Shown: positions 1 to 64,000 of the stretch, piece by piece
Layout of the letters: each line of letters opens with the position of its first letter
How positions within the stretch are numbered: position 1 is the first letter of the stretch
Program-made: the position numbers and the translations under genes
The notes under the pieces: model-generated
What the model was told of the DNA's origin: nothing
Database searches by the model: none
Seen by the model: the letters and a program-made list of their open reading frames with translations, nothing else
From: Anaerolineae bacterium
GTDB lineage: Bacteria; Chloroflexota; Anaerolineae; Aggregatilineales; Aggregatilineaceae
DNA length: 64,000 bases
Direction: 5' to 3'
NCBI GenBank assembly: GCA_018432315.1
Contig: JAHDLB010000004.1
Coordinates: 124,001-188,000, forward strand

Positions 1-592
1 AGGTCCAGAACGCGATCACCGTCCCGCCGTAACGGTCGACCAGCGGCTTGATGCTGATGTTGTACACCGCGGTCACCATCGCCGCGGCCAGCGCCAGGCT
101 GCTGCCCAGGGCATCCGCGCGGGAGAGCGAGATCCCGCCCTCGGACTGGCCGACCACGACCAGCGCCACCCCCACCAGCGACAGCGCCACGCCGACCAGC
201 ATCTGCCGCCGGATGACGATGATCCCCAGGACGATGGTCAGCAGCGCGGTCCAGGTGGGCATGGTGGCCGTCAGCAGCGCCGTGTTGGTGGACGTGGTGC
301 GCTCCAGCCCCAGGATGAAGAAGATCTGGTAGCCGAACGGGCCGATCAGCCCCAACAGCACCAGGCGGGGAATATCGCGCCGGGCGACGCGCAGCGCGGC
401 GGGGCGCTGCATCCCGGCCAGCAGAATCACCGGCAGCCCGATCGAGAAGCGGATCGCGTTGAACGTCAGCGGCGCCAGATCGGAGAGCGCATCCTTGACG
501 ACGATGTAGTGCACGCCCCAGACGAGCGCCATCAGCGCCATGCCGATATCGGCTCCATACTGGCGCACGAAAGTCTTCGATTGTCCCAACAC
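1..592 (-). CDS. EamA/DMT-family transporter (3' part beyond window edge)
   Basis: Drug/metabolite-transporter family permease, expected in the cytoplasmic membrane; substrate unknown. The readable N-terminal two thirds shows repeated hydrophobic helices, including ALMALVWGVHYIVVKDAL near the start (an EamA helix 1 with the W-G signature) and TTSTNTALLTATMPTWTALL, typical of EamA repeat 1. The frame opens after a TGA at 608-610. Start candidates are GTG at 592, TTG at 589 and ATG at 541; none has a strong ribosome site, so the N-terminus is uncertain. The gene continues off the left edge, so the second EamA repeat is only partly seen. Confidence 0.82.
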   Translation of the reverse strand, partial: MLGQSKTFVRQYGADIGMALMALVWGVHYIVVKDALSDLAPLTFNAIRFSIGLPVILLAGMQRPAALRVARRDIPRLVLLGLIGPFGYQIFFILGLERTTSTNTALLTATMPTWTALLTIVLGIIVIRRQMLVGVALSLVGVALVVVGQSEGGISLSRADALGSSLALAAAMVTAVYNISIKPLVDRYGGTVIAFWT

Positions 593-725
593 GTTGTCTG
601 CCTGGCCTCACCGTAACAACCCCGGAAAACGAGCGAGATGGCGTTATTATACGCGGCATCGCGCGTTTTGTATGCCCCCAGTTGCGGCGGCGCGATCGCC
701 TGGCGGGGTGGGGCGAGACAGGCAC

Positions 726-752
726 AAAAAAACCCCGGCGCAAGCGCCAGGG
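726..752 (-). terminator. Rho-independent terminator
   Basis: Read on the minus strand, a stem CCCTGGCG/CGCCGGGG with a short loop is followed by seven T residues. It lies about 27 bases past the stop of the small secreted protein gene and would end its transcript. Confidence 0.85.
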
Positions 753-778
753 CCAGGGATTGGCAGATGATCGGGGGA

Positions 779-1114
779 TCAGAATTTGGGCGGCGCGGGC
801 AGCACCCCGCCGGTGACCTGCATGGTGTAAACGTCCGCCGCATGGCCGCCCGCCGCGCTGGCCTGAATGTCGGTCACGCACAGCGGCGCGCTGCCGTTGG
901 CGACGGTGTGGATGGCCTCGCCGCCGGGCGCGCCATACACATACACCACCAGCTCGTACAGGATCTGGCGGGGGGTGCAGTCCTGCTGATCGTTGCCATC
1001 CGGCCCGCCGGACGGCGCGACCTGCATCGACGCGGAAACCGTCGGCAGCATCATCGCCAGCAGCAGGCCACAGAACGCCAGCGCGACGATGAGTTTACGA
1101 AGTTTCGGTATCAT
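779..1114 (-). CDS. Small secreted protein of unknown function
   Basis: A 111-residue protein with a clear signal peptide: MIPKLRKL followed by a hydrophobic stretch to about residue 26 and a likely cut after VSA. The mature part has two cysteines (near residues 46 and 79) that could form a disulfide, and no family was recognised. A GGGGGAA ribosome site precedes the ATG. A strong terminator follows, so it appears to be a single-gene unit. It is probably exported; no function can be assigned. Confidence 0.65.
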   Translation of the reverse strand: MIPKLRKLIVALAFCGLLLAMMLPTVSASMQVAPSGGPDGNDQQDCTPRQILYELVVYVYGAPGGEAIHTVANGSAPLCVTDIQASAAGGHAADVYTMQVTGGVLPAPPKF

Positions 1115-1250
1115 AGTTCCCCCAAGCCATGCCCGGCGGGTCCTGTCAATAGCCCCCGGGTACTACTATGATACGCGATTTTCGACCGGCGCGCTATAAA
1201 AAACGCGTAAATTCGGCAGGCGAGCGCGCTACGCCCGGCACACGCTCCGC

Positions 1251-2282
1251 CTACGTTTCCAACGCCGGGATGATCGTGTCTTCCACGAAGTTGAACTCGC
1301 ACAACATGCGGTTGCTGCGGAACTGCTCCGGCGGCGAGCTGGCGTCGCCGGTCATGACCACCACCAGGTCGCGCTCCGGGATCACGTAGATGTACTGCCC
1401 GCCAAAGCCCACTGCCATCGCGCTGGCGAATTCCCCCTGCGGGCGCAGCCACCACAACAACCCATAGCCGATCGGGGGACAGTCGCGCGCGCCGGGCGGC
1501 ACGACCAGCGCCTGCTGCCGGGTCGACTCCGTGATCCACGCGGCAGGGACGATCGCGCTGTCTTCCCACCGGCCTTCGTTCAACACCAGGTAGCCGATCT
1601 TCGCCATGTCGCGCGGGGTGAGCGACAGCTCCGCGCCGCCCACCGTCACCTCCTGCGGGTCGGCGGGCCACGTCCGGCGCTCGATGCCCAGCGGGCCGAA
1701 CAGGTACAGGTCCGCGAAGGCCAGCGCCGTCATGCCGGTCGCGCGGGCCAGCATGGCCGAGAGAAGCTGCGAGTCGCCGGTGCTGTAGTTGTAGCGCTCG
1801 CCGGGTTCGTGTTCCAGCGGCAGGTCGAGCACGTAACGCACCCAGTTTTTGCTGGACGTCATCTCGACCACGCTGGGGCCGTATTCTTCCCACGCCAGCC
1901 CGGAGCGCATGCTCAGCAGGTCGCGCACGGTGATCGCCCGCTTGCGCGCGTCGCTGCTCGACGTGAAATAGTCCGGCAGCAGGTCACCGAGGGATTCGTC
2001 CAGGCCTTCCAGGTCGCCGGTCTGGATGGCGATCCCGACCAGCAGCGACAGGACGCTCTTGGTGACCGACATCACGTTGTGCAGCGTATCGGGGGCCGCC
2101 CCGTCCGCGTACCACTCGGTGACGAGGTGCCCGCCGCGCACGATCAGCAGGCTCGTCATGTGGGGCGCCTGCTGGAGCAGGACATCGCGCGCCTGCTCCA
2201 GCTGCGCGCCGTCCATGCCGTGCGCGCCCGGCGAGGCATCGCGCCATCCGGCGGTCGGCCAATAGTCCCGAAGAGTTGCCAT
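1251..2282 (-). CDS. Serine hydrolase, class C beta-lactamase/NylB-like
   Basis: A 343-residue member of the beta-lactamase/penicillin-binding-protein-like hydrolase superfamily. The nucleophile motif SxxK is S72-V-T-K75. The second motif is Y166-S-T (family consensus YxN), and the third, HxG-type, site reads GFGGQYI, as in 6-aminohexanoate-dimer hydrolase and esterase branches rather than true beta-lactamases. There is no signal peptide, so it is probably cytoplasmic, which argues against an antibiotic-resistance role. Likely an esterase or amidase of unknown substrate. Confidence 0.85.
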   Translation of the reverse strand: MATLRDYWPTAGWRDASPGAHGMDGAQLEQARDVLLQQAPHMTSLLIVRGGHLVTEWYADGAAPDTLHNVMSVTKSVLSLLVGIAIQTGDLEGLDESLGDLLPDYFTSSSDARKRAITVRDLLSMRSGLAWEEYGPSVVEMTSSKNWVRYVLDLPLEHEPGERYNYSTGDSQLLSAMLARATGMTALAFADLYLFGPLGIERRTWPADPQEVTVGGAELSLTPRDMAKIGYLVLNEGRWEDSAIVPAAWITESTRQQALVVPPGARDCPPIGYGLLWWLRPQGEFASAMAVGFGGQYIYVIPERDLVVVMTGDASSPPEQFRSNRMLCEFNFVEDTIIPALET

Positions 2283-2408
2283 ATCATTAATTCTCCATTG
2301 TAGAGCGCCAGCGATTTTATTGACTTTAAATTATGCTTTTACGAGGGTTTAATTGCTGGCTGAGAAGATGGTCACAGACGAAATCCATCTATCGAACGGA
2401 TAACCCAC

Positions 2409-2819
2409 ATGAATGGACCATGTCCAACTATCGATCCCACCTTCGATTTCCACGCGGGCGACGACGACATTTTCGACATCCAACCGCGGGGCCAGTTCGT
2501 GCCCGAGCTTTCGCAGGCGATCGTCCAGCAGGTGAAGAACACCATCGACGAGGGGGTTTCCCCGGCGGGCATCCTGCTCGACATGAGCCACAGCGATAAC
2601 CTGAGCATCGTCCGGCTCAGCCACCTGATCGATCTCCTGACCGAATACCCGATCCCGGTAGCCGTGCTGTTCGGCACGGACGCCCAACGACAGCTCGCCG
2701 TCCTGCTGCACAATACGCTGAACAACCACCAACAGGTGGCCTACTTCACCGATAGAAGCCGGGCCCAGACCTGTCTGCGGGCCGGCCAACTCCCCCCTTC
2801 CCCGAACAAGGGCCGCTAG
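2409..2819 (+). CDS. Hypothetical protein, possibly STAS-like fold
   Basis: A 136-residue protein with no signal peptide. Residues 30-115 alternate predicted strands and helices (GILLDMSHSDNLSIVRLSHL, then IPVAVLFGT, then VAYFTDRSRA), reminiscent of STAS/anti-sigma-antagonist folds, but no diagnostic motif is visible. The start has only a weak ribosome site. Its end overlaps the end of the convergent permease gene by 4 bases. Function unknown. Confidence 0.5.
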   Translation: MNGPCPTIDPTFDFHAGDDDIFDIQPRGQFVPELSQAIVQQVKNTIDEGVSPAGILLDMSHSDNLSIVRLSHLIDLLTEYPIPVAVLFGTDAQRQLAVLLHNTLNNHQQVAYFTDRSRAQTCLRAGQLPPSPNKGR

Positions 2820-4159
2820 TCCTCGCTGCCCGACCCCAGCAGCGACCGTACCAGCGCGAGCACCTGAGCCACCGTCAACCCCAGAACGGCCCACAACACG
2901 ATTTGCTGGCCGCGCGCCGCCTGTTCGAGCACGGGCGAGGTGGGCGTGATGATCTCCACGATATCCTCGTTGAACAGATCGCGTCCCTCGGCCACCAGCC
3001 GCGCCGCCTCGCCGGGGGACAACCGCTCCGGGCGATACGTCTCGCTGGTGACACGGGTGTAGGTGGTGCCGTCCGACCGGACATGGGTTTCGAGCCGGGC
3101 CGGGCGGGTGTTGAGCACGTCGTACACGTAAACCTCGCGCACGATCACCGTCACCACGATCGTGAGCGGCAGCGCCAGCAGAATCCCCAGAAAGCCGAAC
3201 AGCGCCGCCCCGATGATCTGCGCGACGAGGATGGTCGCCGCTGGCAGCGAAATCTGGCGGGCCATGATGCGCGGCATGAGCAGGTTGCTCTGGAGCTGCT
3301 GCGTGATCAGGTAGGCCAGGATCACGAACGGGACCAGGACGGGCCGCGTCGCCAGGGCGATGATCAACGCCGGGATCACCGCGATGATCGAGCCGAAGTT
3401 GGGGATGAACTCCATCAGCCCGGAGATCACGCCCAGGGCCACGGCGTTGGGCAGCCCCAGGATCACGCCCGTCACGAAGGTGATCATCACGGCGGTGAGC
3501 GTCATGCTGATGAGCTGGCCCACGAACCAGCGTTGGAGCATGCGGCCCAGCTTCTCGAAGATCTCCAGCGCGCGCGGGCGGTAGCCGCGCGGGACGAGCG
3601 TGAGCATCCCGGCCAGATAGTCGATCGGCTCGACGACGAAAAACACGCCGATGAAAAAGATGAACACGACGCTGGTCAAGACACCGCTGAGGCCGCTGAG
3701 AAACGGAAAGACCTGGTGTGTCACCTTCTCGGCCTGCTCGCGCAGAAAATCCTCGATATCCTGCTCGGTGGTCTGGTACCACTCGACGCGGGGCAGACCC
3801 ATCTTGTCGGCGATCTGCCGGTTGTACTCGACGCGCGCGTCGTCGATGCGCTGTGGCAGGATATCGGCCAGATCGCGCACCTGGTCGGCGAAGATGGGAA
3901 CCATCAAAATCAGCAGCACGATCAGGAACGCGAACGCGCCCGCCAACGTCAGCGCAACGCTCAGGGAACGGTTGAGCCCCAGGCGCTGGAGCCTGCGCAC
4001 CGGAATTTGCAGCACGATTGCCAGGATAGCGCCGAAGAACACCAACAAAAAGACGTCTCGCAAACGCCAGACGCCTAACAAAATGATGCCCAAAAACAGG
4101 ACGACCAGAACGCGAAGCGTCCACTCGCCCAGCGACACATGCTCTGCCCTGGCTACCAT
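2816..4159 (-). CDS. AI-2E (PerM) family membrane permease
   Basis: A 447-residue polytopic membrane protein of the AI-2E/PerM/UPF0118 family, whose members export small molecules or exchange ions. It has about eight hydrophobic segments, the family's large central soluble loop (residues about 80-180), and the typical helix pair around NFGSIIAVIPALIIALATRP. The ATG at 4159 is chosen because GGAGG lies 6 bases upstream; a longer reading would overlap the upstream gene. It is 23 bases behind a small membrane-protein gene and probably cotranscribed. Substrate unknown. Confidence 0.85.
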   Translation of the reverse strand: MVARAEHVSLGEWTLRVLVVLFLGIILLGVWRLRDVFLLVFFGAILAIVLQIPVRRLQRLGLNRSLSVALTLAGAFAFLIVLLILMVPIFADQVRDLADILPQRIDDARVEYNRQIADKMGLPRVEWYQTTEQDIEDFLREQAEKVTHQVFPFLSGLSGVLTSVVFIFFIGVFFVVEPIDYLAGMLTLVPRGYRPRALEIFEKLGRMLQRWFVGQLISMTLTAVMITFVTGVILGLPNAVALGVISGLMEFIPNFGSIIAVIPALIIALATRPVLVPFVILAYLITQQLQSNLLMPRIMARQISLPAATILVAQIIGAALFGFLGILLALPLTIVVTVIVREVYVYDVLNTRPARLETHVRSDGTTYTRVTSETYRPERLSPGEAARLVAEGRDLFNEDIVEIITPTSPVLEQAARGQQIVLWAVLGLTVAQVLALVRSLLGSGSED

Positions 4160-4182
4160 GACAGCCTCCGTGATGGTAGAAG

Positions 4183-4395
4183 TCAGATAGCGATCTTGCC
4201 CATGACCAGCAGCAGCAAAAACCCGCCCAGGCCCGTCACCAGGAAACAACCGATCGAGACGAACATGCGCTCGGCGGGCGTCATGCCAAACATCTTGTCA
4301 CTGCGCACGTTCTGGGCCAGGTAGTTCTCGAAGTGATCGGCCTCTTCTTCTTCCTCCAACGCCAGCCGGCGGAGATCGTCCATGTCAGAACTCAC
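4183..4395 (-). CDS. Small membrane protein, unknown function
   Basis: A 70-residue protein with an acidic N-terminal half (LALEEEEEADHFENYL) and one or two C-terminal transmembrane helices (VSIGCFLVTGLGGFLLLLVM). A GTG start at 4395 is preferred because GGAGG lies six bases before it; the next ATG is at 4383. It is first in a two-gene unit with the AI-2E permease and may be an accessory to it. No family recognised. Confidence 0.6.
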   Translation of the reverse strand: MSSDMDDLRRLALEEEEEADHFENYLAQNVRSDKMFGMTPAERMFVSIGCFLVTGLGGFLLLLVMGKIAI

Positions 4396-4498
4396 GACAC
4401 ACCTCCCTGAATGGGTTTCTCTGTGCACGTTTAGCATACTGGAAAAACGAGAGTTCGCCAACAGCGCCACGGCGCAGGATACATTTCACATTGGGGGT

Positions 4499-4623
4499 GG
4501 ATTTTTCACCACAGAGCGCACGGAGATCACAGCGAGGGATTTAAGAGCGACTCTCGTAAATGTTCTTCTCTCTGTGGGCCCTGTGACCTGCGTGGTAAGC
4601 TTTCTGTCCCGAATCTGAAACGC
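4499..4623. repeat. Dispersed intergenic hairpin repeat, copy 1
   Basis: About 125 bases containing outer arms CACCACAGAG...CTCTCTGTGG and ending in TGTCCCGAATC-GAAACGC. A second copy in the same orientation lies at 6719-6833. Both copies sit within 15 bases of the stop codon of a minus-strand gene (WD40 and selB respectively), so they may act as 3'-UTR structures. Similar CCACAGAG-type palindromes are frequent in many bacterial genomes. No coding potential is evident. Confidence 0.7.
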
Positions 4624-4637
4624 ACTACGCCGCGCGA

Positions 4638-6605
4638 TCAGGGCGGCGGGATGGGCACGGCCCACAGGCGCAGCGTGCCGTCCAGGCTGGTGGACGCCAG
4701 CAGCGTGCCATCCGGGCTGAACCCCACCGCCGTGATGAAGTCCGTGTGCCCGCTCAGGCGGGCCAGGGGGGTTGCGCCGGAGCGGGCCACGCTCACATCC
4801 CACAGGCGCACGGCGCCATCGTCGGTGCCGCTCGCCAGCAGCGAACCGTCCGCGCTGAACGCCAGACAGCGCACCCACTGGTCGTGGACCAGCACGGCCA
4901 GCGACTCCACGCCCGCGCGGACGTCGCGCACGTCCCACACCCGGACCGTGCCATCCCGGCTGGCGGAGGCGAGCCGCGCCCCGTCCGGGCTGAACGCGAC
5001 CCCGTACACAGCCTGGCGGTGGCCCTCCAACACGGCCAGCGACGCGCCCGTTTCGGCGTCCCACAGGCGCACGGTGTGATCCCAATGGGCCGACGCGACC
5101 AGCGCGCCGTCGGGACTCGCCGCGACATGCCACACGGCGGCCTGGGCCGGCTCGTCACCGAGCGGCAGCTCGACCAGCGGCTCGTCACTCACCGCCAGGA
5201 CGGCCCGGCTCCACAACCGGATCGCATTTTCGCTGCTGCCCGAAATCACGACCTGTCCACCGGGGCGGTACGCCAGCCCGGTCACCCCGCGCGTGTGGGC
5301 GGTCACGGCGGCGATCTCGTCCCCGGTCGCGGCGTCCCACCAGCGCAGCGCGCCGTCATACCCGCCCGAAATCAGCTCGCGGCCATCGGGGCTGAAGGCC
5401 AGGGCGCTGACCGGGGAATAGAACGCCGGGCCGCCGGGCACGGGGCTGACGTTTTCCATCACGGCGCCCAGCCCACCAGCCGGGTCGTGCAGGCGGATCA
5501 GGCCGTCGCGCCCGCCGGTGGCGATCTGGCCTCCACCGGGCCGGAAGGCGAGGCTCAACAGGCCATCGGTAAACCCGTCCAGCTCGGCCAGCAGGGTCCC
5601 GGCAGGCACATCCCACACACGCACCTGCCCGTTCAGGCTCGCCGCCGCCAGGGCTGCGCCATCGGGCCGGAAGGCGAGGCTTTGCACGGGCCGGGCGTCG
5701 CCGCCGCCAAGCGTGCCCACGCTGCGGGTCGAAGCCACGTCCCACAGCCAGATCGCGCCGCTGTAGGTGCCGGCCGCCAGCGTGGAGCCGTCCGGCGAAA
5801 AGCCGATGCTGCCCGCGAATCCGCTCTGCGCCGCTTCGTCGACGATACCGTGCAGGGCGCGTTGGTCCACGCCGGTCAGCAGAACGCGCCCGTCGAGGCT
5901 GTTCGAGGCCAGCAGCGCGCCATCCGGGCTGAACGCCACGCTGCTCACCGCCGCGCTGTGAGCCTCCAGCGCGGCCACCTGCTCGCCGGTCGCGGGGTCC
6001 CACAGCAGCACCATGCCGCTGTTCGTGCTCGTCGCGATCAGCGCGCCGTCCGGGCTGAACGCCACGCTGAACACCGATCCGTATTCGGGCGGAAGCACGA
6101 GCGTGCGGGCTTCCCACACCCCGACGTGCCACAGGTGCACCATGCTCTCGCTGCCGGTGCCCAGCAGCGCGCCGTCCGGGCTGAAGGCCACACCGTACAC
6201 CGGCTCGTCATGGCCGAGCACGGCAGCGACCTCGCCCGTCGCTGCGTACCACACGTAGAGCAGAGAATTGGGGAACGTGTCGCTGCTGGCCGCGATCAGC
6301 GCGCCGTCCGGGCTGAAGGCCACGCTGCCCAGGGGACCGGTTTCCACCGGCAGCAGGCGCGGCTCGGCCCGCAGATCGGCGCCGTCGTACAGCCACAGGC
6401 CAGTCGAGCTGCTGACGGCCAGCGTCGCGCCGTCCGGCGACCACGCGACGGCATTGGGCTTGCCCCGGCCCACCATCATCACCTGCGCGGCCTGCCCGGC
6501 GTTGTCCGGCTCCAGGGGAGGATACACGCCGCCCTGCGCCCCGGCCCGCGACGCCGCAAAGGCGCCCAGCCAGATCAACAAGACGACGGCTATCCTGCGC
6601 TGCAT
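4638..6605 (-). CDS. Secreted WD40 repeat protein (14 repeats)
   Basis: A 655-residue exported protein with a signal peptide (MQRRIAVVLLIWLGAFAAS, cut near AGA). The rest is a run of WD40 repeats, each carrying a variant of AFSPDGALLAS followed by D/H-xx-xRLWD. I count 14 repeats, enough for two seven-bladed beta-propellers. WD40 domains are protein-interaction scaffolds; there is no enzyme domain and no membrane anchor beyond the signal sequence. It is flanked on both sides by copies of the same intergenic hairpin repeat. Cellular role unknown. Confidence 0.85.
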   Translation of the reverse strand: MQRRIAVVLLIWLGAFAASRAGAQGGVYPPLEPDNAGQAAQVMMVGRGKPNAVAWSPDGATLAVSSSTGLWLYDGADLRAEPRLLPVETGPLGSVAFSPDGALIAASSDTFPNSLLYVWYAATGEVAAVLGHDEPVYGVAFSPDGALLGTGSESMVHLWHVGVWEARTLVLPPEYGSVFSVAFSPDGALIATSTNSGMVLLWDPATGEQVAALEAHSAAVSSVAFSPDGALLASNSLDGRVLLTGVDQRALHGIVDEAAQSGFAGSIGFSPDGSTLAAGTYSGAIWLWDVASTRSVGTLGGGDARPVQSLAFRPDGAALAAASLNGQVRVWDVPAGTLLAELDGFTDGLLSLAFRPGGGQIATGGRDGLIRLHDPAGGLGAVMENVSPVPGGPAFYSPVSALAFSPDGRELISGGYDGALRWWDAATGDEIAAVTAHTRGVTGLAYRPGGQVVISGSSENAIRLWSRAVLAVSDEPLVELPLGDEPAQAAVWHVAASPDGALVASAHWDHTVRLWDAETGASLAVLEGHRQAVYGVAFSPDGARLASASRDGTVRVWDVRDVRAGVESLAVLVHDQWVRCLAFSADGSLLASGTDDGAVRLWDVSVARSGATPLARLSGHTDFITAVGFSPDGTLLASTSLDGTLRLWAVPIPPP

Positions 6606-6718
6606 GTGTGCGACCCCCCAGGCCGGTGATGGTTGCGTGCTGCACCCTGATTATAGGGCGCGAGCCGGGCGGTTGTCCAACGACACGGGCAAAGGGGGGT
6701 GCATTCCAAATCTGAGGC

Positions 6719-6833
6719 GGATTTTGAACCACGGCGATCACAGAGAGGGATTTGGAAGAACCTCTCGAAATATCCCTCTCTCTGTGTCCTCTGCGCTCTC
6801 TGTGGTGGGCTTTTTGTCCCGAATCCGGAACGC
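6719..6833. repeat. Dispersed intergenic hairpin repeat, copy 2
   Basis: Second copy of the element at 4499-4623, in the same orientation, sharing GGATTTT-ACCAC, GAGGGATTT, CTCTCTGTG and the end TGTCCCGAATC-GAACGC. Arms CACAGAGAGGGAT and ATCCCTCTCTCTGTG can pair. It lies 7 bases beyond the selB stop. Confidence 0.7.
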
Positions 6834-6840
6834 GCCCCGG

Positions 6841-8721
6841 CTAACTCAGCAGCCGGTCCCAGCGGCCCGAGCCGGGCACGCGCTCGTCGCCTTTGCGCCG
6901 CGTGATGCCGAGCGCGTCCAGCCGTTCGAGGAAGTCCAGCGCATAGCGGCGCGTCGTCTGGAAATGATCGCGCAGCACGGCCACCGTCAGCGGCTCGCCC
7001 GCCTCCAGCCGCTCGCGCGCAAAGTCGATCCACTCGCGCAGCACGTCCGGCAGCAGCACTACGTCGTCGCTGATGCGCACCAGCTCGCCCTGCTCGATCA
7101 GGCTGGTCAGCACCGCGTCGCCCACCCGCTCGCGGACCTGTCCCGCCGTGGGCGGCGTGTGGCGCGCGCGCTCGAAGTCGCGCCGCAAGGCCCGCAGCGC
7201 GTCTTCCTGGGCGGCGGTGAAGCGGATCGCGTGATCGGGCAGGCGCAGGACGCCGCCATCCTCGATCACGACCCGTCCCGCCCCGGCCAGCGCGGCCAGG
7301 CTGGCCTCGAACGCGTCCGGCTCCAGGCGCAGCCGCCCGCGCAGCGCGTCCCGCGGGAGGCCCACGCGCAGCGGCTCCGCGGCGTGGAACTCGGCCAGGA
7401 CGCGGGTCGCCCTGGCGACCAGCCGCTCCCAGCTTTGCGCGTGAATCACCCAGCCGGAGTCACCGAGCGCCAGCAGGTCGCCGCTGGCCAACGCCTTTTC
7501 GCGTCCCTCCGGCGGCAGATCGAGCGCCCCGGCGCGGACCGGCCCGCGCGCGCCCGCCAGCGCCAGCAGCGCCGCCGTCACCGGGTCGCCGTCCAACAGC
7601 GTTTCGAGCCGCCGGACCACGTCCGGCCTGAAGCGTTTCCAGCGGCGGCCCGGCGCCGTGTCGAGGATGACGCCGCCGCCGATCGTCTCCGGCGGCGAGG
7701 CGCGGCGCACGATGTAGCGGTCGCCGTGGGCGGCCACGATCGGGCGCTCCAGCCGGAGCTGGATCCAGCTCTCCTCGCCGGGCAGCACCAGCTCGCGGTC
7801 CAGCACGCGGACGCGGCCCATCACCTCCGCCGCCCCGGCGAACACTTTGACCTCGTCGTTGTGCGCCAGCGGCTGGTGCGCGCCGGGCAGGTAGCGCAGC
7901 CAGGCGTCGGCCAGCGTGGTCGGGTGCCACGCGCCCGGCAGGCCCAGCACGTCGCCGCGCGCGATGTCGGCTTTCTCCACGCCGCGCAGGTTGACCGCCA
8001 CGCGCCGCCCCGGCCCGGCCTGCGCGAGGCTCTCCTCGTGCGATTGCAGGCCGCGGATGCGCGCGCGCACGCCGGCGGGCTGGATCTCGACCTCCTGCCC
8101 GACTTCGAGCGAGCCGCCGAGCAGCGTCCCGGTCACGACCACGCCGAAGCCGCTGATGGTGAATACCCGGTCGATGGGCAGGCGCGGCTGGCCCGCGTCG
8201 GGGCGGGCGGGCTGGTCGGCCAGCATGGCGACGAGCGCCGCGACCAGGTCGTCCAGCCCTTCGCCGGTGCGCGCCGACACCGAGACGATCGGCTTGCCGT
8301 CGAGCACGGTGCCCTGGACCGTCTCCATGACGTCGAGCTGCACCAGTTCCAGCCACGCCGGGTCGTCGACCAGGTCGATCTTGGTCAGCGCGATCAGGCC
8401 GGTGGGGATCGCCAGCAGGTCGAGGATGGCGAGATGCTCGCGCGTCTGGGGCATCACGCCCTCGTCGGCGGCGATGACCAGCACTGCCGCGTCGATGCCG
8501 CCCACCCCGGCCAGCATGTTCTCGATGAAGTCGCGGTGGCCCGGCACGTCCACGATGCCGACGCGCTCGCCGGTGGGCAGGTCCAGCCACGCGAAACCGA
8601 TGTCGATCGTCATCTCACGGAGTTGTTCCTCGGCGAGCCGGTCCGGGTTGATGCCGGTCAGCGCCTGGGTCAGGGTGGATTTGCCGTGATCGACGTGCCC
8701 GGCGGTGCCAATGACGTGCAT
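6841..8721 (-). CDS. selB: Selenocysteine-specific translation elongation factor SelB
   Basis: SelB (626 residues) brings Sec-tRNA to the ribosome at UGA codons that carry a SECIS hairpin. The GTPase domain is clear: G1 GHVDHGKS at residues 8-15, G3 DVPGH at 58-62 and G4 TKID at 113-116. After EF-Tu-like domains II and III, the C-terminal third is rich in winged-helix segments that bind SECIS RNA, ending with the ITRRKGDERVPGS-type last wing. The ATG at 8721 is 2 bases past the selA stop, so selA and selB form an operon. A probable selenoprotein lies 5.6 kb away. selC and selD are not in the window. Confidence 0.95.
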   Translation of the reverse strand: MHVIGTAGHVDHGKSTLTQALTGINPDRLAEEQLREMTIDIGFAWLDLPTGERVGIVDVPGHRDFIENMLAGVGGIDAAVLVIAADEGVMPQTREHLAILDLLAIPTGLIALTKIDLVDDPAWLELVQLDVMETVQGTVLDGKPIVSVSARTGEGLDDLVAALVAMLADQPARPDAGQPRLPIDRVFTISGFGVVVTGTLLGGSLEVGQEVEIQPAGVRARIRGLQSHEESLAQAGPGRRVAVNLRGVEKADIARGDVLGLPGAWHPTTLADAWLRYLPGAHQPLAHNDEVKVFAGAAEVMGRVRVLDRELVLPGEESWIQLRLERPIVAAHGDRYIVRRASPPETIGGGVILDTAPGRRWKRFRPDVVRRLETLLDGDPVTAALLALAGARGPVRAGALDLPPEGREKALASGDLLALGDSGWVIHAQSWERLVARATRVLAEFHAAEPLRVGLPRDALRGRLRLEPDAFEASLAALAGAGRVVIEDGGVLRLPDHAIRFTAAQEDALRALRRDFERARHTPPTAGQVRERVGDAVLTSLIEQGELVRISDDVVLLPDVLREWIDFARERLEAGEPLTVAVLRDHFQTTRRYALDFLERLDALGITRRKGDERVPGSGRWDRLLS

Positions 8722-8723
8722 AC

Positions 8724-10058
8724 TCACAACTCTTTCAGTGCAGCCAGCAGGTCGGCGTCCTGTTCCGGCAGGACGGTGCGCGGATCGAGCAGCAGGCGAT
8801 CCTGCGCCACGCGCGCGATGACCGGCGGGTCGTGCGCCCGCAGGCGCGCCGCGGCGGCGTTGGGCGCGTCCACGCGCGGCGACAGCGCCCAGGTGGGCAG
8901 CGTCTCGCCCGGCAGACTGCCGCCGCCCACCGTCGACTCGGACGGGATCACATCGCCGCCCACCACGGCGGCCCAGCGTTCGGCCCGCGCGCGGATCGCC
9001 TCCGGCGCAGCGCCGATCATGCGCCAGACCGGGACCCGCTCGAGGGCTTCGCCGCGCCGGTAGTGCTCCAGCGTGGCCGACAGCCCGGCCAGGCACAGCT
9101 TGTCGGCCCGAATGGCCCGCGCCAGCGGGTGGCGTTTCAGCCGGTCGATCAGGTCCGCCCGCCCGACGATGATCCCCGCCTGGGGCCCGCCGAGCAGCTT
9201 GTCGCCGCTGAACATCACGAGGTCGGCCCCGGCGGCAAGACTGTCCTGCACGCGCGGCTCCGGGGCCAGCCCGAACGGCGTCGTGTCGATCAGGGTGCCG
9301 CTGCCGATGTCGTCCAGCAGCCACAGCCCGCGCTCGTGGGCCAGGGCGGCCAGCTCCGCCAGCGGGACGGATTCGGTGAAGCCGATCACCTTGAAGTTGG
9401 AGGCGTGGGCGCGCACGATGGCCGCGGAGTCGGCGGTGATGGCGGCGGCGTAGTCGCCCAGGTGGGTGCGGTTGGTCGTTCCGATCTCGACCATGCGCGC
9501 GCCGGACTGCTGCATCACGTCCGGCACGCGGAACGCCCCGCCGATCTCGACCAACTGCCCCCGGCTGATGATCGCCTCGCGCCCGGCAGCCAGCGCCGTC
9601 AGCGCCAGCAGCACGCCGGACGCGTTATTGTTGACGACCATGCCCGCCTCGGCGCCGGTCACGTCGCGCAGAATGCGCTCGATGTGGCGGTCGCGCTTGC
9701 CACGCTGGCCCGGCTCCAGGTCGTATTCCAGCGTGCTGTAGCCGCCGCCCACCGCGCGGATTGCGTCGAGGGCCTCCGCCGACAGCGGGGCGCGGCCCAG
9801 GTTGGTGTGCACGATCACGCCTGTCGCGTTGATCACCGGGCGCAGCGTCGGCTGGGCGTCGCGGGCCAGCATCGCCGCCGCCCGCCCGACGAGGCTGGCC
9901 GCATCGGGAATCGGGCTGCCGGAGAGCGCCGCCTGCCGCGCCGTCTCGACCGCTTCGCGCAGGGCGCGCACCGTCTGCGCGTGGCCGTACTGCGCCTGGA
10001 GTCCGGCGCTGGCCCGCAGCAGGGCGTCGATGCTCGGTAAATCGCTGAGTGAGGTCAT
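8724..10058 (-). CDS. selA: L-seryl-tRNA(Sec) selenium transferase SelA
   Basis: A 444-residue PLP enzyme that converts seryl-tRNA(Sec) to selenocysteyl-tRNA(Sec) using selenophosphate. The PLP lysine is K287 in SGDKLLGGPQAG, with the family motif INATGVIVHTNLGRAPLS near residues 76-93. Length matches bacterial SelA. It is translated immediately before selB (2-base gap). A strong terminator (10082-10117) separates it from the upstream cytochrome operon, so the sel genes probably have their own promoter in the short gap. Confidence 0.95.
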   Translation of the reverse strand: MTSLSDLPSIDALLRASAGLQAQYGHAQTVRALREAVETARQAALSGSPIPDAASLVGRAAAMLARDAQPTLRPVINATGVIVHTNLGRAPLSAEALDAIRAVGGGYSTLEYDLEPGQRGKRDRHIERILRDVTGAEAGMVVNNNASGVLLALTALAAGREAIISRGQLVEIGGAFRVPDVMQQSGARMVEIGTTNRTHLGDYAAAITADSAAIVRAHASNFKVIGFTESVPLAELAALAHERGLWLLDDIGSGTLIDTTPFGLAPEPRVQDSLAAGADLVMFSGDKLLGGPQAGIIVGRADLIDRLKRHPLARAIRADKLCLAGLSATLEHYRRGEALERVPVWRMIGAAPEAIRARAERWAAVVGGDVIPSESTVGGGSLPGETLPTWALSPRVDAPNAAAARLRAHDPPVIARVAQDRLLLDPRTVLPEQDADLLAALKEL

Positions 10059-10081
10059 ATGTCGATTATACCAACGGTGCC

Positions 10082-10117
10082 AAAAAGTCGGGCGACTGCC
10101 CCCCGGAGTCGCCCGAC
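10082..10117 (-). terminator. Strong Rho-independent terminator of the cytochrome-FeS-NrfD operon
   Basis: Perfect 11-bp arms GTCGGGCGACT and AGTCGCCCGAC with a C-rich loop. On the minus strand the stem is followed by a T run (positions 10086-10082). It lies 46 bases beyond the NrfD stop. Confidence 0.9.
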
Positions 10118-10163
10118 CGAACGGAGCGAAGATCGCTCCTGAGACTAGCGTATGCCAGCGGCC

Positions 10164-11402
10164 TCAGTGATGGCCCTTCTCGTGACTCTTCGGGAACAGG
10201 GGCAGGAACCGCAGCCCCAGCGTGAGCATGAGCAGCGCATAGCCCAACACGCCGATCGCCACGCCCCACTCGGACATGGCGGGGACGTATTCGCGCACCG
10301 GGAACAACTCCGCCGCGCCGGGCGACCAGTCCATCGGCACCACCAGCCCGGACAGGGTTACGTTCCAGCGGTTGACGACGACCCCCACGATCGCCAGCAG
10401 GCCCGCCACTACCACCCAGCTATCCTGGCGGCGCAGGCGCGGCGTCAGCATGATGATCGCGGGGACCAGCGCGCCGACCACGATTTCGATCCACCAGAAG
10501 GTGAGCCCGTAGGGCGTCGCCGTTTCGAGCAGGTTGTTGGCCTGCACGCGCTCCGGCACGTGGCTGTAATAGGCCGTCGCCAGGAAGTCCCACAGCTTGA
10601 GGTACAGGTAGCCCATCATCAGCAGCCCGCCGAACATGGCGACGGCGTTGCGCAGCCGCGTTTCGATCTGGCGCTGGCGGATCATGTTCTCATAGAAGAC
10701 CGTGAGCGCCAGCGTGACGATGGAACCCGCCGCCACGGCGGACAGGATGAACATCACCGGCAGCGACGGCTTGAACCACACCGGGCGCGCCACCAGCACG
10801 CCGTAGGTCGCGCCGAGCGAAGACTGGTGCAGCAGCGACAGGCCAAGGCCGACGATCGACACCGCCGGCGTGAACTGGTGCAGGAAGTGGCCCAACCGGG
10901 GCCCGCGCGCGAACCGCTGGGCGACGAAATCGCTCTCCAGCACGGCGGGCGCCAGCTCGAAGACCAGCACCATCGAGTAGAGAATCACGCACATGGTGAT
11001 TTCCCACAGCACCGAGTGAATGTTCCAGTAGATGACCGGGTGCCAGAAACGGTCGGGCCGCCCGATGTCCATCAACAGCGCGAGCATGGCCGACGTGTAA
11101 CCGACGAACCCGACGAACACCGCGATGCGCGCGATGCGCTCGAACGACTTGACCCGGAAGATGTACGCCACCGTCGAGAGCGAGAACGCCCCCGCGCCGA
11201 GCGCGATCGCCGACAGGTCGACCGTGATCCACAAGCCCCACGGCACGCGGTCGGTCAGGTTGGTGACTTCCAGCCCGTACCACAGCACGCGAATGCCGGA
11301 GATCAGGCCGACGATCACCATGATCCCCAGGACGAGCAGCCAGAAGCTGAACAGGGGTGCGGTTTGAACCTGACGCCGGACGGTTCCGATCATCGCTGTC
11401 AT
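10164..11402 (-). CDS. NrfD/PsrC-family membrane subunit (polysulfide reductase type)
   Basis: A 412-residue integral membrane protein with about ten hydrophobic helices, in the NrfD/PsrC family that exchanges electrons between the quinone pool and a periplasmic ferredoxin subunit. Signature stretches are VPWGLWITVDLSAIALGAGA and a His/Glu-containing FWWIEIVVGALVPAI. Its ATG overlaps the stop of the FeS gene by 4 bases, implying translational coupling. With the octaheme cytochrome it should form a three-subunit quinone-cytochrome oxidoreductase without a molybdopterin subunit. The direction of electron flow is not set by sequence. Confidence 0.9.
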   Translation of the reverse strand: MTAMIGTVRRQVQTAPLFSFWLLVLGIMVIVGLISGIRVLWYGLEVTNLTDRVPWGLWITVDLSAIALGAGAFSLSTVAYIFRVKSFERIARIAVFVGFVGYTSAMLALLMDIGRPDRFWHPVIYWNIHSVLWEITMCVILYSMVLVFELAPAVLESDFVAQRFARGPRLGHFLHQFTPAVSIVGLGLSLLHQSSLGATYGVLVARPVWFKPSLPVMFILSAVAAGSIVTLALTVFYENMIRQRQIETRLRNAVAMFGGLLMMGYLYLKLWDFLATAYYSHVPERVQANNLLETATPYGLTFWWIEIVVGALVPAIIMLTPRLRRQDSWVVVAGLLAIVGVVVNRWNVTLSGLVVPMDWSPGAAELFPVREYVPAMSEWGVAIGVLGYALLMLTLGLRFLPLFPKSHEKGHH

Positions 11403-12229
11403 ATCGCCATCCCCTCCGGAGGTACATAATAAACGTTTGGCTCGGTGCCCAGGTCTTCGCGCAGCCGGAACGTCGGCAGCTCTTTGAGCAGCCTGGAGAT
11501 CTTGCTGTCGGGATCGTTCAGGTCGCCGAAGACGCGCGCCTCGACCGGGCAGATGTTCACGCAGGCCGGGGTCGCCGCGCGATCCTCACCGGGGACGAGG
11601 CCCTGGGCCAGCCCGCGATCAATGCGGTGAATGCAGAACGTGCATTTCTCGGCCACGCCGCGAGGCCGGCGGTCGACCTCGGCGTTGCCCCATTCGGGCT
11701 GGTAGCCGCTGGGGCCTTCGCGCTCCTGCCAGTTGAAGCTGCGCGCGTCGTAGGGGCACGCCACCTGGCAGTAGCGGCAGCCGATGCACAACTGGTAATC
11801 CATCACCACCAGGCCATCATCCCGCTGCCAGGTCGCCCGCGTGGGGCACACCGACACGCACGGCGCATCATTGCAGTGCAGGCAGGGCCGGGTCATGTGG
11901 AACGGGATGCCGGTGTCGGTCACCTCGGGGTGATAGACGTTCCAGCGCATGTCGTCCGGCACGTCGTTCACCGCCTGGCAGGCATACACGCAGTACTGGC
12001 AGCCGATGCATTTGCGCAGGTCGATCAACATCGCCCAGTGGTGCGTGCCGTCCACCGTGTGGCCTTTAGCCTCGCGGACGACGTCGGGCAGCTCCAGGGC
12101 CAGCTCGCGCTCGATCAAGTCCCGGAGACTGTCGACCTCGCTGAGCGCAGCCGCCACGGCGATGCTGCCGCCCACCGCCGCCATGGCGGCGATGAATTCG
12201 CGACGCGTTAGGTATTTTTCCTCAGCCAT
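11399..12229 (-). CDS. Tat-exported four-cluster ferredoxin subunit (PsrB/NrfC/HybA-like)
   Basis: A 276-residue iron-sulfur protein with a twin-arginine signal (TRREFIAAMAAVGGSIAVAA). Sixteen-cysteine ferredoxin pattern: CIGCQYCVYAC, CLHCNDAPCVSVCP, CIGCRYCQVACP, then CTFCIHR paired with CVNICP, enough for four cubane clusters. It acts on the outer face of the membrane, relaying electrons between NrfD and the multihaem cytochrome. It starts 4 bases after the cytochrome stop and overlaps NrfD by 4 bases. Confidence 0.92.
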   Translation of the reverse strand: MAEEKYLTRREFIAAMAAVGGSIAVAAALSEVDSLRDLIERELALELPDVVREAKGHTVDGTHHWAMLIDLRKCIGCQYCVYACQAVNDVPDDMRWNVYHPEVTDTGIPFHMTRPCLHCNDAPCVSVCPTRATWQRDDGLVVMDYQLCIGCRYCQVACPYDARSFNWQEREGPSGYQPEWGNAEVDRRPRGVAEKCTFCIHRIDRGLAQGLVPGEDRAATPACVNICPVEARVFGDLNDPDSKISRLLKELPTFRLREDLGTEPNVYYVPPEGMAI

Positions 12230-12233
12230 AGGA

Positions 12234-13214
12234 CTACTCTTTGTGTTCTTTGACGATTCGGGTGGTCCGTGCGCGGAAGCGGTTCACGCCGAAGACGACC
12301 AGGCCGCCCACCGCCAATCCGATGATCAGCCCCTGGGCCAGCCTCAGCGACGACGTGTTGCCGCCCTGCGCCTTGACCGTATCGACCTCGGCCTCCAGCT
12401 CGCGGATGCGCACCTGCGCCTCCAGCAGCGGGTGCTGGCTCTCGGTCAGGCCCAGTTCCTGTTGGGCCTCGCCCTGGGTTTCCATGATGCCGCTCTCGCT
12501 GATGTCCTCGTGACAGGTCACGCAGGCAGTCGTCTCGACAGCGCCGGTGTGGCCGGTGGGGAACAGGTTCCCGCTGACGTAATGCTCCTGCAAGTCTTCC
12601 AGGGAGGGGCGGAACCAGTGGCAGTCCACACACTGCTGGTTGGCGTGCACCAGATGCGCGTAATCGTTGCGCGCGTCCTCGTTATGGCAGTTCAGGCAGA
12701 GCGTGTTCGCGTCCTCGAACCGGAGCGTTTGCGGATGCGGCTGGTGGCAGGTGGAGCAGGCCAGTTGCAGCTCGCCGTGGCGGCTCTCTTCCCATTCGTG
12801 GAAGGTCGTCGTGTGGCAGCTCGCACACACCTCGACGCCCGGCTCCAGGTCCATCGGCGCGGGCGGGTGATCGTCGGGCGTTGCGCCATGACACGCTTCG
12901 CAGGTCACGCCCTCGTGTTTGTATTCACCGGTGCGCGCCTCGTACCCGGTGGTGTGGCAGGCCAGGCACTGCGGATTCTGGTCCTGGGCTTCCCACGCTT
13001 CCTGGAAGATCGGATCGCTGTACGCCTGGGCGTGTACGCCGCTCTCCCAATCGCCCACTACGTTCACGTGGCAGGTCGCGCACTGGTCCGGCGATTGCTG
13101 GGGTGGGTTGCCCTGAGCAGGATCGCCCGCTTCGGCCAGGATGGCGCCCATCACACCGAAAGCGAGCACGATGGCGAATCGTACGAAATGTCGAGAAAAG
13201 GACGAGTACGGCAT
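12234..13214 (-). CDS. Membrane-anchored octaheme cytochrome c
   Basis: A 326-residue exported cytochrome with an N-terminal signal sequence (to about residue 29). Eight CxxCH haem motifs occur in residues 45-230: CATCH, CLACH, CEACH, CASCH, CSTCH, CLNCH, CVDCH, CVTCH. After them come a short coiled coil (LLEAQVRIRELEAEVDTVKA) and a C-terminal transmembrane helix with a basic tail, so it is fixed on the outside of the membrane. It is encoded between the LysR gene (12-base gap) and the ferredoxin. Likely the periplasmic electron-accepting or -donating subunit of the NrfD complex. Confidence 0.92.
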   Translation of the reverse strand: MPYSSFSRHFVRFAIVLAFGVMGAILAEAGDPAQGNPPQQSPDQCATCHVNVVGDWESGVHAQAYSDPIFQEAWEAQDQNPQCLACHTTGYEARTGEYKHEGVTCEACHGATPDDHPPAPMDLEPGVEVCASCHTTTFHEWEESRHGELQLACSTCHQPHPQTLRFEDANTLCLNCHNEDARNDYAHLVHANQQCVDCHWFRPSLEDLQEHYVSGNLFPTGHTGAVETTACVTCHEDISESGIMETQGEAQQELGLTESQHPLLEAQVRIRELEAEVDTVKAQGGNTSSLRLAQGLIIGLAVGGLVVFGVNRFRARTTRIVKEHKE

Positions 13215-13226
13215 ACGCTGAATCCT

Positions 13227-14147
13227 TTATGTAAAAAACTGACGCAAGTCCTGGTTTTCGGGCGCAAAGACAAAATCCCAAAACGCGGTCTGCGCCTCAG
13301 TTGCGCGAAAACCCGTGTGCCGGGCGATATACAGCCGCTGGATCAGGCGCATCCCCTCGATGGGGACCTCGACCGCGCTGCCGTGATCGAGGGCCGGCCC
13401 AGCCGCGATCCGCGACACAAACGCCGCGCCAATACCGCACATCACGGCCTGGACGACTGCCTCGGTGTTCCACAGCGTGAGGCGCGACTTCAGCATGTCC
13501 AGGCTCATGTCGTGCGCCACCAGCGCCCGGTTGAGCGTGAACACCGTGCCGGAGCCGGGCTCGCGCAGCACCAGCGGATGCTCGACCAGGTCCGCCGGCC
13601 TCAGGCTGCTCGCCCCGGCCCAGGGATGCCCGGCGGGAACGATCAGCACGACCAGGTCGTCCGAAAAATACTGGTACTCGATCGCGCGGCGCGGCACCCG
13701 CAGGTTGCTGACGGCGACGTCGATTTCACCGGCCATCAGCCGGTCGAGGAACGCGCCACGCGGCCCGACTTCGCAGTGAATCCGCACGTCGGGATAGGCT
13801 TCCAGAAAGCGCGCCATAATCCCCGGCAGGATGTACTTGCCCGCCGACGTGCTGCACCCGATCATCAACCGGCCAATCACGGTGCCCTGGCGCAGCGCGA
13901 CAAATTCCTCGACGCGCTGGGCTTCCTTCAACAGGTTGCGCACAATCGGGACCAGCGCCTCACCGACCTCATTCAGTTTTATACTACGCCCGACACGGTC
14001 GAACAACTGCGTGCCAAGGTGGTTCTCCAACGCCTGAATATGGCCGCTGACAGCCGGCTGGGAGATTTGCAGGAGGCGGCCCGCTTCGGAAAAGTTCTCG
14101 GTTTCCGCCGCCACCAAAAACACCTGCAGCTCGTGCAGCTCCAGCAT
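13227..14147 (-). CDS. LysR-family transcriptional regulator (CysB/CysL-like)
   Basis: A 306-residue LysR-type regulator: N-terminal winged helix-turn-helix (LHELQVFLVAAETENFSEAG...QPAVSGHIQALENHLG, residues 4-45) and a two-lobed effector-binding domain. It is the first gene of the cytochrome-FeS-NrfD operon and is transcribed away from the selenocytochrome, the classical LysR layout in which the regulator controls the divergent gene from a shared intergenic operator (see 14192-14239). The inducer is unknown; the resemblance to CysB/CbbR/CysL types allows a sulfur or redox signal. Confidence 0.9.
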   Translation of the reverse strand: MLELHELQVFLVAAETENFSEAGRLLQISQPAVSGHIQALENHLGTQLFDRVGRSIKLNEVGEALVPIVRNLLKEAQRVEEFVALRQGTVIGRLMIGCSTSAGKYILPGIMARFLEAYPDVRIHCEVGPRGAFLDRLMAGEIDVAVSNLRVPRRAIEYQYFSDDLVVLIVPAGHPWAGASSLRPADLVEHPLVLREPGSGTVFTLNRALVAHDMSLDMLKSRLTLWNTEAVVQAVMCGIGAAFVSRIAAGPALDHGSAVEVPIEGMRLIQRLYIARHTGFRATEAQTAFWDFVFAPENQDLRQFFT

Positions 14148-14160
14148 GATTGTACGCTTT

Positions 14161-14170
14161 CCTTATAAGG
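14161..14170. promoter_or_regulatory. 10-bp palindrome just upstream of the LysR gene
   Basis: CCTTATAAGG, a perfect palindrome 14 bases from the LysR start codon. It contains a TATAAG that could serve as its -10 element, so it may be promoter and operator at once. Confidence 0.4.
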
Positions 14171-14191
14171 CGCGCGCCACAAACTGTCTCA

Positions 14192-14239
14192 TTCTTATCA
14201 GATTTCGTGATGCTGCGAAATAGACGAACATCATAAGAA
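14192..14239. promoter_or_regulatory. Candidate LysR operator in the divergent intergenic region
   Basis: Two inverted repeats between the LysR gene and the selenocytochrome. The inner one is ATTTCG-N8-CGAAAT (14202-14221), which fits the LysR T-N11-A style. The outer arms are TTCTTAT (14192-14198) and ATAAGAA (14233-14239). This is the expected place for LysR to control both directions. Confidence 0.5.
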
Positions 14240-14329
14240 AAGTGGATAAATGTTATTGCCCCATATCAGAAAGTTCGATTAAACTGGGCCATAGTGAGAT
14301 TTCTCACAACAAAGAAACCTGGAGTACTC

Positions 14330-16030
14330 ATGAAACAACATCATGGCCTCTGGCTTTTCGTCGTTATAGGAGCGTGGTTGCTGGTCGGCGCAGCGCTGGC
14401 AAGCTGTGCCCCAGACACCTCGGCCCCTGAGCTGAATACCGAAGCTCGCCTCGAAAACCTGGTCACTCCAACCGACCCCGTCGAGGTCGCCCAGGCTGAC
14501 ACGGACAGCCAGGCAGCCGACGTCCCGGCGGCGGTCACCGACATTTATTGCCTGGATTGCCACACCAACCAGACGATCATGCAGGGTCTGGCCGTCGAAG
14601 AAGAGGTCGAAACCCTGTCCGAAGGTCCTGGTTGAGGTGGCTCGGTGCCTCCGGTGGAGGCCTGGGTGAAGGTCTGGATTGACGAGGAAGCATACGCCCC
14701 GGACGTGCATTCGTCACTTGCCTGCACGGCCTGTCATGGCGGCCAGCCGGTGCGCAGCATGTCTGCTCACGATGGCCTGATCGCCGACCCGTCCGCCGAT
14801 CCCGAAACGGGATGCGGCACCTGCCATCCGAACATCGCGCCCTATGCCGCCGACAGCCTGCATAGCACGCTGCGCGGCTACGACACGGCGCTTTATGAAC
14901 GCAGCATCCCCGAAAACCACGACACGCTCGAATTCATGGAGACGTACCACTGTAACGAGTGTCACGCCACGTGCGGCGACTGCCACATCGCCCAGCCGGA
15001 CTCGGTGGGCGGCGGCCTGCTCGATGGGCACGCCTTTGTCCGCCAGCCGCCCATGAGCCAGACCTGCACGGCCTGCCACGGCAGCCGGGTCAAGAACGAG
15101 TACTACGGGCTGAACGAGGGCATTCCGGGCGACGTGCACCTGCGGCAGGCGCGGCTGGCCTGCACCGACTGCCACACCGGCGACCAGATGCACGGCATGG
15201 GCGACGCGGCAGACGCGAATCACCGGTACGATGGCGTGCGCGAGCCGCAGTGTGAAGACTGTCACGCCGATCAGATTGGCGTGGGATCGGGCATCTTGCA
15301 GCACGAGATCCACGGCACCGAGATCCTGTCGTGCCAGTCCTGCCACAGCGTGGCCTACACCAACTGCACCAACTGCCACGTCGACCGGACGGAAGAAGAC
15401 GTGCCCTTCTACAAGATCGAAGAGCATTCGCTCGGGTTCTACCTGGGGCGCAACCCGCTGCGCAGCGCCGAGCGGCCCTACCGGTACGTCCCGGTGCGGC
15501 ACGTCCCGATCGATCCGGAGTCGTTCAGCGCCTATGGCGAGGACCTGCTGCCGAACTTCCTGAACCGGCCCACCTGGACGTATGCCACGCCGCATAACAT
15601 CCAGCGCAACACGCCGCAGACGGAAAGCTGCACGGCTTGCCACGGCAACGAAGACATCTTCCTGACCGCCGACAAGGTGGTCGAGTCCGAGCGCGCCGGG
15701 GCCAACCTGAACGTGATCGTGGACGTGGTCCCGCCCATGCCGGCCAACGTCGGCCAGTTCTTCACCGGCAGCGCGGCGCCGGCAGAGGCCCCGACCGAGG
15801 AGGCCGGGGAAGCGCCTGAGCCCGGCACCGATGACAGCTTCTGGGGCGCGGATGAGGACGAGCCTGCCGCGGACGAAACGCCGAGCGACGACAGCTTCTG
15901 GGGCGCCGATGAGGGCGAGCCTGCCGCCGAAGAGACGCCAAGCGACGACAGCTTCTGGGGCGAGGGCGATAGCGAGCCCGCTGCCACAGAAGAGTCAGAG
16001 AGTGATGACAGCTTCTGGGGGGCGCAGTAG
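14330..16030 (+). CDS. Selenocysteine-containing 11-haem lipoprotein cytochrome c (UGA read as Sec)
   Basis: One 566-residue protein interrupted only by an in-frame TGA at 14633-14635 (residue 102). The ATG at 14330 has GGAG upstream and begins a lipoprotein signal (hydrophobic core, then ALASC lipobox). One haem motif (CLDCH) precedes the TGA and ten follow: CTACH, CGTCH, CNECH, CGDCH, CTACH, CTDCH, CEDCH, CQSCH, CTNCH, CTACH. The Sec context is SEGPG-U-GGSVPPVEAW. A SECIS-like hairpin follows the TGA, and selA/selB are in the same neighbourhood. The downstream part has no ribosome site, signal peptide or good start of its own (only GTG at 14645), which argues against two genes. The C-terminus carries four DDSFWG repeats. 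Probably an outward-facing, lipid-anchored electron carrier whose Sec performs chemistry or metal ligation. Alternatives are a nonsense mutation or a sequencing error. Confidence 0.82.
14633..14635 (+). other. In-frame UGA, proposed selenocysteine codon
   Basis: This TGA is the only stop between the lipobox start at 14330 and the TAG at 16028-16030. The frame before and after is identical, and both sides carry CxxCH haem motifs. Confidence 0.8.
14641..14666 (+). promoter_or_regulatory. Candidate bacterial SECIS element
   Basis: Hairpin directly after the UGA. Upper stem GCCTCC (14647-14652) pairs with GGAGGC (14656-14661) around a GGU loop. The lower stem (14641-14645 with 14662-14666) continues with one bulged U at 14646. 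The loop lies 18 bases after the UGA, within the spacing known for bacterial SECIS hairpins, and the GU-containing loop plus bulged U match the features SelB needs in the E. coli fdhF element. Confidence 0.72.
15830..16027 (+). repeat. Tandem coding repeat, DDSFWG tail
   Basis: Three units of 57-60 bases plus a partial fourth encode DDSFWG followed by an acidic E/D-E-P-A-A linker of 13-14 residues. The protein ends in DDSFWGAQ. It forms an unstructured, acidic C-terminal tail on the selenocytochrome with regularly spaced Phe-Trp pairs. Confidence 0.9.
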
Positions 16031-16098
16031 CCTCCCAGAGGCCCCCAATCGACCGTGTTCCGGTAATCGACCTTTTGCTTTGACGGAGGAATTCACCT

Positions 16099-17766
16099 AT
16101 GCGCAAACTTTCATACCTTCTCCTTGTTCTGGCGTTGGCGCTGCCGCTGGCCCTGCCCTTCGCTCCGGCGCTGGCACAAGAATCGGCCACCGTGGTGGCG
16201 GCCCTCGAAACCTACAACGAAAATTTGCCCGCCGGCTACGGCAACATCTCGGTCGCCGACCTGTCGGTGGAGATGATCGACAAGCCGGACCTGGTGCTGG
16301 TCGATGTGCGCCAGCCGGAAGAGTACGCCGAGGCCCACATTCCGGGCGCGTTCAACATCCCGCTCCGCGAGCTGGCGCAGACTCTCGACAAGCTGCCCGA
16401 CCTCGACGCCGAGATCGTCGTCTACTGCGGATCGGCCTTCCGCTCGTCGATTGCCATGACCTCGCTCCAGGTGCTGGGCTACACCAACGTCCGCAACATG
16501 GCGGGCGGTTTTGCCGCGTGGCAGGGTGAGGAATTCGCCACGACCACCGACGTCACCGAGGCGGAAGCCGGCGACGCGCCCGAGGTCGATCCGGAAGTGC
16601 TTGCCGCCGTGGACGCGCAGCTCGCCGGCCTGCCGCAAGGCTGGGGCTCGGTCAAGGCCGAGGACCTCAACGTCGAGCTGATCGAGAACCCGCCCGCGCT
16701 GCTGATCGACGTGCGCACCCCCACCGAGTGGGAAGAGAAGGGCTACATCGCCGGTGCCGTCAACCAGCCGCTGGAGCAGTTCATGAGCTTCGCCGGTGAG
16801 TGGCCCGAAGACAAAGACGCCAACATCGTGATCTACTGCGCGGCTGGTCACCGGGGCAACATGGCCGCGACCCTGATGCGCACCCTGGGCTACACCAACG
16901 TCCGCAACCTGGCGGGCGGCTTCGGCGCCTGGTCGACCGCGGGCCTGCCCTTCGAGGGCGGCGAGCCTGCCCCGGCGGAGGCGGCGGTTGAAGAATTCGA
17001 CCCGGTCGCGCTGTGGTCGGATTACCTGGCCGGGATGCCCGCCAGCTTCAACGCCGTTCGCGTGGGCGACGCGGCGGAGCAGGTCGCATCCAACCCGGAG
17101 CTGGTGATCGTGGACGTGCGCACGGTGGATGAATACACCGAAGGCCACATCGCGGGCGCGCTCAACATCCCGCTCACCGAGGTGACCGATCACCTGGACA
17201 TGCTGCCCAACCTGGACGACCCGATCCTGGTCGTGTGCGGTAGCGGCCACCGCTCGGCGATGGCGATGGTAGCGCTCAACCTGTTGGGCTACGACGGCGC
17301 GACCAGCATGCTGTCGGGCATGAGCGCCTGGACGGGCGCGGGGTACGACGTCACCACCGAGCCAGCCGAGGCCGAGGCCGGCGCCGCGCCGGAGGTCGAT
17401 CCTGCCGTGTTCGAGATGGTGGACGCCTACATGAAGGCGATCCCGGCGGGCTTCTACACGATCAAGGCCGACGATCTGAACCTGGCGCTGATCGAGAACC
17501 CGCCCGCGCTGATCGACGTGCGCACCAACTCCGAGGTCGAGCAGGGCATCATCGGCGGCGCGACTCACATCGAACTGCGCGAATTCATGAACCGCATGGG
17601 CGACTGGCCGGAGGACAAGACTCAGCCGGTCGTGGTCTACGCGCTCGGCCACCGCTCGGTGATCGCGATGATGGCGATGCAGATGCTGGGCTATGAGGAT
17701 GTGCGCTCGCTGGCGGGCGGCGTCAACGCCTGGACCGGCGCGGACTACCCGCTCGTTACCGAGTAG
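16099..17766 (+). CDS. Secreted protein with four rhodanese domains
   Basis: A 555-residue exported protein (signal peptide cut near ALAQ, residue 27) with four tandem rhodanese-like domains, roughly residues 37-147, 172-285, 302-417 and 438-553. Rhodaneses carry sulfane sulfur on a loop cysteine. Domains 1-3 keep it (C110 in CGSAFRS, C247 in CAAGHRG, C380 in CGSGHRS). Domain 4 has Ala515 and a shorter loop (ALGHRS), so it should be inactive. GGAGG precedes the ATG. It follows the selenocytochrome by 68 bases in the same direction and is ended by a strong terminator. Likely a periplasmic or surface sulfur carrier partnering the cytochrome. Confidence 0.92.
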   Translation: MRKLSYLLLVLALALPLALPFAPALAQESATVVAALETYNENLPAGYGNISVADLSVEMIDKPDLVLVDVRQPEEYAEAHIPGAFNIPLRELAQTLDKLPDLDAEIVVYCGSAFRSSIAMTSLQVLGYTNVRNMAGGFAAWQGEEFATTTDVTEAEAGDAPEVDPEVLAAVDAQLAGLPQGWGSVKAEDLNVELIENPPALLIDVRTPTEWEEKGYIAGAVNQPLEQFMSFAGEWPEDKDANIVIYCAAGHRGNMAATLMRTLGYTNVRNLAGGFGAWSTAGLPFEGGEPAPAEAAVEEFDPVALWSDYLAGMPASFNAVRVGDAAEQVASNPELVIVDVRTVDEYTEGHIAGALNIPLTEVTDHLDMLPNLDDPILVVCGSGHRSAMAMVALNLLGYDGATSMLSGMSAWTGAGYDVTTEPAEAEAGAAPEVDPAVFEMVDAYMKAIPAGFYTIKADDLNLALIENPPALIDVRTNSEVEQGIIGGATHIELREFMNRMGDWPEDKTQPVVVYALGHRSVIAMMAMQMLGYEDVRSLAGGVNAWTGADYPLVTE

Positions 17767-17796
17767 TCTCCGACCGACCGAACACACTGTCACTGG

Positions 17797-17825
17797 GACC
17801 CCGGCAGCGCCGGGGTCTTTCGTTT
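17797..17825 (+). terminator. Rho-independent terminator after the rhodanese gene
   Basis: Perfect 9-bp stem GACCCCGGC/GCCGGGGTC with loop AGC, followed by TTTCGTTT. It closes the selenocytochrome-rhodanese transcript. Confidence 0.9.
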
Positions 17826-17934
17826 GCGACACGCGCCCCCCTGGAACATCCCGATTACCCCCACCCGGCGCAAACGCGTTATCACTATACAGCGTTTCAT
17901 CGAACGACATCACCATCACTCGAAGGGGTCTATT

Positions 17935-19941
17935 GTGTTAAGTTTGGCTGACGAACGGCAGCGCCGGTTAGTTCTCGATTCATTGTGGTTGGGCATCGTG
18001 GGCGCGGCGGCGGCTCAAGTCTTCACGTTTTTGCTCGGGCTGGCCCAGCGCCTGCTGCTGGACGGCATCGCGGGCTACAAGCCGCCCGGCCTGCCCAACG
18101 AGGGCGGCACGCTGGTCGAGGTCGCCGGCTCTCACGGGCTGTGGCTGATCCCGGTCGTGACGACGCTGGGCGGCCTGCTCGCCGGGGTGCTGGTGTATTC
18201 GCTGGCGCCGGAGGCGGAGGGCCACGGCACCGACTCGGCGGTGAAGGCGGTCCACCGGGCGGGCGGCTTCATCCGCGGGCGGGTGGTGCCGCTCAAGATG
18301 GTCGCCTCGGCCATCACGATCGGATCGGGCGGGGCTGCCGGGCGCGAGGGGCCGACCGCGCTGATCGCCGCCGGGGTGGGCTCGGTCTACGCCACCGTGC
18401 GCCACCGGTCGGACGACGAGCGCCGGCTGCTGGTGCTGATCGGCATTTCGGCGGGGCTGTCGGCCATTTTCCGCACGCCCATCGGCGCGGCGGTGTTCGC
18501 CATCGAAGTGCTGTACAGCGACATGGAATTCGAAACCGGCGCGCTGCTGTATACCATGCTGGCCTCGGTCGTCGCGTACACGGTGGGCGGCATGATCTCC
18601 GGCTGGGAGCCGCTGTTCCAGGTGCCGGCGAACCTGGGCGTCGAGCACGCCGCCGAATACCTGGAATACGCCGCCCTGGGCATCGCCGGCGGGCTGATCG
18701 CCGCGCTGCTGCCGGTGATCTTCTACGGCGCGCGCGACCTGTTTCACCGCCTGCCGATGCGCCCCCACTTCAAGCCAGCCGTGGGCGGGCTGGCGGTGGG
18801 CCTGATGGCGCTCGGCATGCCTGAAGTGCTGGGCGGCGGTTACGGCTGGATCCAGCGAGCGATGGACGGCAACATGGCCGTCGGACTGATGCTCGCCCTG
18901 GTGTTCGCCAAGCTCCTGGCGATGGCGCTCACCGTCGGGTCCGGCGGATCGGGCGGCGTGTTCGCGCCGAGCCTGTTCGTCGGCGCGATGCTGGGCGGCG
19001 TCCTGGCCGACCTGTTCAACCAGCCGCCCGCCGGATTCGTGATCGTGGGGATGGCCGCCGTCTTCAGCGGGGCGGGGCGCGTGCCGTTCGCCACGCTGTT
19101 CATGGTGCCCGAGATGACCGGCGGCTACCAACTGCTGGCCCCGGCAGCGCTGGTCGTCACGCTGAGCTATCTCGTCCAGGTGACGTGTTCGGGCCGGCTG
19201 AAATACAAGAGCCTGTACGAGGCCCAGGTGCCCACCCGCCGCCCGCGCGACGTCGATCTGCTGGAAGGGATCACCGTAGCCGACGCGATGACGACCGACT
19301 TCGACCGCGTGACGCCGGGCATGTCGCTCAAAGAGCTGGCGAACGAATTCGACCGCACCCACCACCACGGCTTCACCGTGCTGGACGACGAAGGCAGCCT
19401 GTTCGGCGTCGTCACCCTGGGCGACCTGGAAAAAGCCATGCTGAGGCCGGACTTCGAGACGCGGACCGTGGCCGACATTGCCACCACCACCGGGCTGGCG
19501 GTCGGCTATCCTGACGAATCGATGAGCACGGCGCTGTGGCGCATGGGGGTGCGCGGGGTGGGCCGCCTGCCGATCATCACGCGCGACGACCAGCGGCGCG
19601 TGGTGGGCGTGCTGCGCCGCCGGGACGTGGTCCGGGCCTACGAGCACGCCATCGCCAGCCGGAAGGATACCAGCGCCCGCCTGCGCGAGCTGCGCGAGGC
19701 CCACGAGGGCAACGTGCGGGTGATCGAGGTGGACGTCTCGAAAAACCTGGCGCTCGAAGGCAAGACCGTGCGCGAGATCGCGCAGGACCTGCCGCCGGAC
19801 TGCATCATGGTGGCGATCCGGCGGAACAAGCGGGTGCTCATCCCGCACGGCGACACGATCATTCGCGAGGGCGATCACGTGGTCACGGTCGCCAGCGAGA
19901 GCTGCGCGCCCCAGGTCGAGCGGGTGTTCCAGCCAGAGTGA
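17935..19941 (+). CDS. CLC chloride channel/antiporter with CBS pair and TrkA-C domain
   Basis: A 668-residue CLC-family transporter. The membrane part holds the selectivity motifs GSGGAAGREGP (E138 is the gating glutamate that marks a proton-coupled antiporter) and GGVFAPSLF. It is followed by two CBS domains (about residues 440-570), which usually bind adenine nucleotides, and a C-terminal TrkA-C/RCK-C domain (from about 590) that often binds small ligands. A GTG start at 17935 is chosen because AAGGGG precedes it at good spacing and the hydrophobic region starts soon after. It is separated from the rhodanese gene by a terminator. Confidence 0.9.
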   Translation: MLSLADERQRRLVLDSLWLGIVGAAAAQVFTFLLGLAQRLLLDGIAGYKPPGLPNEGGTLVEVAGSHGLWLIPVVTTLGGLLAGVLVYSLAPEAEGHGTDSAVKAVHRAGGFIRGRVVPLKMVASAITIGSGGAAGREGPTALIAAGVGSVYATVRHRSDDERRLLVLIGISAGLSAIFRTPIGAAVFAIEVLYSDMEFETGALLYTMLASVVAYTVGGMISGWEPLFQVPANLGVEHAAEYLEYAALGIAGGLIAALLPVIFYGARDLFHRLPMRPHFKPAVGGLAVGLMALGMPEVLGGGYGWIQRAMDGNMAVGLMLALVFAKLLAMALTVGSGGSGGVFAPSLFVGAMLGGVLADLFNQPPAGFVIVGMAAVFSGAGRVPFATLFMVPEMTGGYQLLAPAALVVTLSYLVQVTCSGRLKYKSLYEAQVPTRRPRDVDLLEGITVADAMTTDFDRVTPGMSLKELANEFDRTHHHGFTVLDDEGSLFGVVTLGDLEKAMLRPDFETRTVADIATTTGLAVGYPDESMSTALWRMGVRGVGRLPIITRDDQRRVVGVLRRRDVVRAYEHAIASRKDTSARLRELREAHEGNVRVIEVDVSKNLALEGKTVREIAQDLPPDCIMVAIRRNKRVLIPHGDTIIREGDHVVTVASESCAPQVERVFQPE

Positions 19942-19954
19942 TCGCGCAGCCCGC

Positions 19955-19995
19955 AAAAAAAGCGCGCCCCTGCACCCTCGCCGGGCAGGGGCGCG
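19955..19995 (-). terminator. Terminator of the sugar-dehydrogenase gene
   Basis: Arms CGCGCCCCTGC (19963-19973) and GCAGGGGCGCG (19985-19995) form an 11-bp stem. On the minus strand it is followed by a run of T (19961-19955). It lies between the convergent CLC and dehydrogenase genes and may also slow plus-strand transcription. Confidence 0.85.
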
Positions 19996-20017
19996 ATTCC
20001 GTTCGGAACCGTGAGCG

Positions 20018-21220
20018 TTACTGGCCGGGCACGACCTTCAACACCGCGCCACCGTGATCAACCACGTACAGCTCGCCGCTCTCGTCCTCACCGAACGAGC
20101 TGATCTGCCGCCCGGATTCGAGCGCGACCTGGGTCTGCCACGTCCCGTCCGCGTCCTGCCAGCCGGTCCAGATCGTGCCGGTGCACCAATCACCGTAGAG
20201 GTAGACGCCCTGCAAACCCGGCACCTCGGCCCCGCGGTAGACATACCCGCCGGTGATCGAGCAGCGGCCATTGCTGTGCCCGTATTCGAAGATCGGCATC
20301 ACCACGTCCGAGGCGGGCGGATTGCCCGAAAAGTCGTGGGTGCCCTCGATGGCGTTCCAGCCGTAGTTCTCGCCGCCGGGGCTGTCGGCGGGCTGGAAGC
20401 TGACCTCTTCCCAACTGTACTGCCCCACGTCGGCGATGTACAGGTCGCCCGTCTCGCGGTCGAAGCTGAAGCGCCACGCGTTGCGCAGGCCCCACGCCCA
20501 GATCTCCGGGCGGGCGGTGTCGTTGCCCACGAACGGGTTATCGTCCGGGACGAGATAGCCCTGCTCGGTGTCGACGTCGATGCGCAGCAGCGTGCCCAAC
20601 AGGGTGCCCAGGTTCTGGCCGTTCCCCTGCGGATCGCCGCCGGAGCCGCCGTCACCCAGCGATATGTACAGGTAACCGTCCGGCCCGAAGTCCATGTGCC
20701 CGCCGTTGTGGTTGCCGTAGGGCTGCGGGACGTACAACAGTTGGACCTCGCTCGCCGGGTCGGCCCGGTTGGGATCGTCGGGCGAGACGGTGTAACGCGC
20801 CACGACCGTCCCGTGATTCTCGCGCTCGGTGTAGTTGATGAAGAACTGCCCGTTGGTCGCGTAGTCCGGGTGGAACGCCAGCCCCAGCAGGCCGCGCTCG
20901 GTATAGTCGGCGCTGCGGGCTTCCTGGCTGATCAGCTCGGACACGTCGAGAAACGGCGTGTCGAGCACCGCGCCGTCCTGCCAGACTTTGATCAGGCCGC
21001 CTTGCTCGAGGATGAACAGCCGGCCCGAGCCATCCCCGGCATGGGTGACGTACAGCGGGCGCGACAGGCCGCTGGCGACTTCGTCCAACTGGAAGGCGGC
21101 GGGCTGCTGGGCCGCCGCGCTGCTGACCGGCAGATTGTCGCTGAACGGGGCGAAGGCAAAAAGCGCCACAGCGACGATCACCGGAACGACGATCACGGTC
21201 AATAATACGGTTCGTCTCAT
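20018..21220 (-). CDS. PQQ-dependent sugar dehydrogenase family protein (GSDH/Asd-type)
   Basis: A 400-residue exported six-bladed beta-propeller of the glucose/sorbosone dehydrogenase family. An N-terminal signal/anchor helix (residues 4-25) is followed by the family signatures SGLSRPLYVTHAGDGSGRLF, NHNGGHMDFGPDGYLYIS (carrying the putative catalytic His) and RNAWRFSFD. It should oxidise an aldose or similar substrate outside the cell with PQQ or a related cofactor; no PQQ biosynthesis genes are nearby, so the cofactor and substrate are uncertain. Single-gene unit with its own terminator. Confidence 0.85.
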   Translation of the reverse strand: MRRTVLLTVIVVPVIVAVALFAFAPFSDNLPVSSAAAQQPAAFQLDEVASGLSRPLYVTHAGDGSGRLFILEQGGLIKVWQDGAVLDTPFLDVSELISQEARSADYTERGLLGLAFHPDYATNGQFFINYTERENHGTVVARYTVSPDDPNRADPASEVQLLYVPQPYGNHNGGHMDFGPDGYLYISLGDGGSGGDPQGNGQNLGTLLGTLLRIDVDTEQGYLVPDDNPFVGNDTARPEIWAWGLRNAWRFSFDRETGDLYIADVGQYSWEEVSFQPADSPGGENYGWNAIEGTHDFSGNPPASDVVMPIFEYGHSNGRCSITGGYVYRGAEVPGLQGVYLYGDWCTGTIWTGWQDADGTWQTQVALESGRQISSFGEDESGELYVVDHGGAVLKVVPGQ

Positions 21221-21458
21221 CCACCTGTCCTCAACTCACTCATTTCTTACACAGATTGTTTCTATCCGCGATCTTAAGCACGCGGGCGGGTTGGTGACAA
21301 ACGGGGAAGTGATTTACGTCAGTCTAAACGTTGCCAAGCGCCACTGTAATGAGGGTATCCCTCTTGTTACTCTAAGACGGAACGAACACGCTGAGCCGGG
21401 CAAAGCACGGCAGAAGCATTAGCGCGTATCTTACAAGGGAACCTTAGCGGAGCAACCC

Positions 21459-22526
21459 ATGAGTCTATACATCTTGTCTAAGGAGAAGCTCCCTGCGTTC
21501 GTCGAGGCGCTGCAAGCCGGTTTCCGGGTGGTGGGCCCTGTCCGCACCCCAACCGGCTTCGCGTTCGAGGAGATCACGCAGGCCGATCAACTCCAGCTAG
21601 ACTACACCACGACGATTCTGCCCCCGAAAAAATACTTCTTGCCCCAACGTGAAACGCTGTTCAAGTATCACACCGGCAGCAACCCCGAAGGCGCGCAATC
21701 GGTCGACGTCGAGCCTGTGTTCCAGGACGTTCAGCCCACCGTGATCTTCGGCATGCACACGTGCGACATGAGCGGCATCATGCTCTACGACAAGGTCTTC
21801 TCCGAAGGCTTTCGCGACGAGCACTACATGACGCGCCGGGACAAGATGGTGATCATCGGGATCGAATGCCTGCATCCTTGCGACGACGCCTCGTTTTGCA
21901 AGGATATGGGCACCCTCACCGCGCCGCCGATTTACGACCTGCACATGACCGAAGTCGACGACGACTACCTGATCGACACGGGCAGCGAGAAAGGCGAGCG
22001 CCTGCTGCTGAACTATTCGGAAGCAAAGATGGCGACGACCGACCACATGCAGCGGTTGGGCCGCGTGCTGTCGGCCAAGTGGCCGCGCTTCCGCATGCGC
22101 CTGAAGATGAGCAAGGACCAGACGCCGTCCCTGCTGACCCTGGGCTACAACGCGCACATCTGGGAAGAACTGGGCGAGCGCTGCCTGGCCTGTGGATCGT
22201 GCACCAACGTCTGCCCGACGTGCTTTTGCTTCGACGTGCAAGACGAGCTGGACATCAACATGCAGGACGGCGAGCGCGTCCGGGTGTGGGACTCGTGCCA
22301 GCTTCACGAGTTCGCGCTGGTGGCAGGCGGCCACAACTTCCGCGAGAGCAAGGCGTCGCGCGTGCGGCACCGCCTGATGCGCAAGGGCAAGTATATCAAG
22401 CAGGTGCACGGCCTGAGCGGCTGCACCGGCTGTGGGCGCTGCGAGCGGGCCTGCCTGGTGGACATCACGATCCCCGGCACGCTCAACGCCCTGCACGACG
22501 AGATGAAAGTCGAATCGGGTGTATAG
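21459..22526 (+). CDS. hydB: Group 3b [NiFe] hydrogenase, beta (FeS) subunit
   Basis: A 355-residue iron-sulfur subunit of the sulfhydrogenase/NAD(P)-linked hydrogenase type (HydB/HyhB). C-terminal cysteine sets CLACGSCTNVCP (about residue 243) and CTGCGRCERACLVD (about 330) bind two [4Fe-4S] clusters and relay electrons between the gamma (flavin) and delta subunits. It opens a four-gene hydrogenase operon in the order beta-gamma-delta-alpha, the usual order for group 3b. The 238-base upstream gap should hold the promoter and contains a GAGGG-TAT-CCCTC palindrome near 21351. Confidence 0.9.
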   Translation: MSLYILSKEKLPAFVEALQAGFRVVGPVRTPTGFAFEEITQADQLQLDYTTTILPPKKYFLPQRETLFKYHTGSNPEGAQSVDVEPVFQDVQPTVIFGMHTCDMSGIMLYDKVFSEGFRDEHYMTRRDKMVIIGIECLHPCDDASFCKDMGTLTAPPIYDLHMTEVDDDYLIDTGSEKGERLLLNYSEAKMATTDHMQRLGRVLSAKWPRFRMRLKMSKDQTPSLLTLGYNAHIWEELGERCLACGSCTNVCPTCFCFDVQDELDINMQDGERVRVWDSCQLHEFALVAGGHNFRESKASRVRHRLMRKGKYIKQVHGLSGCTGCGRCERACLVDITIPGTLNALHDEMKVESGV

Positions 22527-22540
22527 AGACGAGGTGGCCG

Positions 22541-23410
22541 ATGATTCCTAACCTGACAACTACGACAACGCCTCGGGCATATAATGGGCACACCTCGATC
22601 TATCTCCCTACCATTGCCACCATCGAAGATGTCCATAACGAGACCGAGCTGGAGAAAATCTATACCGTCCGGCTGCCCGGCGGCCAGAACCTGGGCCACA
22701 CCCCCGGCCAGTTCGTGATGGTGTCCCTGCCCGGCGTGGGCGAGGCGCCGATCAGCGTGATGTCGTCGCCCAGCCGCACCGGGCAGACCTTCCGGCTGTG
22801 CATTCGCAACGCCGGCGACCTGACCAACGTCATCCACCAGTTGAAACCCGGCGACAAGGTCGGCATTCGCGGCCCGTTCGGGCGCGGCTTCCCGGTGGAC
22901 CTGTACAAAGGCAAAGACGTGCTGATCGCCGCCGGCGGCCTGGGGCTGGCGCCCGCCCGCTCGTTGATCGACGAGATCCTCGACAACCGGGCCAACTTCG
23001 GGCGCCTGATCATCCTGTACGGCGCGCGCTCGCCCGCCGAGATCCTGTTCCGCGATGCGCTGGCCGAATGGAACGAGCGTGACGACGTCGAATCGCTGCT
23101 CACGGTCGACCGGCCCGACGAGGCGTGGCTGGGGCACGTGGGCGTGATCACGCGGCTGTTCGAGCACATTCAGGTCAACCCCTACCACACCGTCGCCATC
23201 ACGGTTGGCCCGCCCGTTATGTACCGTTTCGTCGTGATGGAGCTGCTTGGCAAGGGCCTGACGCCCGAGCAGATCTGGATGAGCTTCGAGCGCCGCATGA
23301 AGTGCGGCGTGGGCAAATGCGGCCACTGCCAGGTGAACCATCGCTATAGCTGCCAGGATGGTCCGGCCTGGACCTATGCTGAAGCCCTTGCCTTCGAGGA
23401 GGCGCTCTAA
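22541..23410 (+). CDS. hydG: Group 3b [NiFe] hydrogenase, gamma (FAD/NAD(P)-binding) subunit
   Basis: A 289-residue flavoprotein of the ferredoxin-NADP reductase/dihydroorotate dehydrogenase electron-transfer family. FAD-binding region SVMSSPSRTG; pyridine nucleotide fold starts at LIAAGGLGLAPARSLID. A C-terminal CGVGKCGHC...C pattern binds a [2Fe-2S] cluster. It exchanges hydride with NAD(P)H. GAGGTG precedes the ATG 14 bases past hydB. Its TAA overlaps the next ATG by one base. Confidence 0.9.
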   Translation: MIPNLTTTTTPRAYNGHTSIYLPTIATIEDVHNETELEKIYTVRLPGGQNLGHTPGQFVMVSLPGVGEAPISVMSSPSRTGQTFRLCIRNAGDLTNVIHQLKPGDKVGIRGPFGRGFPVDLYKGKDVLIAAGGLGLAPARSLIDEILDNRANFGRLIILYGARSPAEILFRDALAEWNERDDVESLLTVDRPDEAWLGHVGVITRLFEHIQVNPYHTVAITVGPPVMYRFVVMELLGKGLTPEQIWMSFERRMKCGVGKCGHCQVNHRYSCQDGPAWTYAEALAFEEAL

Positions 23411-24243
23411 TGTCTGCAAAACCCAAAATCGCCTTCTTCGACTTCACCAGTTGTGAAGGCTGCCAGTTAACCGTGATCGATGCGCTGCAAACCCACCTCG
23501 GCCTGCTGGACCTCGTCGAAATCGTGCAGTTCCGCGAGGCGATGAGCGAAAAGGGCCAGAACTACCAGATCGCCTTCGTCGAAGGCTCGTGCACGCGCAA
23601 GAGCGACGAGGCCCGCCTGCTGGCGATCCGCGAGCAGGCCAGCGCCGTCGTGGCGCTGGGCGCCTGCGCGCACCTGGGCGGCGTGAACAGCATGAAAAAT
23701 CGCTGGCCGATCGAAAACGTCCAGACGTATGTCTACGGCCAGAACGGCAAAGACGCGTACGAAAGCTACCCGGCCCGGCCCATCTCGGCGGTGATCAAAG
23801 TCGACGCCGTGATCCCCGGCTGCCCGATCGACCGCCACGAGTTCCTGCGTGTCGTGCAGATGATGCTCCAGGGCCGCACGCCCCGCCTGCCGGACTATCC
23901 GCTGTGCGTGGAGTGCAAGCTGCGGGAAAACGCCTGCCTCAACACGCTGGGCATTCTCTGCCTGGGGCCGATCACGCGCGCGGGCTGCGAGGCCATCTGC
24001 CCCAGCTATGGCGACGGTTGCGAAGGCTGCCGCGGCTGGCATCCCGAGGCCAACTTCGACTACATGCGGGAGATCCTCCGCGGGCACGGCCTGAGCGATC
24101 ACGAGATCGATGCCCGGTTCACCATGTTCAACCACTACCAGATGGAGCAGATGAGCGGGCACGCTCCGCTGAGCGAGGCCGTCGCCCCGGTTACCGACAC
24201 CAGCCTCCCGACATCCAGCTTCGCGGCGCCGAAGGAGGACTAG
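23410..24243 (+). CDS. hydD: Group 3b [NiFe] hydrogenase, delta (small) subunit
   Basis: A 277-residue hydrogenase small subunit. Proximal cluster ligands start with C15-E-G-C18 (SCEGCQLTVIDAL), followed by GSCTRK, ACAHLGG and PGCP. More cysteines (CVECKLRENAC, CPSYGDGCEGC) may hold further clusters. No Tat signal, so the enzyme is cytoplasmic, as expected for group 3. Overlaps the gamma gene by 1 base and sits 4 bases before the large subunit. Confidence 0.92.
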   Translation: MSAKPKIAFFDFTSCEGCQLTVIDALQTHLGLLDLVEIVQFREAMSEKGQNYQIAFVEGSCTRKSDEARLLAIREQASAVVALGACAHLGGVNSMKNRWPIENVQTYVYGQNGKDAYESYPARPISAVIKVDAVIPGCPIDRHEFLRVVQMMLQGRTPRLPDYPLCVECKLRENACLNTLGILCLGPITRAGCEAICPSYGDGCEGCRGWHPEANFDYMREILRGHGLSDHEIDARFTMFNHYQMEQMSGHAPLSEAVAPVTDTSLPTSSFAAPKED

Positions 24244-24247
24244 CACC

Positions 24248-25549
<1,302 letters not shown>

Positions 25550-25629
25550 TCCGGCGAATCGTGCCGGGAACAGCGGAGGGGCGCTCTGGGCGCCTCTCCG
25601 GCCCCCGGCAGAGGGCGAGGCAGTCCGTG

Positions 25630-26103
25630 ATGGACAGGCACCCAACCACGCTGATCCTGGGCACCGGCAACCCCCTGATGGGGGATGACGCCGTGGGCGT
25701 GATCGCCGTCCAGCGGCTGCGGGAACATCCCGCGCTGCCGCCGGGGGTGGACGTCGTCGACGGCGGCACCGACGGGCTGGGCCTGATCCCGCTGATGGAG
25801 CCGTATGGCCGCGTGATCCTGGTGGACGCTGTGCCGATGGGCCTGTCCCCCGGCGCGATCCGGCGCTTCACCTGGGACGACGCCCGGCTGGTCGGGCACG
25901 GGCGCAGCCTTTCGCTGCACCAGACCGACCTGACCGACGCCCTGATCCTGGCAGAGACTCTCGGCTGCCTGCCGCCCGAAGTTGTGTTCTACGGCGTTCA
26001 ACCGCACACTATGGAATGGGATCAATCCCTCAGCCCGGCTGTTGAGCGCGCGCTGTCCCCCTTAATAGAGGCCCTGATCGCTGAAGTCAGGAGTGAAAGC
26101 TGA
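25630..26103 (+). CDS. Hydrogenase maturation endopeptidase (HycI/HoxW family)
   Basis: A 157-residue protease that trims the large-subunit C-terminus after nickel insertion. It shows the family motif GTGNPLMGDDAVG with its metal-binding acidic residue, and VDGGTDGLGL in the middle. The ATG at 25630 is preferred over upstream frame extensions, which are low-complexity. It follows hydA by 80 bases and is the only maturation gene here; hyp genes must lie elsewhere. Confidence 0.88.
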   Translation: MDRHPTTLILGTGNPLMGDDAVGVIAVQRLREHPALPPGVDVVDGGTDGLGLIPLMEPYGRVILVDAVPMGLSPGAIRRFTWDDARLVGHGRSLSLHQTDLTDALILAETLGCLPPEVVFYGVQPHTMEWDQSLSPAVERALSPLIEALIAEVRSES

Positions 26104-26104
26104 G

Positions 26105-26497
26105 ATGACGATTAAGATTCTGATTATCGATGACGATCCCGATCTCGTGCTGGCCGCGCGGATGCCGCTCGAACAGGCCGGTTACGAGGTCTTCTCCGCG
26201 GGGACCCTGGAAGAAGGGCTCGCCGCCGTGGACACGATCAAGCCCAACCTGATCATCCTGGACGTGATGATGGACACGCACACCGCGGGCTTCCAGCTCG
26301 CGCAGAAACTGCACGGCGCGGGCGCCAAGCCCGAGCACCAGGCCATCCCGATCCTGATGGTGACCGCCGTCCACCAGACGACGCCGCTGCGCTTCTCGCC
26401 AGACGACGACTACCTGCCGGTTGACGCCTTCATCGACAAGCCCATCGATCCCAAGACTCTGCTGGCTCAAGTGTCTACGCTGCTGCAAAAGACCTGA
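26105..26497 (+). CDS. Single-domain response regulator
   Basis: A 130-residue receiver domain with no output domain. Acidic pocket DDD at 9-11, phosphoacceptor D53 in ILDVMMD, conserved Thr in VTAVH and Lys in FIDKPID. AGGAG lies 11 bases before the ATG. It begins 1 base past the protease stop and is followed 1 base later by a histidine kinase, so the hydrogenase, protease, receiver and kinase are probably one transcript. Confidence 0.88.
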   Translation: MTIKILIIDDDPDLVLAARMPLEQAGYEVFSAGTLEEGLAAVDTIKPNLIILDVMMDTHTAGFQLAQKLHGAGAKPEHQAIPILMVTAVHQTTPLRFSPDDDYLPVDAFIDKPIDPKTLLAQVSTLLQKT

Positions 26498-26498
26498 G

Positions 26499-27854
26499 AT
26501 GTTCACCACGACGCAATCCCCCATCGTGTCTTCACCCAACGAGCGCGGGTTGCGGCCCACACGTGATGAATTGTGCCAAAACATCCAGCTGCTCATCCAA
26601 CTGCGTTGGGCGGCTGGGTTAGGTATTCTGTCGGTTACCGCCTTCGCCCGCTACGCGCTGGATATCCGCCTGCAAACGGCAGCCCTGATGCTGATCGGGG
26701 TGGCGGTGCTGCTGTACAACAGCCTGCTGTCGCTCACCTGCCGGGGCGATACCAACGCCCGGCAGGTGGAACGCGCCGCGTGGGGCCAGATGATCCTCGA
26801 CTGGGGGGCGATGGCGGCCCTGGTCCACTTCACCGGCGGAATCACCAGCCCAGCGCTGATCTACTTCGTGATTCACGCGGCGCTGGCCGGCACGGTGCTG
26901 CTGCCCTGGCAGGCGCGCAGCCTGTCCGTGCTGGCGACGGCCATCGTCATCGGGATCGCCCTCACCGAGCGGGAAGGAATCCTGCCCCACGTGGCGATCC
27001 CGGAGTTCGAGATGAGCGGCACGCTCTACCAGAACGGCACCTATATCACCGGCGTGGTCTTCTTCTTCGGCACGGCCATCCTCACGCTGTCCGAGCTGGT
27101 CACGCGCATCGCGCAGCGGCTCCGCCAGCGCGAGGAGCGCATTCGCCAGCTTTACGACGCCCGCTCGACCTTCCTGCGCGTGGCGACGCACGAGCTGCGC
27201 GCGCCGCTGGGCGCGGGGCTGTCGCTGATGCACAACATCCAGCAGGGCTATGCCGGTGAATTCACGCCCGAGCAGGGCGACATTCTGGACCGCGTGACGC
27301 GCCGCCTGGAGGGGCTGCGCACCCTGATCGACGACCTGCTGACGCTGGCGGCCAGCCAGGAAGTCACCGCCGCCCACGTCCCGCTGGAGCCGGTCGGCGT
27401 CTGCCCGATTCTGGACCGGATCGTCGAGCGCGAGATGCCCAACGCCGAGCGCAAGAACATTCACCTGACGTGCGACAAGTCCACCGACGCTGGAGTCGTC
27501 ATGGCGGGGGATGTCGGGCTGGGCATCATCCTGGGGAACCTGCTGAACAACGCCATCAAATACACGCCGGAAGGCGGCAGGGTCAACGTGAAGTATCGCC
27601 TGAACCGGCCCGCCCAGCGGGTCGAGATCACCGTGTCGGATTCGGGAATCGGCATTCCGGCGGACGACATGCCACGCCTCTTCGACGAGTTCTTCCGGGC
27701 GCGCAACACCAAGACACTGCAGGTCGCCGGGACGGGCATCGGCCTGTCAACCGTGCGCACCCTGCTGGACCGCTATCACGGTCACATCACCATCGAAAGC
27801 GAGGAGGGCAAAGGCACCACCGTCCACGTGACGCTGCCCCTTGCCCTCCGCTAG
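26499..27854 (+). CDS. Membrane sensor histidine kinase
   Basis: A 451-residue kinase. The N-terminal 200 residues hold five to six transmembrane helices with little outside loop, suggesting sensing within or at the membrane (for example redox or quinone state). HisKA H-box is RVATHELRAPLGAG; the ATPase domain has NNAIKYTPEGG, DSGIGIPADD and GTGIGLSTVR. It starts immediately after the receiver gene and should phosphorylate it. Confidence 0.9.
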   Translation: MFTTTQSPIVSSPNERGLRPTRDELCQNIQLLIQLRWAAGLGILSVTAFARYALDIRLQTAALMLIGVAVLLYNSLLSLTCRGDTNARQVERAAWGQMILDWGAMAALVHFTGGITSPALIYFVIHAALAGTVLLPWQARSLSVLATAIVIGIALTEREGILPHVAIPEFEMSGTLYQNGTYITGVVFFFGTAILTLSELVTRIAQRLRQREERIRQLYDARSTFLRVATHELRAPLGAGLSLMHNIQQGYAGEFTPEQGDILDRVTRRLEGLRTLIDDLLTLAASQEVTAAHVPLEPVGVCPILDRIVEREMPNAERKNIHLTCDKSTDAGVVMAGDVGLGIILGNLLNNAIKYTPEGGRVNVKYRLNRPAQRVEITVSDSGIGIPADDMPRLFDEFFRARNTKTLQVAGTGIGLSTVRTLLDRYHGHITIESEEGKGTTVHVTLPLALR

Positions 27855-27884
27855 ACGCTGAGTGACGGCTAACCGTCAGGCGTC
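27854..27884. terminator. Hairpin between convergent genes
   Basis: TGACGG-CTAA-CCGTCA with outer GACGC/GCGTC arms. No T run on either side, so its terminator function is uncertain; it separates the kinase and DUF192 genes. Confidence 0.4.
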
Positions 27885-28265
27885 CGGCGCGGGAGCCTGC
27901 TCGTCGAAGCTCAGCCGGTCGCCGACGGCCACGCGCTCCAACAGGCTGGGCCGCGCTTCGATCAGGTAGCGCGCCGGCTGGGCGGGGAAATAGGCCGGTC
28001 GCCAGGGCTTCGCCAGCCGGGCATCGACCACCACGCCCTCCTCGTTGATCCACACCGCCGCAATCGAGAAGAACACGAAGAACATGTGTATCGACGTCTC
28101 GGCGACGCCCTGCCGCTTGAAGACGAACAAAAGCCCCTCGTCTTCGGGCAGGCCGCGCCGGAACTGCAATCCGCGAAAGTGGCACCAGAAATCCTGGCAC
28201 CACTTCGCCCGCGCCAGCACGACATCGCCCGTGCCGGCGTTCCGGATCACGCGCCAGTCGCCCAT
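27876..28265 (-). CDS. DUF192 family protein
   Basis: A 129-residue protein matching the DUF192 pattern: ARAKWCQDFWCHFRGLQFRR near the start, then MFFVFFSIAAVWINEEGVVV and a C-terminal LLERVAVGDRLSF segment. Many family members are exported; no signal peptide is visible here. Its ATG overlaps the stop of the LysM gene (TAATG), showing coupled translation. Function of the family is not firmly known. Confidence 0.8.
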   Translation of the reverse strand: MGDWRVIRNAGTGDVVLARAKWCQDFWCHFRGLQFRRGLPEDEGLLFVFKRQGVAETSIHMFFVFFSIAAVWINEEGVVVDARLAKPWRPAYFPAQPARYLIEARPSLLERVAVGDRLSFDEQAPAPDA

Positions 28266-29659
28266 TACGGAATCGTCAGCACCTGTCCGGCGAAGATCAG
28301 GTTGGGATTCCACAGGTTGTTGGCCCGCACCAGCGCATCGACCGTCACGCCGTATTGCAGGCTGATGCGGAACAGGTTCTCGCCCGCCCGGACGACATGC
28401 GTGCGCGGCTGGGTGGGCGGCGGGACAGCCGTGGGCACCGCCGGCGGCGGCGTTACCGCGCCGGGCACGGTCAGCACCTGGCCGGGATAGATCAGGTTGG
28501 GATTCACGATTCCGTTCAACTGCGCCAGCGTGGCGATCGTGGTGTTGAAGCGGCGCGCCAGGTCGTAGAGCGTGTCGCCGCGAACCACCGTGTAGGTGCC
28601 GGTACCGGGCACCGCCGTCGGGATGGGCGTCGCCGGGGGGCCGCCGGGCACCGGGGTAAAGGTTGGCGGTTGGGTGGACCCGCTTCTCACCGGCACGATC
28701 AGCGTCTGCCCGACGTAAATCAGGCCGACGTTGCTCAGGCCGTTCACCTGGGCGATAGCGTTCACCGTGCTGCCGAAGCGCTGCGCGATCCGCGAGACGG
28801 TGTCGCCCGCCACGACGGTATACACGATCGACGAATCGAAGTCGCTGGGCAGCGCGGGCGTTGCCGTGGGCGGCACCGGAGTCGGGAAAGCCGAGGTGGG
28901 CACCGGGGTGATGGTGCCTTCCTGGGTGGGCTGGAAGAAATCCGGCGTGTTGGTGGGGCCGGGATGGGTCGCGGTGGGCGGCGCCTGGTTCAAGGGCACC
29001 AGCATCGCGTCGTCCAGGTAAATATTATTCGTGCCGACAAAACCTTCGGGCGCGCTGCGGACGAACACCGTCACGGCGGTGCTGGCCGAGGTGGCGGTCA
29101 CCGACACTTCGCGATATTGATCGTAATACTCTTCTTCGGACGACCACACGATATTCGAGCTGGTGCCGTCCGTGCCGCCGGTGGGATCGATGCCCACGCT
29201 GACTTTCACATCGTTGGGATCTGTGCTGACGTTCGGGTTGTCGAACGTGGCCGACGACCACACGTAAATGAACACGCTGAAGCGCAGGCTCGTATTCGGC
29301 GCGACCGGCACGCGCTGATAGACGCCGCCGGTATGCGTGGCGAAGAACGTGTCATACTGCTGGGCCGCGCTGCCCGACCGGACGCGCGTCGGCGGCGCGG
29401 GCTGGTACGTGGGCCGCGCATTGATCGCTGTCGAAGACCCTTGCGGCAGGCTCCAGGGCTGCCAGCTACTCGCCACGCGCAGCGTCTGATCGCCGTTGAT
29501 GGCGACATAGGGCTCTTCGAACCCCGGATTTTGCAGCAGGTTGCCGCCCTGGTAGGCGTGCGCCGCCGGGCCGGGCAGCGGCAGCCCCACCATCATGATC
29601 GCAGCCAGCAGCGCCAGGCTGATTCCATAGCGGAGGATGAACGTCGTCCGTAGTCGCAT
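28265..29659 (-). CDS. Secreted protein with three C-terminal LysM domains
   Basis: A 464-residue exported protein. After a signal peptide (to about residue 35), residues 37-235 form a galactose-binding/CBM-like beta domain (NLLQNPGFEEPYV at its start). A Pro/Thr linker leads to three LysM repeats that end the protein, each with the pattern VxxGDTxxxIAxRF...LNGLxNPNLIYxGQxLxVP. LysM binds glycan such as peptidoglycan. Probably a cell-wall or extracellular-matrix binding protein; no catalytic domain is seen. Confidence 0.9.
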   Translation of the reverse strand: MRLRTTFILRYGISLALLAAIMMVGLPLPGPAAHAYQGGNLLQNPGFEEPYVAINGDQTLRVASSWQPWSLPQGSSTAINARPTYQPAPPTRVRSGSAAQQYDTFFATHTGGVYQRVPVAPNTSLRFSVFIYVWSSATFDNPNVSTDPNDVKVSVGIDPTGGTDGTSSNIVWSSEEEYYDQYREVSVTATSASTAVTVFVRSAPEGFVGTNNIYLDDAMLVPLNQAPPTATHPGPTNTPDFFQPTQEGTITPVPTSAFPTPVPPTATPALPSDFDSSIVYTVVAGDTVSRIAQRFGSTVNAIAQVNGLSNVGLIYVGQTLIVPVRSGSTQPPTFTPVPGGPPATPIPTAVPGTGTYTVVRGDTLYDLARRFNTTIATLAQLNGIVNPNLIYPGQVLTVPGAVTPPPAVPTAVPPPTQPRTHVVRAGENLFRISLQYGVTVDALVRANNLWNPNLIFAGQVLTIP

Positions 29660-29719
29660 GAGGCCCCCTTCCAGTCAAGAGTTAAGCCCAATGGCTTCTA
29701 GTGTAGCATGATTCACCGG

Positions 29720-29745
29720 CCAGGACACCGGGCCACTTGTCCTGG
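29720..29745. terminator. Hairpin downstream of the homocysteine methyltransferase gene
   Basis: CCAGGACA and TGTCCTGG form an 8-bp stem with a 10-base loop. There is no T run; it lies 26 bases past the methyltransferase stop. Confidence 0.4.
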
Positions 29746-29770
29746 TGCGCGAGCCATCGACGCGGGCCGG

Positions 29771-30658
29771 TCAGGGCTTGAGCGCCTGGGCAATCGCGCG
29801 GATGTGGTCGGGCGTGCTGCCACAGCACGCGCCGATGATCTGCGCGCCATGCTCGCGCACCCGGCGCGCATAACCGGCCATGACGTCCGGCGTCGCGTCG
29901 TACACGGCCACGCCATCGACCATGTGCGGCAGCCCGGCGTTCGCCTTGGCGACCAGCGGCACGTCCGGCCCGGCGGCGCGCATCTTCTCGATCACGCCCT
30001 CGATCTCGTCCGGGCCGTTGCCACAGTTGGCGCCCAGCGCGATCACGCCGAACTCGCCAAGCGTGCTCAGCGCGCGCTCCGGCGTGACGCCCATCATGGT
30101 GCGCCCTTTGGTGTCGAAGGTCATCGTGGTGACGACCGGCACGTCCGGCGCGGCCTGCCGGCACGCCGTATGCGCCGCCCGCACTTCTTCGAGGTCCGAC
30201 ATGGTCTCGATCCACAGCACGTCGACGCCGTCCTCGACCAGCGCTCGCGCCTGCTCGGCGAACGCCGCGACGGCATCCTCGAACGACAGCGCCCCCATCG
30301 GCGCCAGCATCTGGCCGGTCGGGCCCATCGACCCGCCGACGACGACCGGCTGCGGGGCCGCGTCGGCTTCGGCGCGGGCCAGCCGAGCCGCCGCTGTGTT
30401 CAGCTCCGCGGCGCGACCGGCCAGGTCGTGCGTGCCCAGCCGGACCCGGTTGCCGCCAAAGCTGTTGGTGAGGATGATCTGGGCGCCCGCCTCGATGTAT
30501 CCCCGGTGCACGCTGCGAATCCGGTCGGGATGATCCACGTTCCACAGCTCGGGCGAAGCGCCTTGCTCCAGCCCCAGCGAAAACAGCATCGTCCCCATGC
30601 CGCCATCGGCCACCACGGGCGTGCCCGCCGCTAACAGGTCCTGGAGCGTGGTGTGCAT
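29771..30658 (-). CDS. Homocysteine S-methyltransferase family protein
   Basis: A 295-residue barrel protein related to betaine-homocysteine methyltransferase and the MetH N-terminal domain. Motifs DGGMGTMLFSLGL at the start and the zinc ligands: one Cys in LGANCGNGP and a pair in IGACCGSTPDHI. It moves a methyl group from an unknown donor (betaine, S-methylmethionine or a corrinoid protein) to homocysteine, making methionine. The ATG at 30658 has GGGGAGAAAG upstream. Confidence 0.88.
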   Translation of the reverse strand: MHTTLQDLLAAGTPVVADGGMGTMLFSLGLEQGASPELWNVDHPDRIRSVHRGYIEAGAQIILTNSFGGNRVRLGTHDLAGRAAELNTAAARLARAEADAAPQPVVVGGSMGPTGQMLAPMGALSFEDAVAAFAEQARALVEDGVDVLWIETMSDLEEVRAAHTACRQAAPDVPVVTTMTFDTKGRTMMGVTPERALSTLGEFGVIALGANCGNGPDEIEGVIEKMRAAGPDVPLVAKANAGLPHMVDGVAVYDATPDVMAGYARRVREHGAQIIGACCGSTPDHIRAIAQALKP

Positions 30659-30691
30659 GAGACTTTCTCCCCTCTGGTGAACACCGGACGA

Positions 30692-30716
30692 ACAAAAAGG
30701 GCGCTGAACAGCACCC
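30692..30716 (-). terminator. Rho-independent terminator of the receiver gene
   Basis: On the minus strand GGGTGCT-GTTC-AGCGCCC is followed by TTTTTGTT. It separates the receiver gene (30750-31163) from the methyltransferase gene downstream. Confidence 0.8.
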
Positions 30717-30749
30717 TGAATGATACAACACAAAACCGGATAATGCTGG

Positions 30750-31163
30750 TTACTTGGCTTCTTCGGCCTCGATGCCGACCTCCTCCAGTACGCGCAGCAC
30801 GCTGGACAGCAGCTCGGAGGGGCCAAACGGCTTGGTGATGTAGTCGTTGACCTTGGCGATGTGCAGCCCCAGCACCTTGTCGATGCTCTGCGCTTTGGCC
30901 GTCACGACGATAACCGGGATGTCCCGCATGGTTTCGCTGGACTTCATCTGCTGGTAGACTTCCCACCCGTCCATATCCGGCATCATCAGGTCGAGCAGCA
31001 CCAGGTCGGGCTGGACCGCTTCGACGGTTTCGAGCCCCTCGCGCCCGCCCATCGCCCCGATCACTTCGTAGCCCTGGCGCGTGAGGATGAGCTTGACCAG
31101 CTCAACCATCTCCGGATCGTCTTCGATACAAACCACTTTAATGGCATCCGTATGATCTGCCAT
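30750..31163 (-). CDS. Single-domain response regulator (CheY-like)
   Basis: A 137-residue receiver domain: acidic residues E14-D15-D16, phosphoacceptor D58 in LLDLMMPDMDGW, Thr in VVVTAKAQ and Lys in ITKPFGPSELL. A short acidic C-terminal tail (EEVGIEAEEAK) carries no output domain. No kinase is adjacent, so it must work with a partner encoded elsewhere. Confidence 0.9.
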   Translation of the reverse strand: MADHTDAIKVVCIEDDPEMVELVKLILTRQGYEVIGAMGGREGLETVEAVQPDLVLLDLMMPDMDGWEVYQQMKSSETMRDIPVIVVTAKAQSIDKVLGLHIAKVNDYITKPFGPSELLSSVLRVLEEVGIEAEEAK

Positions 31164-31426
31164 CGTGCCTCCACCCGAGCAGCCCCGCTTCGATCGGTTC
31201 GATGAATCGAAGCCTGCTTAGTCTGTTGCGAACTATTACAAATAGTTTACCACAGGCGCCGATTCTATGTCTATATCCCAATGATCACATCTTGTCAGGA
31301 TCACCGGGGCAGGGCCGCCGCGCCGGCCAAGCGGCGAACAGGCTGCATGACCCGTTTGAAAGGCCATTCGAGAAGATCTCGTATTCTCGCTGATAGAGCA
31401 CTCGATGGGACGAACCTCGTCTACTT

Positions 31427-31484
31427 CACCCGTCCCCCTCGTTGGGGAAGGGAGGCGGACCCGAAGGGTGCGCGGGGATGGGGG
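31427..31484. repeat. G/C-rich imperfect palindrome
   Basis: CACCCGTCCCCC at 31427-31438 faces GGGGATGGGGG at 31474-31484, with the smaller arms CCCTCGTTGGGG between. Resembles dispersed intergenic palindromes, but no second copy was found in the window. Confidence 0.4.
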
Positions 31485-31510
31485 TTCTCAAACGGTCTCT
31501 GAAGATTGGT

Positions 31511-31516
31511 TATAAT
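31511..31516 (+). promoter_or_regulatory. Candidate -10 element
   Basis: A perfect TATAAT 44 bases before the start at 31560; the -35 region (near 31488, TCAAAC) is poor. Confidence 0.45.
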
Positions 31517-31559
31517 AGGGGCAACTGCACGACCTATTATCACTGGAGGAGCACACCGT

Positions 31560-32210
31560 ATGGCGAAAATCCCGCCCGGTATCTCGCCTCGCCAAAGCGA
31601 ACAGCAAGGCCAGGAATTCATCGCCCAGGTGCACCGAAAAATGAGCAAGCTGGTGCAGGAGTTTGCTCACGGTGAGATCAACCGCACCCAGTTTCACCAG
31701 CTTTACGACCGCTACCAGCGCCAGATCATGACCGTCGCGCAGATGATCGCCGAGTCCGACCCGGCCTCGTGGCGCGATGCCATCCGCGACACCGAGGACA
31801 CGCTGAACATCAAGCAGCGGTTGACGGCGAAAGCCGTGGGCCTGCGCGTGGTCGATAACCGGAGCGGCGCGACGATCAAGACGTTTGGCGATTTCGCGAT
31901 CGCGGACGAGCAGATCGCGCCCATGCTCAGCAGCTACCGCTCCGCCGCCGCCGAGATCTTCCGCGCGGGGATGCGCAGCGCCGAGTTGGAAAACGGCCAG
32001 TGGCTGTGTTTCGTGCCGGGGAGTTTCACGACGCTGGTCGCGCTGTTCTCGCTGGAGCCGTCGGACAGCCAGCTCCAGATGGTCGAGCGCCTGCACCACG
32101 ACTTCGAGCAGGCCAACCGCGCGGCGCTCGAAACCGGGCCGGTCGATCCGCAAACGCTGGCCTACCCGTTCTACAGCTTCGTCAAACGGCGCACCAACCC
32201 CGGCGAATAG
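31560..32210 (+). CDS. Hypothetical cytoplasmic protein
   Basis: A 216-residue protein with a strong ribosome site (GGAGGAG) and a perfect -10 box upstream. The first half is helical and charged (EFIAQVHRKMSKLVQEFAHG...LYDRYQRQIMTVAQMI). The second half (about 95-190) has a mixed alpha/beta pattern with SAAAEIFRAGMRSAELENGQ. No signal peptide, membrane helix or recognised family motif. Function unknown. Confidence 0.65.
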   Translation: MAKIPPGISPRQSEQQGQEFIAQVHRKMSKLVQEFAHGEINRTQFHQLYDRYQRQIMTVAQMIAESDPASWRDAIRDTEDTLNIKQRLTAKAVGLRVVDNRSGATIKTFGDFAIADEQIAPMLSSYRSAAAEIFRAGMRSAELENGQWLCFVPGSFTTLVALFSLEPSDSQLQMVERLHHDFEQANRAALETGPVDPQTLAYPFYSFVKRRTNPGE

Positions 32211-32234
32211 CGCGCGCGGCTGGGGCTGGCCGGT

Positions 32235-33077
32235 TCAGGGGATGTCCGTCGGGCGGGGCTGCTCGGTGATGTACTTGTCCAGGGCCAGGATCATCAGGCC
32301 GTGATTCTCGGGGAAGACCAGCCACGCCGGGTTGACGAACATCATCGCCATCCAACGGTCCAGCGTAGCCCACTGCGTAAAATCCGCATTCCAGAAGCGA
32401 CCCGGCCTGCCATAGCGGACCTCGACGTGCACGTGCACGTTCTCCGAATAGCCGGTATTGCCCGCCACGCCGATGATCTCATCCGGGTGCACGTAGTCGC
32501 CCAGGCTGGCGAAGTCGCGCGCCAGGTGCGCGTACATGGTGTAGATCGACACGTCCGAGGTATACGGCGTCTCGACGAGGATGAAGGCGCCAAAACCGAA
32601 GTTGTAGCGGGGCAGTTTGTACGTGGTGCGGCCCTGCGCGTCGCCCTCCACAAAACAGAGCAGGCACGCCGAGCGCGCCGTCACGTAGCCGGGGCCGATC
32701 GGGTGGACCCACAGGGTCTTCCCGGCCAGGTAGTCGTCGGGGTAGGTGTAGTCGACGCCGTAGTGCGGGTCCAGGTGGAGCGGGTCGAGGAACGTACCGC
32801 CGGCGGGAACCATGAACCGGTCGAGCGGGCGGCGCGAAAACCCGGCCAGCGGATCGTCGGGCGTGCCGACCAGGTAGCGGCCCTGGGCCGGGTTGGGCAG
32901 CCCGGTGTGCCCGGCAGGCCGGGGGCCGGTGACCGGCTCGCCGGCGGGGATGCTCTGCGGGCCGCAGGGGCACGCCGGCCAGCGGGCCGGCTCGGGTTCG
33001 ACGAACGCGCGCGCGCCGGTCCCGGTCGCCAGGCTCAGCAGCGTCACTAGCGCCGCCAGCACCCCCCACGTTCGCAT
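32235..33077 (-). CDS. Secreted M23-family (LytM) peptidase
   Basis: A 280-residue exported protein with a signal peptide (to about residue 24). The M23 zinc/catalytic motifs are intact: H105-YGV-D109, an H in MYAHLARDF, and HVHVE. The family cleaves peptide crosslinks in peptidoglycan or similar substrates. A Pro/Cys-rich segment (WPACPCGPQSIPAGEP) precedes the domain. It converges with the hypothetical gene at 31560. Confidence 0.85.
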   Translation of the reverse strand: MRTWGVLAALVTLLSLATGTGARAFVEPEPARWPACPCGPQSIPAGEPVTGPRPAGHTGLPNPAQGRYLVGTPDDPLAGFSRRPLDRFMVPAGGTFLDPLHLDPHYGVDYTYPDDYLAGKTLWVHPIGPGYVTARSACLLCFVEGDAQGRTTYKLPRYNFGFGAFILVETPYTSDVSIYTMYAHLARDFASLGDYVHPDEIIGVAGNTGYSENVHVHVEVRYGRPGRFWNADFTQWATLDRWMAMMFVNPAWLVFPENHGLMILALDKYITEQPRPTDIP

Positions 33078-33266
33078 CGGCCCGTCCTTCCCTTCTGCGA
33101 TCGAACCGCAAACAAGCTATAATTCTTACAAAGCGGGCAAATAAACTTGTCCGGTCACGTTCCGGTCACGCTGGCCTGCCAGACTGGTACCAGATGCCGC
33201 GTCCGGATACACCCTACTATACGGTAAACGGTGGCATCCGTCCATCACCGATTGGGAGGAAAGCAC

Positions 33267-33560
33267 ATGTCTCGCGAAGATCTCACCACCATCGTCAGCC
33301 GCGCGCTCACCGACGAAGACTATCGCCGCAAGCTGCTGTCCGACGTCGAGGCCGCGCTCGAAGGCTATGACCTGTCGGAATCGGAACGTAAAGTGATCAA
33401 CAACCTCAGCGCCGACGCGTTCGACCAGTTGACCATGGACCTGGAAGAGCGCCAGTCCAAGAGCGGTTTCCTGGGCGGCATCTCGCTGATGGGCGGCAAG
33501 GACGCCGTCGATGCCAGCACCGTCCTCGACCTGCTGACCAAAAAGTACGGCGGCTCGTAG
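33267..33560 (+). CDS. Os1348/NHLP-like small protein (possible RiPP precursor)
   Basis: A 97-residue protein with a strong ribosome site (GGGAGGA). Residues 3-65 resemble the Os1348/NHLP leader type: LTTIVSRALTDEDYRRKLL, a glycine-tyrosine turn (EGYDLSESE), then a helix ending in LEERQSK. The remainder (GFLGGISLMGGKDAVD...KKYGGS) is Gly-rich and could be a core or a spacer. No RiPP-modifying enzyme or exporter is adjacent, so the precursor role is an inference from leader similarity. Confidence 0.55.
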   Translation: MSREDLTTIVSRALTDEDYRRKLLSDVEAALEGYDLSESERKVINNLSADAFDQLTMDLEERQSKSGFLGGISLMGGKDAVDASTVLDLLTKKYGGS

Positions 33561-33566
33561 GGATCG

Positions 33567-33599
33567 AAAACGGGCATAACCCCGCAGCGTTATGCCCGT
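33567..33599 (-). terminator. Terminator of the LysM lipoprotein gene
   Basis: Perfect 11-bp arms ACGGGCATAAC and GTTATGCCCGT. On the minus strand the stem is followed by TTTT. On the plus strand it also follows the NHLP-like gene by 10 bases, so it may serve both. Confidence 0.8.
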
Positions 33600-33626
33600 C
33601 AAGCCTGGCATGGCTGGCCCGCGCGA

Positions 33627-34511
33627 TCAGGGTGCGGGGATGACCAGCGTCTGGCCGACGTCCAGCCGGTTGGGATTGGCGAGGTTGTTCGCCGCGATGA
33701 TCGCGTCCGGACTCACGCCATACTGCCGGCCAATCGAGTAGACCGTGTCGCCCGGTTGGACGACGTGCGTGGTTTGCTGCCCTGGCGCCGCCCCGGTGGG
33801 CTGGGCCGCCGGCTCTTCGCCCGCCTGACCGGCCTCAGCCGCGGGCGGGGTCGCGCCCGGCGGGGTGCAGCCGGGGATGTTCAATTCCCAGCCAAGCTGC
33901 AGCGGCGTGAACTCGCTGCCGCCCAGCAGCGCCGAGTTGGCCGCCACCAGCGCCCCCAGTTCTACTTCCTTGTTGCGCGCAATCGAGAAGAGCGTGTCGC
34001 CCGGCTGGACCACGTGAATGCACGGGTTCGCCTCCGGCGGCAGCGGCGTGTTGGTCGGCATCAGGGTCGGATCGATCGTTGGCGTGGGCGTCGACGTGGG
34101 GATGATGTCGCTCATGCCCGGCGTCGTGATCCCCAGCGTGGTCGGCGTGGCATTCACCGGCGCGGGCGTGAAGCTCGGCGCGACCTGCAGCGACGAGGCA
34201 CCCGGCGCATCTGCTTCGCCGCCGTCCTCCGCACCGTCCGCCGGGGTGATGGTCGGCAGCAGGGTCCGCGTGGCCGTGACCTCAGGCTCGGCGGTGTCCT
34301 CCGGCTCGGCGGTGGCTTCAGGCGTGCTGGTCGCGGTCGGCAGGTCGGTGGGGAGTATCTCGGCGGTCGGCTGGATATCGCTCAGGTCCACCCGGTTCGA
34401 GGTGGGCTGCACGTTTTCGCCCGCGTCTTTGTAACACGCGGACACCACCAGCGCGACGAGCGCCAACAGGACCACCAGACGGATTCGAGTGTATTCCTGC
34501 AATCTCACCAT
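33627..34511 (-). CDS. Lipoprotein with two LysM domains
   Basis: A 294-residue lipoprotein: signal helix LVVLLALVALVVSAC with the lipid-accepting Cys, then a long Thr/Pro/Glu-rich linker to about residue 165. The first LysM (HVVQPGDTLFSIARNKEVEL...) and a second C-terminal LysM (THVVQPGDTVYSIGRQYGVSP...) bind glycan. ATG at 34511 is used because it starts the signal peptide; the upstream in-frame extension adds 41 non-signal residues. Likely bridges the membrane and cell envelope polymers. Confidence 0.88.
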   Translation of the reverse strand: MVRLQEYTRIRLVVLLALVALVVSACYKDAGENVQPTSNRVDLSDIQPTAEILPTDLPTATSTPEATAEPEDTAEPEVTATRTLLPTITPADGAEDGGEADAPGASSLQVAPSFTPAPVNATPTTLGITTPGMSDIIPTSTPTPTIDPTLMPTNTPLPPEANPCIHVVQPGDTLFSIARNKEVELGALVAANSALLGGSEFTPLQLGWELNIPGCTPPGATPPAAEAGQAGEEPAAQPTGAAPGQQTTHVVQPGDTVYSIGRQYGVSPDAIIAANNLANPNRLDVGQTLVIPAP

Positions 34512-34687
34512 AACATTTGAGCTCCTCAGCACCGCCAGGAGATAATCGTTGTCTGTACCAGCATACACCGAACACCTTGTTTGTACAATTTTCACGCCGA
34601 TCTCACGCCGATCTATTGCAAACACCCTGCACATCTTCTATAGTTGTCGGCGTAAAACCATCCGATTGTTCGGAAAGGCACTCCAAC

Positions 34688-35791
34688 ATGACAGCAACCA
34701 ATGAAGACACCTCCCGGACCGCAACCGGCCAGATCGCTGGCGTCCGGTTCTACGAAGTGGGCAAGCTCTATCATTTTGGCTGCGAGCACCTCCCCGACCT
34801 GATGGTCGGCGACTACGTGATCGTGGAAACCGCCCGCGGGCGGCAGATGGGCCAGGTGATGAGCATCATGCCGCTCGACGCGGACGGCAAAGAGCGCGAC
34901 TACAAGCCTATCCTGCGCAAGGCCACGCCCACCGACACGATGAGCCAGAAGCTGTGGCAGGCGCGCGAAGTCGAGGCGCTGATCAACTGCCGCGAAAAAG
35001 CCGCCGAGCTGGGCGGCTTCAAGGATGCCAAGTTCATCGCCGCCCAGTACAACTTCGACGGCACGCTGCTCACGTTCCTCTTCACCGCCGAGGACAAGCT
35101 CAACACCAACAAGCTGCGGTCGGTGCTCCAGCGGAGCTACAAGGCCAAAGTCGAGCTGCGCCAGGTTGGCCCGCGCGACGTCGCCAAGCTGATCGGCGGC
35201 ATGGGCGCCTGCGGGATTCCGCGCTGCTGCAGCACGCATCTGACCGACTTCAGCCCGATCTCGATCAAGATGGCGAAAGCGCAGGGCATCTCGCTCAACC
35301 CGTCCGAGATCACGGGGATGTGCGGGCGGCTGCGCTGCTGCCTGATCTACGAGTACGAGCAGTACGTCGAGGCCCGCAAACAGCTTCCCAAGCGCAACAA
35401 GCGCGTCGGCACGCCCCACGGCGAGGGCCGTGTGATCGACGTGCACCCGCTGCGCGACGCGGTGAGCGTGATCGTCGAAGATACGCGCTACCTCGTCGAG
35501 CGCGAGGAGCTGATCCCGATCGAAGAGTGGGAAGCGCTCAAGGCGAAAGCCGAGACGCCCTGCTCGAAGTCGGACGACGAGCCGTGCGAATGTGGCGCGC
35601 GCGGCGGGAACAAGGCCGCCGCCGAAACCGAAGAGGACAGCAGCACCAGCGAACCGGCCCAGGCGGAGAACGACGAGGCCCAGCCAGAGGACAAGCCCGG
35701 CTCGCGGCGCCGCAGCGACTCGCGCCGGCGAGGGCGGCGCAATCCCCGCCGGGGGCGTCCGCGCCGGAACAAGAAGGATCAAGCTGAATAG
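34688..35791 (+). CDS. ricT: PSP1-domain protein RicT (YaaT)
   Basis: A 367-residue member of the PSP1/RicT family. The cysteine-rich core GMGACGIPRCCSTHL and GMCGRLRCCLIYEY (about residues 175-225) matches the family sites that bind FeS clusters in the Bacillus RicAFT complex, which supports RNase Y-dependent mRNA processing. A poorly ordered acidic region is followed by a strongly basic tail (SRRRSDSRRRGRRNPRRG) that may bind RNA. GGAAAGG precedes the ATG. RicA and RicF were not seen nearby. Confidence 0.9.
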   Translation: MTATNEDTSRTATGQIAGVRFYEVGKLYHFGCEHLPDLMVGDYVIVETARGRQMGQVMSIMPLDADGKERDYKPILRKATPTDTMSQKLWQAREVEALINCREKAAELGGFKDAKFIAAQYNFDGTLLTFLFTAEDKLNTNKLRSVLQRSYKAKVELRQVGPRDVAKLIGGMGACGIPRCCSTHLTDFSPISIKMAKAQGISLNPSEITGMCGRLRCCLIYEYEQYVEARKQLPKRNKRVGTPHGEGRVIDVHPLRDAVSVIVEDTRYLVEREELIPIEEWEALKAKAETPCSKSDDEPCECGARGGNKAAAETEEDSSTSEPAQAENDEAQPEDKPGSRRRSDSRRRGRRNPRRGRPRRNKKDQAE

Positions 35792-35811
35792 ACCGGAGAA
35801 TTCTATCGTCC

Positions 35812-36531
35812 ATGAGTGACAACAACGACACCACCTTCCAACGCGTGATGGGCATCTTCGCCCATCCCGACGATCCCGAGTTTTTCTGTGGCGGCACGTT
35901 CGCCAAGTGGGCCGCCGAAGGCAAAGAGATCGTCTTCGTGCTGGCGACCAGCGGCGACAAAGGCTCGAACGACCTGGCGGTGACCTCCGAGGGGCTGGTC
36001 GCCACGCGCGAGGCCGAAGAACGCGCCGCCGCGGCGCGCCTGGGCGTGCGCGAGGTGATCTTCCTGCGCTATCCGGATGGCGAGCTTCAGCCCACCCTGG
36101 ACCTGCGCCGCCAGCTCACCCGCCTGATCCGCCTCAAGCGGCCCGACGTCGTCGTGACCAACGATCCGACCGCGCGCTGGTACGGCCAGGACTACCTCAA
36201 CCACCCCGATCACCGCGCCATCGGCGACGCGGCGCTGGATGCGGTGTTCCCTTCGGCGCGCGATCACCTGACCTTCTCCGAGCTGTACCGCGAGGAAGGG
36301 CTGGCCCCGCACAAGGTGAAGCAGGTGTACCTGTGCGGCGCGAAGGACCCCACCGCGAAGGTCGACGTGACCGACTATCTCGAAACCAAGATCGCGGCGC
36401 TGCGCGAGCACAAGAGCCAGATCGCGGATATGGACGAGATGGCGCGCCGCCAGCGCGAAAACGTCGATCCGCTGTTCGCCGGGGACGGCCAGCGCTATAC
36501 CGAGTCGTTCCGCATCTTCCACCTGCGTTGA
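35812..36531 (+). CDS. PIG-L/LmbE family deacetylase
   Basis: A 239-residue zinc deacetylase-fold protein. Metal ligands are in A17-H18-P19-D20-D21 and in the NHPDHR motif. PIG-L enzymes remove acetyl groups from N-acetylglucosamine-like substrates (for example in mycothiol, bacillithiol or glycolipid pathways). It begins 20 bases past ricT and lies 20 bases before an M20 amidohydrolase, so the three may be cotranscribed. Substrate unknown. Confidence 0.88.
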   Translation: MSDNNDTTFQRVMGIFAHPDDPEFFCGGTFAKWAAEGKEIVFVLATSGDKGSNDLAVTSEGLVATREAEERAAAARLGVREVIFLRYPDGELQPTLDLRRQLTRLIRLKRPDVVVTNDPTARWYGQDYLNHPDHRAIGDAALDAVFPSARDHLTFSELYREEGLAPHKVKQVYLCGAKDPTAKVDVTDYLETKIAALREHKSQIADMDEMARRQRENVDPLFAGDGQRYTESFRIFHLR

Positions 36532-36551
36532 TTGTCGCCGAGGAGCAAATT

Positions 36552-37730
36552 GTGATCGACCTTTCGGGTCTCATTCAAGCGCGCCAGGCCGGTTGGATCG
36601 CGCGGCGGCGCGACCTGCACCAGCGCCCCGAGCTGGCGTTCGACGAAATCCGAACCGCCGGCATCGTCGCGGCTGAGCTGACCCGGCTGGGCCTCGAAGT
36701 CCAGACCGGGATCGGCAGGACCGGCGTCGTCGGGATTCTCGAAGGCGCCGGGGACGGGCCAACCGTGCTCGTCCGCGCCGACATGGACGCGCTGCCGGTC
36801 CGGGAAGAGAACGGGGTGGACTACGCCTCGCAGCAGCCGGGCGTGATGCACGCCTGCGGGCACGACGGGCACGTGACCATCGCGCTGGCGGTGGCCGAGG
36901 TGCTGAGCGAGCACCGCACGCAGATACAAGGGCGCGTCAAGTTCGTCTTCCAGCCCGCCGAGGAGATCGCGCAGGGGGCCAGCGCAATGATCGAGGATGG
37001 CGCGCTGCTGGCCCCTGTGCCGGACGTGGCGCTGGGCCTGCACCTGTGGAACGAGCTGCCGATGGGGACGGTCGCCATCACCGACGGCGCGATCATGGCC
37101 GGGGCCAGCGACTTCACGCTGACAGTCACCGGGCAGGGCGGTCACGGCGGCCTCCCCCACGAAACCCGCGACCCGATCCTGGCCGCCAGCCAGATCGTGA
37201 CCGGGCTGCAGAGCATCGTCAGCCGCAACGTCAAGCCGACCGAGGTCGCCGTGATCTCGGTCACGACCTTCCAGGCGGGCGAGGCGTTCAACGTGATCCC
37301 GCCGCGCGCCGTGCTGCGCGGCACGGTTCGCACGCTATCGACCACCGTGCGCGACTTGGTCGAGCGGCGGATGGGCGAGCTCGCGCAGGGCATCGCCGCG
37401 GGCCTGGGCTGCACTGCCGAGCTGGACATCCAGCATCTGACGCCCCCGGTGACCAACGCCACCGCGATCAACGACCGCCTGCGGCACGTCTTCGCGGAGG
37501 CCGCCCCGGATGTCCGGCTGGTGGGCGACTACGTGACGATGGCCGCCGAGGATATGGCCTTCTTCCTGAATGCGGTGCCGGGCGCGTTCTTCCTGGTCGG
37601 CTCGTCCAACCGGCAGCGGGGCCTGGATTACCCCCACCACCATCCCCGCTTCGACTTCGACGAAGCGGCTATCCCGCTCGCGGTCCGGCTGATGACCGCT
37701 GCCGTGGCGTCCTACGTGATGCCGGAGTAA
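36552..37730 (+). CDS. M20D family amidohydrolase (hippurate hydrolase type)
   Basis: A 392-residue metal-dependent amidohydrolase. Motifs RADMDALPV, HACGHDGH and FQPAEE hold the two-metal site, and the dimerisation domain lies at about residues 185-300 with GHGGLPHETRDP. The family removes acyl groups from amino acids or aminated ligands. The GTG start at 36552 follows AGGAG. It lies immediately after the PIG-L gene. Confidence 0.9.
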   Translation: MIDLSGLIQARQAGWIARRRDLHQRPELAFDEIRTAGIVAAELTRLGLEVQTGIGRTGVVGILEGAGDGPTVLVRADMDALPVREENGVDYASQQPGVMHACGHDGHVTIALAVAEVLSEHRTQIQGRVKFVFQPAEEIAQGASAMIEDGALLAPVPDVALGLHLWNELPMGTVAITDGAIMAGASDFTLTVTGQGGHGGLPHETRDPILAASQIVTGLQSIVSRNVKPTEVAVISVTTFQAGEAFNVIPPRAVLRGTVRTLSTTVRDLVERRMGELAQGIAAGLGCTAELDIQHLTPPVTNATAINDRLRHVFAEAAPDVRLVGDYVTMAAEDMAFFLNAVPGAFFLVGSSNRQRGLDYPHHHPRFDFDEAAIPLAVRLMTAAVASYVMPE

Positions 37731-37926
37731 GCCCGGCGACACCGTCACCAGCGCGGTCGAGATCGCGCCGGGCGATTCGCTGCCGGATGGCGGTCTTGGG
37801 ATACAATTGTTGATGTACACGCTGCCAGACGTGCGCGACGCCAACGCGATCGACGAGGCGGGTAGGGTTCAGGCGCCCTGGCTCTTTCTGGCCGGACCGG
37901 GGAGCAGACAAGGAACGTGATGGACC
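37731..37926. other. Intergenic region without a recognised feature
   Basis: 196 bases between the amidohydrolase and S51-like genes. No hairpin with a T run was seen. An ATACAAT near 37801 could be a -10 box for the next gene. Confidence 0.4.
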
Positions 37927-38592
37927 ATGCTGCAAAACAACATTTTCCGCTGGCGGATCGGGCGCGGCCTGATCGTGCTGGCCGGCGGCGGCGACTGGAA
38001 TTCTGAGGATAACCTGAGCATCACCGCCAACCTGCTCAGCCACACGCTGTCGCAAGGCCCGATCGCGTACATCTGGGCGGCGAGCAACATCGAGCAGGCC
38101 GACCGCCACATGGACCTGCTGCGCGATCTCGGCGCGCGCACCGGGTACCTGGTGGACGTCCTCACCGAAGAGGACGACGCGCTGTTCCGCCAGTTGAGCG
38201 AGGCCGGGGTGATCATCCTGGGCGAGGGCCCGTCCGGCGACCGGCTGCAGGAAGCGCTGGTCGGGGTGGCGATGCGCGCCATCGAGGAAGCCTACCGGCG
38301 CGGGGCCACGCTCTACGCCATCGGCCCCAGCGCGGCGATGTGGGGCGCCTACGCGGTGCGCGGGCCGGACCTGGTCGAGGGCTTCAACTGGCTGGCCGGT
38401 TCGATCATCCTGCCGGGCTATTCTCCCGACGACGCCGACCGGCTGCGCGCCTGGGTCCACGAGCACCCGGACGGCTACGGCCTGGGCCTGGGGGCGGGCG
38501 CGGCGTTGATGTTGGGTCCCAACAGCGAGCTGGACGTGTGGGGCAACGGCGCGATCACGATTTCGCTTGGACAGCATTACCACATTGGCTAG
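37927..38592 (+). CDS. Peptidase S51/cyanophycinase-like protein
   Basis: A 221-residue protein resembling the S51/class I glutamine-amidotransferase-like fold: LIVLAGGGDWNSEDNL at the start, an acidic VIILGEGPSGDRLQEAL strand-turn, and a nucleophile-elbow-like AIGPSAAMWGA containing Ser. Shorter than classic cyanophycinase. The catalytic His partner cannot be placed confidently, so activity is uncertain. It ends 15 bases before purA and may share its transcript. Confidence 0.65.
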   Translation: MLQNNIFRWRIGRGLIVLAGGGDWNSEDNLSITANLLSHTLSQGPIAYIWAASNIEQADRHMDLLRDLGARTGYLVDVLTEEDDALFRQLSEAGVIILGEGPSGDRLQEALVGVAMRAIEEAYRRGATLYAIGPSAAMWGAYAVRGPDLVEGFNWLAGSIILPGYSPDDADRLRAWVHEHPDGYGLGLGAGAALMLGPNSELDVWGNGAITISLGQHYHIG

Positions 38593-38607
38593 GGGAGGAG
38601 GCACACC

Positions 38608-39885
38608 ATGCCGGTAACCATTCTCATCGGCGCCCAGTGGGGGGATGAAGGCAAAGGGCGCATCGCCGACTGGCTGGCCCGCCAGACGGACGGCATGGCC
38701 CGCTGTGCCGGCGGCGACAACGCCGGGCATACGGTGATGGTGGGCGAGCGCGAGTTCAAGCTGCACCTCGTCCCGTCGGGCGTGATCCATCCCAACGTGC
38801 AGTGCTTCATGGGGGCCGGCATGGTGATCAACCCGATCCGGCTGGTCGAGGAGTTGGACATGCTCGCCGCGCAGGGCGTGGACGTGTCACCGGCGCGGGT
38901 CCACATCAGCGGGCGGGCGCACGTCATCACGCCGGGGCACATGGCGCTGGACGGCGCATCCGAGCGCGCGCTGGGCGGCGAGTCGATCGGCACCACCCGG
39001 CGCGGAATCGGCCCGGCGTACATGGACAAGGCCGCCCGGACCGGCATCCTGACCGGCGCCATGCGCGATCCCGCCGGTTTCGCCGAGCAGATTCTCGCGG
39101 CGGTGGACGGCGCCAACTGGCTGCTGACCGAGCGCTATGGCCTGGACCCGATCGACCCGGCGGGACTGGCCGATCAGTACCGGGCGGCGGCGGAACGGCT
39201 GGCGCCGTACATCGCCGACACCACGCACCTGATCCACACCCTGCTCGAAGCGGGCCAGCGCCTGCTGTGCGAAGGCGCCCAGGGCACCCTGCTGGACATC
39301 GACCACGGGCACTATCCCTTCGTCACCAGTTCGTCGCCGACGGCGGGCGGCGCCCTGACCGGGCTGGGCTTCGGCCCGCGCGCCGTCGAGCGCGTGGTGG
39401 GCGTCGCCAAAGCCTACTGCACGCGCGTGGGCAACGGCCCCTTCCCCACTGAGCTCGAAGACGCCACCGGCGAGCAGATGCGCCGGGCGGGTCACGAATT
39501 CGGCACCACCACCGGGCGGCCCCGCCGCTGTGGCTGGCTGGACGGCGTCGCGCTGCGCTACGCCGCGCGCGTCAACGGCCTGACGGAGATCGTGATCACC
39601 AAGCTGGACGTGCTGAGCGGGATCGATCCGCTGCGCATCGCCACGTCCTACACGCTGGACGGCGACCCGCTGGCGACGCTGCCGCCCGACACCGCCAGCG
39701 CCGAGCGCGCCGAGCCGGTCTACGAGACGATACCCGGCTGGCAGGCGGACATCTCCGGCGCGCGCCGCCTGGAAGATTTGCCCGGCCAGGCGCGCCATTA
39801 CATCGATCGCATGCAGCAGATCGCGGGCGTGCCGGCCATGATGATCAGCGTCGGCCCCGAACGCGACCAGGCGATCATCCTTTAG
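38608..39885 (+). CDS. purA: Adenylosuccinate synthetase
   Basis: A 425-residue enzyme making adenylosuccinate from IMP, aspartate and GTP in AMP synthesis. GTP-binding GAQWGDEGKGRIAD at the N-terminus, GGDNAGHTV, and the signature GTTRRGIGPAYMDKAART; C-terminal guanine site near TKLDVLSGID. Length fits the family. A strong ribosome site (GGGGAGGAGG) precedes the ATG. Confidence 0.97.
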   Translation: MPVTILIGAQWGDEGKGRIADWLARQTDGMARCAGGDNAGHTVMVGEREFKLHLVPSGVIHPNVQCFMGAGMVINPIRLVEELDMLAAQGVDVSPARVHISGRAHVITPGHMALDGASERALGGESIGTTRRGIGPAYMDKAARTGILTGAMRDPAGFAEQILAAVDGANWLLTERYGLDPIDPAGLADQYRAAAERLAPYIADTTHLIHTLLEAGQRLLCEGAQGTLLDIDHGHYPFVTSSSPTAGGALTGLGFGPRAVERVVGVAKAYCTRVGNGPFPTELEDATGEQMRRAGHEFGTTTGRPRRCGWLDGVALRYAARVNGLTEIVITKLDVLSGIDPLRIATSYTLDGDPLATLPPDTASAERAEPVYETIPGWQADISGARRLEDLPGQARHYIDRMQQIAGVPAMMISVGPERDQAIIL

Positions 39886-39901
39886 GCGAAAGGGGAATTC
39901 G

Positions 39902-40723
39902 ATGGGCGGCGGCCTTCATTCCTGGGATACCGGGCCGGAGCCATCCCCCGTCGAGGTCCCGCCCCGGCGGGTGGTTTCGCTGGCGCCCCAGCTCACCGCC
40001 ACGCTGCTCGATCTGGACCTGGGCGACCGGCTGATCGGCGTGACGGACGCTTGCGCCGCCCCGGCAATGGGTGTACAGTCGTGGACGAGGATCGGCGGCG
40101 GTCAACAGCCGGCCATCGACTCGATCGTCGCGCTGGCCCCCGATCTCGTACTGCTCGACGCAGATGACAATCGCCCACAAGATGCCGACGCACTGCGGGC
40201 CGCCGGGCTGCCTGTCTGGATTCTCGGCCCGCGCACAGTGTTCGACGCTGTGAATTTGTTGTGGGACATCATGCACGTGTTCGATCACGCCGTCATGGTT
40301 CCTCGCGTTCGCGAAATAGAACGCGCCGCCGAGTACACCCAGGCGGCTGCCACAGGCACAGCGCCCGTCCGGGTCTTTGCGCCGCTGGCGGGGGGGGAAT
40401 GGACGACGTTCAACCGCGAAACGTACGCGCATGACGTGCTGCGCGTGTGCGGGGGGCGTAACGTATTTGGCGGCCACGCCGCGCGCTTCCCAACCGTGAC
40501 GCCGGGCGAGGTGGAACGCGCCCAGCCCGACGTCGTTCTACTGCCGGACGAGTCCGCCCTTTTCTCTGACGCCGACATCGCCACCATCCGCGCTCTGGAG
40601 ATTCCGGCAGCGGCGCACGATCGTTTCTACCGGCTGGATCGCACGCTGCTCACATGGTACGGCACGCGTCTCGCCTACGCGCTGCGCGATCTGCCGCCGC
40701 TGCTGGCAGGGGATGGGGAATGA
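39902..40723 (+). CDS. BtuF/FecB-like metal-receptor protein lacking a signal peptide
   Basis: A 273-residue protein of the helical-backbone metal receptor (cobalamin/iron-siderophore binding) family: PPRRVVSLAPQLTATLLDLD, VALAPDLVLLD and RALEIPAAAHDRFYRLD. Unlike ABC-transport binding proteins, no signal peptide or lipobox is visible at the start, so it looks cytoplasmic. Its end overlaps the start of a histidine kinase gene by 4 bases, suggesting a ligand-sensing partner for that kinase rather than a transporter subunit. No ABC transporter genes lie alongside. Confidence 0.7.
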   Translation: MGGGLHSWDTGPEPSPVEVPPRRVVSLAPQLTATLLDLDLGDRLIGVTDACAAPAMGVQSWTRIGGGQQPAIDSIVALAPDLVLLDADDNRPQDADALRAAGLPVWILGPRTVFDAVNLLWDIMHVFDHAVMVPRVREIERAAEYTQAAATGTAPVRVFAPLAGGEWTTFNRETYAHDVLRVCGGRNVFGGHAARFPTVTPGEVERAQPDVVLLPDESALFSDADIATIRALEIPAAAHDRFYRLDRTLLTWYGTRLAYALRDLPPLLAGDGE

Positions 40724-41733
40724 CACGAACCGTGGACACGGAGATTCTGGAAACGATCAGCGATCATCTCTCGGACGCGCTGGTAGCCGTCGATGAGCGC
40801 GGGCGCGTGTGCCTGTTCAACGCCGCCGCCGAGGACGCCCTGGGCATCAGCGCGAGCGAAATCATGGACCAGCCGGTCCACGCCCACCGCGCGACTCGCT
40901 GCCTGGTCCGGCTGTTCGAACAGGGCGCCGCGCCGGAGGACGCCGAGCCGGAGCCGATTGTCCTGCCGTCCGGCAAGACCGCCTACGCGCGGGTGGTCGA
41001 AGTCACCGACCGGGTGCGGGTGGCGATCCTGCAGCGGCTCCACCAGAGCCCCAGCCAGTTCCTGAACCTCATGCGCGACATCGTCCACGATCTGAAAATC
41101 CCGATTGCGTCGGCGAAGGGCTTCGTCGATCTCGTCGGCGCGGCAGGCGATCTCACCGAGAAGCAGTCCGAGTTCGCGCAGCGGGCGCTGGGCAGCCTGG
41201 ACACGATGCTCGGGCGCGTGCACGAGCTGCTCGACATGGCGTGGCTGGAGACGGGCGGCGAGCTGTCGCCGGTGGCGACCGACCTGGTCGACCTGGTGCG
41301 CCAGACCGTGACCGACCTGGAGCCGTTCGCCCGGCGCCAGAAGGTCCATCTCAATCTGGACCTGCCGGAGCGGTGCCCCCTCCACGCGGACGAGCGGCGG
41401 CTGATGAGCGCGATATACAACCTGATCAGCAACGCGATCAAGTATTCGCCCGACGGCGGGCCGGTGGACATTTCGGTCCGGCGGCGGCACGACGGCGTGA
41501 TCGTGCGCGTGGAGGATCACGGGCTGGGGATCGAGCCGGAGCACCTGCCGCACATCTTCCAGCGGTTCTACCGCATCCACACCCCGCGAACGCAGCGCAT
41601 CGAAGGCAGCGGCCTGGGCCTGGAGATCGCGCAGGCGATCATCGAGAAACACGGCGGCGACATCCACGTGCAAAGCCAGCCGGACGAGGGCAGCGTGTTC
41701 TGGTTCCGGCTGCCCGCTGCGCCTACTCCCTGA
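40720..41733 (+). CDS. Cytoplasmic PAS sensor histidine kinase
   Basis: A 337-residue soluble kinase: PAS domain (about 10-105), HisKA with H-box IVHDLKIPIASAKG, and an ATPase domain with NLISNAIKYSPDGG, EDHGLGIEPEHL and GSGLGLEIAQ. No membrane helix. The ATG overlaps the stop of the BtuF-like gene (ATGA). It converges with a lipid kinase, overlapping by 11 bases. Confidence 0.9.
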   Translation: MTRTVDTEILETISDHLSDALVAVDERGRVCLFNAAAEDALGISASEIMDQPVHAHRATRCLVRLFEQGAAPEDAEPEPIVLPSGKTAYARVVEVTDRVRVAILQRLHQSPSQFLNLMRDIVHDLKIPIASAKGFVDLVGAAGDLTEKQSEFAQRALGSLDTMLGRVHELLDMAWLETGGELSPVATDLVDLVRQTVTDLEPFARRQKVHLNLDLPERCPLHADERRLMSAIYNLISNAIKYSPDGGPVDISVRRRHDGVIVRVEDHGLGIEPEHLPHIFQRFYRIHTPRTQRIEGSGLGLEIAQAIIEKHGGDIHVQSQPDEGSVFWFRLPAAPTP

Positions 41734-42709
41734 CCTGCGACAACCAGTCCAGATAGGCGGCGGCGCCCTGCTTGCTGTCCCGCGCGACGACGATCGGCAG
41801 CGCGCGCGGCAGCAGGTCCGCGATGATCGGCGTGGTGCCGAGCGGATCGCCATCGATCTGGGTGGGCTGGGGGGTCTTGCAATCCACGACGATGCGCTTG
41901 CGCGCCGAGAAGTAGATAATCGACTCCGGAGGGAAGCCGCTGCCGGCGAACAGGTTGGTGAAGCTGTTGAGCAGGCGACCGGGGTTGAGCGTGCGCAGCA
42001 CGCCCGCGTACAGCAGGCCGTCGTCGGGCTGGATCGCCGCGTTGATGACCGACAGGCTGTTGATCCACGTCAGCGCGCCGGTGGCGGTGACGAACGCCAT
42101 GATGCCTTCCACCAGGATCGGCGGCTGCCCGTCGAGCGAGATCATGTACTCTATGGGGCGCGTCTGGCGCAGCGAGCGCAGGCCCGAAATGCCATACGCC
42201 AGGATGCCCAGCCGGTCTTTGTCCTCGCGCGTGACGTTGTGCGCCGCTTCGGCCTCGAAGCCGGTCGACACGCGCAGCACCGAACAGCGCTCCCCGACCT
42301 TCGCCAGGTCGATCCGGCGGATGGCGCCCGGTCCCAGCGCCAGCTTGAGCGCCGGCTCGACGCGGTGCGGAAGGCCCAGGAAGCCGGACACGACGTTGCC
42401 CGTCCCGACCGGCACCCACGAAAACGGCAGCAGACGGTCGCCCAGCACGCGCCGCGCGCCGGATACGACCTCCATCAGCGTGCCGTCGCCGCCGGCCACC
42501 AGGATCCGGTCGACGCCGTCGGCAATCCCGGCCCGGATGGCCTCGGCGAAGTCGAAATCGGGCGTGGTCATGCGCAGCGTCACGCGCGGGCGGGTGATGG
42601 ACTGCAACCGCTGAATGACCGTGGCGCCGCGTTTTGAACCGGACGCGGGGTTGACGATGGCGAGAACGTGGCGCGGCTCGTCAACCGGAGTCAGTTCGAA
42701 TTCGGCCAT
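41723..42709 (-). CDS. Diacylglycerol/sphingosine kinase-family lipid kinase
   Basis: A 328-residue protein of the DAGK catalytic family: ATP-binding NPASGSKRGATVIQRL and GGDGTLMEVVSGARR. The beta-sandwich C-terminal half carries VPVGTGNVVSGFLGLP. Family members phosphorylate diacylglycerol, ceramide or related lipid alcohols at the membrane; no signal or TM segment is needed. Substrate unknown. Confidence 0.88.
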   Translation of the reverse strand: MAEFELTPVDEPRHVLAIVNPASGSKRGATVIQRLQSITRPRVTLRMTTPDFDFAEAIRAGIADGVDRILVAGGDGTLMEVVSGARRVLGDRLLPFSWVPVGTGNVVSGFLGLPHRVEPALKLALGPGAIRRIDLAKVGERCSVLRVSTGFEAEAAHNVTREDKDRLGILAYGISGLRSLRQTRPIEYMISLDGQPPILVEGIMAFVTATGALTWINSLSVINAAIQPDDGLLYAGVLRTLNPGRLLNSFTNLFAGSGFPPESIIYFSARKRIVVDCKTPQPTQIDGDPLGTTPIIADLLPRALPIVVARDSKQGAAAYLDWLSQVRE

Positions 42710-42770
42710 GTCATAATTCCATTCCGAACATTAAGTTTATTTAAGTATACCGGAATTCGAACCGCCTCGC

Positions 42771-43394
42771 CTAGAGGCTGACGCTGGGCGGCGATGGCGA
42801 CGGCGTAAACGTGGGCGACGGGGTGGGCGTCACCTCCGGGTTGGGCGTGGGCGTCGGGCTGACGGGGACGGTCGGCAGCGGCGTGTCGGACGGCAGCGGG
42901 CTGACCGTCGGCAGCGGGGTGGACGTCAGCGACGGCGTGGGCGTGGGATTGACCGGCTTGATCACGCTCTCGTGCATGTACACGATGTCCCGGTACGCGC
43001 CGCCGGGATTCAGCTCGATCACGTACCATTCGGGGTTTTCGGGCGCGCGGTGGTAGACACACAGCTCGGTGTCATACGGGACGACTTCGACGATCGGGCA
43101 CAGGTCGTTGTCCTGGCTGGGGCAGTCGCGATAGACGGCGCGCTCGGCAGTCACGCGGAACATCTGGCACGGCGGCAGCGGCGTGAACGTGGCGGGCATG
43201 AAAATCGTGGGGCGCATCGTGGGGCCGACCTGGGCGGTGGCGGTCGAAAACGCCTCGCGCGTTACCGGGGCGGTGATGTTACCGCCGTCCTCCAGGAACT
43301 GAAGAACCCCGCTCCAGACGTAATACCCGCCGAAGACGATCAGGGCGCCGATGACGACGATCAACAGAGGGGGAGGTCCTGATCTGCGTGCCAT
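42771..43394 (-). CDS. Membrane-anchored extracytoplasmic protein with Pro/Thr tail
   Basis: A 207-residue protein: one N-terminal membrane helix ([17 protein letters not shown]), a compact cysteine-containing domain (residues 72-148) that could be SH3-like ([18 protein letters not shown]), and a C-terminal tail of Pro/Thr/Ser repeats. Exposed outside the membrane. No family recognised. Confidence 0.6.
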
Positions 43395-43463
43395 GAGTCT
43401 CTCTAGCTATCGAACACTGCTTTCGCGTTCTGTCAGCCGCAGTCACGGGCCCCCCTCTGCCGG

Positions 43464-44528
43464 CTATCCGTGCACCGCTTGCAGCTCGTACACAACGATC
43501 GGATGGCTGCGACCGGCCAGCTTGCGCGCCTCCAGTGGCCGGGCACGTACGTAAGGCTCCACCAGGCGATACGTCGCTTCGCTGATGAGCACCTGCCCCG
43601 GCTCGGCCATCTGCTGGAGCCGCCGGGCGATGTTGACGGTGTCACCGATAACAGTGTAGCTCATCACGCGCTCCGATCCCACATTTCCCACCGCCGCCTC
43701 GCCGGTGTGCAGGCCCATGCCCAGGTCGAGCGCGCGCAGGTCGTCGCCCGCCCACCCCGCGCGCAGCCCGGCGAACACGCCGCGCATTTCCAGCGCCATG
43801 CGCGCCGCGTCGAGCGGGTCGTCGTCGTGCGATACCGGCGCGCCGAAGAAGGCCATGATCTCGTCGCCGATGTACTTGTCGAAGGTGCCGTTGTGGCGAA
43901 AGATCACCTCGGTCAGCGCGGCGAAAATGCGGTTGAGCGTGGTCACGACCTCGGCGGCGTCGTGCGCCTCGGCGAACGTCGAAAAGCCGCGAATGTCGGC
44001 GAAGAACACCGTCACGCAGCGCGTCTCGCCGCCCAGCTTGAGATAGCGGTCCGGGTCCGAGAGGATGACGCGCGTCATGTCTTCGGCTACGTAGCGCGCC
44101 AGCACCTGGCGCAGCAGGCGGTTGCGGGCTTCGACCTCGTCGTGCAACTGCTTGATGCGCAGCACCGACCGCACGCGGGTGAGCATCAGCAGCGAGTTGA
44201 ACGGCTTGGTCACGAAATCGTCGGCGCCGGCCTCGATGGCGGGCAGCTTGTCCTCATCCGACTCCAGCGCCGTGACCATGATCACCGGCACGAAGCGGGT
44301 GTGCTCGTCGTTTTTCAGGCGGCGGCAGACCTCGTACCCGTCGATACCCGGCATGCGAATGTCCAGCAGCACGAGGTCGAGCGGCGCGGCCTGGGCGATC
44401 TCCAGCGCCTTTTCGCCGCTGTGCGCGGTCAGCACGCGATAGCCCGCCGCCACGAGATACCCTTCGAGCACCTCGCGGTTCATCCAGTCGTCATCGACGA
44501 CCAGAACCGTCGGAGCTTCGCCTGTCAT
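43464..44528 (-). CDS. Response regulator-adenylate cyclase fusion
   Basis: A 354-residue protein. The receiver domain (phosphoacceptor D56 in LLDIRMPGIDGY) is joined by a helical linker to a class III nucleotide cyclase. Metal-binding Asp residues lie in FADIRGFSTF and YIGDEIMAFFGAP; the Lys in FDKYIGDE and the Asp-Thr in GDTVNIARR favour ATP over GTP. Phosphorylation by an unlinked kinase would control cAMP output. It lies 6 bases after the deoxynucleoside kinase stop and may be cotranscribed with it. Confidence 0.92.
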   Translation of the reverse strand: MTGEAPTVLVVDDDWMNREVLEGYLVAAGYRVLTAHSGEKALEIAQAAPLDLVLLDIRMPGIDGYEVCRRLKNDEHTRFVPVIMVTALESDEDKLPAIEAGADDFVTKPFNSLLMLTRVRSVLRIKQLHDEVEARNRLLRQVLARYVAEDMTRVILSDPDRYLKLGGETRCVTVFFADIRGFSTFAEAHDAAEVVTTLNRIFAALTEVIFRHNGTFDKYIGDEIMAFFGAPVSHDDDPLDAARMALEMRGVFAGLRAGWAGDDLRALDLGMGLHTGEAAVGNVGSERVMSYTVIGDTVNIARRLQQMAEPGQVLISEATYRLVEPYVRARPLEARKLAGRSHPIVVYELQAVHG

Positions 44529-44534
44529 GACCGC

Positions 44535-45149
44535 CTACGACCTGTCCGGCACAATCGCCCCCAACCGCTCGGCCACGGCTTCCACCGGCCAGGATTGCGC
44601 GCCGTCCAGCACGACCACCGGGGCCTCGGCCCCCGGCGCGAGCAGCCACTCGTCGTGGCACGCTTCGAGCTGCTGGAGATACGCGAGCGTGATGCCGCGC
44701 TCCTCGGGCCGCCCGCGCAGCCCCAACCGGCGGTAACACTCGTCCGCCGGGGTGCGCAGGTAGATGATCGCGTCCGGCGCGGGCACCACGCTCGACAGCC
44801 GGTCCCAGAAATGGCAGTACAACGCCCACTCGGTATCGTCCATCAGCCCCTGCTGGTGGAGCGACCGGGCGAATACGTGTCGGTCGCAGTAGATCGAGCG
44901 CTCGAACACGTGCACGGCCCGGTCGGACAGGCGGTCGAACATCTCCGCGCGGGTGACGAACGCGCCGATCTGCATGGTGAACGCCCAGCGCGGCGTGTCG
45001 CGGTAGAACCGTTCGAGCAGGTTGGCGGCAAAATCGGTTTGCCAGTGCGCGACCGGTTCGGGGATGAAATCAAATCTCTCGTCGGCAGCCAGGGCCTGGC
45101 CCAGCGTCGTCTTGCCGGCTGCGATGTTGCCTTCGAGTAAGACCAGCAT
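44535..45149 (-). CDS. Deoxynucleoside kinase (dGK/dAK family)
   Basis: A 204-residue P-loop kinase that phosphorylates deoxynucleosides for salvage. P-loop EGNIAAGKTTLGQAL at the start, and the family FERSIYCDRHVFA (Asp/Arg-Ser) motif in the middle. Lid region REERG-like near residues 145-152 (GRPEERGIT). It precedes the receiver-cyclase gene. Confidence 0.88.
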   Translation of the reverse strand: MLVLLEGNIAAGKTTLGQALAADERFDFIPEPVAHWQTDFAANLLERFYRDTPRWAFTMQIGAFVTRAEMFDRLSDRAVHVFERSIYCDRHVFARSLHQQGLMDDTEWALYCHFWDRLSSVVPAPDAIIYLRTPADECYRRLGLRGRPEERGITLAYLQQLEACHDEWLLAPGAEAPVVVLDGAQSWPVEAVAERLGAIVPDRS

Positions 45150-45174
45150 CGATCACACATCCTCCGGGCTGAAT

Positions 45175-45211
45175 CGATCACCGGTGAGGTACGAGCGCCC
45201 ACCGGTGATCG
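45175..45211. other. 12-bp inverted repeat between sdhB and the deoxynucleoside kinase gene
   Basis: CGATCACCGGTG (45175-45186) and CACCGGTGATCG (45200-45211) are perfect arms around a 13-base loop. No T run on either strand. It could end sdh transcription with help from Rho, stabilise the sdh 3' end, or bind a regulator. Confidence 0.55.
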
Positions 45212-45237
45212 CGGCCATGTGAATGGCAGAACGGTTG

Positions 45238-45963
<726 letters not shown>

Positions 45964-45985
45964 GGTTGTCCCTCTTCCGCCCCTT

Positions 45986-47785
45986 CTAATACACCCGTTC
46001 CTTCGGTTTGAAACGCTCGTCTTTTTCCGCCAGCGACAGGTCGACCGTCTTGTTGTGGTTCAGGCGCACCTCGCCATCCGGCGTCGGATAGGCCAGGGTG
46101 TGCACCATCCACTTTTCATCGTCGCGCTGGGGGAAATCGTCGCGCGAGTGGGCGCCGCGGCTCTCTTCGCGGGCCAGGGCGCTCACCGTAGTCACCTCGG
46201 CGATGTCGAGCAGGCAGCCCAGCTCCCACGCTTCGAGCAGGTCGCTGTTGAAGCGCTTGCCCCGGTCGTCGATCACCAGGTCGGTGCGATACTTCTCCTT
46301 CAGGCGGCGCACCGTGTCGAGGGCGGTCTGCATCCCCTCGGCGGTGCGAAAGACGCCGACGTGATCCATCATCACGTGCTGCATTTCAGCGCGAAGTTGG
46401 TAAGGTTTGGTCGACCCGCTGCTCTTGCGAATGCGCTCCAGCTCGGCCTCGACCTCACCCGCGGGGTTGTCCGGCAGCGGGGTGAAGTCCACGCCCTGGC
46501 AGTACTGGACCATGTGCTTGCCGGACAGCCGCCCGAAGACGATCAGGTCGGTCAGGCTGTTGGTGCCCAGGCGATTGGCGCCGTGCACGCTCACACACGC
46601 GCACTCACCGGCAGCGTACAGGCCCGGCACCGGCGTGCGATTCTCGTCGCTGATGGCCCGCCCGTCGAGATCGGTCGGGATGCCGCCCATGCCATAATGT
46701 GCCGTCGGCTGGACGGGCATCGGCTCCCTGACCGGGTCCACGCCCAGGTACGTCCGGCAGAAATCGAGAATGTCGGGCAGCTTCGCTTCGACGTCTTCGC
46801 CGGTGATGCGGCGGCTCTCGCCGGCCTCGGCCAGGTAGCGGTTGACCGTTTCGGGCGTCACGTCCAGGTGAACGTAGCGCTGGCCCTTGATGCCGCGCCC
46901 CTCCTGAATTTCGAGGTAAATCGCGCGCGAGATCACGTCGCGGCTCGCCAGGTCCTTGATGCTCGGCGCGTACCGTTCCATGAAGCGCTCGCCGCGGTCG
47001 TTGAGCAGCACGCCGCCCTCGCCGCGCACGCCCTCGGTGATCAGAATCCCCATCTTGTAAATGCCGGTCGGGTGGAACTGGAAGAACTCCATGTCCTGCA
47101 TAGGGACGCCCCGCCGGTAGGTGATCACGTTGCCGTCGCCGGTCAGCGAGTGGGCGTTGCTGGTGATCTCCCAGACCTTGCCCCAGCCGCCGGTGGCGAA
47201 CAGGACCGCCTTGCTGTGGAAGACGTGCAGCTCGCCATCGTCGATGTTGACGGCCACCACCCCGACCACCGTGTCACCGTTGCGGATCAGGTCGACCACG
47301 TGAAATTCGTTGAAGAACGTGACCTCGTTCTTGATGCACTGCTGGTAGAGCGTTTGCAGGATCATGTGGCCGGTGCGGTCGGCAGCGTGGCACGCCCGGC
47401 GAACCGGCTGGCCGCCAAAGCCGCTGGTGTGGCCGCCGAACCGGCGCTGCGAGATGCGCCCCTCCGGCGTGCGGTCGAACGGCAGGCCGAGATGCTCCAG
47501 CTCGATCACCGCCTCGATGGCGCCTTCGGCCAGGACCAGCGCGGCGTCCTGGTCGGCGAGATAATCGCCGCCCTTGACCGTGTCGAACGCGTGCCATTCG
47601 GGCCGGTCCTCTTCCAGGTTGCCCAGGGCAGCGCCGATGCCCCCTTGCGCCGTCCCGGTGTGGGAACGCGTCGGGTACAGCTTGCTAATGACGGCGGTCT
47701 TCACCCCCCGCGAGGCATACAACGCCGCCATCAGCCCGGCTCCACCCGCGCCGACAATCAGTGCTTCGTACTGGTGTGTTTGCAT
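45986..47785 (-). CDS. sdhA: Succinate dehydrogenase flavoprotein subunit
   Basis: A 599-residue catalytic subunit oxidising succinate to fumarate. FAD-binding [11 protein letters not shown] (from residue 12), covalent-FAD His42 in [17 protein letters not shown], and HRLGTNS-like [19 protein letters not shown] at 47785 has GAGGG upstream; a longer in-frame start would add 27 non-conserved residues. It starts 14 bases past the SdhCD stop. Confidence 0.96.
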
Positions 47786-47799
47786 AGTGTCCCTCAAAC

Positions 47800-48786
47800 C
47801 TAATGTAAGACGATATCTTCGGCGATCTCGTAAGCTGTTTCGTCTACGCCCGCCAGCAAAGCCCACGCGCCCACCACGATCAGCGCCACCGCTCCAAAGA
47901 CAATCGCCCAGTTGAGCGCTCGGTTGACCAACGGCGGATGAGCGTAGTCATTGACCACGTAGCGCAGGCCGTTGAACCCGTGCAAGACCACCAGGGCCAG
48001 CAGCAGGCCGTCGTACACGCGCCAGATGGCGACCCCCGCCAGCAGCATATTCCACCGCGCGCCGACGAATTCCACCGCGTGCCCGGACTCGTTGACGATG
48101 TCGGTGCCCACCACCTGGATGCCCGCGCCGGTGATGTCGAACACGCCCTGGATGACGTGCATCATCGCCAGGTGGCCGAACACCAGCGGCAGGATGAGCA
48201 CGCCCGACAGCCGCATGAACGACCACAGCGTGGCCTCCGCCCGGCTCGGCAGGTTGAAGCCGGAACGGCTGCGCGAGATGACGCCGTACAGCGCCGAGAG
48301 CACCAGCGCCGCGACGATGATCGCGATGAAGCCCAGCAGGAACTTGGACTGCATCTCGACGATGCTGCTGAACGAGGCCAGCTCCGGATCGTCTTCGTAG
48401 AACTCGAGCACGTGGTTGAGCATGATCGCGAAGACGGGGATCAGCGTGATGGCCGTGGTCGCGAACACGATGTTCGCCGCCCGCTGCTGGTGCTTCCACC
48501 ATTCCGGCTTATAGTCGAACAGGATGATGCGCAGCCCATTGTAGGCGTGGTACACCACGCACGCGATCAGGATGAATTCACCGATCGTGAACAGCGGGCT
48601 CTGGTACTGGTCGATTGCCTCGGCGTACAGGTCCGGAGCAAAGGCCGCCCACGACGTATCGATGACGTGAAGAATCAGGAACAGAAGCGTACCGAGGCCG
48701 GAGACACGGTGAAGCACCCAGCTCCATTGTCCGATCTTGCCCCGGTACCTGAGCGTTTCAGTAACCGTGGTGACCAAAGTTGTCAT
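47800..48786 (-). CDS. Fused SdhC-SdhD membrane anchor of succinate dehydrogenase
   Basis: A 328-residue protein with about seven membrane helices. The N-terminal half looks like SdhC ([20 protein letters not shown], then [17 protein letters not shown]). The C-terminal half repeats the pattern as SdhD ([22 protein letters not shown], then [13 protein letters not shown]). Paired His residues could bind haem b and quinone. A fourth helix (about 155-178) joins the halves. It replaces separate sdhC and sdhD genes at the head of the sdh operon. The ATG at 48786 follows GGAGG. Confidence 0.85.
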
Positions 48787-49155
48787 AACGCAATTGCCTC
48801 CGCACAAAAATTAGGGTGAAGCAGTCCTATGCCAGTGCCGGTCACAATCTATGATACGCGGACTTTTTCGATGTCGCCATTGAAACAGCACGGTGACAGG
48901 GCGGTAGCACGGCGCCGGTCCGCGTGGGGATCGCCGGCACGATCCCCCAAAATGGTTTGTAGCCAAAATAATCACCTGATATACTCTACCACAGAAAAGA
49001 TGCCATGTCTGTCCGGTCAGCACGTACCTGGGGCTACGACCGAATACTACCCGACAACATGCTGTTCCCCACCCACAGCGTGGCGTCCGTTGCAGCCTGC
49101 CAGTGGCGGCACACCCATTTACCTGACTTTCGCTTTTTGAGGAGCACAATACACG
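48787..49155. other. 369-base divergent intergenic region (sdh / citrate synthase)
   Basis: Holds promoters for the TCA-cycle genes in both directions. The plus-strand promoter is annotated separately. The distance from the -10 box to the citrate synthase start is about 170 bases, so a long 5' leader is likely. No known riboswitch was recognised. Confidence 0.5.
48957..48985 (+). promoter_or_regulatory. Candidate sigma-70-type promoter for citrate synthase
   Basis: TTGTAG, a 17-base spacer, then TATACT. The spacing is ideal and the -10 matches five of six bases. It lies about 170 bases before the gene. Confidence 0.55.
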
Positions 49156-50307
49156 ATGGCAGAAGGTGAACAGAAAAAAGGCTTGGAAGGGATCGTCATT
49201 GCCGATACGCGCCTGAGCAAAGTCTTTGGCGATGTCGGCAAGCTGATCTACAGCGGTTACGAGATTCGGGACCTGGCGAACAACGCCTCGTTCGAAGAAG
49301 TGGTCTTCCTGTTGTGGTACGGCGCGCTGCCGACACAGACGCAGCTCACGCGCTTCCGCGAGACGCTCATCAGCGAGATGACTCTCCCCGCGCCGGTCCT
49401 GACGGCGATGAAGTCGTATCCCAGCAACGCGCACCCGATGGCGGTGCTCCGCACGGCAGTCTCCGGGCTGGGCCTGTACGACGCCGCCGCCGAAGACAAC
49501 AGCCAGGACGCGAACTTCCGCAAGGCGATGCACCTCACCGCGAAGATCCCGACGATCATCGCGGCGTGGGCGCGCATCCGCAACGGGAAAGAGCCGGTCG
49601 CCCCGCGTGAGGACCTGGGGCTGGCGGCGAATTTCCTCTACATGCTGCGCGGCCACGATCCGGAACAGGTTGAGGTCGACGCCGTCAACGTCTACCTGGT
49701 GCTGCTAGCCGATCACGGCATGAACGCCAGCACGTTCACCAGCCGCGTGGTGACCAGCACCGACGGCGATATGTACAGCGCCGTGACCGCGGCCATCGGC
49801 TCGCTGAAAGGCCCCAAGCACGGCGGCGCCAACGAGGCGGCGATGCGCATGTTCCGCGAGGTGAGCAAGGCCGGCAGCGTGGAGGAATGGTTCAAGCGCG
49901 AAGTGAAAGAACATGGCCGCCGCATCATGGGCATCGGCCACCGCGTCTACAAGGCGCCCGATCCGCGCGCCGAGATCCTCAAGGAACACGCTCACGCCCT
50001 GTGCGCCCAAAAGGAGAAATGCGGCCTGCTAGACGTGGCCGACCAGCTCGCCGAGCTGGCCTCCCAGGACGCGTATTTCATCGAGCGCAAGCTGTTCCCC
50101 AACGTGGACTACTACAGCGCGATCGTGCTGGACGCCATCGGCATCGAAACGGACATGATGACGCCGCTCTTCGCCATGTCGCGCATCGCAGGCTGGACCG
50201 CCCACATCATCGAGCAGTGGGCCGACAACCGGCTGATCCGCCCGCGCGGCAACTACGTTGGCCCGACGGACGTCAAGTGGGTTCCGCTGGAGGAACGCGT
50301 CGACTGA
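49156..50307 (+). CDS. gltA: Citrate synthase
   Basis: A 383-residue citrate synthase condensing acetyl-CoA and oxaloacetate. Catalytic His residues in LKGPKHGGANEA and MGIGHRVYK, and an acidic residue in the C-terminal domain near the TDMMTPLFAMSR stretch. Length matches the shorter, type I-like bacterial form. It is divergent from the sdh operon and ends with its own terminator. A 2-methylcitrate synthase role cannot be excluded from sequence alone. Confidence 0.93.
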   Translation: MAEGEQKKGLEGIVIADTRLSKVFGDVGKLIYSGYEIRDLANNASFEEVVFLLWYGALPTQTQLTRFRETLISEMTLPAPVLTAMKSYPSNAHPMAVLRTAVSGLGLYDAAAEDNSQDANFRKAMHLTAKIPTIIAAWARIRNGKEPVAPREDLGLAANFLYMLRGHDPEQVEVDAVNVYLVLLADHGMNASTFTSRVVTSTDGDMYSAVTAAIGSLKGPKHGGANEAAMRMFREVSKAGSVEEWFKREVKEHGRRIMGIGHRVYKAPDPRAEILKEHAHALCAQKEKCGLLDVADQLAELASQDAYFIERKLFPNVDYYSAIVLDAIGIETDMMTPLFAMSRIAGWTAHIIEQWADNRLIRPRGNYVGPTDVKWVPLEERVD

Positions 50308-50330
50308 GCCGCCCCGATCGGACTCATACG

Positions 50331-50370
50331 GTGCCGGGCTGCCTGCACGGTCCGGCACTGTTTTGTTTGT
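50331..50370 (+). terminator. Rho-independent terminator after citrate synthase
   Basis: GTGCCGG (50331-50337) pairs with CCGGCAC (50352-50358), followed by TGTTTTGTTTGT. Confidence 0.8.
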
Positions 50371-50410
50371 ATTGTGACACTCGTTCACCAGGCACGACGA
50401 TGAGCAGCGT

Positions 50411-51238
50411 ATGGCAGCCAAAAACCTGACGATCTCGCTGGCGGAGGCCGCGGCCCTGGTCCAGCCGGGGCAAACCCTGGCCCTGGGCGGCAACATGCTC
50501 TACCGGCGGCCCGTCGCGTTCGTCGCGGAGCTGCTGCGCCGGCCCGCGCCCCCCACCGATCTCACCCTGTTGTGTTTCACCGCCGCGTTCGAATCCGATC
50601 TGCTGGTCGGCGCCGGGTGCGTCGCCCGCACGCGTACCTGCTACTTCGGGCTGGAGGCGTTCGGGTTCGCGCCGATGTTCACCCAGGCGGCCAACGCCGG
50701 GGCGCTCCGGGTCATCGAGGAGACGGAAGCCAGCCTGGCGCTGGGCATCCGCGCGCAGATGAGCGGCCTGGGCTTCATGCCGTCGCGCGCCTGGCTGGGC
50801 ACGGACCTGTTGGCGCTGCGCCCGGACGTCAAGACGATCGCCGATCCCTACACCGGCGAGACGCTGGTCGCCTTCCCGGCGATTCCGTGTGACGTGGCCG
50901 TGATTCACGCCCTGGTCGCCGACCGGACCGGCAACGCCCGGCTCAACAAAAACCTGGGCATCGACCCGGAGCTGGCGGTCATCGCTCCCCAGGTGATCGT
51001 CACCGCCGAGGCGATCGTCGACCGGCTGACGGACGACGTGCAGATTCCTGGCGCGCTGGTCACCGCCGTGGCCCCTGCGCCGCGCGGCGCGTGGCCGACC
51101 TCGTGTTACCCGCTGTATCCGGTCGCCGGGGGCGAGATTTTGGACTATATTGAAGCGTGTGACAACGGCGCGTTTCCGGCCTACGTGCAGCGATTCACCG
51201 GCCAGGGCAACGCCGGGGAGCTCTCATCGGATTATTAG
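50411..51238 (+). CDS. CoA-transferase family subunit A
   Basis: A 275-residue class I CoA-transferase-like alpha subunit (glutaconate CoA-transferase/IpdA type): LAEAAALVQPGQTLALGGN at the start, a CYFGLEAFGFAPMF segment with a Glu, SGLGFMPSRAWLGTDLL and PCDVAVIHALVADRTGNARL. Its partner B subunit is 2.1 kb away at 53368, past two protease genes. In glutaconate CoA-transferases the catalytic Glu sits in B; here B lacks it (see that entry), so the pair may be a hydrolase such as IpdAB rather than a transferase. Confidence 0.8.
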   Translation: MAAKNLTISLAEAAALVQPGQTLALGGNMLYRRPVAFVAELLRRPAPPTDLTLLCFTAAFESDLLVGAGCVARTRTCYFGLEAFGFAPMFTQAANAGALRVIEETEASLALGIRAQMSGLGFMPSRAWLGTDLLALRPDVKTIADPYTGETLVAFPAIPCDVAVIHALVADRTGNARLNKNLGIDPELAVIAPQVIVTAEAIVDRLTDDVQIPGALVTAVAPAPRGAWPTSCYPLYPVAGGEILDYIEACDNGAFPAYVQRFTGQGNAGELSSDY

Positions 51239-51305
51239 CCGGTTGGCGCCGGTTCGCGCTTATAATCTACTCAAGACCGCAAGCGGGTTCACGGAGTTAT
51301 GACCC

Positions 51306-52559
51306 ATGCAAAACCGGACGAGAATGTATTGGAAGTGGTTGACGGCCAGCTTCGCGCTGACCCTGATCGTCGCAGTGTTCACCGGCGGCTACCTGCTGGG
51401 CACGCACGCCCCGCGCCCTTCGGTCCGCGCGCAAGGCAACCAGCCGCCCGATACCGAGGCGCTTTTCGAGCCGTTCTGGGAAACCTGGACCCTGCTGCAC
51501 GAGAATTACGTCGACCCGCTGGACGACGAGGACCTGATGGAAAGCGCCCTGCGCGGCATGATCCAGTCGCTGGGCGATCCGAACACCGATTACATGGACC
51601 CCGAGACGTTCACCCGCGTCAACGAGAGCATGAGCGGCGAGTACGAGGGGATCGGGGCGTCGGTCCGCAAGAATGAGGACACGGGCGGCCTGGAGCTGGT
51701 CTCGATCTTCGACGGTTCACCGGCCCAGGCGGCGGGGCTGCGGCCCGGCGACCAGATCATCGAGGTGGACGGCGACAACGTGACGGACCTGTTGCAAGAG
51801 GAGATCATCGCCCTGGTGCGCGGCCCCGCGGGCACGGCGGTCACGCTGGGCATTCTGCGCGCCGACGAGCCGGACCTGCTGCAGATCGACGTGACGCGCG
51901 ACCGCATCTCGGTGTCGACGGTCGCCCAGCGCGTGCTGGACGGCGAGATCGGGTACATCCGGCTGAGCCAGTTCGACTTCGAAACCGGCGGGCTGATGCG
52001 CGAAGCGCTCGAAGAGATGGACGTCGAGAGTCTCAACGGGCTGATCCTGGACGTGCGCGGCGATCCGGGCGGGTATCTCACCACGGCGATCGACGTCGCC
52101 AGCGCCTTCATCGACGAGGGCGCCGTCGTGATCGAGCGCTCGCCGGATAGCGAGTTCACGCACATGGCGCGCGGCGATGCCGTGGCGCCGGACGTGCCGA
52201 TGGTGGTGCTCGTCGACCAGGGCAGCGCCAGCGCGTCCGAGCTGATCGCCGGGGCGCTCCAGGATCACGAGCGGGCGACCATCGTCGGGATGCCCACCTT
52301 CGGCAAGGGGTCGGTCCAGACCTGGCGCGAGCTGTCCAACGGCGGCGGCGTGCGGATCACGATCTCGCGCTGGTATACGCCCGACGGCCATTCGGTGAGC
52401 GAGGTCGGGATCACGCCCGACATCGAAGTGCCGTTCGACGTGGACGCGGCGCTGGAAGGCGTTGACAACCAGTTGGAAGCTGCCATCGCCATCCTGAATG
52501 GCACCTACGAGCCGAACACCGTCCTCGAGCGCCAGTCGGTCGAGCCGGCGCTGCCGTGA
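51306..52559 (+). CDS. S41 family C-terminal processing protease (CtpA-type)
   Basis: A 417-residue exported or membrane-anchored protease: N-terminal signal helix (residues 11-30), PDZ domain (about 118-195, with SPAQAAGLRPGDQIIEVDGD), then the S41 core. The catalytic Ser is in VDQGSASASELIAG and the Lys in FGKGSVQTWREL. It trims C-termini of proteins outside the membrane. A TATAAT at 51261-51266 upstream is a possible -10 box. Confidence 0.92.
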   Translation: MQNRTRMYWKWLTASFALTLIVAVFTGGYLLGTHAPRPSVRAQGNQPPDTEALFEPFWETWTLLHENYVDPLDDEDLMESALRGMIQSLGDPNTDYMDPETFTRVNESMSGEYEGIGASVRKNEDTGGLELVSIFDGSPAQAAGLRPGDQIIEVDGDNVTDLLQEEIIALVRGPAGTAVTLGILRADEPDLLQIDVTRDRISVSTVAQRVLDGEIGYIRLSQFDFETGGLMREALEEMDVESLNGLILDVRGDPGGYLTTAIDVASAFIDEGAVVIERSPDSEFTHMARGDAVAPDVPMVVLVDQGSASASELIAGALQDHERATIVGMPTFGKGSVQTWRELSNGGGVRITISRWYTPDGHSVSEVGITPDIEVPFDVDAALEGVDNQLEAAIAILNGTYEPNTVLERQSVEPALP

Positions 52560-52666
52560 GGGAATTTCTATCGCGTTTTTTACGGGCGGTCTGATGCCGT
52601 TCTAACCGGCCCAGCGTATAGTACAGCAAGTCAACCTGTGCAACGAATACTCTCACGGAGGGTAAG

Positions 52667-53362
52667 ATGTTCTTCGACCCCAACTATCTCATATTCGTGA
52701 TGCTGCCGACCCTGATCATCACCGGGCTGGCGCAGATGTGGGTCAAAGGGGCATACCAGAAATGGAGCCGGATCCCGAACAGCCGCGGGGTCAACGGCCA
52801 GCAGGCCGCCCAGACGATTATTCGCAGCGGCTCGATCCAGCCGGTCCGCCTGGAAGTGACCGGCGGCAACCTGACCGACCACTACGATCCCACGCAGCAG
52901 GTCGTCCGGCTGTCGCAGGGCGTCGCCATGCAGCCGTCGGTGGCGGCGATGGCGATCACTGCGCACGAGCTCGGCCACGTCCAGCAGGATCAGCAGAACA
53001 GCGCCCTGATGAGCGTGCGCGCCCTGCTGATCCCCAGCGCGCGGCTCGGCCCGTCGGTCGGCATCACGCTGATCATCCTGGGCCTGATCATGAACCTGAC
53101 CGGGCTGGCGACGATTGGCCTGGTCCTGTTCGCGGGCGCGACCCTGTTCACGCTGGTCACGCTGCCCGTCGAGCTGGACGCCAGCCGCCGCGCGATGAAG
53201 ATGCTCCGCGAGTCCGGCCTGATCGCCGACAGCCAGGATGCCGACGGCGCGCAGGCGGTGCTGCGGGCGGCGGCGTTCACCTACGTGGCCGCCGTGGCGA
53301 CCTCGCTGCTGACGCTGATGTATTACGCCATGCTCGTCTTCGGCGGCAGCCGCCGCGATTGA
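52667..53362 (+). CDS. YugP-type membrane zinc metallopeptidase
   Basis: A 231-residue protein of the YugP/Zn-peptidase_2 family: N-terminal membrane helix, zinc motif AMAITAHELGHVQQ (HExxH-like HELGH), and two further hydrophobic stretches (VGITLIILGLIMNLTGLATI and the C-terminal helix). The extra acidic zinc ligand is probably in LPVELDASRRAM. Physiological substrate unknown. It is followed within 5 bases by the CoA-transferase B gene. Confidence 0.88.
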   Translation: MFFDPNYLIFVMLPTLIITGLAQMWVKGAYQKWSRIPNSRGVNGQQAAQTIIRSGSIQPVRLEVTGGNLTDHYDPTQQVVRLSQGVAMQPSVAAMAITAHELGHVQQDQQNSALMSVRALLIPSARLGPSVGITLIILGLIMNLTGLATIGLVLFAGATLFTLVTLPVELDASRRAMKMLRESGLIADSQDADGAQAVLRAAAFTYVAAVATSLLTLMYYAMLVFGGSRRD

Positions 53363-53367
53363 TCCGC

Positions 53368-54231
53368 ATGATGGCAGACACCGGCCAGCCCGCCGCCGAC
53401 TACACCATCGACGAGCTGATCGCCGTGTGCATTGCGCGGCAGGTCCGCGACGGTGATCACCTGGCGCACGGCCTCGCGACGCCGCTGGTGGCGGCGGGGT
53501 ACATCCTGGCCCAGCGCACCCACGCCCCCAACGCCTACTTCGCCTCGGCGGTCGGCCAGGGCGTGGTGTACGACTGGGCGCCGTTGGGCGTGGCCCGCGT
53601 CGAGGCGCTGTGGCTGGGCAAGGCGCTGGCGAACGCCAGCTTCGTGACGCTGGTCGCGGATATACTGCACACGCTGGCGCCCAAAGAGTTCTTCCGCCCC
53701 GCCCAGGTGGACCCCCACGGCAATTTCAACAACATCGCCATCGGGCGCGACTACGCCGCGCCGCGGCTGCGCCTGCCGGGCAGCGGCGGCATTCCCGATG
53801 TGTCGGTCGAATCCAGCCAGATGTATATGTACGTGCCGCGCCACTCGCGGGCCGTATTCGTGCCCCGGCTGGACTTCCTCAGCGGCATGGGGTACCACCC
53901 GGCGCGACAGCGCGGCAGCGGACCGGTCTACCTGATCAGCGACCTGGGCCAGTTCGATTGGGCCGATGGGACGATGCGCCTGACGACGATTCACGCGGGG
54001 GTGACGGTGGAACGGGTCCAGGCCAAGACCGGCTTCCCGCTGGCGATCGCGCCCGACCTGCACGAGACGCCGCCGCCCACCCAGGAGCAGGTCCGGCTGC
54101 TGCGCGACGAGATCGACCCGCTGGGCGTGCGCCGGCTGGAAACGCTGGCCGGTTCGGCGCGGCGCGATCACCTGCGCGCGATCCTGGCGAGCGAAGGCGT
54201 GCTCGGCCCGGAATCCCCCCCTCAGCCCTGA
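53368..54231 (+). CDS. CoA-transferase family subunit B, catalytic Glu replaced
   Basis: A 287-residue class I CoA-transferase beta-subunit homologue, resembling glutaconate CoA-transferase B: YTIDELIAVCIARQVRDGDH at residues 12-31, QVDPHGNFNNIAIG and PGSGGIPDVSVESS. The motif that normally holds the catalytic Glu (an E-S-G turn after APDxxxxxV) reads S60-A61-V-G63, so the Glu aligns with Ala61. It lies 5 bases past the zinc-protease gene and overlaps the convergent kinase by 10 bases. Confidence 0.78.
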   Translation: MMADTGQPAADYTIDELIAVCIARQVRDGDHLAHGLATPLVAAGYILAQRTHAPNAYFASAVGQGVVYDWAPLGVARVEALWLGKALANASFVTLVADILHTLAPKEFFRPAQVDPHGNFNNIAIGRDYAAPRLRLPGSGGIPDVSVESSQMYMYVPRHSRAVFVPRLDFLSGMGYHPARQRGSGPVYLISDLGQFDWADGTMRLTTIHAGVTVERVQAKTGFPLAIAPDLHETPPPTQEQVRLLRDEIDPLGVRRLETLAGSARRDHLRAILASEGVLGPESPPQP

Positions 54232-55433
54232 TCGGGCGCGCGCAGCGGCAGCACGACTTTGAAGACGCTGCCGGGACAGCGGCGCTCGTCATAACCGTCG
54301 CTTTCGACCCACACCGCGCCGCCGTGCGCCTCGACGGCTCCCTTCACCAGCGCCAGCCCCAACCCCGGCCCGCCGCCCTTGAACGTCGTCTTGCCGGACG
54401 AATGCTGGGCCGCCGTCCCGACCTGGTAGAACTTCTCGAAGATCAGGTCGTGATGGGCCGGATCGATGCCTACGCCGCTGTCCTGAACGCTCACCACCAC
54501 CGCCGGGCCGATCCCCTCGACGTCGCTGAGCCAGGACGCGATCCGGATCGCGCCGCCGTCGGGCGTGTATTTGATCGCGTTGCTGAGAAGCTGGTAGAAC
54601 GTCTTGTAGATCAGGTTGGGGTCGGCCTCGATGAGCGGCAGGTCGTCGCCCTGCTCGATCTCCAGCGCCAGCCGGCGCTCGGCCAGCACGTCGCGGAAGT
54701 CGTGCTTGAGCTCGGTGAACACGCTGCGCAGCAGCACCGGCACGCGCGCGACGTTGAGCGTTTCGGTGTCGATCTTGGTGATGTCCAGCATGCCGTCGAC
54801 GATCTCGTGCAGGCGCGCCGCGCCCTGGGCGATCCCGTGCGCGATGCCGCCCACGACCGGGTCCTGCGCGGCGGGATGATCGCGCAGCATGTCGGCGTAG
54901 CCCAGGATCGTCGTCAGCGGGGTGCGCAGCTCGTGCGCGGCGATCTGGATGAAGTCGAGCTTGGCCTGGTCCAGCCGCGCCAGGATGGTGTAGGCGTCGC
55001 GCAGGTCGTCCAGCGCGGCCTGGTCGTTAGTCCGCAGGCGGTCGAAGGTCGTGCTGACGATGCGCCAGGCGAGGCCGGGGCTGGACACCATCAGGTGCTC
55101 GAACACGTCGCGGTCGAACTCGAGCAGGGTCGTGGGCTGCGTGGTCCGCACGCTGGCCGAGCGCGGTTGATCCTGGATGAGCGCCATCTCGCCGAAGAAA
55201 TCGCCCGCGCCGCTGTAGCGCAGCACGCGCTCCTCGCCGGCAGAGAGGTGCTTGGTGATGGCGACCTCGCCCGCGACGATGAGGTAGAACACGTCCTCAT
55301 ACGCCCCTTCCCGGCAGATCAGCGCGCCGGGCGGGTAGGGCTGGACGCGCACGAGCGGCGCCAGCGTGGCCAGCGCCTCCGCGTCCAGGTCGGGAAACGT
55401 GTCTTGCAGGATCTCCGTCACATCGATCGCCAT
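54222..55433 (-). CDS. Histidine kinase with N-terminal cyclic-nucleotide-binding domain
   Basis: A 403-residue soluble kinase. The N-terminal cNMP-binding (CRP/CAP-like) domain spans about 25-140, with GALICREGAYEDVFYLIVAG and a phosphate-binding FGEMALIQDQPRSASVR. It is followed by HisKA (IQIAAHELRTPLTTIL) and an ATPase domain (SNAIKYTPDGG, DSGVGIDPAHH, GGPGLGLALVK). GGAGG precedes the ATG at 55433. It could read cAMP from cyclases such as the receiver-cyclase at 43464. Confidence 0.9.
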   Translation of the reverse strand: MAIDVTEILQDTFPDLDAEALATLAPLVRVQPYPPGALICREGAYEDVFYLIVAGEVAITKHLSAGEERVLRYSGAGDFFGEMALIQDQPRSASVRTTQPTTLLEFDRDVFEHLMVSSPGLAWRIVSTTFDRLRTNDQAALDDLRDAYTILARLDQAKLDFIQIAAHELRTPLTTILGYADMLRDHPAAQDPVVGGIAHGIAQGAARLHEIVDGMLDITKIDTETLNVARVPVLLRSVFTELKHDFRDVLAERRLALEIEQGDDLPLIEADPNLIYKTFYQLLSNAIKYTPDGGAIRIASWLSDVEGIGPAVVVSVQDSGVGIDPAHHDLIFEKFYQVGTAAQHSSGKTTFKGGGPGLGLALVKGAVEAHGGAVWVESDGYDERRCPGSVFKVVLPLRAPDQG

Positions 55434-55487
55434 CTGCCCCTCCGTCCGTGCGCGATGCCCTGCTGTGCAGTGTAGCATACCTGGTCA

Positions 55488-55516
55488 TTTACGACAGCCG
55501 GGGCGGCGTTTATAAT
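55488..55516 (+). promoter_or_regulatory. Promoter of the VanZ gene, implying a leaderless transcript
   Basis: TTTACG, 17-base spacer, then a perfect TATAAT ending at 55516. The ATG at 55524 begins where transcription should start, and no ribosome site lies between. Confidence 0.6.
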
Positions 55517-55523
55517 TGGCGCC

Positions 55524-55955
55524 ATGATGCAATCCCTACACACCATAATAGTCTCCGCGCCACCCTGGCCCCGCTGGCTGGCCGTGCTGGTGTGGCTGGG
55601 CGTGACTGGTGCCTTGCTGCTGCTGCCGGGCGATGGTCTGGTGGTGGCGAACACGCACGACTTCATCGGCGGCACGTCGCTGGCGGACTGGTTCGGGCAC
55701 GTGTGCCTGTTCGGGGTGTTGGCCGCCCTGGTCTACTGGGCGCTGTGCGCGCACCTCGCGCCGCCCGCAGCCCTACGCGCCACGCTCACCAGCACGATCC
55801 TGCTGGGCGCGGCGATCGAAGTCGCCCAACTCCTGATCGACAGCCGCGGCGCGTCCGTGCTGGACGCGATGGGGAATGGGCTGGGCGTGGCGTTGTTCGC
55901 GGCGTGGATGTGGTGGCGCGGGCAGGTTCCGCTCCGCGACCGTCAGAACAGGTGA
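55524..55955 (+). CDS. VanZ-like family membrane protein
   Basis: A 143-residue protein with four hydrophobic segments and the VanZ signature (E...Q in GAAIEVAQLLI, then SRGASVLDAMGNGLG). In Enterococcus VanZ gives low-level teicoplanin resistance; most family members are of unknown role. Converges with the mevalonate decarboxylase gene, overlapping by 13 bases. Confidence 0.85.
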   Translation: MMQSLHTIIVSAPPWPRWLAVLVWLGVTGALLLLPGDGLVVANTHDFIGGTSLADWFGHVCLFGVLAALVYWALCAHLAPPAALRATLTSTILLGAAIEVAQLLIDSRGASVLDAMGNGLGVALFAAWMWWRGQVPLRDRQNR

Positions 55956-56929
55956 CCGTCGAGCAGGCGCGTGCCGGGTCCGGGCCGGTTGGCGATCACG
56001 TCCCCCACGCCCGGCTCGGCGCGCAGCCGGGCCCCGATCGCGCCCGCGTGCGCCCCCTCGCACAGCACGTGCACGTTGGCCCCGGCGTCGATGGTGAAAT
56101 AGGCGGGCAGGCCCTCGTCGCGCCACGCGCGGATCGCGTGCATCAGCCGCACCGTCTCCGGCGACCAGTAGAGCAGGCTGGGCCGCGACGTCATGGCGAC
56201 GGCGTGCATCCGGATCGCTTCCTGCTCGGTTTCCTCGCCGAACGCCGCAAAATCGCGCGCCAGGATCGCCCGGCGGATGGCCGGTAGGGCGCGCTCCGCC
56301 TCGGCCAGCCGCGCCGCCGCGAACGGGCTGGTGCTCACCAGCGCGTTGCCCTTGCTGGAACCGACCGTTTTGTGCGCCGTCTGCACGATCGCGATCAGGT
56401 CGCGCAGGTCCCAATGCCCCGGCGGGGCGATGGACTCGGCATACGATCCCGCGCTGGTGTCCGCGGCATGCCACTCGACGAACCCGGTGGGGATCGACCG
56501 GCAGGCCGAGCCGGATCCCTGCCGCGCCAGGATCGACAGCGCGCGCTCGTCCAGCTCGACCCCGGCGGCGGCGCACGCGGCAGCGGTCAGCGCGGCGAAG
56601 GCGGACGCCGACGAGGCGATCCCGGCGCCCATGGGGAACGAGTTGCGCGAGGCGACGCGGGCACGGGTCGCGATCCCCGCCAGCGCCCGGACCCGGTCGA
56701 GATGTTCCGACACGCGGCGGGCGGCCCCCCCGCCGTCCTCCGCGCCGTGAATCGTCACCTCGTCCGCGGCCAGCGCGGGATCGAACGCAACGGTGGTGGT
56801 CGTCGTCGCGGCGTCGAGATTCATCGAGATCGAGGCGTTGAGCGGCAGGCGCAGCGCGTCGTCGCGGCGGCCCCAGTATTTGACGAACGCGATATTGGCG
56901 CAGCTTTGCGCCGTGGCGATGGCGGTCAT
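55943..56929 (-). CDS. Mevalonate 5-phosphate or diphosphomevalonate decarboxylase (GHMP family)
   Basis: A 328-residue GHMP-family decarboxylase: IAFVKYWGRRDDALRLPLN at the start, PMGAGIASSASAFAALTAA (phosphate-binding loop) and the acidic site in GSGSACRSIPTGFVEW. It makes isopentenyl phosphate or diphosphate. Some Chloroflexi use a phosphomevalonate decarboxylase followed by isopentenyl phosphate kinase; which substrate this enzyme takes cannot be told by eye. The ATG overlaps the mevalonate kinase stop by 4 bases. Confidence 0.85.
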   Translation of the reverse strand: MTAIATAQSCANIAFVKYWGRRDDALRLPLNASISMNLDAATTTTTVAFDPALAADEVTIHGAEDGGGAARRVSEHLDRVRALAGIATRARVASRNSFPMGAGIASSASAFAALTAAACAAAGVELDERALSILARQGSGSACRSIPTGFVEWHAADTSAGSYAESIAPPGHWDLRDLIAIVQTAHKTVGSSKGNALVSTSPFAAARLAEAERALPAIRRAILARDFAAFGEETEQEAIRMHAVAMTSRPSLLYWSPETVRLMHAIRAWRDEGLPAYFTIDAGANVHVLCEGAHAGAIGARLRAEPGVGDVIANRPGPGTRLLDGHLF

Positions 56930-57933
56930 GGCTGTTCCTCCAGGCGCACGCCGGGCGCGTTGGGCCGAACCTCGACCAGGGTCCCGCCCGCGGCCTCCAG
57001 CGCGGATCGAATCGCGGCGCGGCGGTCCTCCGGCGCCAGGACGATCACGATGTCGCCGCCGCCCGCCCCGCTGAGCTTGGCGCCCCAGGCGCCCGCCGCG
57101 CGCGCCGCGAACACCAGCCGCGCCGTTTCGAGCGTGTCCACGCCGGCGGCGTGCGCCAGCCCGTGCTGCATATCCATGAGCTGGCCCAGCGCGGGCCAGT
57201 CGGCCCGTTCGAGCGCGGCGCGGCCATCGCGCACGATCTGGGCCATCGTGTCGAAGATGCCGGTCATGGCGGCGGGCCACGCGGCCAGCCGGTCGGCCAC
57301 CTGCCGGACGACCGCCGGGGTGTCGGCCTTGAGGCCGGAATAGGCGACCACCAGCGGCAGGTGCGGGACGTCCAGCGGGACGATCTGGCGCGGCTCGCCG
57401 TTGTCGTAGTACAGCGTCCCGCCGGTGATCGCCGCCGCCAGGTCGAAGCCGGAGCCGGTCTGCTGCACGCGAAAGATCGCCTGCCGCCCCAGCTCGAACA
57501 GGTCGCCGGGGGAGAGACTCACGCCGCTGACGTGCGCCAGCGCGAACAGCGCGCAGGCCACCGTCGCCGACGAGCTGCCCAGCCCAAGCTGGCTGGAAAA
57601 GTCGCTGCGCGTGGTGATCGTGACGTCGCGCTCCAGGCCGAACCGCTCGCGCCAGACGGCCAGCGCGCTCTCGATGAAACGCGTCCCGTGCGCCAGCGCC
57701 TCCCCGCCCGCCAGCGCGTCCGCCATGCGCCCGGTCACGCCCGCGACGCCCACGTCCGGCGCATGGATGGTGAACGTCCCGCCGCCGGGCGGACCGGCAG
57801 CCAGCGTCAGGTGCAGGCGCGAATCGACGGCGGTCACCAGGCACGGGCGCGCGTGGACGACGGCGTGCTCGCCCAGCAGCATCGCCTTGCCCGGCGCCGA
57901 AACGTGAACGGTCTGTTGTGCGGCGTGCCCCAT
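56926..57933 (-). CDS. mvk: Mevalonate kinase
   Basis: A 335-residue GHMP kinase phosphorylating mevalonate. Motif 1 VSAPGKAMLLGEHAVVHARP, motif 2 LGLGSSSATVACALFALA, motif 3 KLSGAGGGDIVIVLAP are intact. AGGAG lies before the ATG at 57933. Coupled to the decarboxylase gene. No HMG-CoA reductase, HMG-CoA synthase or phosphomevalonate kinase is nearby. Confidence 0.93.
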   Translation of the reverse strand: MGHAAQQTVHVSAPGKAMLLGEHAVVHARPCLVTAVDSRLHLTLAAGPPGGGTFTIHAPDVGVAGVTGRMADALAGGEALAHGTRFIESALAVWRERFGLERDVTITTRSDFSSQLGLGSSSATVACALFALAHVSGVSLSPGDLFELGRQAIFRVQQTGSGFDLAAAITGGTLYYDNGEPRQIVPLDVPHLPLVVAYSGLKADTPAVVRQVADRLAAWPAAMTGIFDTMAQIVRDGRAALERADWPALGQLMDMQHGLAHAAGVDTLETARLVFAARAAGAWGAKLSGAGGGDIVIVLAPEDRRAAIRSALEAAGGTLVEVRPNAPGVRLEEQP

Positions 57934-58063
57934 CGAACGCTCCTGAAAAACGCTGCCGGAGAGTGTAAATCGTTTGGGGCCGGGCGGCAATGACAGATCG
58001 GTCCAAACCGCGTACAATCGGGCACTCAATGCACACGGAGTTGTGAAAGGACGCACCACCGTC

Positions 58064-59107
58064 ATGGCCGCACAATCATTCGAAGCGCTATTCGGATCCA
58101 TCGTCGCGGACATCGACGCTGACATGCAGGCCGCCCGCGCCGCGCAGACGCCCATCGCCCCGATCCTGTGGGAGATCATCGATTACCAGTTCGGCTGGGA
58201 CCTCGACGACAGCGCCGCCGCCCGGCGCGTTAGCGGCAAGAAAATCCGCCCCCTGTTGATGGCCCTGGTCGCCCAGGCGATCGGCGGGCGGTACGAGCAC
58301 GTCCTGCCCGCCGGGACGGCACTGGAGTTCATCCACAATTTCACCCTGATTCACGACGACGTGATGGACAAGTCGCAAGAACGGCGCCACCGCCCCACCG
58401 TCTGGACGCGCTGGGGCGCCTACCAGGCGATCAACGCCGGGGATGGTCTGTACGCGCTGGGGAACCTGGCCGTGACGCGCCTGGAAGCGCTCGGCACGCC
58501 GCCCGCCAGGATCGTCGGCGTGATGCGATCGCTGGCCCAGGCGTGCCTGTGGACCGCCGAGGGCCAGATGCTGGACATGGACTTCGAAACGCGCGAGCGG
58601 GTCGCCACCGCCGACTACATCACGATGGTCGCCAACAAGTCGGCCACGCTCATCGAGTCGGCGGCGTACTGTGGCGCGCTGCTGAGCACGGACGACCCCG
58701 CGATCGTCGATGCCTACGCCCGGTTCGGGCGCAGCCTGGGGATCGCCTTCCAGATCCGCGACGATTACCTGGGCGTGTGGGGCGACGAGGCCGTCACCGG
58801 CAAGTCAGCGACCAGCGACATCCACGAGAAGAAAAAATCGTATCCCGTGCTGGTGGCGTTCGAGCAGGCGGACGCGTCCGACCGCGCGGCGCTGGACCGG
58901 ATCTACGGGCAGGAAACGCTGTCCGGCGCGGACGTCGAGGCGGTGCTGGCGATTCTGGCGCGCGTCGACGCCGCCGCGCAGACCGACCGCATCGCCAGCG
59001 AGTATTACGACGCGGCGCTGGCGCACCTGGAGCGCACCGGCATTCGCGGCGCAGCGCAGGACCTGATCCGGCAGTACGCGGCGTTCCTGGTGCGGCGGGC
59101 GTATTGA
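58064..59107 (+). CDS. Polyprenyl diphosphate synthase (FPP/GGPP synthase family)
   Basis: A 347-residue trans-isoprenyl diphosphate synthase: first Asp-rich motif IHDDVMDKSQERRHRP (DDxxD), GQMLDMDFE in the middle and the second Asp-rich motif QIRDDYLGVWGD (DDxxG). Chain length is not predictable by eye. It is divergent from the mevalonate genes, which supply its substrates. ATG at 58064 is used, with AAAGGA 12 bases upstream; GTG at 58043 is a less likely alternative. Confidence 0.9.
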   Translation: MAAQSFEALFGSIVADIDADMQAARAAQTPIAPILWEIIDYQFGWDLDDSAAARRVSGKKIRPLLMALVAQAIGGRYEHVLPAGTALEFIHNFTLIHDDVMDKSQERRHRPTVWTRWGAYQAINAGDGLYALGNLAVTRLEALGTPPARIVGVMRSLAQACLWTAEGQMLDMDFETRERVATADYITMVANKSATLIESAAYCGALLSTDDPAIVDAYARFGRSLGIAFQIRDDYLGVWGDEAVTGKSATSDIHEKKKSYPVLVAFEQADASDRAALDRIYGQETLSGADVEAVLAILARVDAAAQTDRIASEYYDAALAHLERTGIRGAAQDLIRQYAAFLVRRAY

Positions 59108-59140
59108 TGAAAAACCCGGGCGCTTGAGCCGATAACGACA

Positions 59141-59166
59141 CGAGGCCAGCCCACCGGCTGACCTCG
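59141..59166. terminator. Weak bidirectional hairpin
   Basis: CGAGGCCAGCC and GGCTGACCTCG pair with one mismatch, between the convergent prenyl synthase and transketolase genes. Only a short T run follows. Confidence 0.45.
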
Positions 59167-59197
59167 CGACTTTGTGCCCGTAAGACTCCGGCGCGGA

Positions 59198-61198
59198 TTA
59201 TGCCCGTTCGAGCAGCGCCAGCGCCTCGTCGGCGACGCGCTCCGGCGTCAGGCCGAAGTGCTGGTAAATCTCCTTGTACGGGGCCGACGCGCCGAAACGG
59301 TCCACACCGACGACCACGCCCCGGTCACCGACCCACTTCTGCCAGCCGAGCGTCACCCCGGCCTCGACCGCCACCCGCGCCGTGATCGCCGGGGGCAGCA
59401 CGCTGTCGCGGTAGCTCTGCGGCTGGCGCGCGAACCGCTCCCAGCTTGGCATGCTCACCACGCGGGTCGCGACGCCCTTCTCGGCCAGCAGCTTTTGCGC
59501 GTCGAGCGCGATGTGCACCTCGGAGCCGGTGCCGATCAGGATCACGTCCGCTTTGCCACCGGGACCGTCCGCCAGCACGTACGCGCCGCGATCCACGCCC
59601 TCGGCCATGCCCAGCGACGGGTCCAGCACGGGGATATTCTGGCGCGTGAACATCAACACCGTCGGGTGATCGGTGTTTTGGATTGCGCAGCGCCAGGCCG
59701 CCGCCGTCTCGTTGGCGTCCGCCGGGCGGATTACGTCCAGGTGGGGGATCAGCCGCAGCGACATGATCTGCTCGATGGGCTGGTGCGTGGGGCCGTCCTC
59801 GCCCAGGCCGATGCTGTCGTGCGTGAAGACGAAAATAGGCCGGAACTCGCTGAGCGCGGCGAGGCGAATCGAGGGCCGCATGTAATCGGAGAACACGGCG
59901 AACGTCGCGGTGTAGGGGATCACGCCGCCGTGAGCCGACATCCCGTTGACGATGCCGCCCATCGCGTGCTCGCGCACGCCAAAGCGCAGGTTGCGGTTGT
60001 GATACTGCCCGGCCTGGAAATCCTCGTCGCTGTTGATGTACGTCTTGGTCGAGGAGTCGAGGTCCGCCGCGCCGCCGATCAGGCCCGGCAGGTGGGCCGC
60101 CAGGGCGTTGATCACCTTGCTCGACGCGTTGCGCGTGGCGACCGGCTTGTCGGTCGGGAAGACGGGCAGATCGGCATCCCAGCCCGCGGGCAGCTCGCCG
60201 GACACCATCTGCTGCCAGGTGGCCGCCCGGTCGGGGTTGGCCGCCGCCCACGCATCCACGACGGCCTGCCAGCTCGCCTGGGCCGCCTTGCCGCGCTCCA
60301 CCGCCTCGCGGAAGTGCGCCAGCACGTCGTCCGGCACCAGGAACGCCGGTTCCTGCGGCCAGCCGAGGTTGTCTTTGGTCGCCTTGACCTCGTCGGGGCC
60401 GAGGGCGGCGCCGTGCGCCGCGGCGGTGCCCGCCTTGTTGGGGCTGCCATAGCCGATCACCGTCCGCACCATGATCAGCGAGGGGTGCTCGGCGTCCGCC
60501 TGGGCTTCCTTGATCGCGCTTTCGATGGCGTCCAGGTCGTTGCCGTCTTCCACGCGCAGCACCTGCCAGCCATAGGCGGCGAACCGCCCGGCGACGTCCT
60601 CGGTGAAGGCCATCTCGGTGCTGCCGTCCAGCGAAATCAGGTTGTCGTCGTACAGGTAGATCAGCTTGCCCAGCTTCAGGTGCCCGGCCAGCGACGCGGC
60701 CTCGGCGGCGACGCCTTCCATCAGGTCGCCGTCGCTGACGATCGCGTAAGTGTAATGGTCCATCACCGCGCCATCAGCCGTGTTGAAGGTCGCCGCCAGG
60801 AAGCGCTCGGCGATCGCCATGCCCACACCGTTGGCGAAGCCCTGCCCCAGCGGGCCGGTCGTCGTCTCGACGCCGGGGGTCGGGCCGTGTTCGGGATGGC
60901 CGGGCGTCAGGCTTCCCCACTGGCGGAAGCGCTTGATCTCGTCGAGCGGCAGGTCGTAGCCGGTCAGGTACAGCAGCGCGTAGAGCAGCATGGAGCCGTG
61001 GCCCGCCGAGAGCACGAAGCGGTCGCGGTCGATCCATTTGGGATCGGCGGGATTGTGTTTCAGGAAGCGCGTCCACAGCACGTACGCCATAGGCGCGCCG
61101 CCCATCGGCAGGCCGGGATGGCCGGAGTTGGCTTTTTGCACGGCGTCGACGGCCAGCATCCGGATCGTGTTGATGCATTTCTGTTCAAAGTCAGTCAT
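59198..61198 (-). CDS. tkt: Transketolase
   Basis: A 666-residue thiamine diphosphate enzyme of the pentose phosphate pathway. [17 protein letters not shown] near the N-terminus, ThDP-binding [18 protein letters not shown], and the transketolase signature with [18 protein letters not shown]. Full family length. GGAAGG precedes the ATG at 61198. Single-gene unit converging on the prenyl synthase. Confidence 0.96.
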
Positions 61199-61372
61199 CG
61201 GAATCCTTCCAAACGCTACAGCGAGCGCCCCAGGCGCCCGCAGACTTGATTCAGTCGGGGGCAGACGACGGAATATTGTAACAACGACCGCGCAACTACG
61301 CATAAATCCCGCTTGTGTGTTAAGCTATCATCAGCGCCGGACCATTCACAACGACACGGACCAGAAAAGCTG

Positions 61373-62011
61373 ATGAACGACGAGTTTGATGCAGTGTTCG
61401 ACGACGAAGACGACAGCGGTGAGATCGAAGCCTATTGCATGACGTGCCGGGCCAAGACGCCGATGGAGAATCCCCAACCCATCTGGACGCGGCGCGGCGC
61501 GCCGGGCACGCGCGGCACGTGCTCGGTGTGTGGCACCACCGTCTTCCTGATGGGCAAGACCTCGGCCCACAGCCGCACCGGGCCGCCGGAACCGCTCCAG
61601 GCCCCGGAAACGGGCAAGGCGGGCCGCAAGCGGCAAAGCGGCGTGACGTACCTCAACTTCTGCGTCTCGGATGCGGAGTTCGCCGAAATCCTGGCCGAAG
61701 ACCTGAAGCGGATCGGGATTCAGACGTGGATGGCCGAGGAGCACGTCAAAGATGCCCAGTGGGCGACCGGCGTCCACCCGGCGCTGCTCGAATGCAAAAA
61801 CATGATCGTCGTGCTCACGCCGCTGGGCATCAAGGCGACCAACGTCGTCGACGCGATCGACGTCTTCGCCAGCGCCCGCAAGCCGATCGTCGTGGCGCAG
61901 CTCCAGCCCGCCGACCTGCCGGACGTCCTGCGCCGCAAGCCGCGCTTCGATTTCTCCGGCGAGGATTACAAGAGCGCCTTCCGCGAGCTGGTCCAGGCGC
62001 TGACCGGGTGA
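61373..62011 (+). CDS. DUF5679 zinc-ribbon plus TIR-like domain protein
   Basis: A 212-residue protein. An acidic N-terminus (FDAVFDDEDDSGEIEA) leads to a DUF5679-type ribbon with CMTC and CSVCG pairs (residues 23-62), then a TIR-like domain (from about 88): VTYLNFCVSDAEFAEILAED, MIVVLTPLGIKATN and KPIVVAQLQP. By hand alignment, the Glu that is catalytic in NADase TIRs falls on Ala next to an Asp, so NADase activity is doubtful. No defence genes lie beside it. Role unknown; the zinc ribbon suggests nucleic acid or protein binding. Confidence 0.72.
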   Translation: MNDEFDAVFDDEDDSGEIEAYCMTCRAKTPMENPQPIWTRRGAPGTRGTCSVCGTTVFLMGKTSAHSRTGPPEPLQAPETGKAGRKRQSGVTYLNFCVSDAEFAEILAEDLKRIGIQTWMAEEHVKDAQWATGVHPALLECKNMIVVLTPLGIKATNVVDAIDVFASARKPIVVAQLQPADLPDVLRRKPRFDFSGEDYKSAFRELVQALTG

Positions 62012-62171
62012 CGCGCGGCGCGTCCCCGCCATCCCCCGGTGCGATCCCGGCGCGGCCATTCTCCGCGCCGGTTTTTCGTCCGCGCGCCCCCGCATCACTT
62101 GCGTCATCGCGGCCCGCTGCGGCACAATGGAGCGCGTTCAGTTGCCGGATGTGAGCGTGTGGGAGACAGCC

Positions 62172-63314
62172 ATGCCCAAAAAAGTGATGGTCAGCGGGTG
62201 TTTCGACCTGCTGCACAGCGGCCACGTGGCGTTTTTCAAGGAAGCCGCGGCCTATGGCGATCTGTACGTGGCGCTGGGATCGGACAAAACCGTGTTCGAT
62301 CTCAAGGGCCGCCTGCCGGTCAACTCGGAGCAGGAGCGGCTGTTCATGGTCAAGGCGGTCGGCTACGTCAAGGACGCGTTCATCTCGCGTGGGTCCGGCC
62401 TGATGGATTTCGTCGACGAGTTCAAGGCGCTCCAGCCGGACGTCTTCATCGTCAACGAGGACGGCCACCTGCCCGACAAGCAAAAGCTGTGCGAGGATCA
62501 CGGCGTGGAATACGTCGTCCTCAATCGCAAGCCGGCGGAAGGGCTGGCCCCCCGCTCGACGACCGCCCTGCGCACCGTCAACCGCATTCCGTTTCGCATC
62601 GACCTGGCGGGGGGATGGCTCGACCAACCGTTCGTCTCGAAACACTATCCCGGCCCGGTGATCACGATCTCGATCGAGCCGACCATCGACTTCAACGAGC
62701 GCAGCGGCATGGCATCCAGCACGCGCAACGCCGCGATCGACCTGTGGGGCACGCGGCTGCCGCCCGGCGATCCGGAGAAGATCGCCAAGATCCTCTTCTG
62801 CTACGACAACCCGCCGGGCACCACCGAGATCTCTGGCTCGCAGGACGCGATCGGGATCGTCTTCCCCGGCCTGGCAATAGCGACCTACGAGGGCGAATAC
62901 TGGCCGACGCGCATCGAGCGCTATCACGATGAGGCCACCCTGCATTTCGTGGAGAGTGCGCTCTACCTGGTCGCGCTCGGCCCGCGCCACGACGATTTCG
63001 ACGTCCTCTCGGACTTACGCATCGACCGCGACAAGGCGCGCGCGCTGGCCGAGGCGACGGACGCCTGCTGGGACGCGATCCTGGCGCACGACATTCGCGG
63101 GTTCGGCGAGGCAGTGCGGCGCTCGTACGACGCGCAGATCGCCATGTTCCCCAAGATGGTCACGGAGCAGGTCAGCCGGTTGATCGACCAGTACCGCGAT
63201 CAGGCCATCGGCTGGAAGCTCTCCGGCGCGGGCGGCGGCGGGTACCTCGTGCTCGTGGCCGACCGGCCCATCCCCAACGCGGTGCGCGTGGTGGCGCGCC
63301 GGCCCAGCGACTGA
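62172..63314 (+). CDS. Nucleotidyltransferase-GHMP kinase fusion (sugar activation)
   Basis: A 380-residue fusion. The N-terminal 140 residues are a cytidylyltransferase-like domain (GCFDLLHSGHVAFF, HxGH-type H15-S-G-H18). The remainder is a GHMP kinase with RIDLAGGWLDQPF, TEISGSQDAIGIVFPG and a C-terminal WKLSGAGGGGYLVLVA. Related to uncharacterised proteins that phosphorylate and activate sugars in one polypeptide, analogous to Fkp. It follows the TIR gene by 160 bases. Substrate unknown. Confidence 0.8.
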   Translation: MPKKVMVSGCFDLLHSGHVAFFKEAAAYGDLYVALGSDKTVFDLKGRLPVNSEQERLFMVKAVGYVKDAFISRGSGLMDFVDEFKALQPDVFIVNEDGHLPDKQKLCEDHGVEYVVLNRKPAEGLAPRSTTALRTVNRIPFRIDLAGGWLDQPFVSKHYPGPVITISIEPTIDFNERSGMASSTRNAAIDLWGTRLPPGDPEKIAKILFCYDNPPGTTEISGSQDAIGIVFPGLAIATYEGEYWPTRIERYHDEATLHFVESALYLVALGPRHDDFDVLSDLRIDRDKARALAEATDACWDAILAHDIRGFGEAVRRSYDAQIAMFPKMVTEQVSRLIDQYRDQAIGWKLSGAGGGGYLVLVADRPIPNAVRVVARRPSD

Positions 63315-63316
63315 CC

Positions 63317-64000
63317 TCAGCGGACGGCCCAGATCAGCGGGACGAGCGCGATCACCACGACGAAGATCACCAGCGTCAACAGCCCGCCGACCCGGATGAA
63401 ATCCACGAACCGGTAGCGCCCGACGCTGTAGACGATGACGCTGGCGGGCTCCAGCGGGGTGATGAACGACGTGCTGGCCGCCAGCGCGATCGTGATCGCG
63501 AACGGGCGCGGGTTGTAGTCGAGCAGCGCGGCGGTGTGCAGCGCGATCGGGACCAGCACCGCCGCCGCGGCCTGGTTGGACATCGGCTGGGTGAGCACCA
63601 CCGCCAGCATGAAAAACAGCCCGAGCAGCGCAACTGGGGACTGCTTGAAGGGCAGGTCGATGATCAGGCCGGCCAGGTATTCCGCGGTACCGGTCGCCTG
63701 CATGGCCCTGCCGAACGCCAACATGCTGCCGATCAGGATGATCGTCTTCCACTGGATGTTGCGATACGCTTCCTCCGGCGTGATGCAGCCGGTCAGGAAC
63801 ACGAGCAGCGCGCCCAGCATCACCGCCACCGCGATCGGCAGCAGGCCGAGCACGGCGGCCAGCAGCGATCCCGCGAAGATCGCGCTCGACAGCAGCGCCC
63901 GCCGGGTATCGTTCCAGGGCGTGTCGATCACGTCCAGCACGCGGAAGTACCGCTCGGTTTCCATCAGGTGCAGGTTGTCTTCGGGGATGGAGATCAGCAG
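63317..64000 (-). CDS. SLC13/DASS-family permease (5' part beyond window edge)
   Basis: The C-terminal part of a divalent anion:sodium symporter-family protein. Hydrophobic helices include LLSSAIFAGSLLAAVLGLLP and the conserved ITPLEPASVIVYSVG stretch near the C-terminus. The frame runs past the right edge (LLISIPEDNLHLMETERYF at the edge may be the end of a TrkA-C regulatory domain), so the ATG at 63964 need not be its start. Substrate is likely a carboxylate, sulfate or similar anion. Confidence 0.8.
   Translation of the reverse strand: MLISIPEDNLHLMETERYFRVLDVIDTPWNDTRRALLSSAIFAGSLLAAVLGLLPIAVAVMLGALLVFLTGCITPEEAYRNIQWKTIILIGSMLAFGRAMQATGTAEYLAGLIIDLPFKQSPVALLGLFFMLAVVLTQPMSNQAAAAVLVPIALHTAALLDYNPRPFAITIALAASTSFITPLEPASVIVYSVGRYRFVDFIRVGGLLTLVIFVVVIALVPLIWAVR

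Follow-up and report, generated by a model that had tools for sequence, protein, structure and literature searches.

The locus described here raises the question of whether a TGA codon in the genome of an Anaerolineae bacterium ends a small haem protein, or is read as selenocysteine (Sec) within a much larger multihaem cytochrome. The stretch of DNA that was analyzed, 64,000 nucleotides in full and called the window below, contains the following elements at the site in question.

14330 to 16030, forward strand: predicted Sec-containing 11-haem lipoprotein cytochrome c, one gene with UGA read-through (translation with TGA as U; homologues sharing frame and TGA; 11 invariant CxxCH motifs in 64 members)
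14633 to 14635, forward strand: UGA predicted to be read as Sec, residue 102, motif GPG-U-GG (TGA in the aligned column of the full-length members found, L024 excepted)
14647 to 14661, forward strand: putative bacterial SECIS upper stem and loop, GCCUCC-GGU-GGAGGC, 17 nt past the UGA (fold, covariation and bSECIS rules)
14641 to 14666, forward strand: lower stem extension, 14641-14645 paired with 14662-14666, with a bulged U at 14646 (predicted fold)

Translated with TGA read as U, a single frame runs from the ATG at 14330 to the TAG at 16028-16030 and yields 566 residues. The TGA at 14633-14635 is the only one in frame and corresponds to residue 102, which confirmed the original prediction that nothing else breaks this frame. 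As had also been proposed, one CxxCH motif lies upstream and ten lie downstream of the TGA, 11 being counted in the same frame. A signal peptide is present at the N-terminus and contains the lipobox-like sequence LASC (Cys26), in agreement with the predicted lipobox start, and many relatives show xGC or xSC at this place. The product therefore combines CxxCH motifs with an export signal, as c-type multihaem cytochromes do, and only generic cytochrome c7/c3 matches were returned by Pfam. The predicted concealment of the cytochrome by a two-gene split was borne out, since ORF callers indeed cut the gene at the TGA. In the acidic C-terminal tail DDSFWG is repeated four times, and this tail possibly serves for docking. 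Repeated [DE]xxFWG units were observed in the disordered tail at 15830-16027 of the window and in L010-L023, and in related families they are replaced by DPLDAPP repeats.

Conservation of the TGA was determined in homologues. About 66 genomes have homologues that keep a UGA at the same position, and they belong to Chloroflexota, the phylum of a Desulfuromonadales metagenome-assembled genome (MAG; L040) and one small phylum, so that distant homologues share the in-frame codon. The site reads GxG-U-[GA]G and lies between the first and second haems, and the residues on both sides of the UGA are conserved in the family. When 61 relatives were searched with stops read through, 27 carried the cytochrome and the TGA was found at the motif in 26 of them; the exception (L024 of genome G005) lacks the whole Sec motif. 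Of 400 genomes of the phylum that were searched with a profile, 13 had the cytochrome, 12 of them with exactly one TGA in the protein, and in the phylum of the Desulfuromonadales MAG the cytochrome was present in 29 of 247 genomes, with one TGA at the motif in 27. The UGA cytochrome was also found in a Dehalococcoidia MAG (L039) and in L041, a MAG from another small phylum. Because only the top few candidates per genome were scored, at strict E-values, these frequencies are minimum estimates, and the number of distant Sec-less paralogues is too low. GxGUGG is the commonest form of the motif, while GxGUAG occurs in L055 and in L080-L090, a divergent subfamily that has lost H391 and has a different SECIS hairpin. 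A Cys homologue at the Sec position, which is a usual but not strictly defining mark of a selenoprotein, was not seen among the top candidates per genome at strict E-values. In the Sec-less relatives (L024, L040, L057 and L062) the motif is absent altogether, and apart from L024 these matches are distant paralogues. Thus, of the original expectation that residue 102 would be Cys or UGA in homologues, the UGA half was upheld and the Cys half was not.

Two trivial explanations of the TGA can be weighed at this point. Draft assemblies can contain errors, and the codon might then mark a pseudogene or a sequencing or assembly error. However, no error is indicated here, and the same TGA recurs in about 66 independent genomes, which represent three or more phyla and in which the gene is otherwise intact; this conservation already refutes the explanation, whose probability is negligible. 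TGA is also the ordinary stop of neighboring genes, for example selA and a ClC channel gene, so no general alternative code is in use in this genome.

The region just past the UGA was then analyzed as RNA. The six-pair stem closes on a GGU loop (14653-14655), with a predicted folding energy of -19.4 kcal/mol, and the lower stem extension is kept in close relatives only. According to published rules, a bSECIS element has a loop of 3-9 nt with G within the first two positions, a stem of 4-16 bp, a distance of 16-37 nt from the UGA and an MFE of at most -7.5 (PMC13188914), and the hairpin at 14647-14661 agrees with all of them. On plain MFE folds, 55 of 64 members passed these rules, compared with 33% of dinucleotide shuffles. 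Covariation was evaluated in the GUGG subfamily, using 48 distinct sequences. Double changes were found in all six pairs and 97.6% of cells were paired; double-change cells numbered 38, compared with 12.9 +/- 2.4 in shuffles, 0 of 500 shuffles matched this covariation, and with slid-partner controls the signal disappeared (at most 11 double-change cells). A swap of C16-G28 to G16-C28 is accompanied by a change of VPPxEA to VAPxEP, which indicates that the pair was kept at the cost of two amino-acid changes (Pro-Pro-x-Glu-Ala to Ala-Pro-x-Glu-Pro). The GUAG subfamily has a slightly different hairpin, with a GGUC- or AGUU-type loop in several members. The original prediction proposed to look for a SECIS element, and a SECIS-like hairpin is thus present, rule-conforming and covarying.

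These data also bear on a restart of translation, in which a first protein would stop at the UGA and a second would begin at the GTG at 14645. The split made by ORF callers would accord with this, as would a Shine-Dalgarno-like GAGGTGG at 14634-14640, 4 nt ahead of the GTG. The claim that the downstream part has no ribosome site was therefore too strong, while the claim that it has no signal peptide was correct. It was observed that the Shine-Dalgarno-like stretch in the region 14634-14645 arises from the conserved Gly-Gly codons after the UGA. Against two proteins, the restarted product would have ten haem motifs that could not be loaded, since without a signal peptide it is out of reach of periplasmic c-type maturation. 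Moreover, the stop would be TGA across the family (L024 excepted) with conserved residues on both of its sides, and the covariation of the SECIS hairpin would have no role. Two separate proteins are accordingly very improbable.

The capacity to insert Sec was assessed in the same genome. Two of the genes concerned lie in the window, 4-8 kb from the cytochrome gene and on the opposite strand.

8724 to 10058, reverse strand: selA (TIGR00474, 545 bits)
6841 to 8721, reverse strand: selB, start approximate (TIGR00475, 333.8 bits)

Both had been named in the original prediction, and its further checks on selC and selD also gave positive results. A tRNA-Sec gene (selC) with anticodon UCA is located on the same contig 7 kb beyond the end of the window, where the RF01852 match (C35:195251) was identified as tRNA-Sec(UCA) by ARAGORN; RF01852 matches in other contigs score lower. 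The genome also contains selD, which itself has a TGA, and a formate dehydrogenase with TGA (Sec-FDH), so that selA, selB, selC and selD are all present. Among the relatives, selA was present in 24 of the 26 genomes that have the UGA cytochrome, compared with 20 of the 35 that do not (p 0.003), and the two UGA-cytochrome genomes without a detected selA (G044 and G053) are draft MAGs. Close linkage of selA/selB to the cytochrome gene was seen in several genomes: selA is no more than a few kb away in four of them (G002, G035, G049 and G011) and in two loci of the other phylum (L138 and L139). The conserved UGA, the covarying SECIS-like hairpin and the sel genes together support the candidate selenoprotein, and as judged from sequence residue 102 of the cytochrome is almost certainly Sec.

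The protein was compared with known Sec-containing and multihaem proteins. ExtKL of Geobacter (NF040886) is a known Sec-containing pentahaem cytochrome (PMC5877670, PMC6148476). The window protein resembles it in being a multihaem c-type cytochrome with one UGA-encoded Sec and a rhodanese gene nearby (ExtH in the ext cluster). Differently, ExtKL has five haems and carries Sec in GHxIPDG-U-PTPNR after all of them, whereas the window protein has 11 haems and carries GxGU[GA]G between the first and the second. The frame was recovered in 11 of 12 ExtKL-family loci, and in all 11 Sec is in the PDGU motif past the haems. Some NF040886 matches above cut-off have no in-frame TGA (G488:C12, G664:C132) and represent Sec-less ExtKL variants. 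Membership of the window cytochrome in ExtKL was rejected, as it had no NF040886 match at E 1 and both haem count and Sec motif differ. The setting, a Sec-cytochrome plus a rhodanese, is nevertheless comparable. The original prediction named no well characterized Sec-containing multihaem cytochrome of this design; it passed over ExtKL, which was already described, although ExtKL is a different family.

ExtN and ExtO (NF040967, NF040968) align with the ten-haem part (residues 125-449, E 1e-11) at 42-44 bits against a cut-off of 200, and the match starts after Sec 102. Membership in ExtN was rejected at 42.6 bits. Since the ten-haem part aligns, a distantly shared haem scaffold with ExtN and ExtO is likely on sequence grounds. 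Other haem-motif proteins with reported Sec are the octahaem tetrathionate-reductase family (TIGR04315) and the GSU2204-family CXXCH selenoproteins (PMC13188914). The NCBIfam scan gave no TIGR04315 or NF041027 match for the window cytochrome, and no NCBIfam model scored above its cut-off. In SoxA/TsdA-type cytochromes, the catalytic haem is ligated by Cys. By description these offer a parallel, a chalcogen side chain at a haem reacting with sulfur compounds, but they are set apart by Cys in place of Sec and by far fewer haems. The family is missing from the 2026 list of 119 prokaryotic selenoprotein families, and the open-licence literature on Sec cytochromes of this design gave only ExtKL, GSU2204-type and TIGR04315-type entries. 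The cytochrome very probably represents a previously unlisted selenoprotein family distinct from ExtKL, although it may have been described earlier outside the open-licence literature.

The best clue to the function of the cytochrome is its partner, which was absent from the original prediction.

16099 to 17766, forward strand: secreted four-domain rhodanese protein, presumed to be the functional partner (PF00581 in four stretches, E 2.9e-78, above the gathering score)

Its fourth rhodanese domain has no active-site Cys (VVYALGHRS). A rhodanese was adjacent to or fused with the cytochrome in 41 of 42 Sec-cytochrome loci and in 0 of 4 Sec-less loci, the available flanks of the latter extending over a few kb. 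In the 41 loci it lies on the same strand, mostly 0-200 bp downstream, with three upstream and one fused (L118); one of those counted (L131) is less clear owing to an over-extended ORF start, its next clear rhodanese being 1 kb downstream. The single exception (L116) stops at a contig edge. In L118 (8085-10163, reverse strand) the cytochrome and two rhodanese domains share one reading frame, and a second fusion was found in L079, on a contig without the Sec region; the two fusions come from two phyla. For the Sec-less homologue of G005 (L024/L149), no rhodanese was found in the 7.5 kb available downstream.

Upstream of the cytochrome gene, a divergent cluster was detected.

13227 to 14147, reverse strand: LysR regulator, closest to the model 'selenium metabolism-associated LysR' but under its cut-off (NF040786, 197.8 bits, cut-off 250; 17 loci)
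12234 to 13214, reverse strand: eight-haem cytochrome with a membrane segment at its C-terminus, belonging to the divergent cluster conserved in Chloroflexota (10 loci)
11399 to 12229, reverse strand: DsrO/QrcC-like iron-sulfur protein (NF045797 DsrO, 207.9 bits, above cut-off 200; 13 loci)
10164 to 11402, reverse strand: NrfD/QrcD-like quinone-interacting membrane protein (NF041784 QrcD, 274.8 bits, below cut-off 570; 9 loci)

The cluster of all four genes was found in many Chloroflexota, and its membrane part (NrfD, iron-sulfur and octahaem proteins) is confined to a part of this phylum. In three other loci (L138, L139 and L140) the Sec-cytochrome lies near two or three rhodaneses and a further cytochrome, 620 aa long, which has nine haem motifs (cluster C5, weak DmsE match); in L138 and L139, selA is found upstream. 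Downstream in the window, at 21459-25549, lies a sulfhydrogenase-like cluster with ShyB-like, ShyD-like and ShyA-like subunits, whose large subunit has Cys and not Sec close to the C-terminus (DPCISC).

Read from these gene neighbors, the cytochrome would probably act in extracytoplasmic electron transfer, in which its selenolate would react with sulfane sulfur or selenium that the rhodanese handles; both the substrate and the direction of electron flow are inferred from the neighborhood. SelB and the SECIS hairpin just past the UGA would insert Sec, and the full-length protein would be exported before the haems are attached. The lipoprotein would carry 11 c-type haems and be anchored on the outer side of the cytoplasmic membrane, with Sec on a glycine-rich loop (GxGU[GA]G) that lies between the first and the second haem. 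The rhodanese Cys would carry sulfane sulfur (or selenium) as a persulfide or perselenide, and the selenolate would attack this group and accept it or hand it over through a transient Se-S or Se-Se bond, while the haem wire delivers (or removes) electrons. In Chloroflexota, electrons may be exchanged with the quinone pool via the divergent NrfD/QrcD-like, DsrO/QrcC-like and octahaem proteins. The module would then be a respiratory or detoxifying reductase of sulfane sulfur or polysulfide (or of selenite or selenium).

The same core protein might instead reduce chalcogen oxyanions (selenite or tellurite) as a counterpart of the Geobacter ext cluster. This cluster unites ExtKL and the rhodanese-like lipoprotein ExtH with the porin ExtI, which is required for selenite/tellurite reduction (PMC5877670). 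The best NCBIfam matches of the haem region to ExtO and ExtN (44 and 42.6 bits) and the nearest model of the LysR regulator point the same way, but all of them fall below their cut-offs (200 bits; 250 for LysR). Furthermore, no conserved porin or ExtKL/M homologue was found beside the cytochrome gene, and the Chloroflexota cluster with its DsrO and NrfD types has a respiratory appearance. Oxyanion reduction is thus possible but unlikely, and equally so its details, that Sec helps to handle selenium itself and that the rhodanese carries perselenide.

Multihaem lipoproteins frequently serve extracellular electron transfer, and the protein could also be a simple electron wire, such as one leading to extracellular acceptors, in which Sec is non-catalytic (redox-protective or metal-binding). 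Consistent with this, Sec sits in a glycine loop without the neighboring Cys, Thr or Ser of classical redox motifs. On the other side, the UGA, which is costly to translate, persists across three or more phyla and disappears only when its motif does, it was never replaced by Cys among the matches seen, and the coupling to the rhodanese is strict. A non-catalytic Sec is therefore rather improbable, and the selenolate reacting with rhodanese-held sulfur or selenium remains preferred.

How such a Sec might meet a haem was considered from the haem ligands. Among 64 members, nine His outside the haem motifs are invariant and H391 is present in 51, compared with 11 invariant haem motifs, so at least one haem has no conserved distal His. 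L024 has lost haem 10 (residues 346-350) as well as the Sec motif, a parallel loss that would fit Sec facing haem 10. Together these features make a Sec-haem site conceivable, and a haem-selenolate site, in which Sec faces or ligates a haem without a conserved distal His while carrying rhodanese-derived sulfane sulfur or selenium, is a tentative and rather doubtful proposal. The AlphaFold2 model of the cytochrome, made from a five-row alignment only, had a pLDDT of 32.5 and a pTM of 0.18, and the comparison of profile A1 with sequences of solved structures gave weak and short matches only (best E 6e-6, 28pb_A). If true, the haem-selenolate site would be the Sec analogue of Cys-ligated haem enzymes of sulfur metabolism, and the cytochrome would form a new enzyme class in several phyla.

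Some selenoprotein discovery pipelines demand Cys homologues (PMC1088965), and pipelines of this kind would miss the cytochrome family for this reason. Ordinary gene callers divide each copy into a small product with one haem and a ten-haem product that has no leader, and the carrier bacteria are here represented largely by draft genomes. The apparently unlisted selenoprotein family with its broad spread suggests a little-noticed selenium-dependent electron-transfer system. Its near-constant pairing with a rhodanese links selenium, haem electron wires and sulfur/selenium chemistry outside the cytoplasm, and this link is testable.
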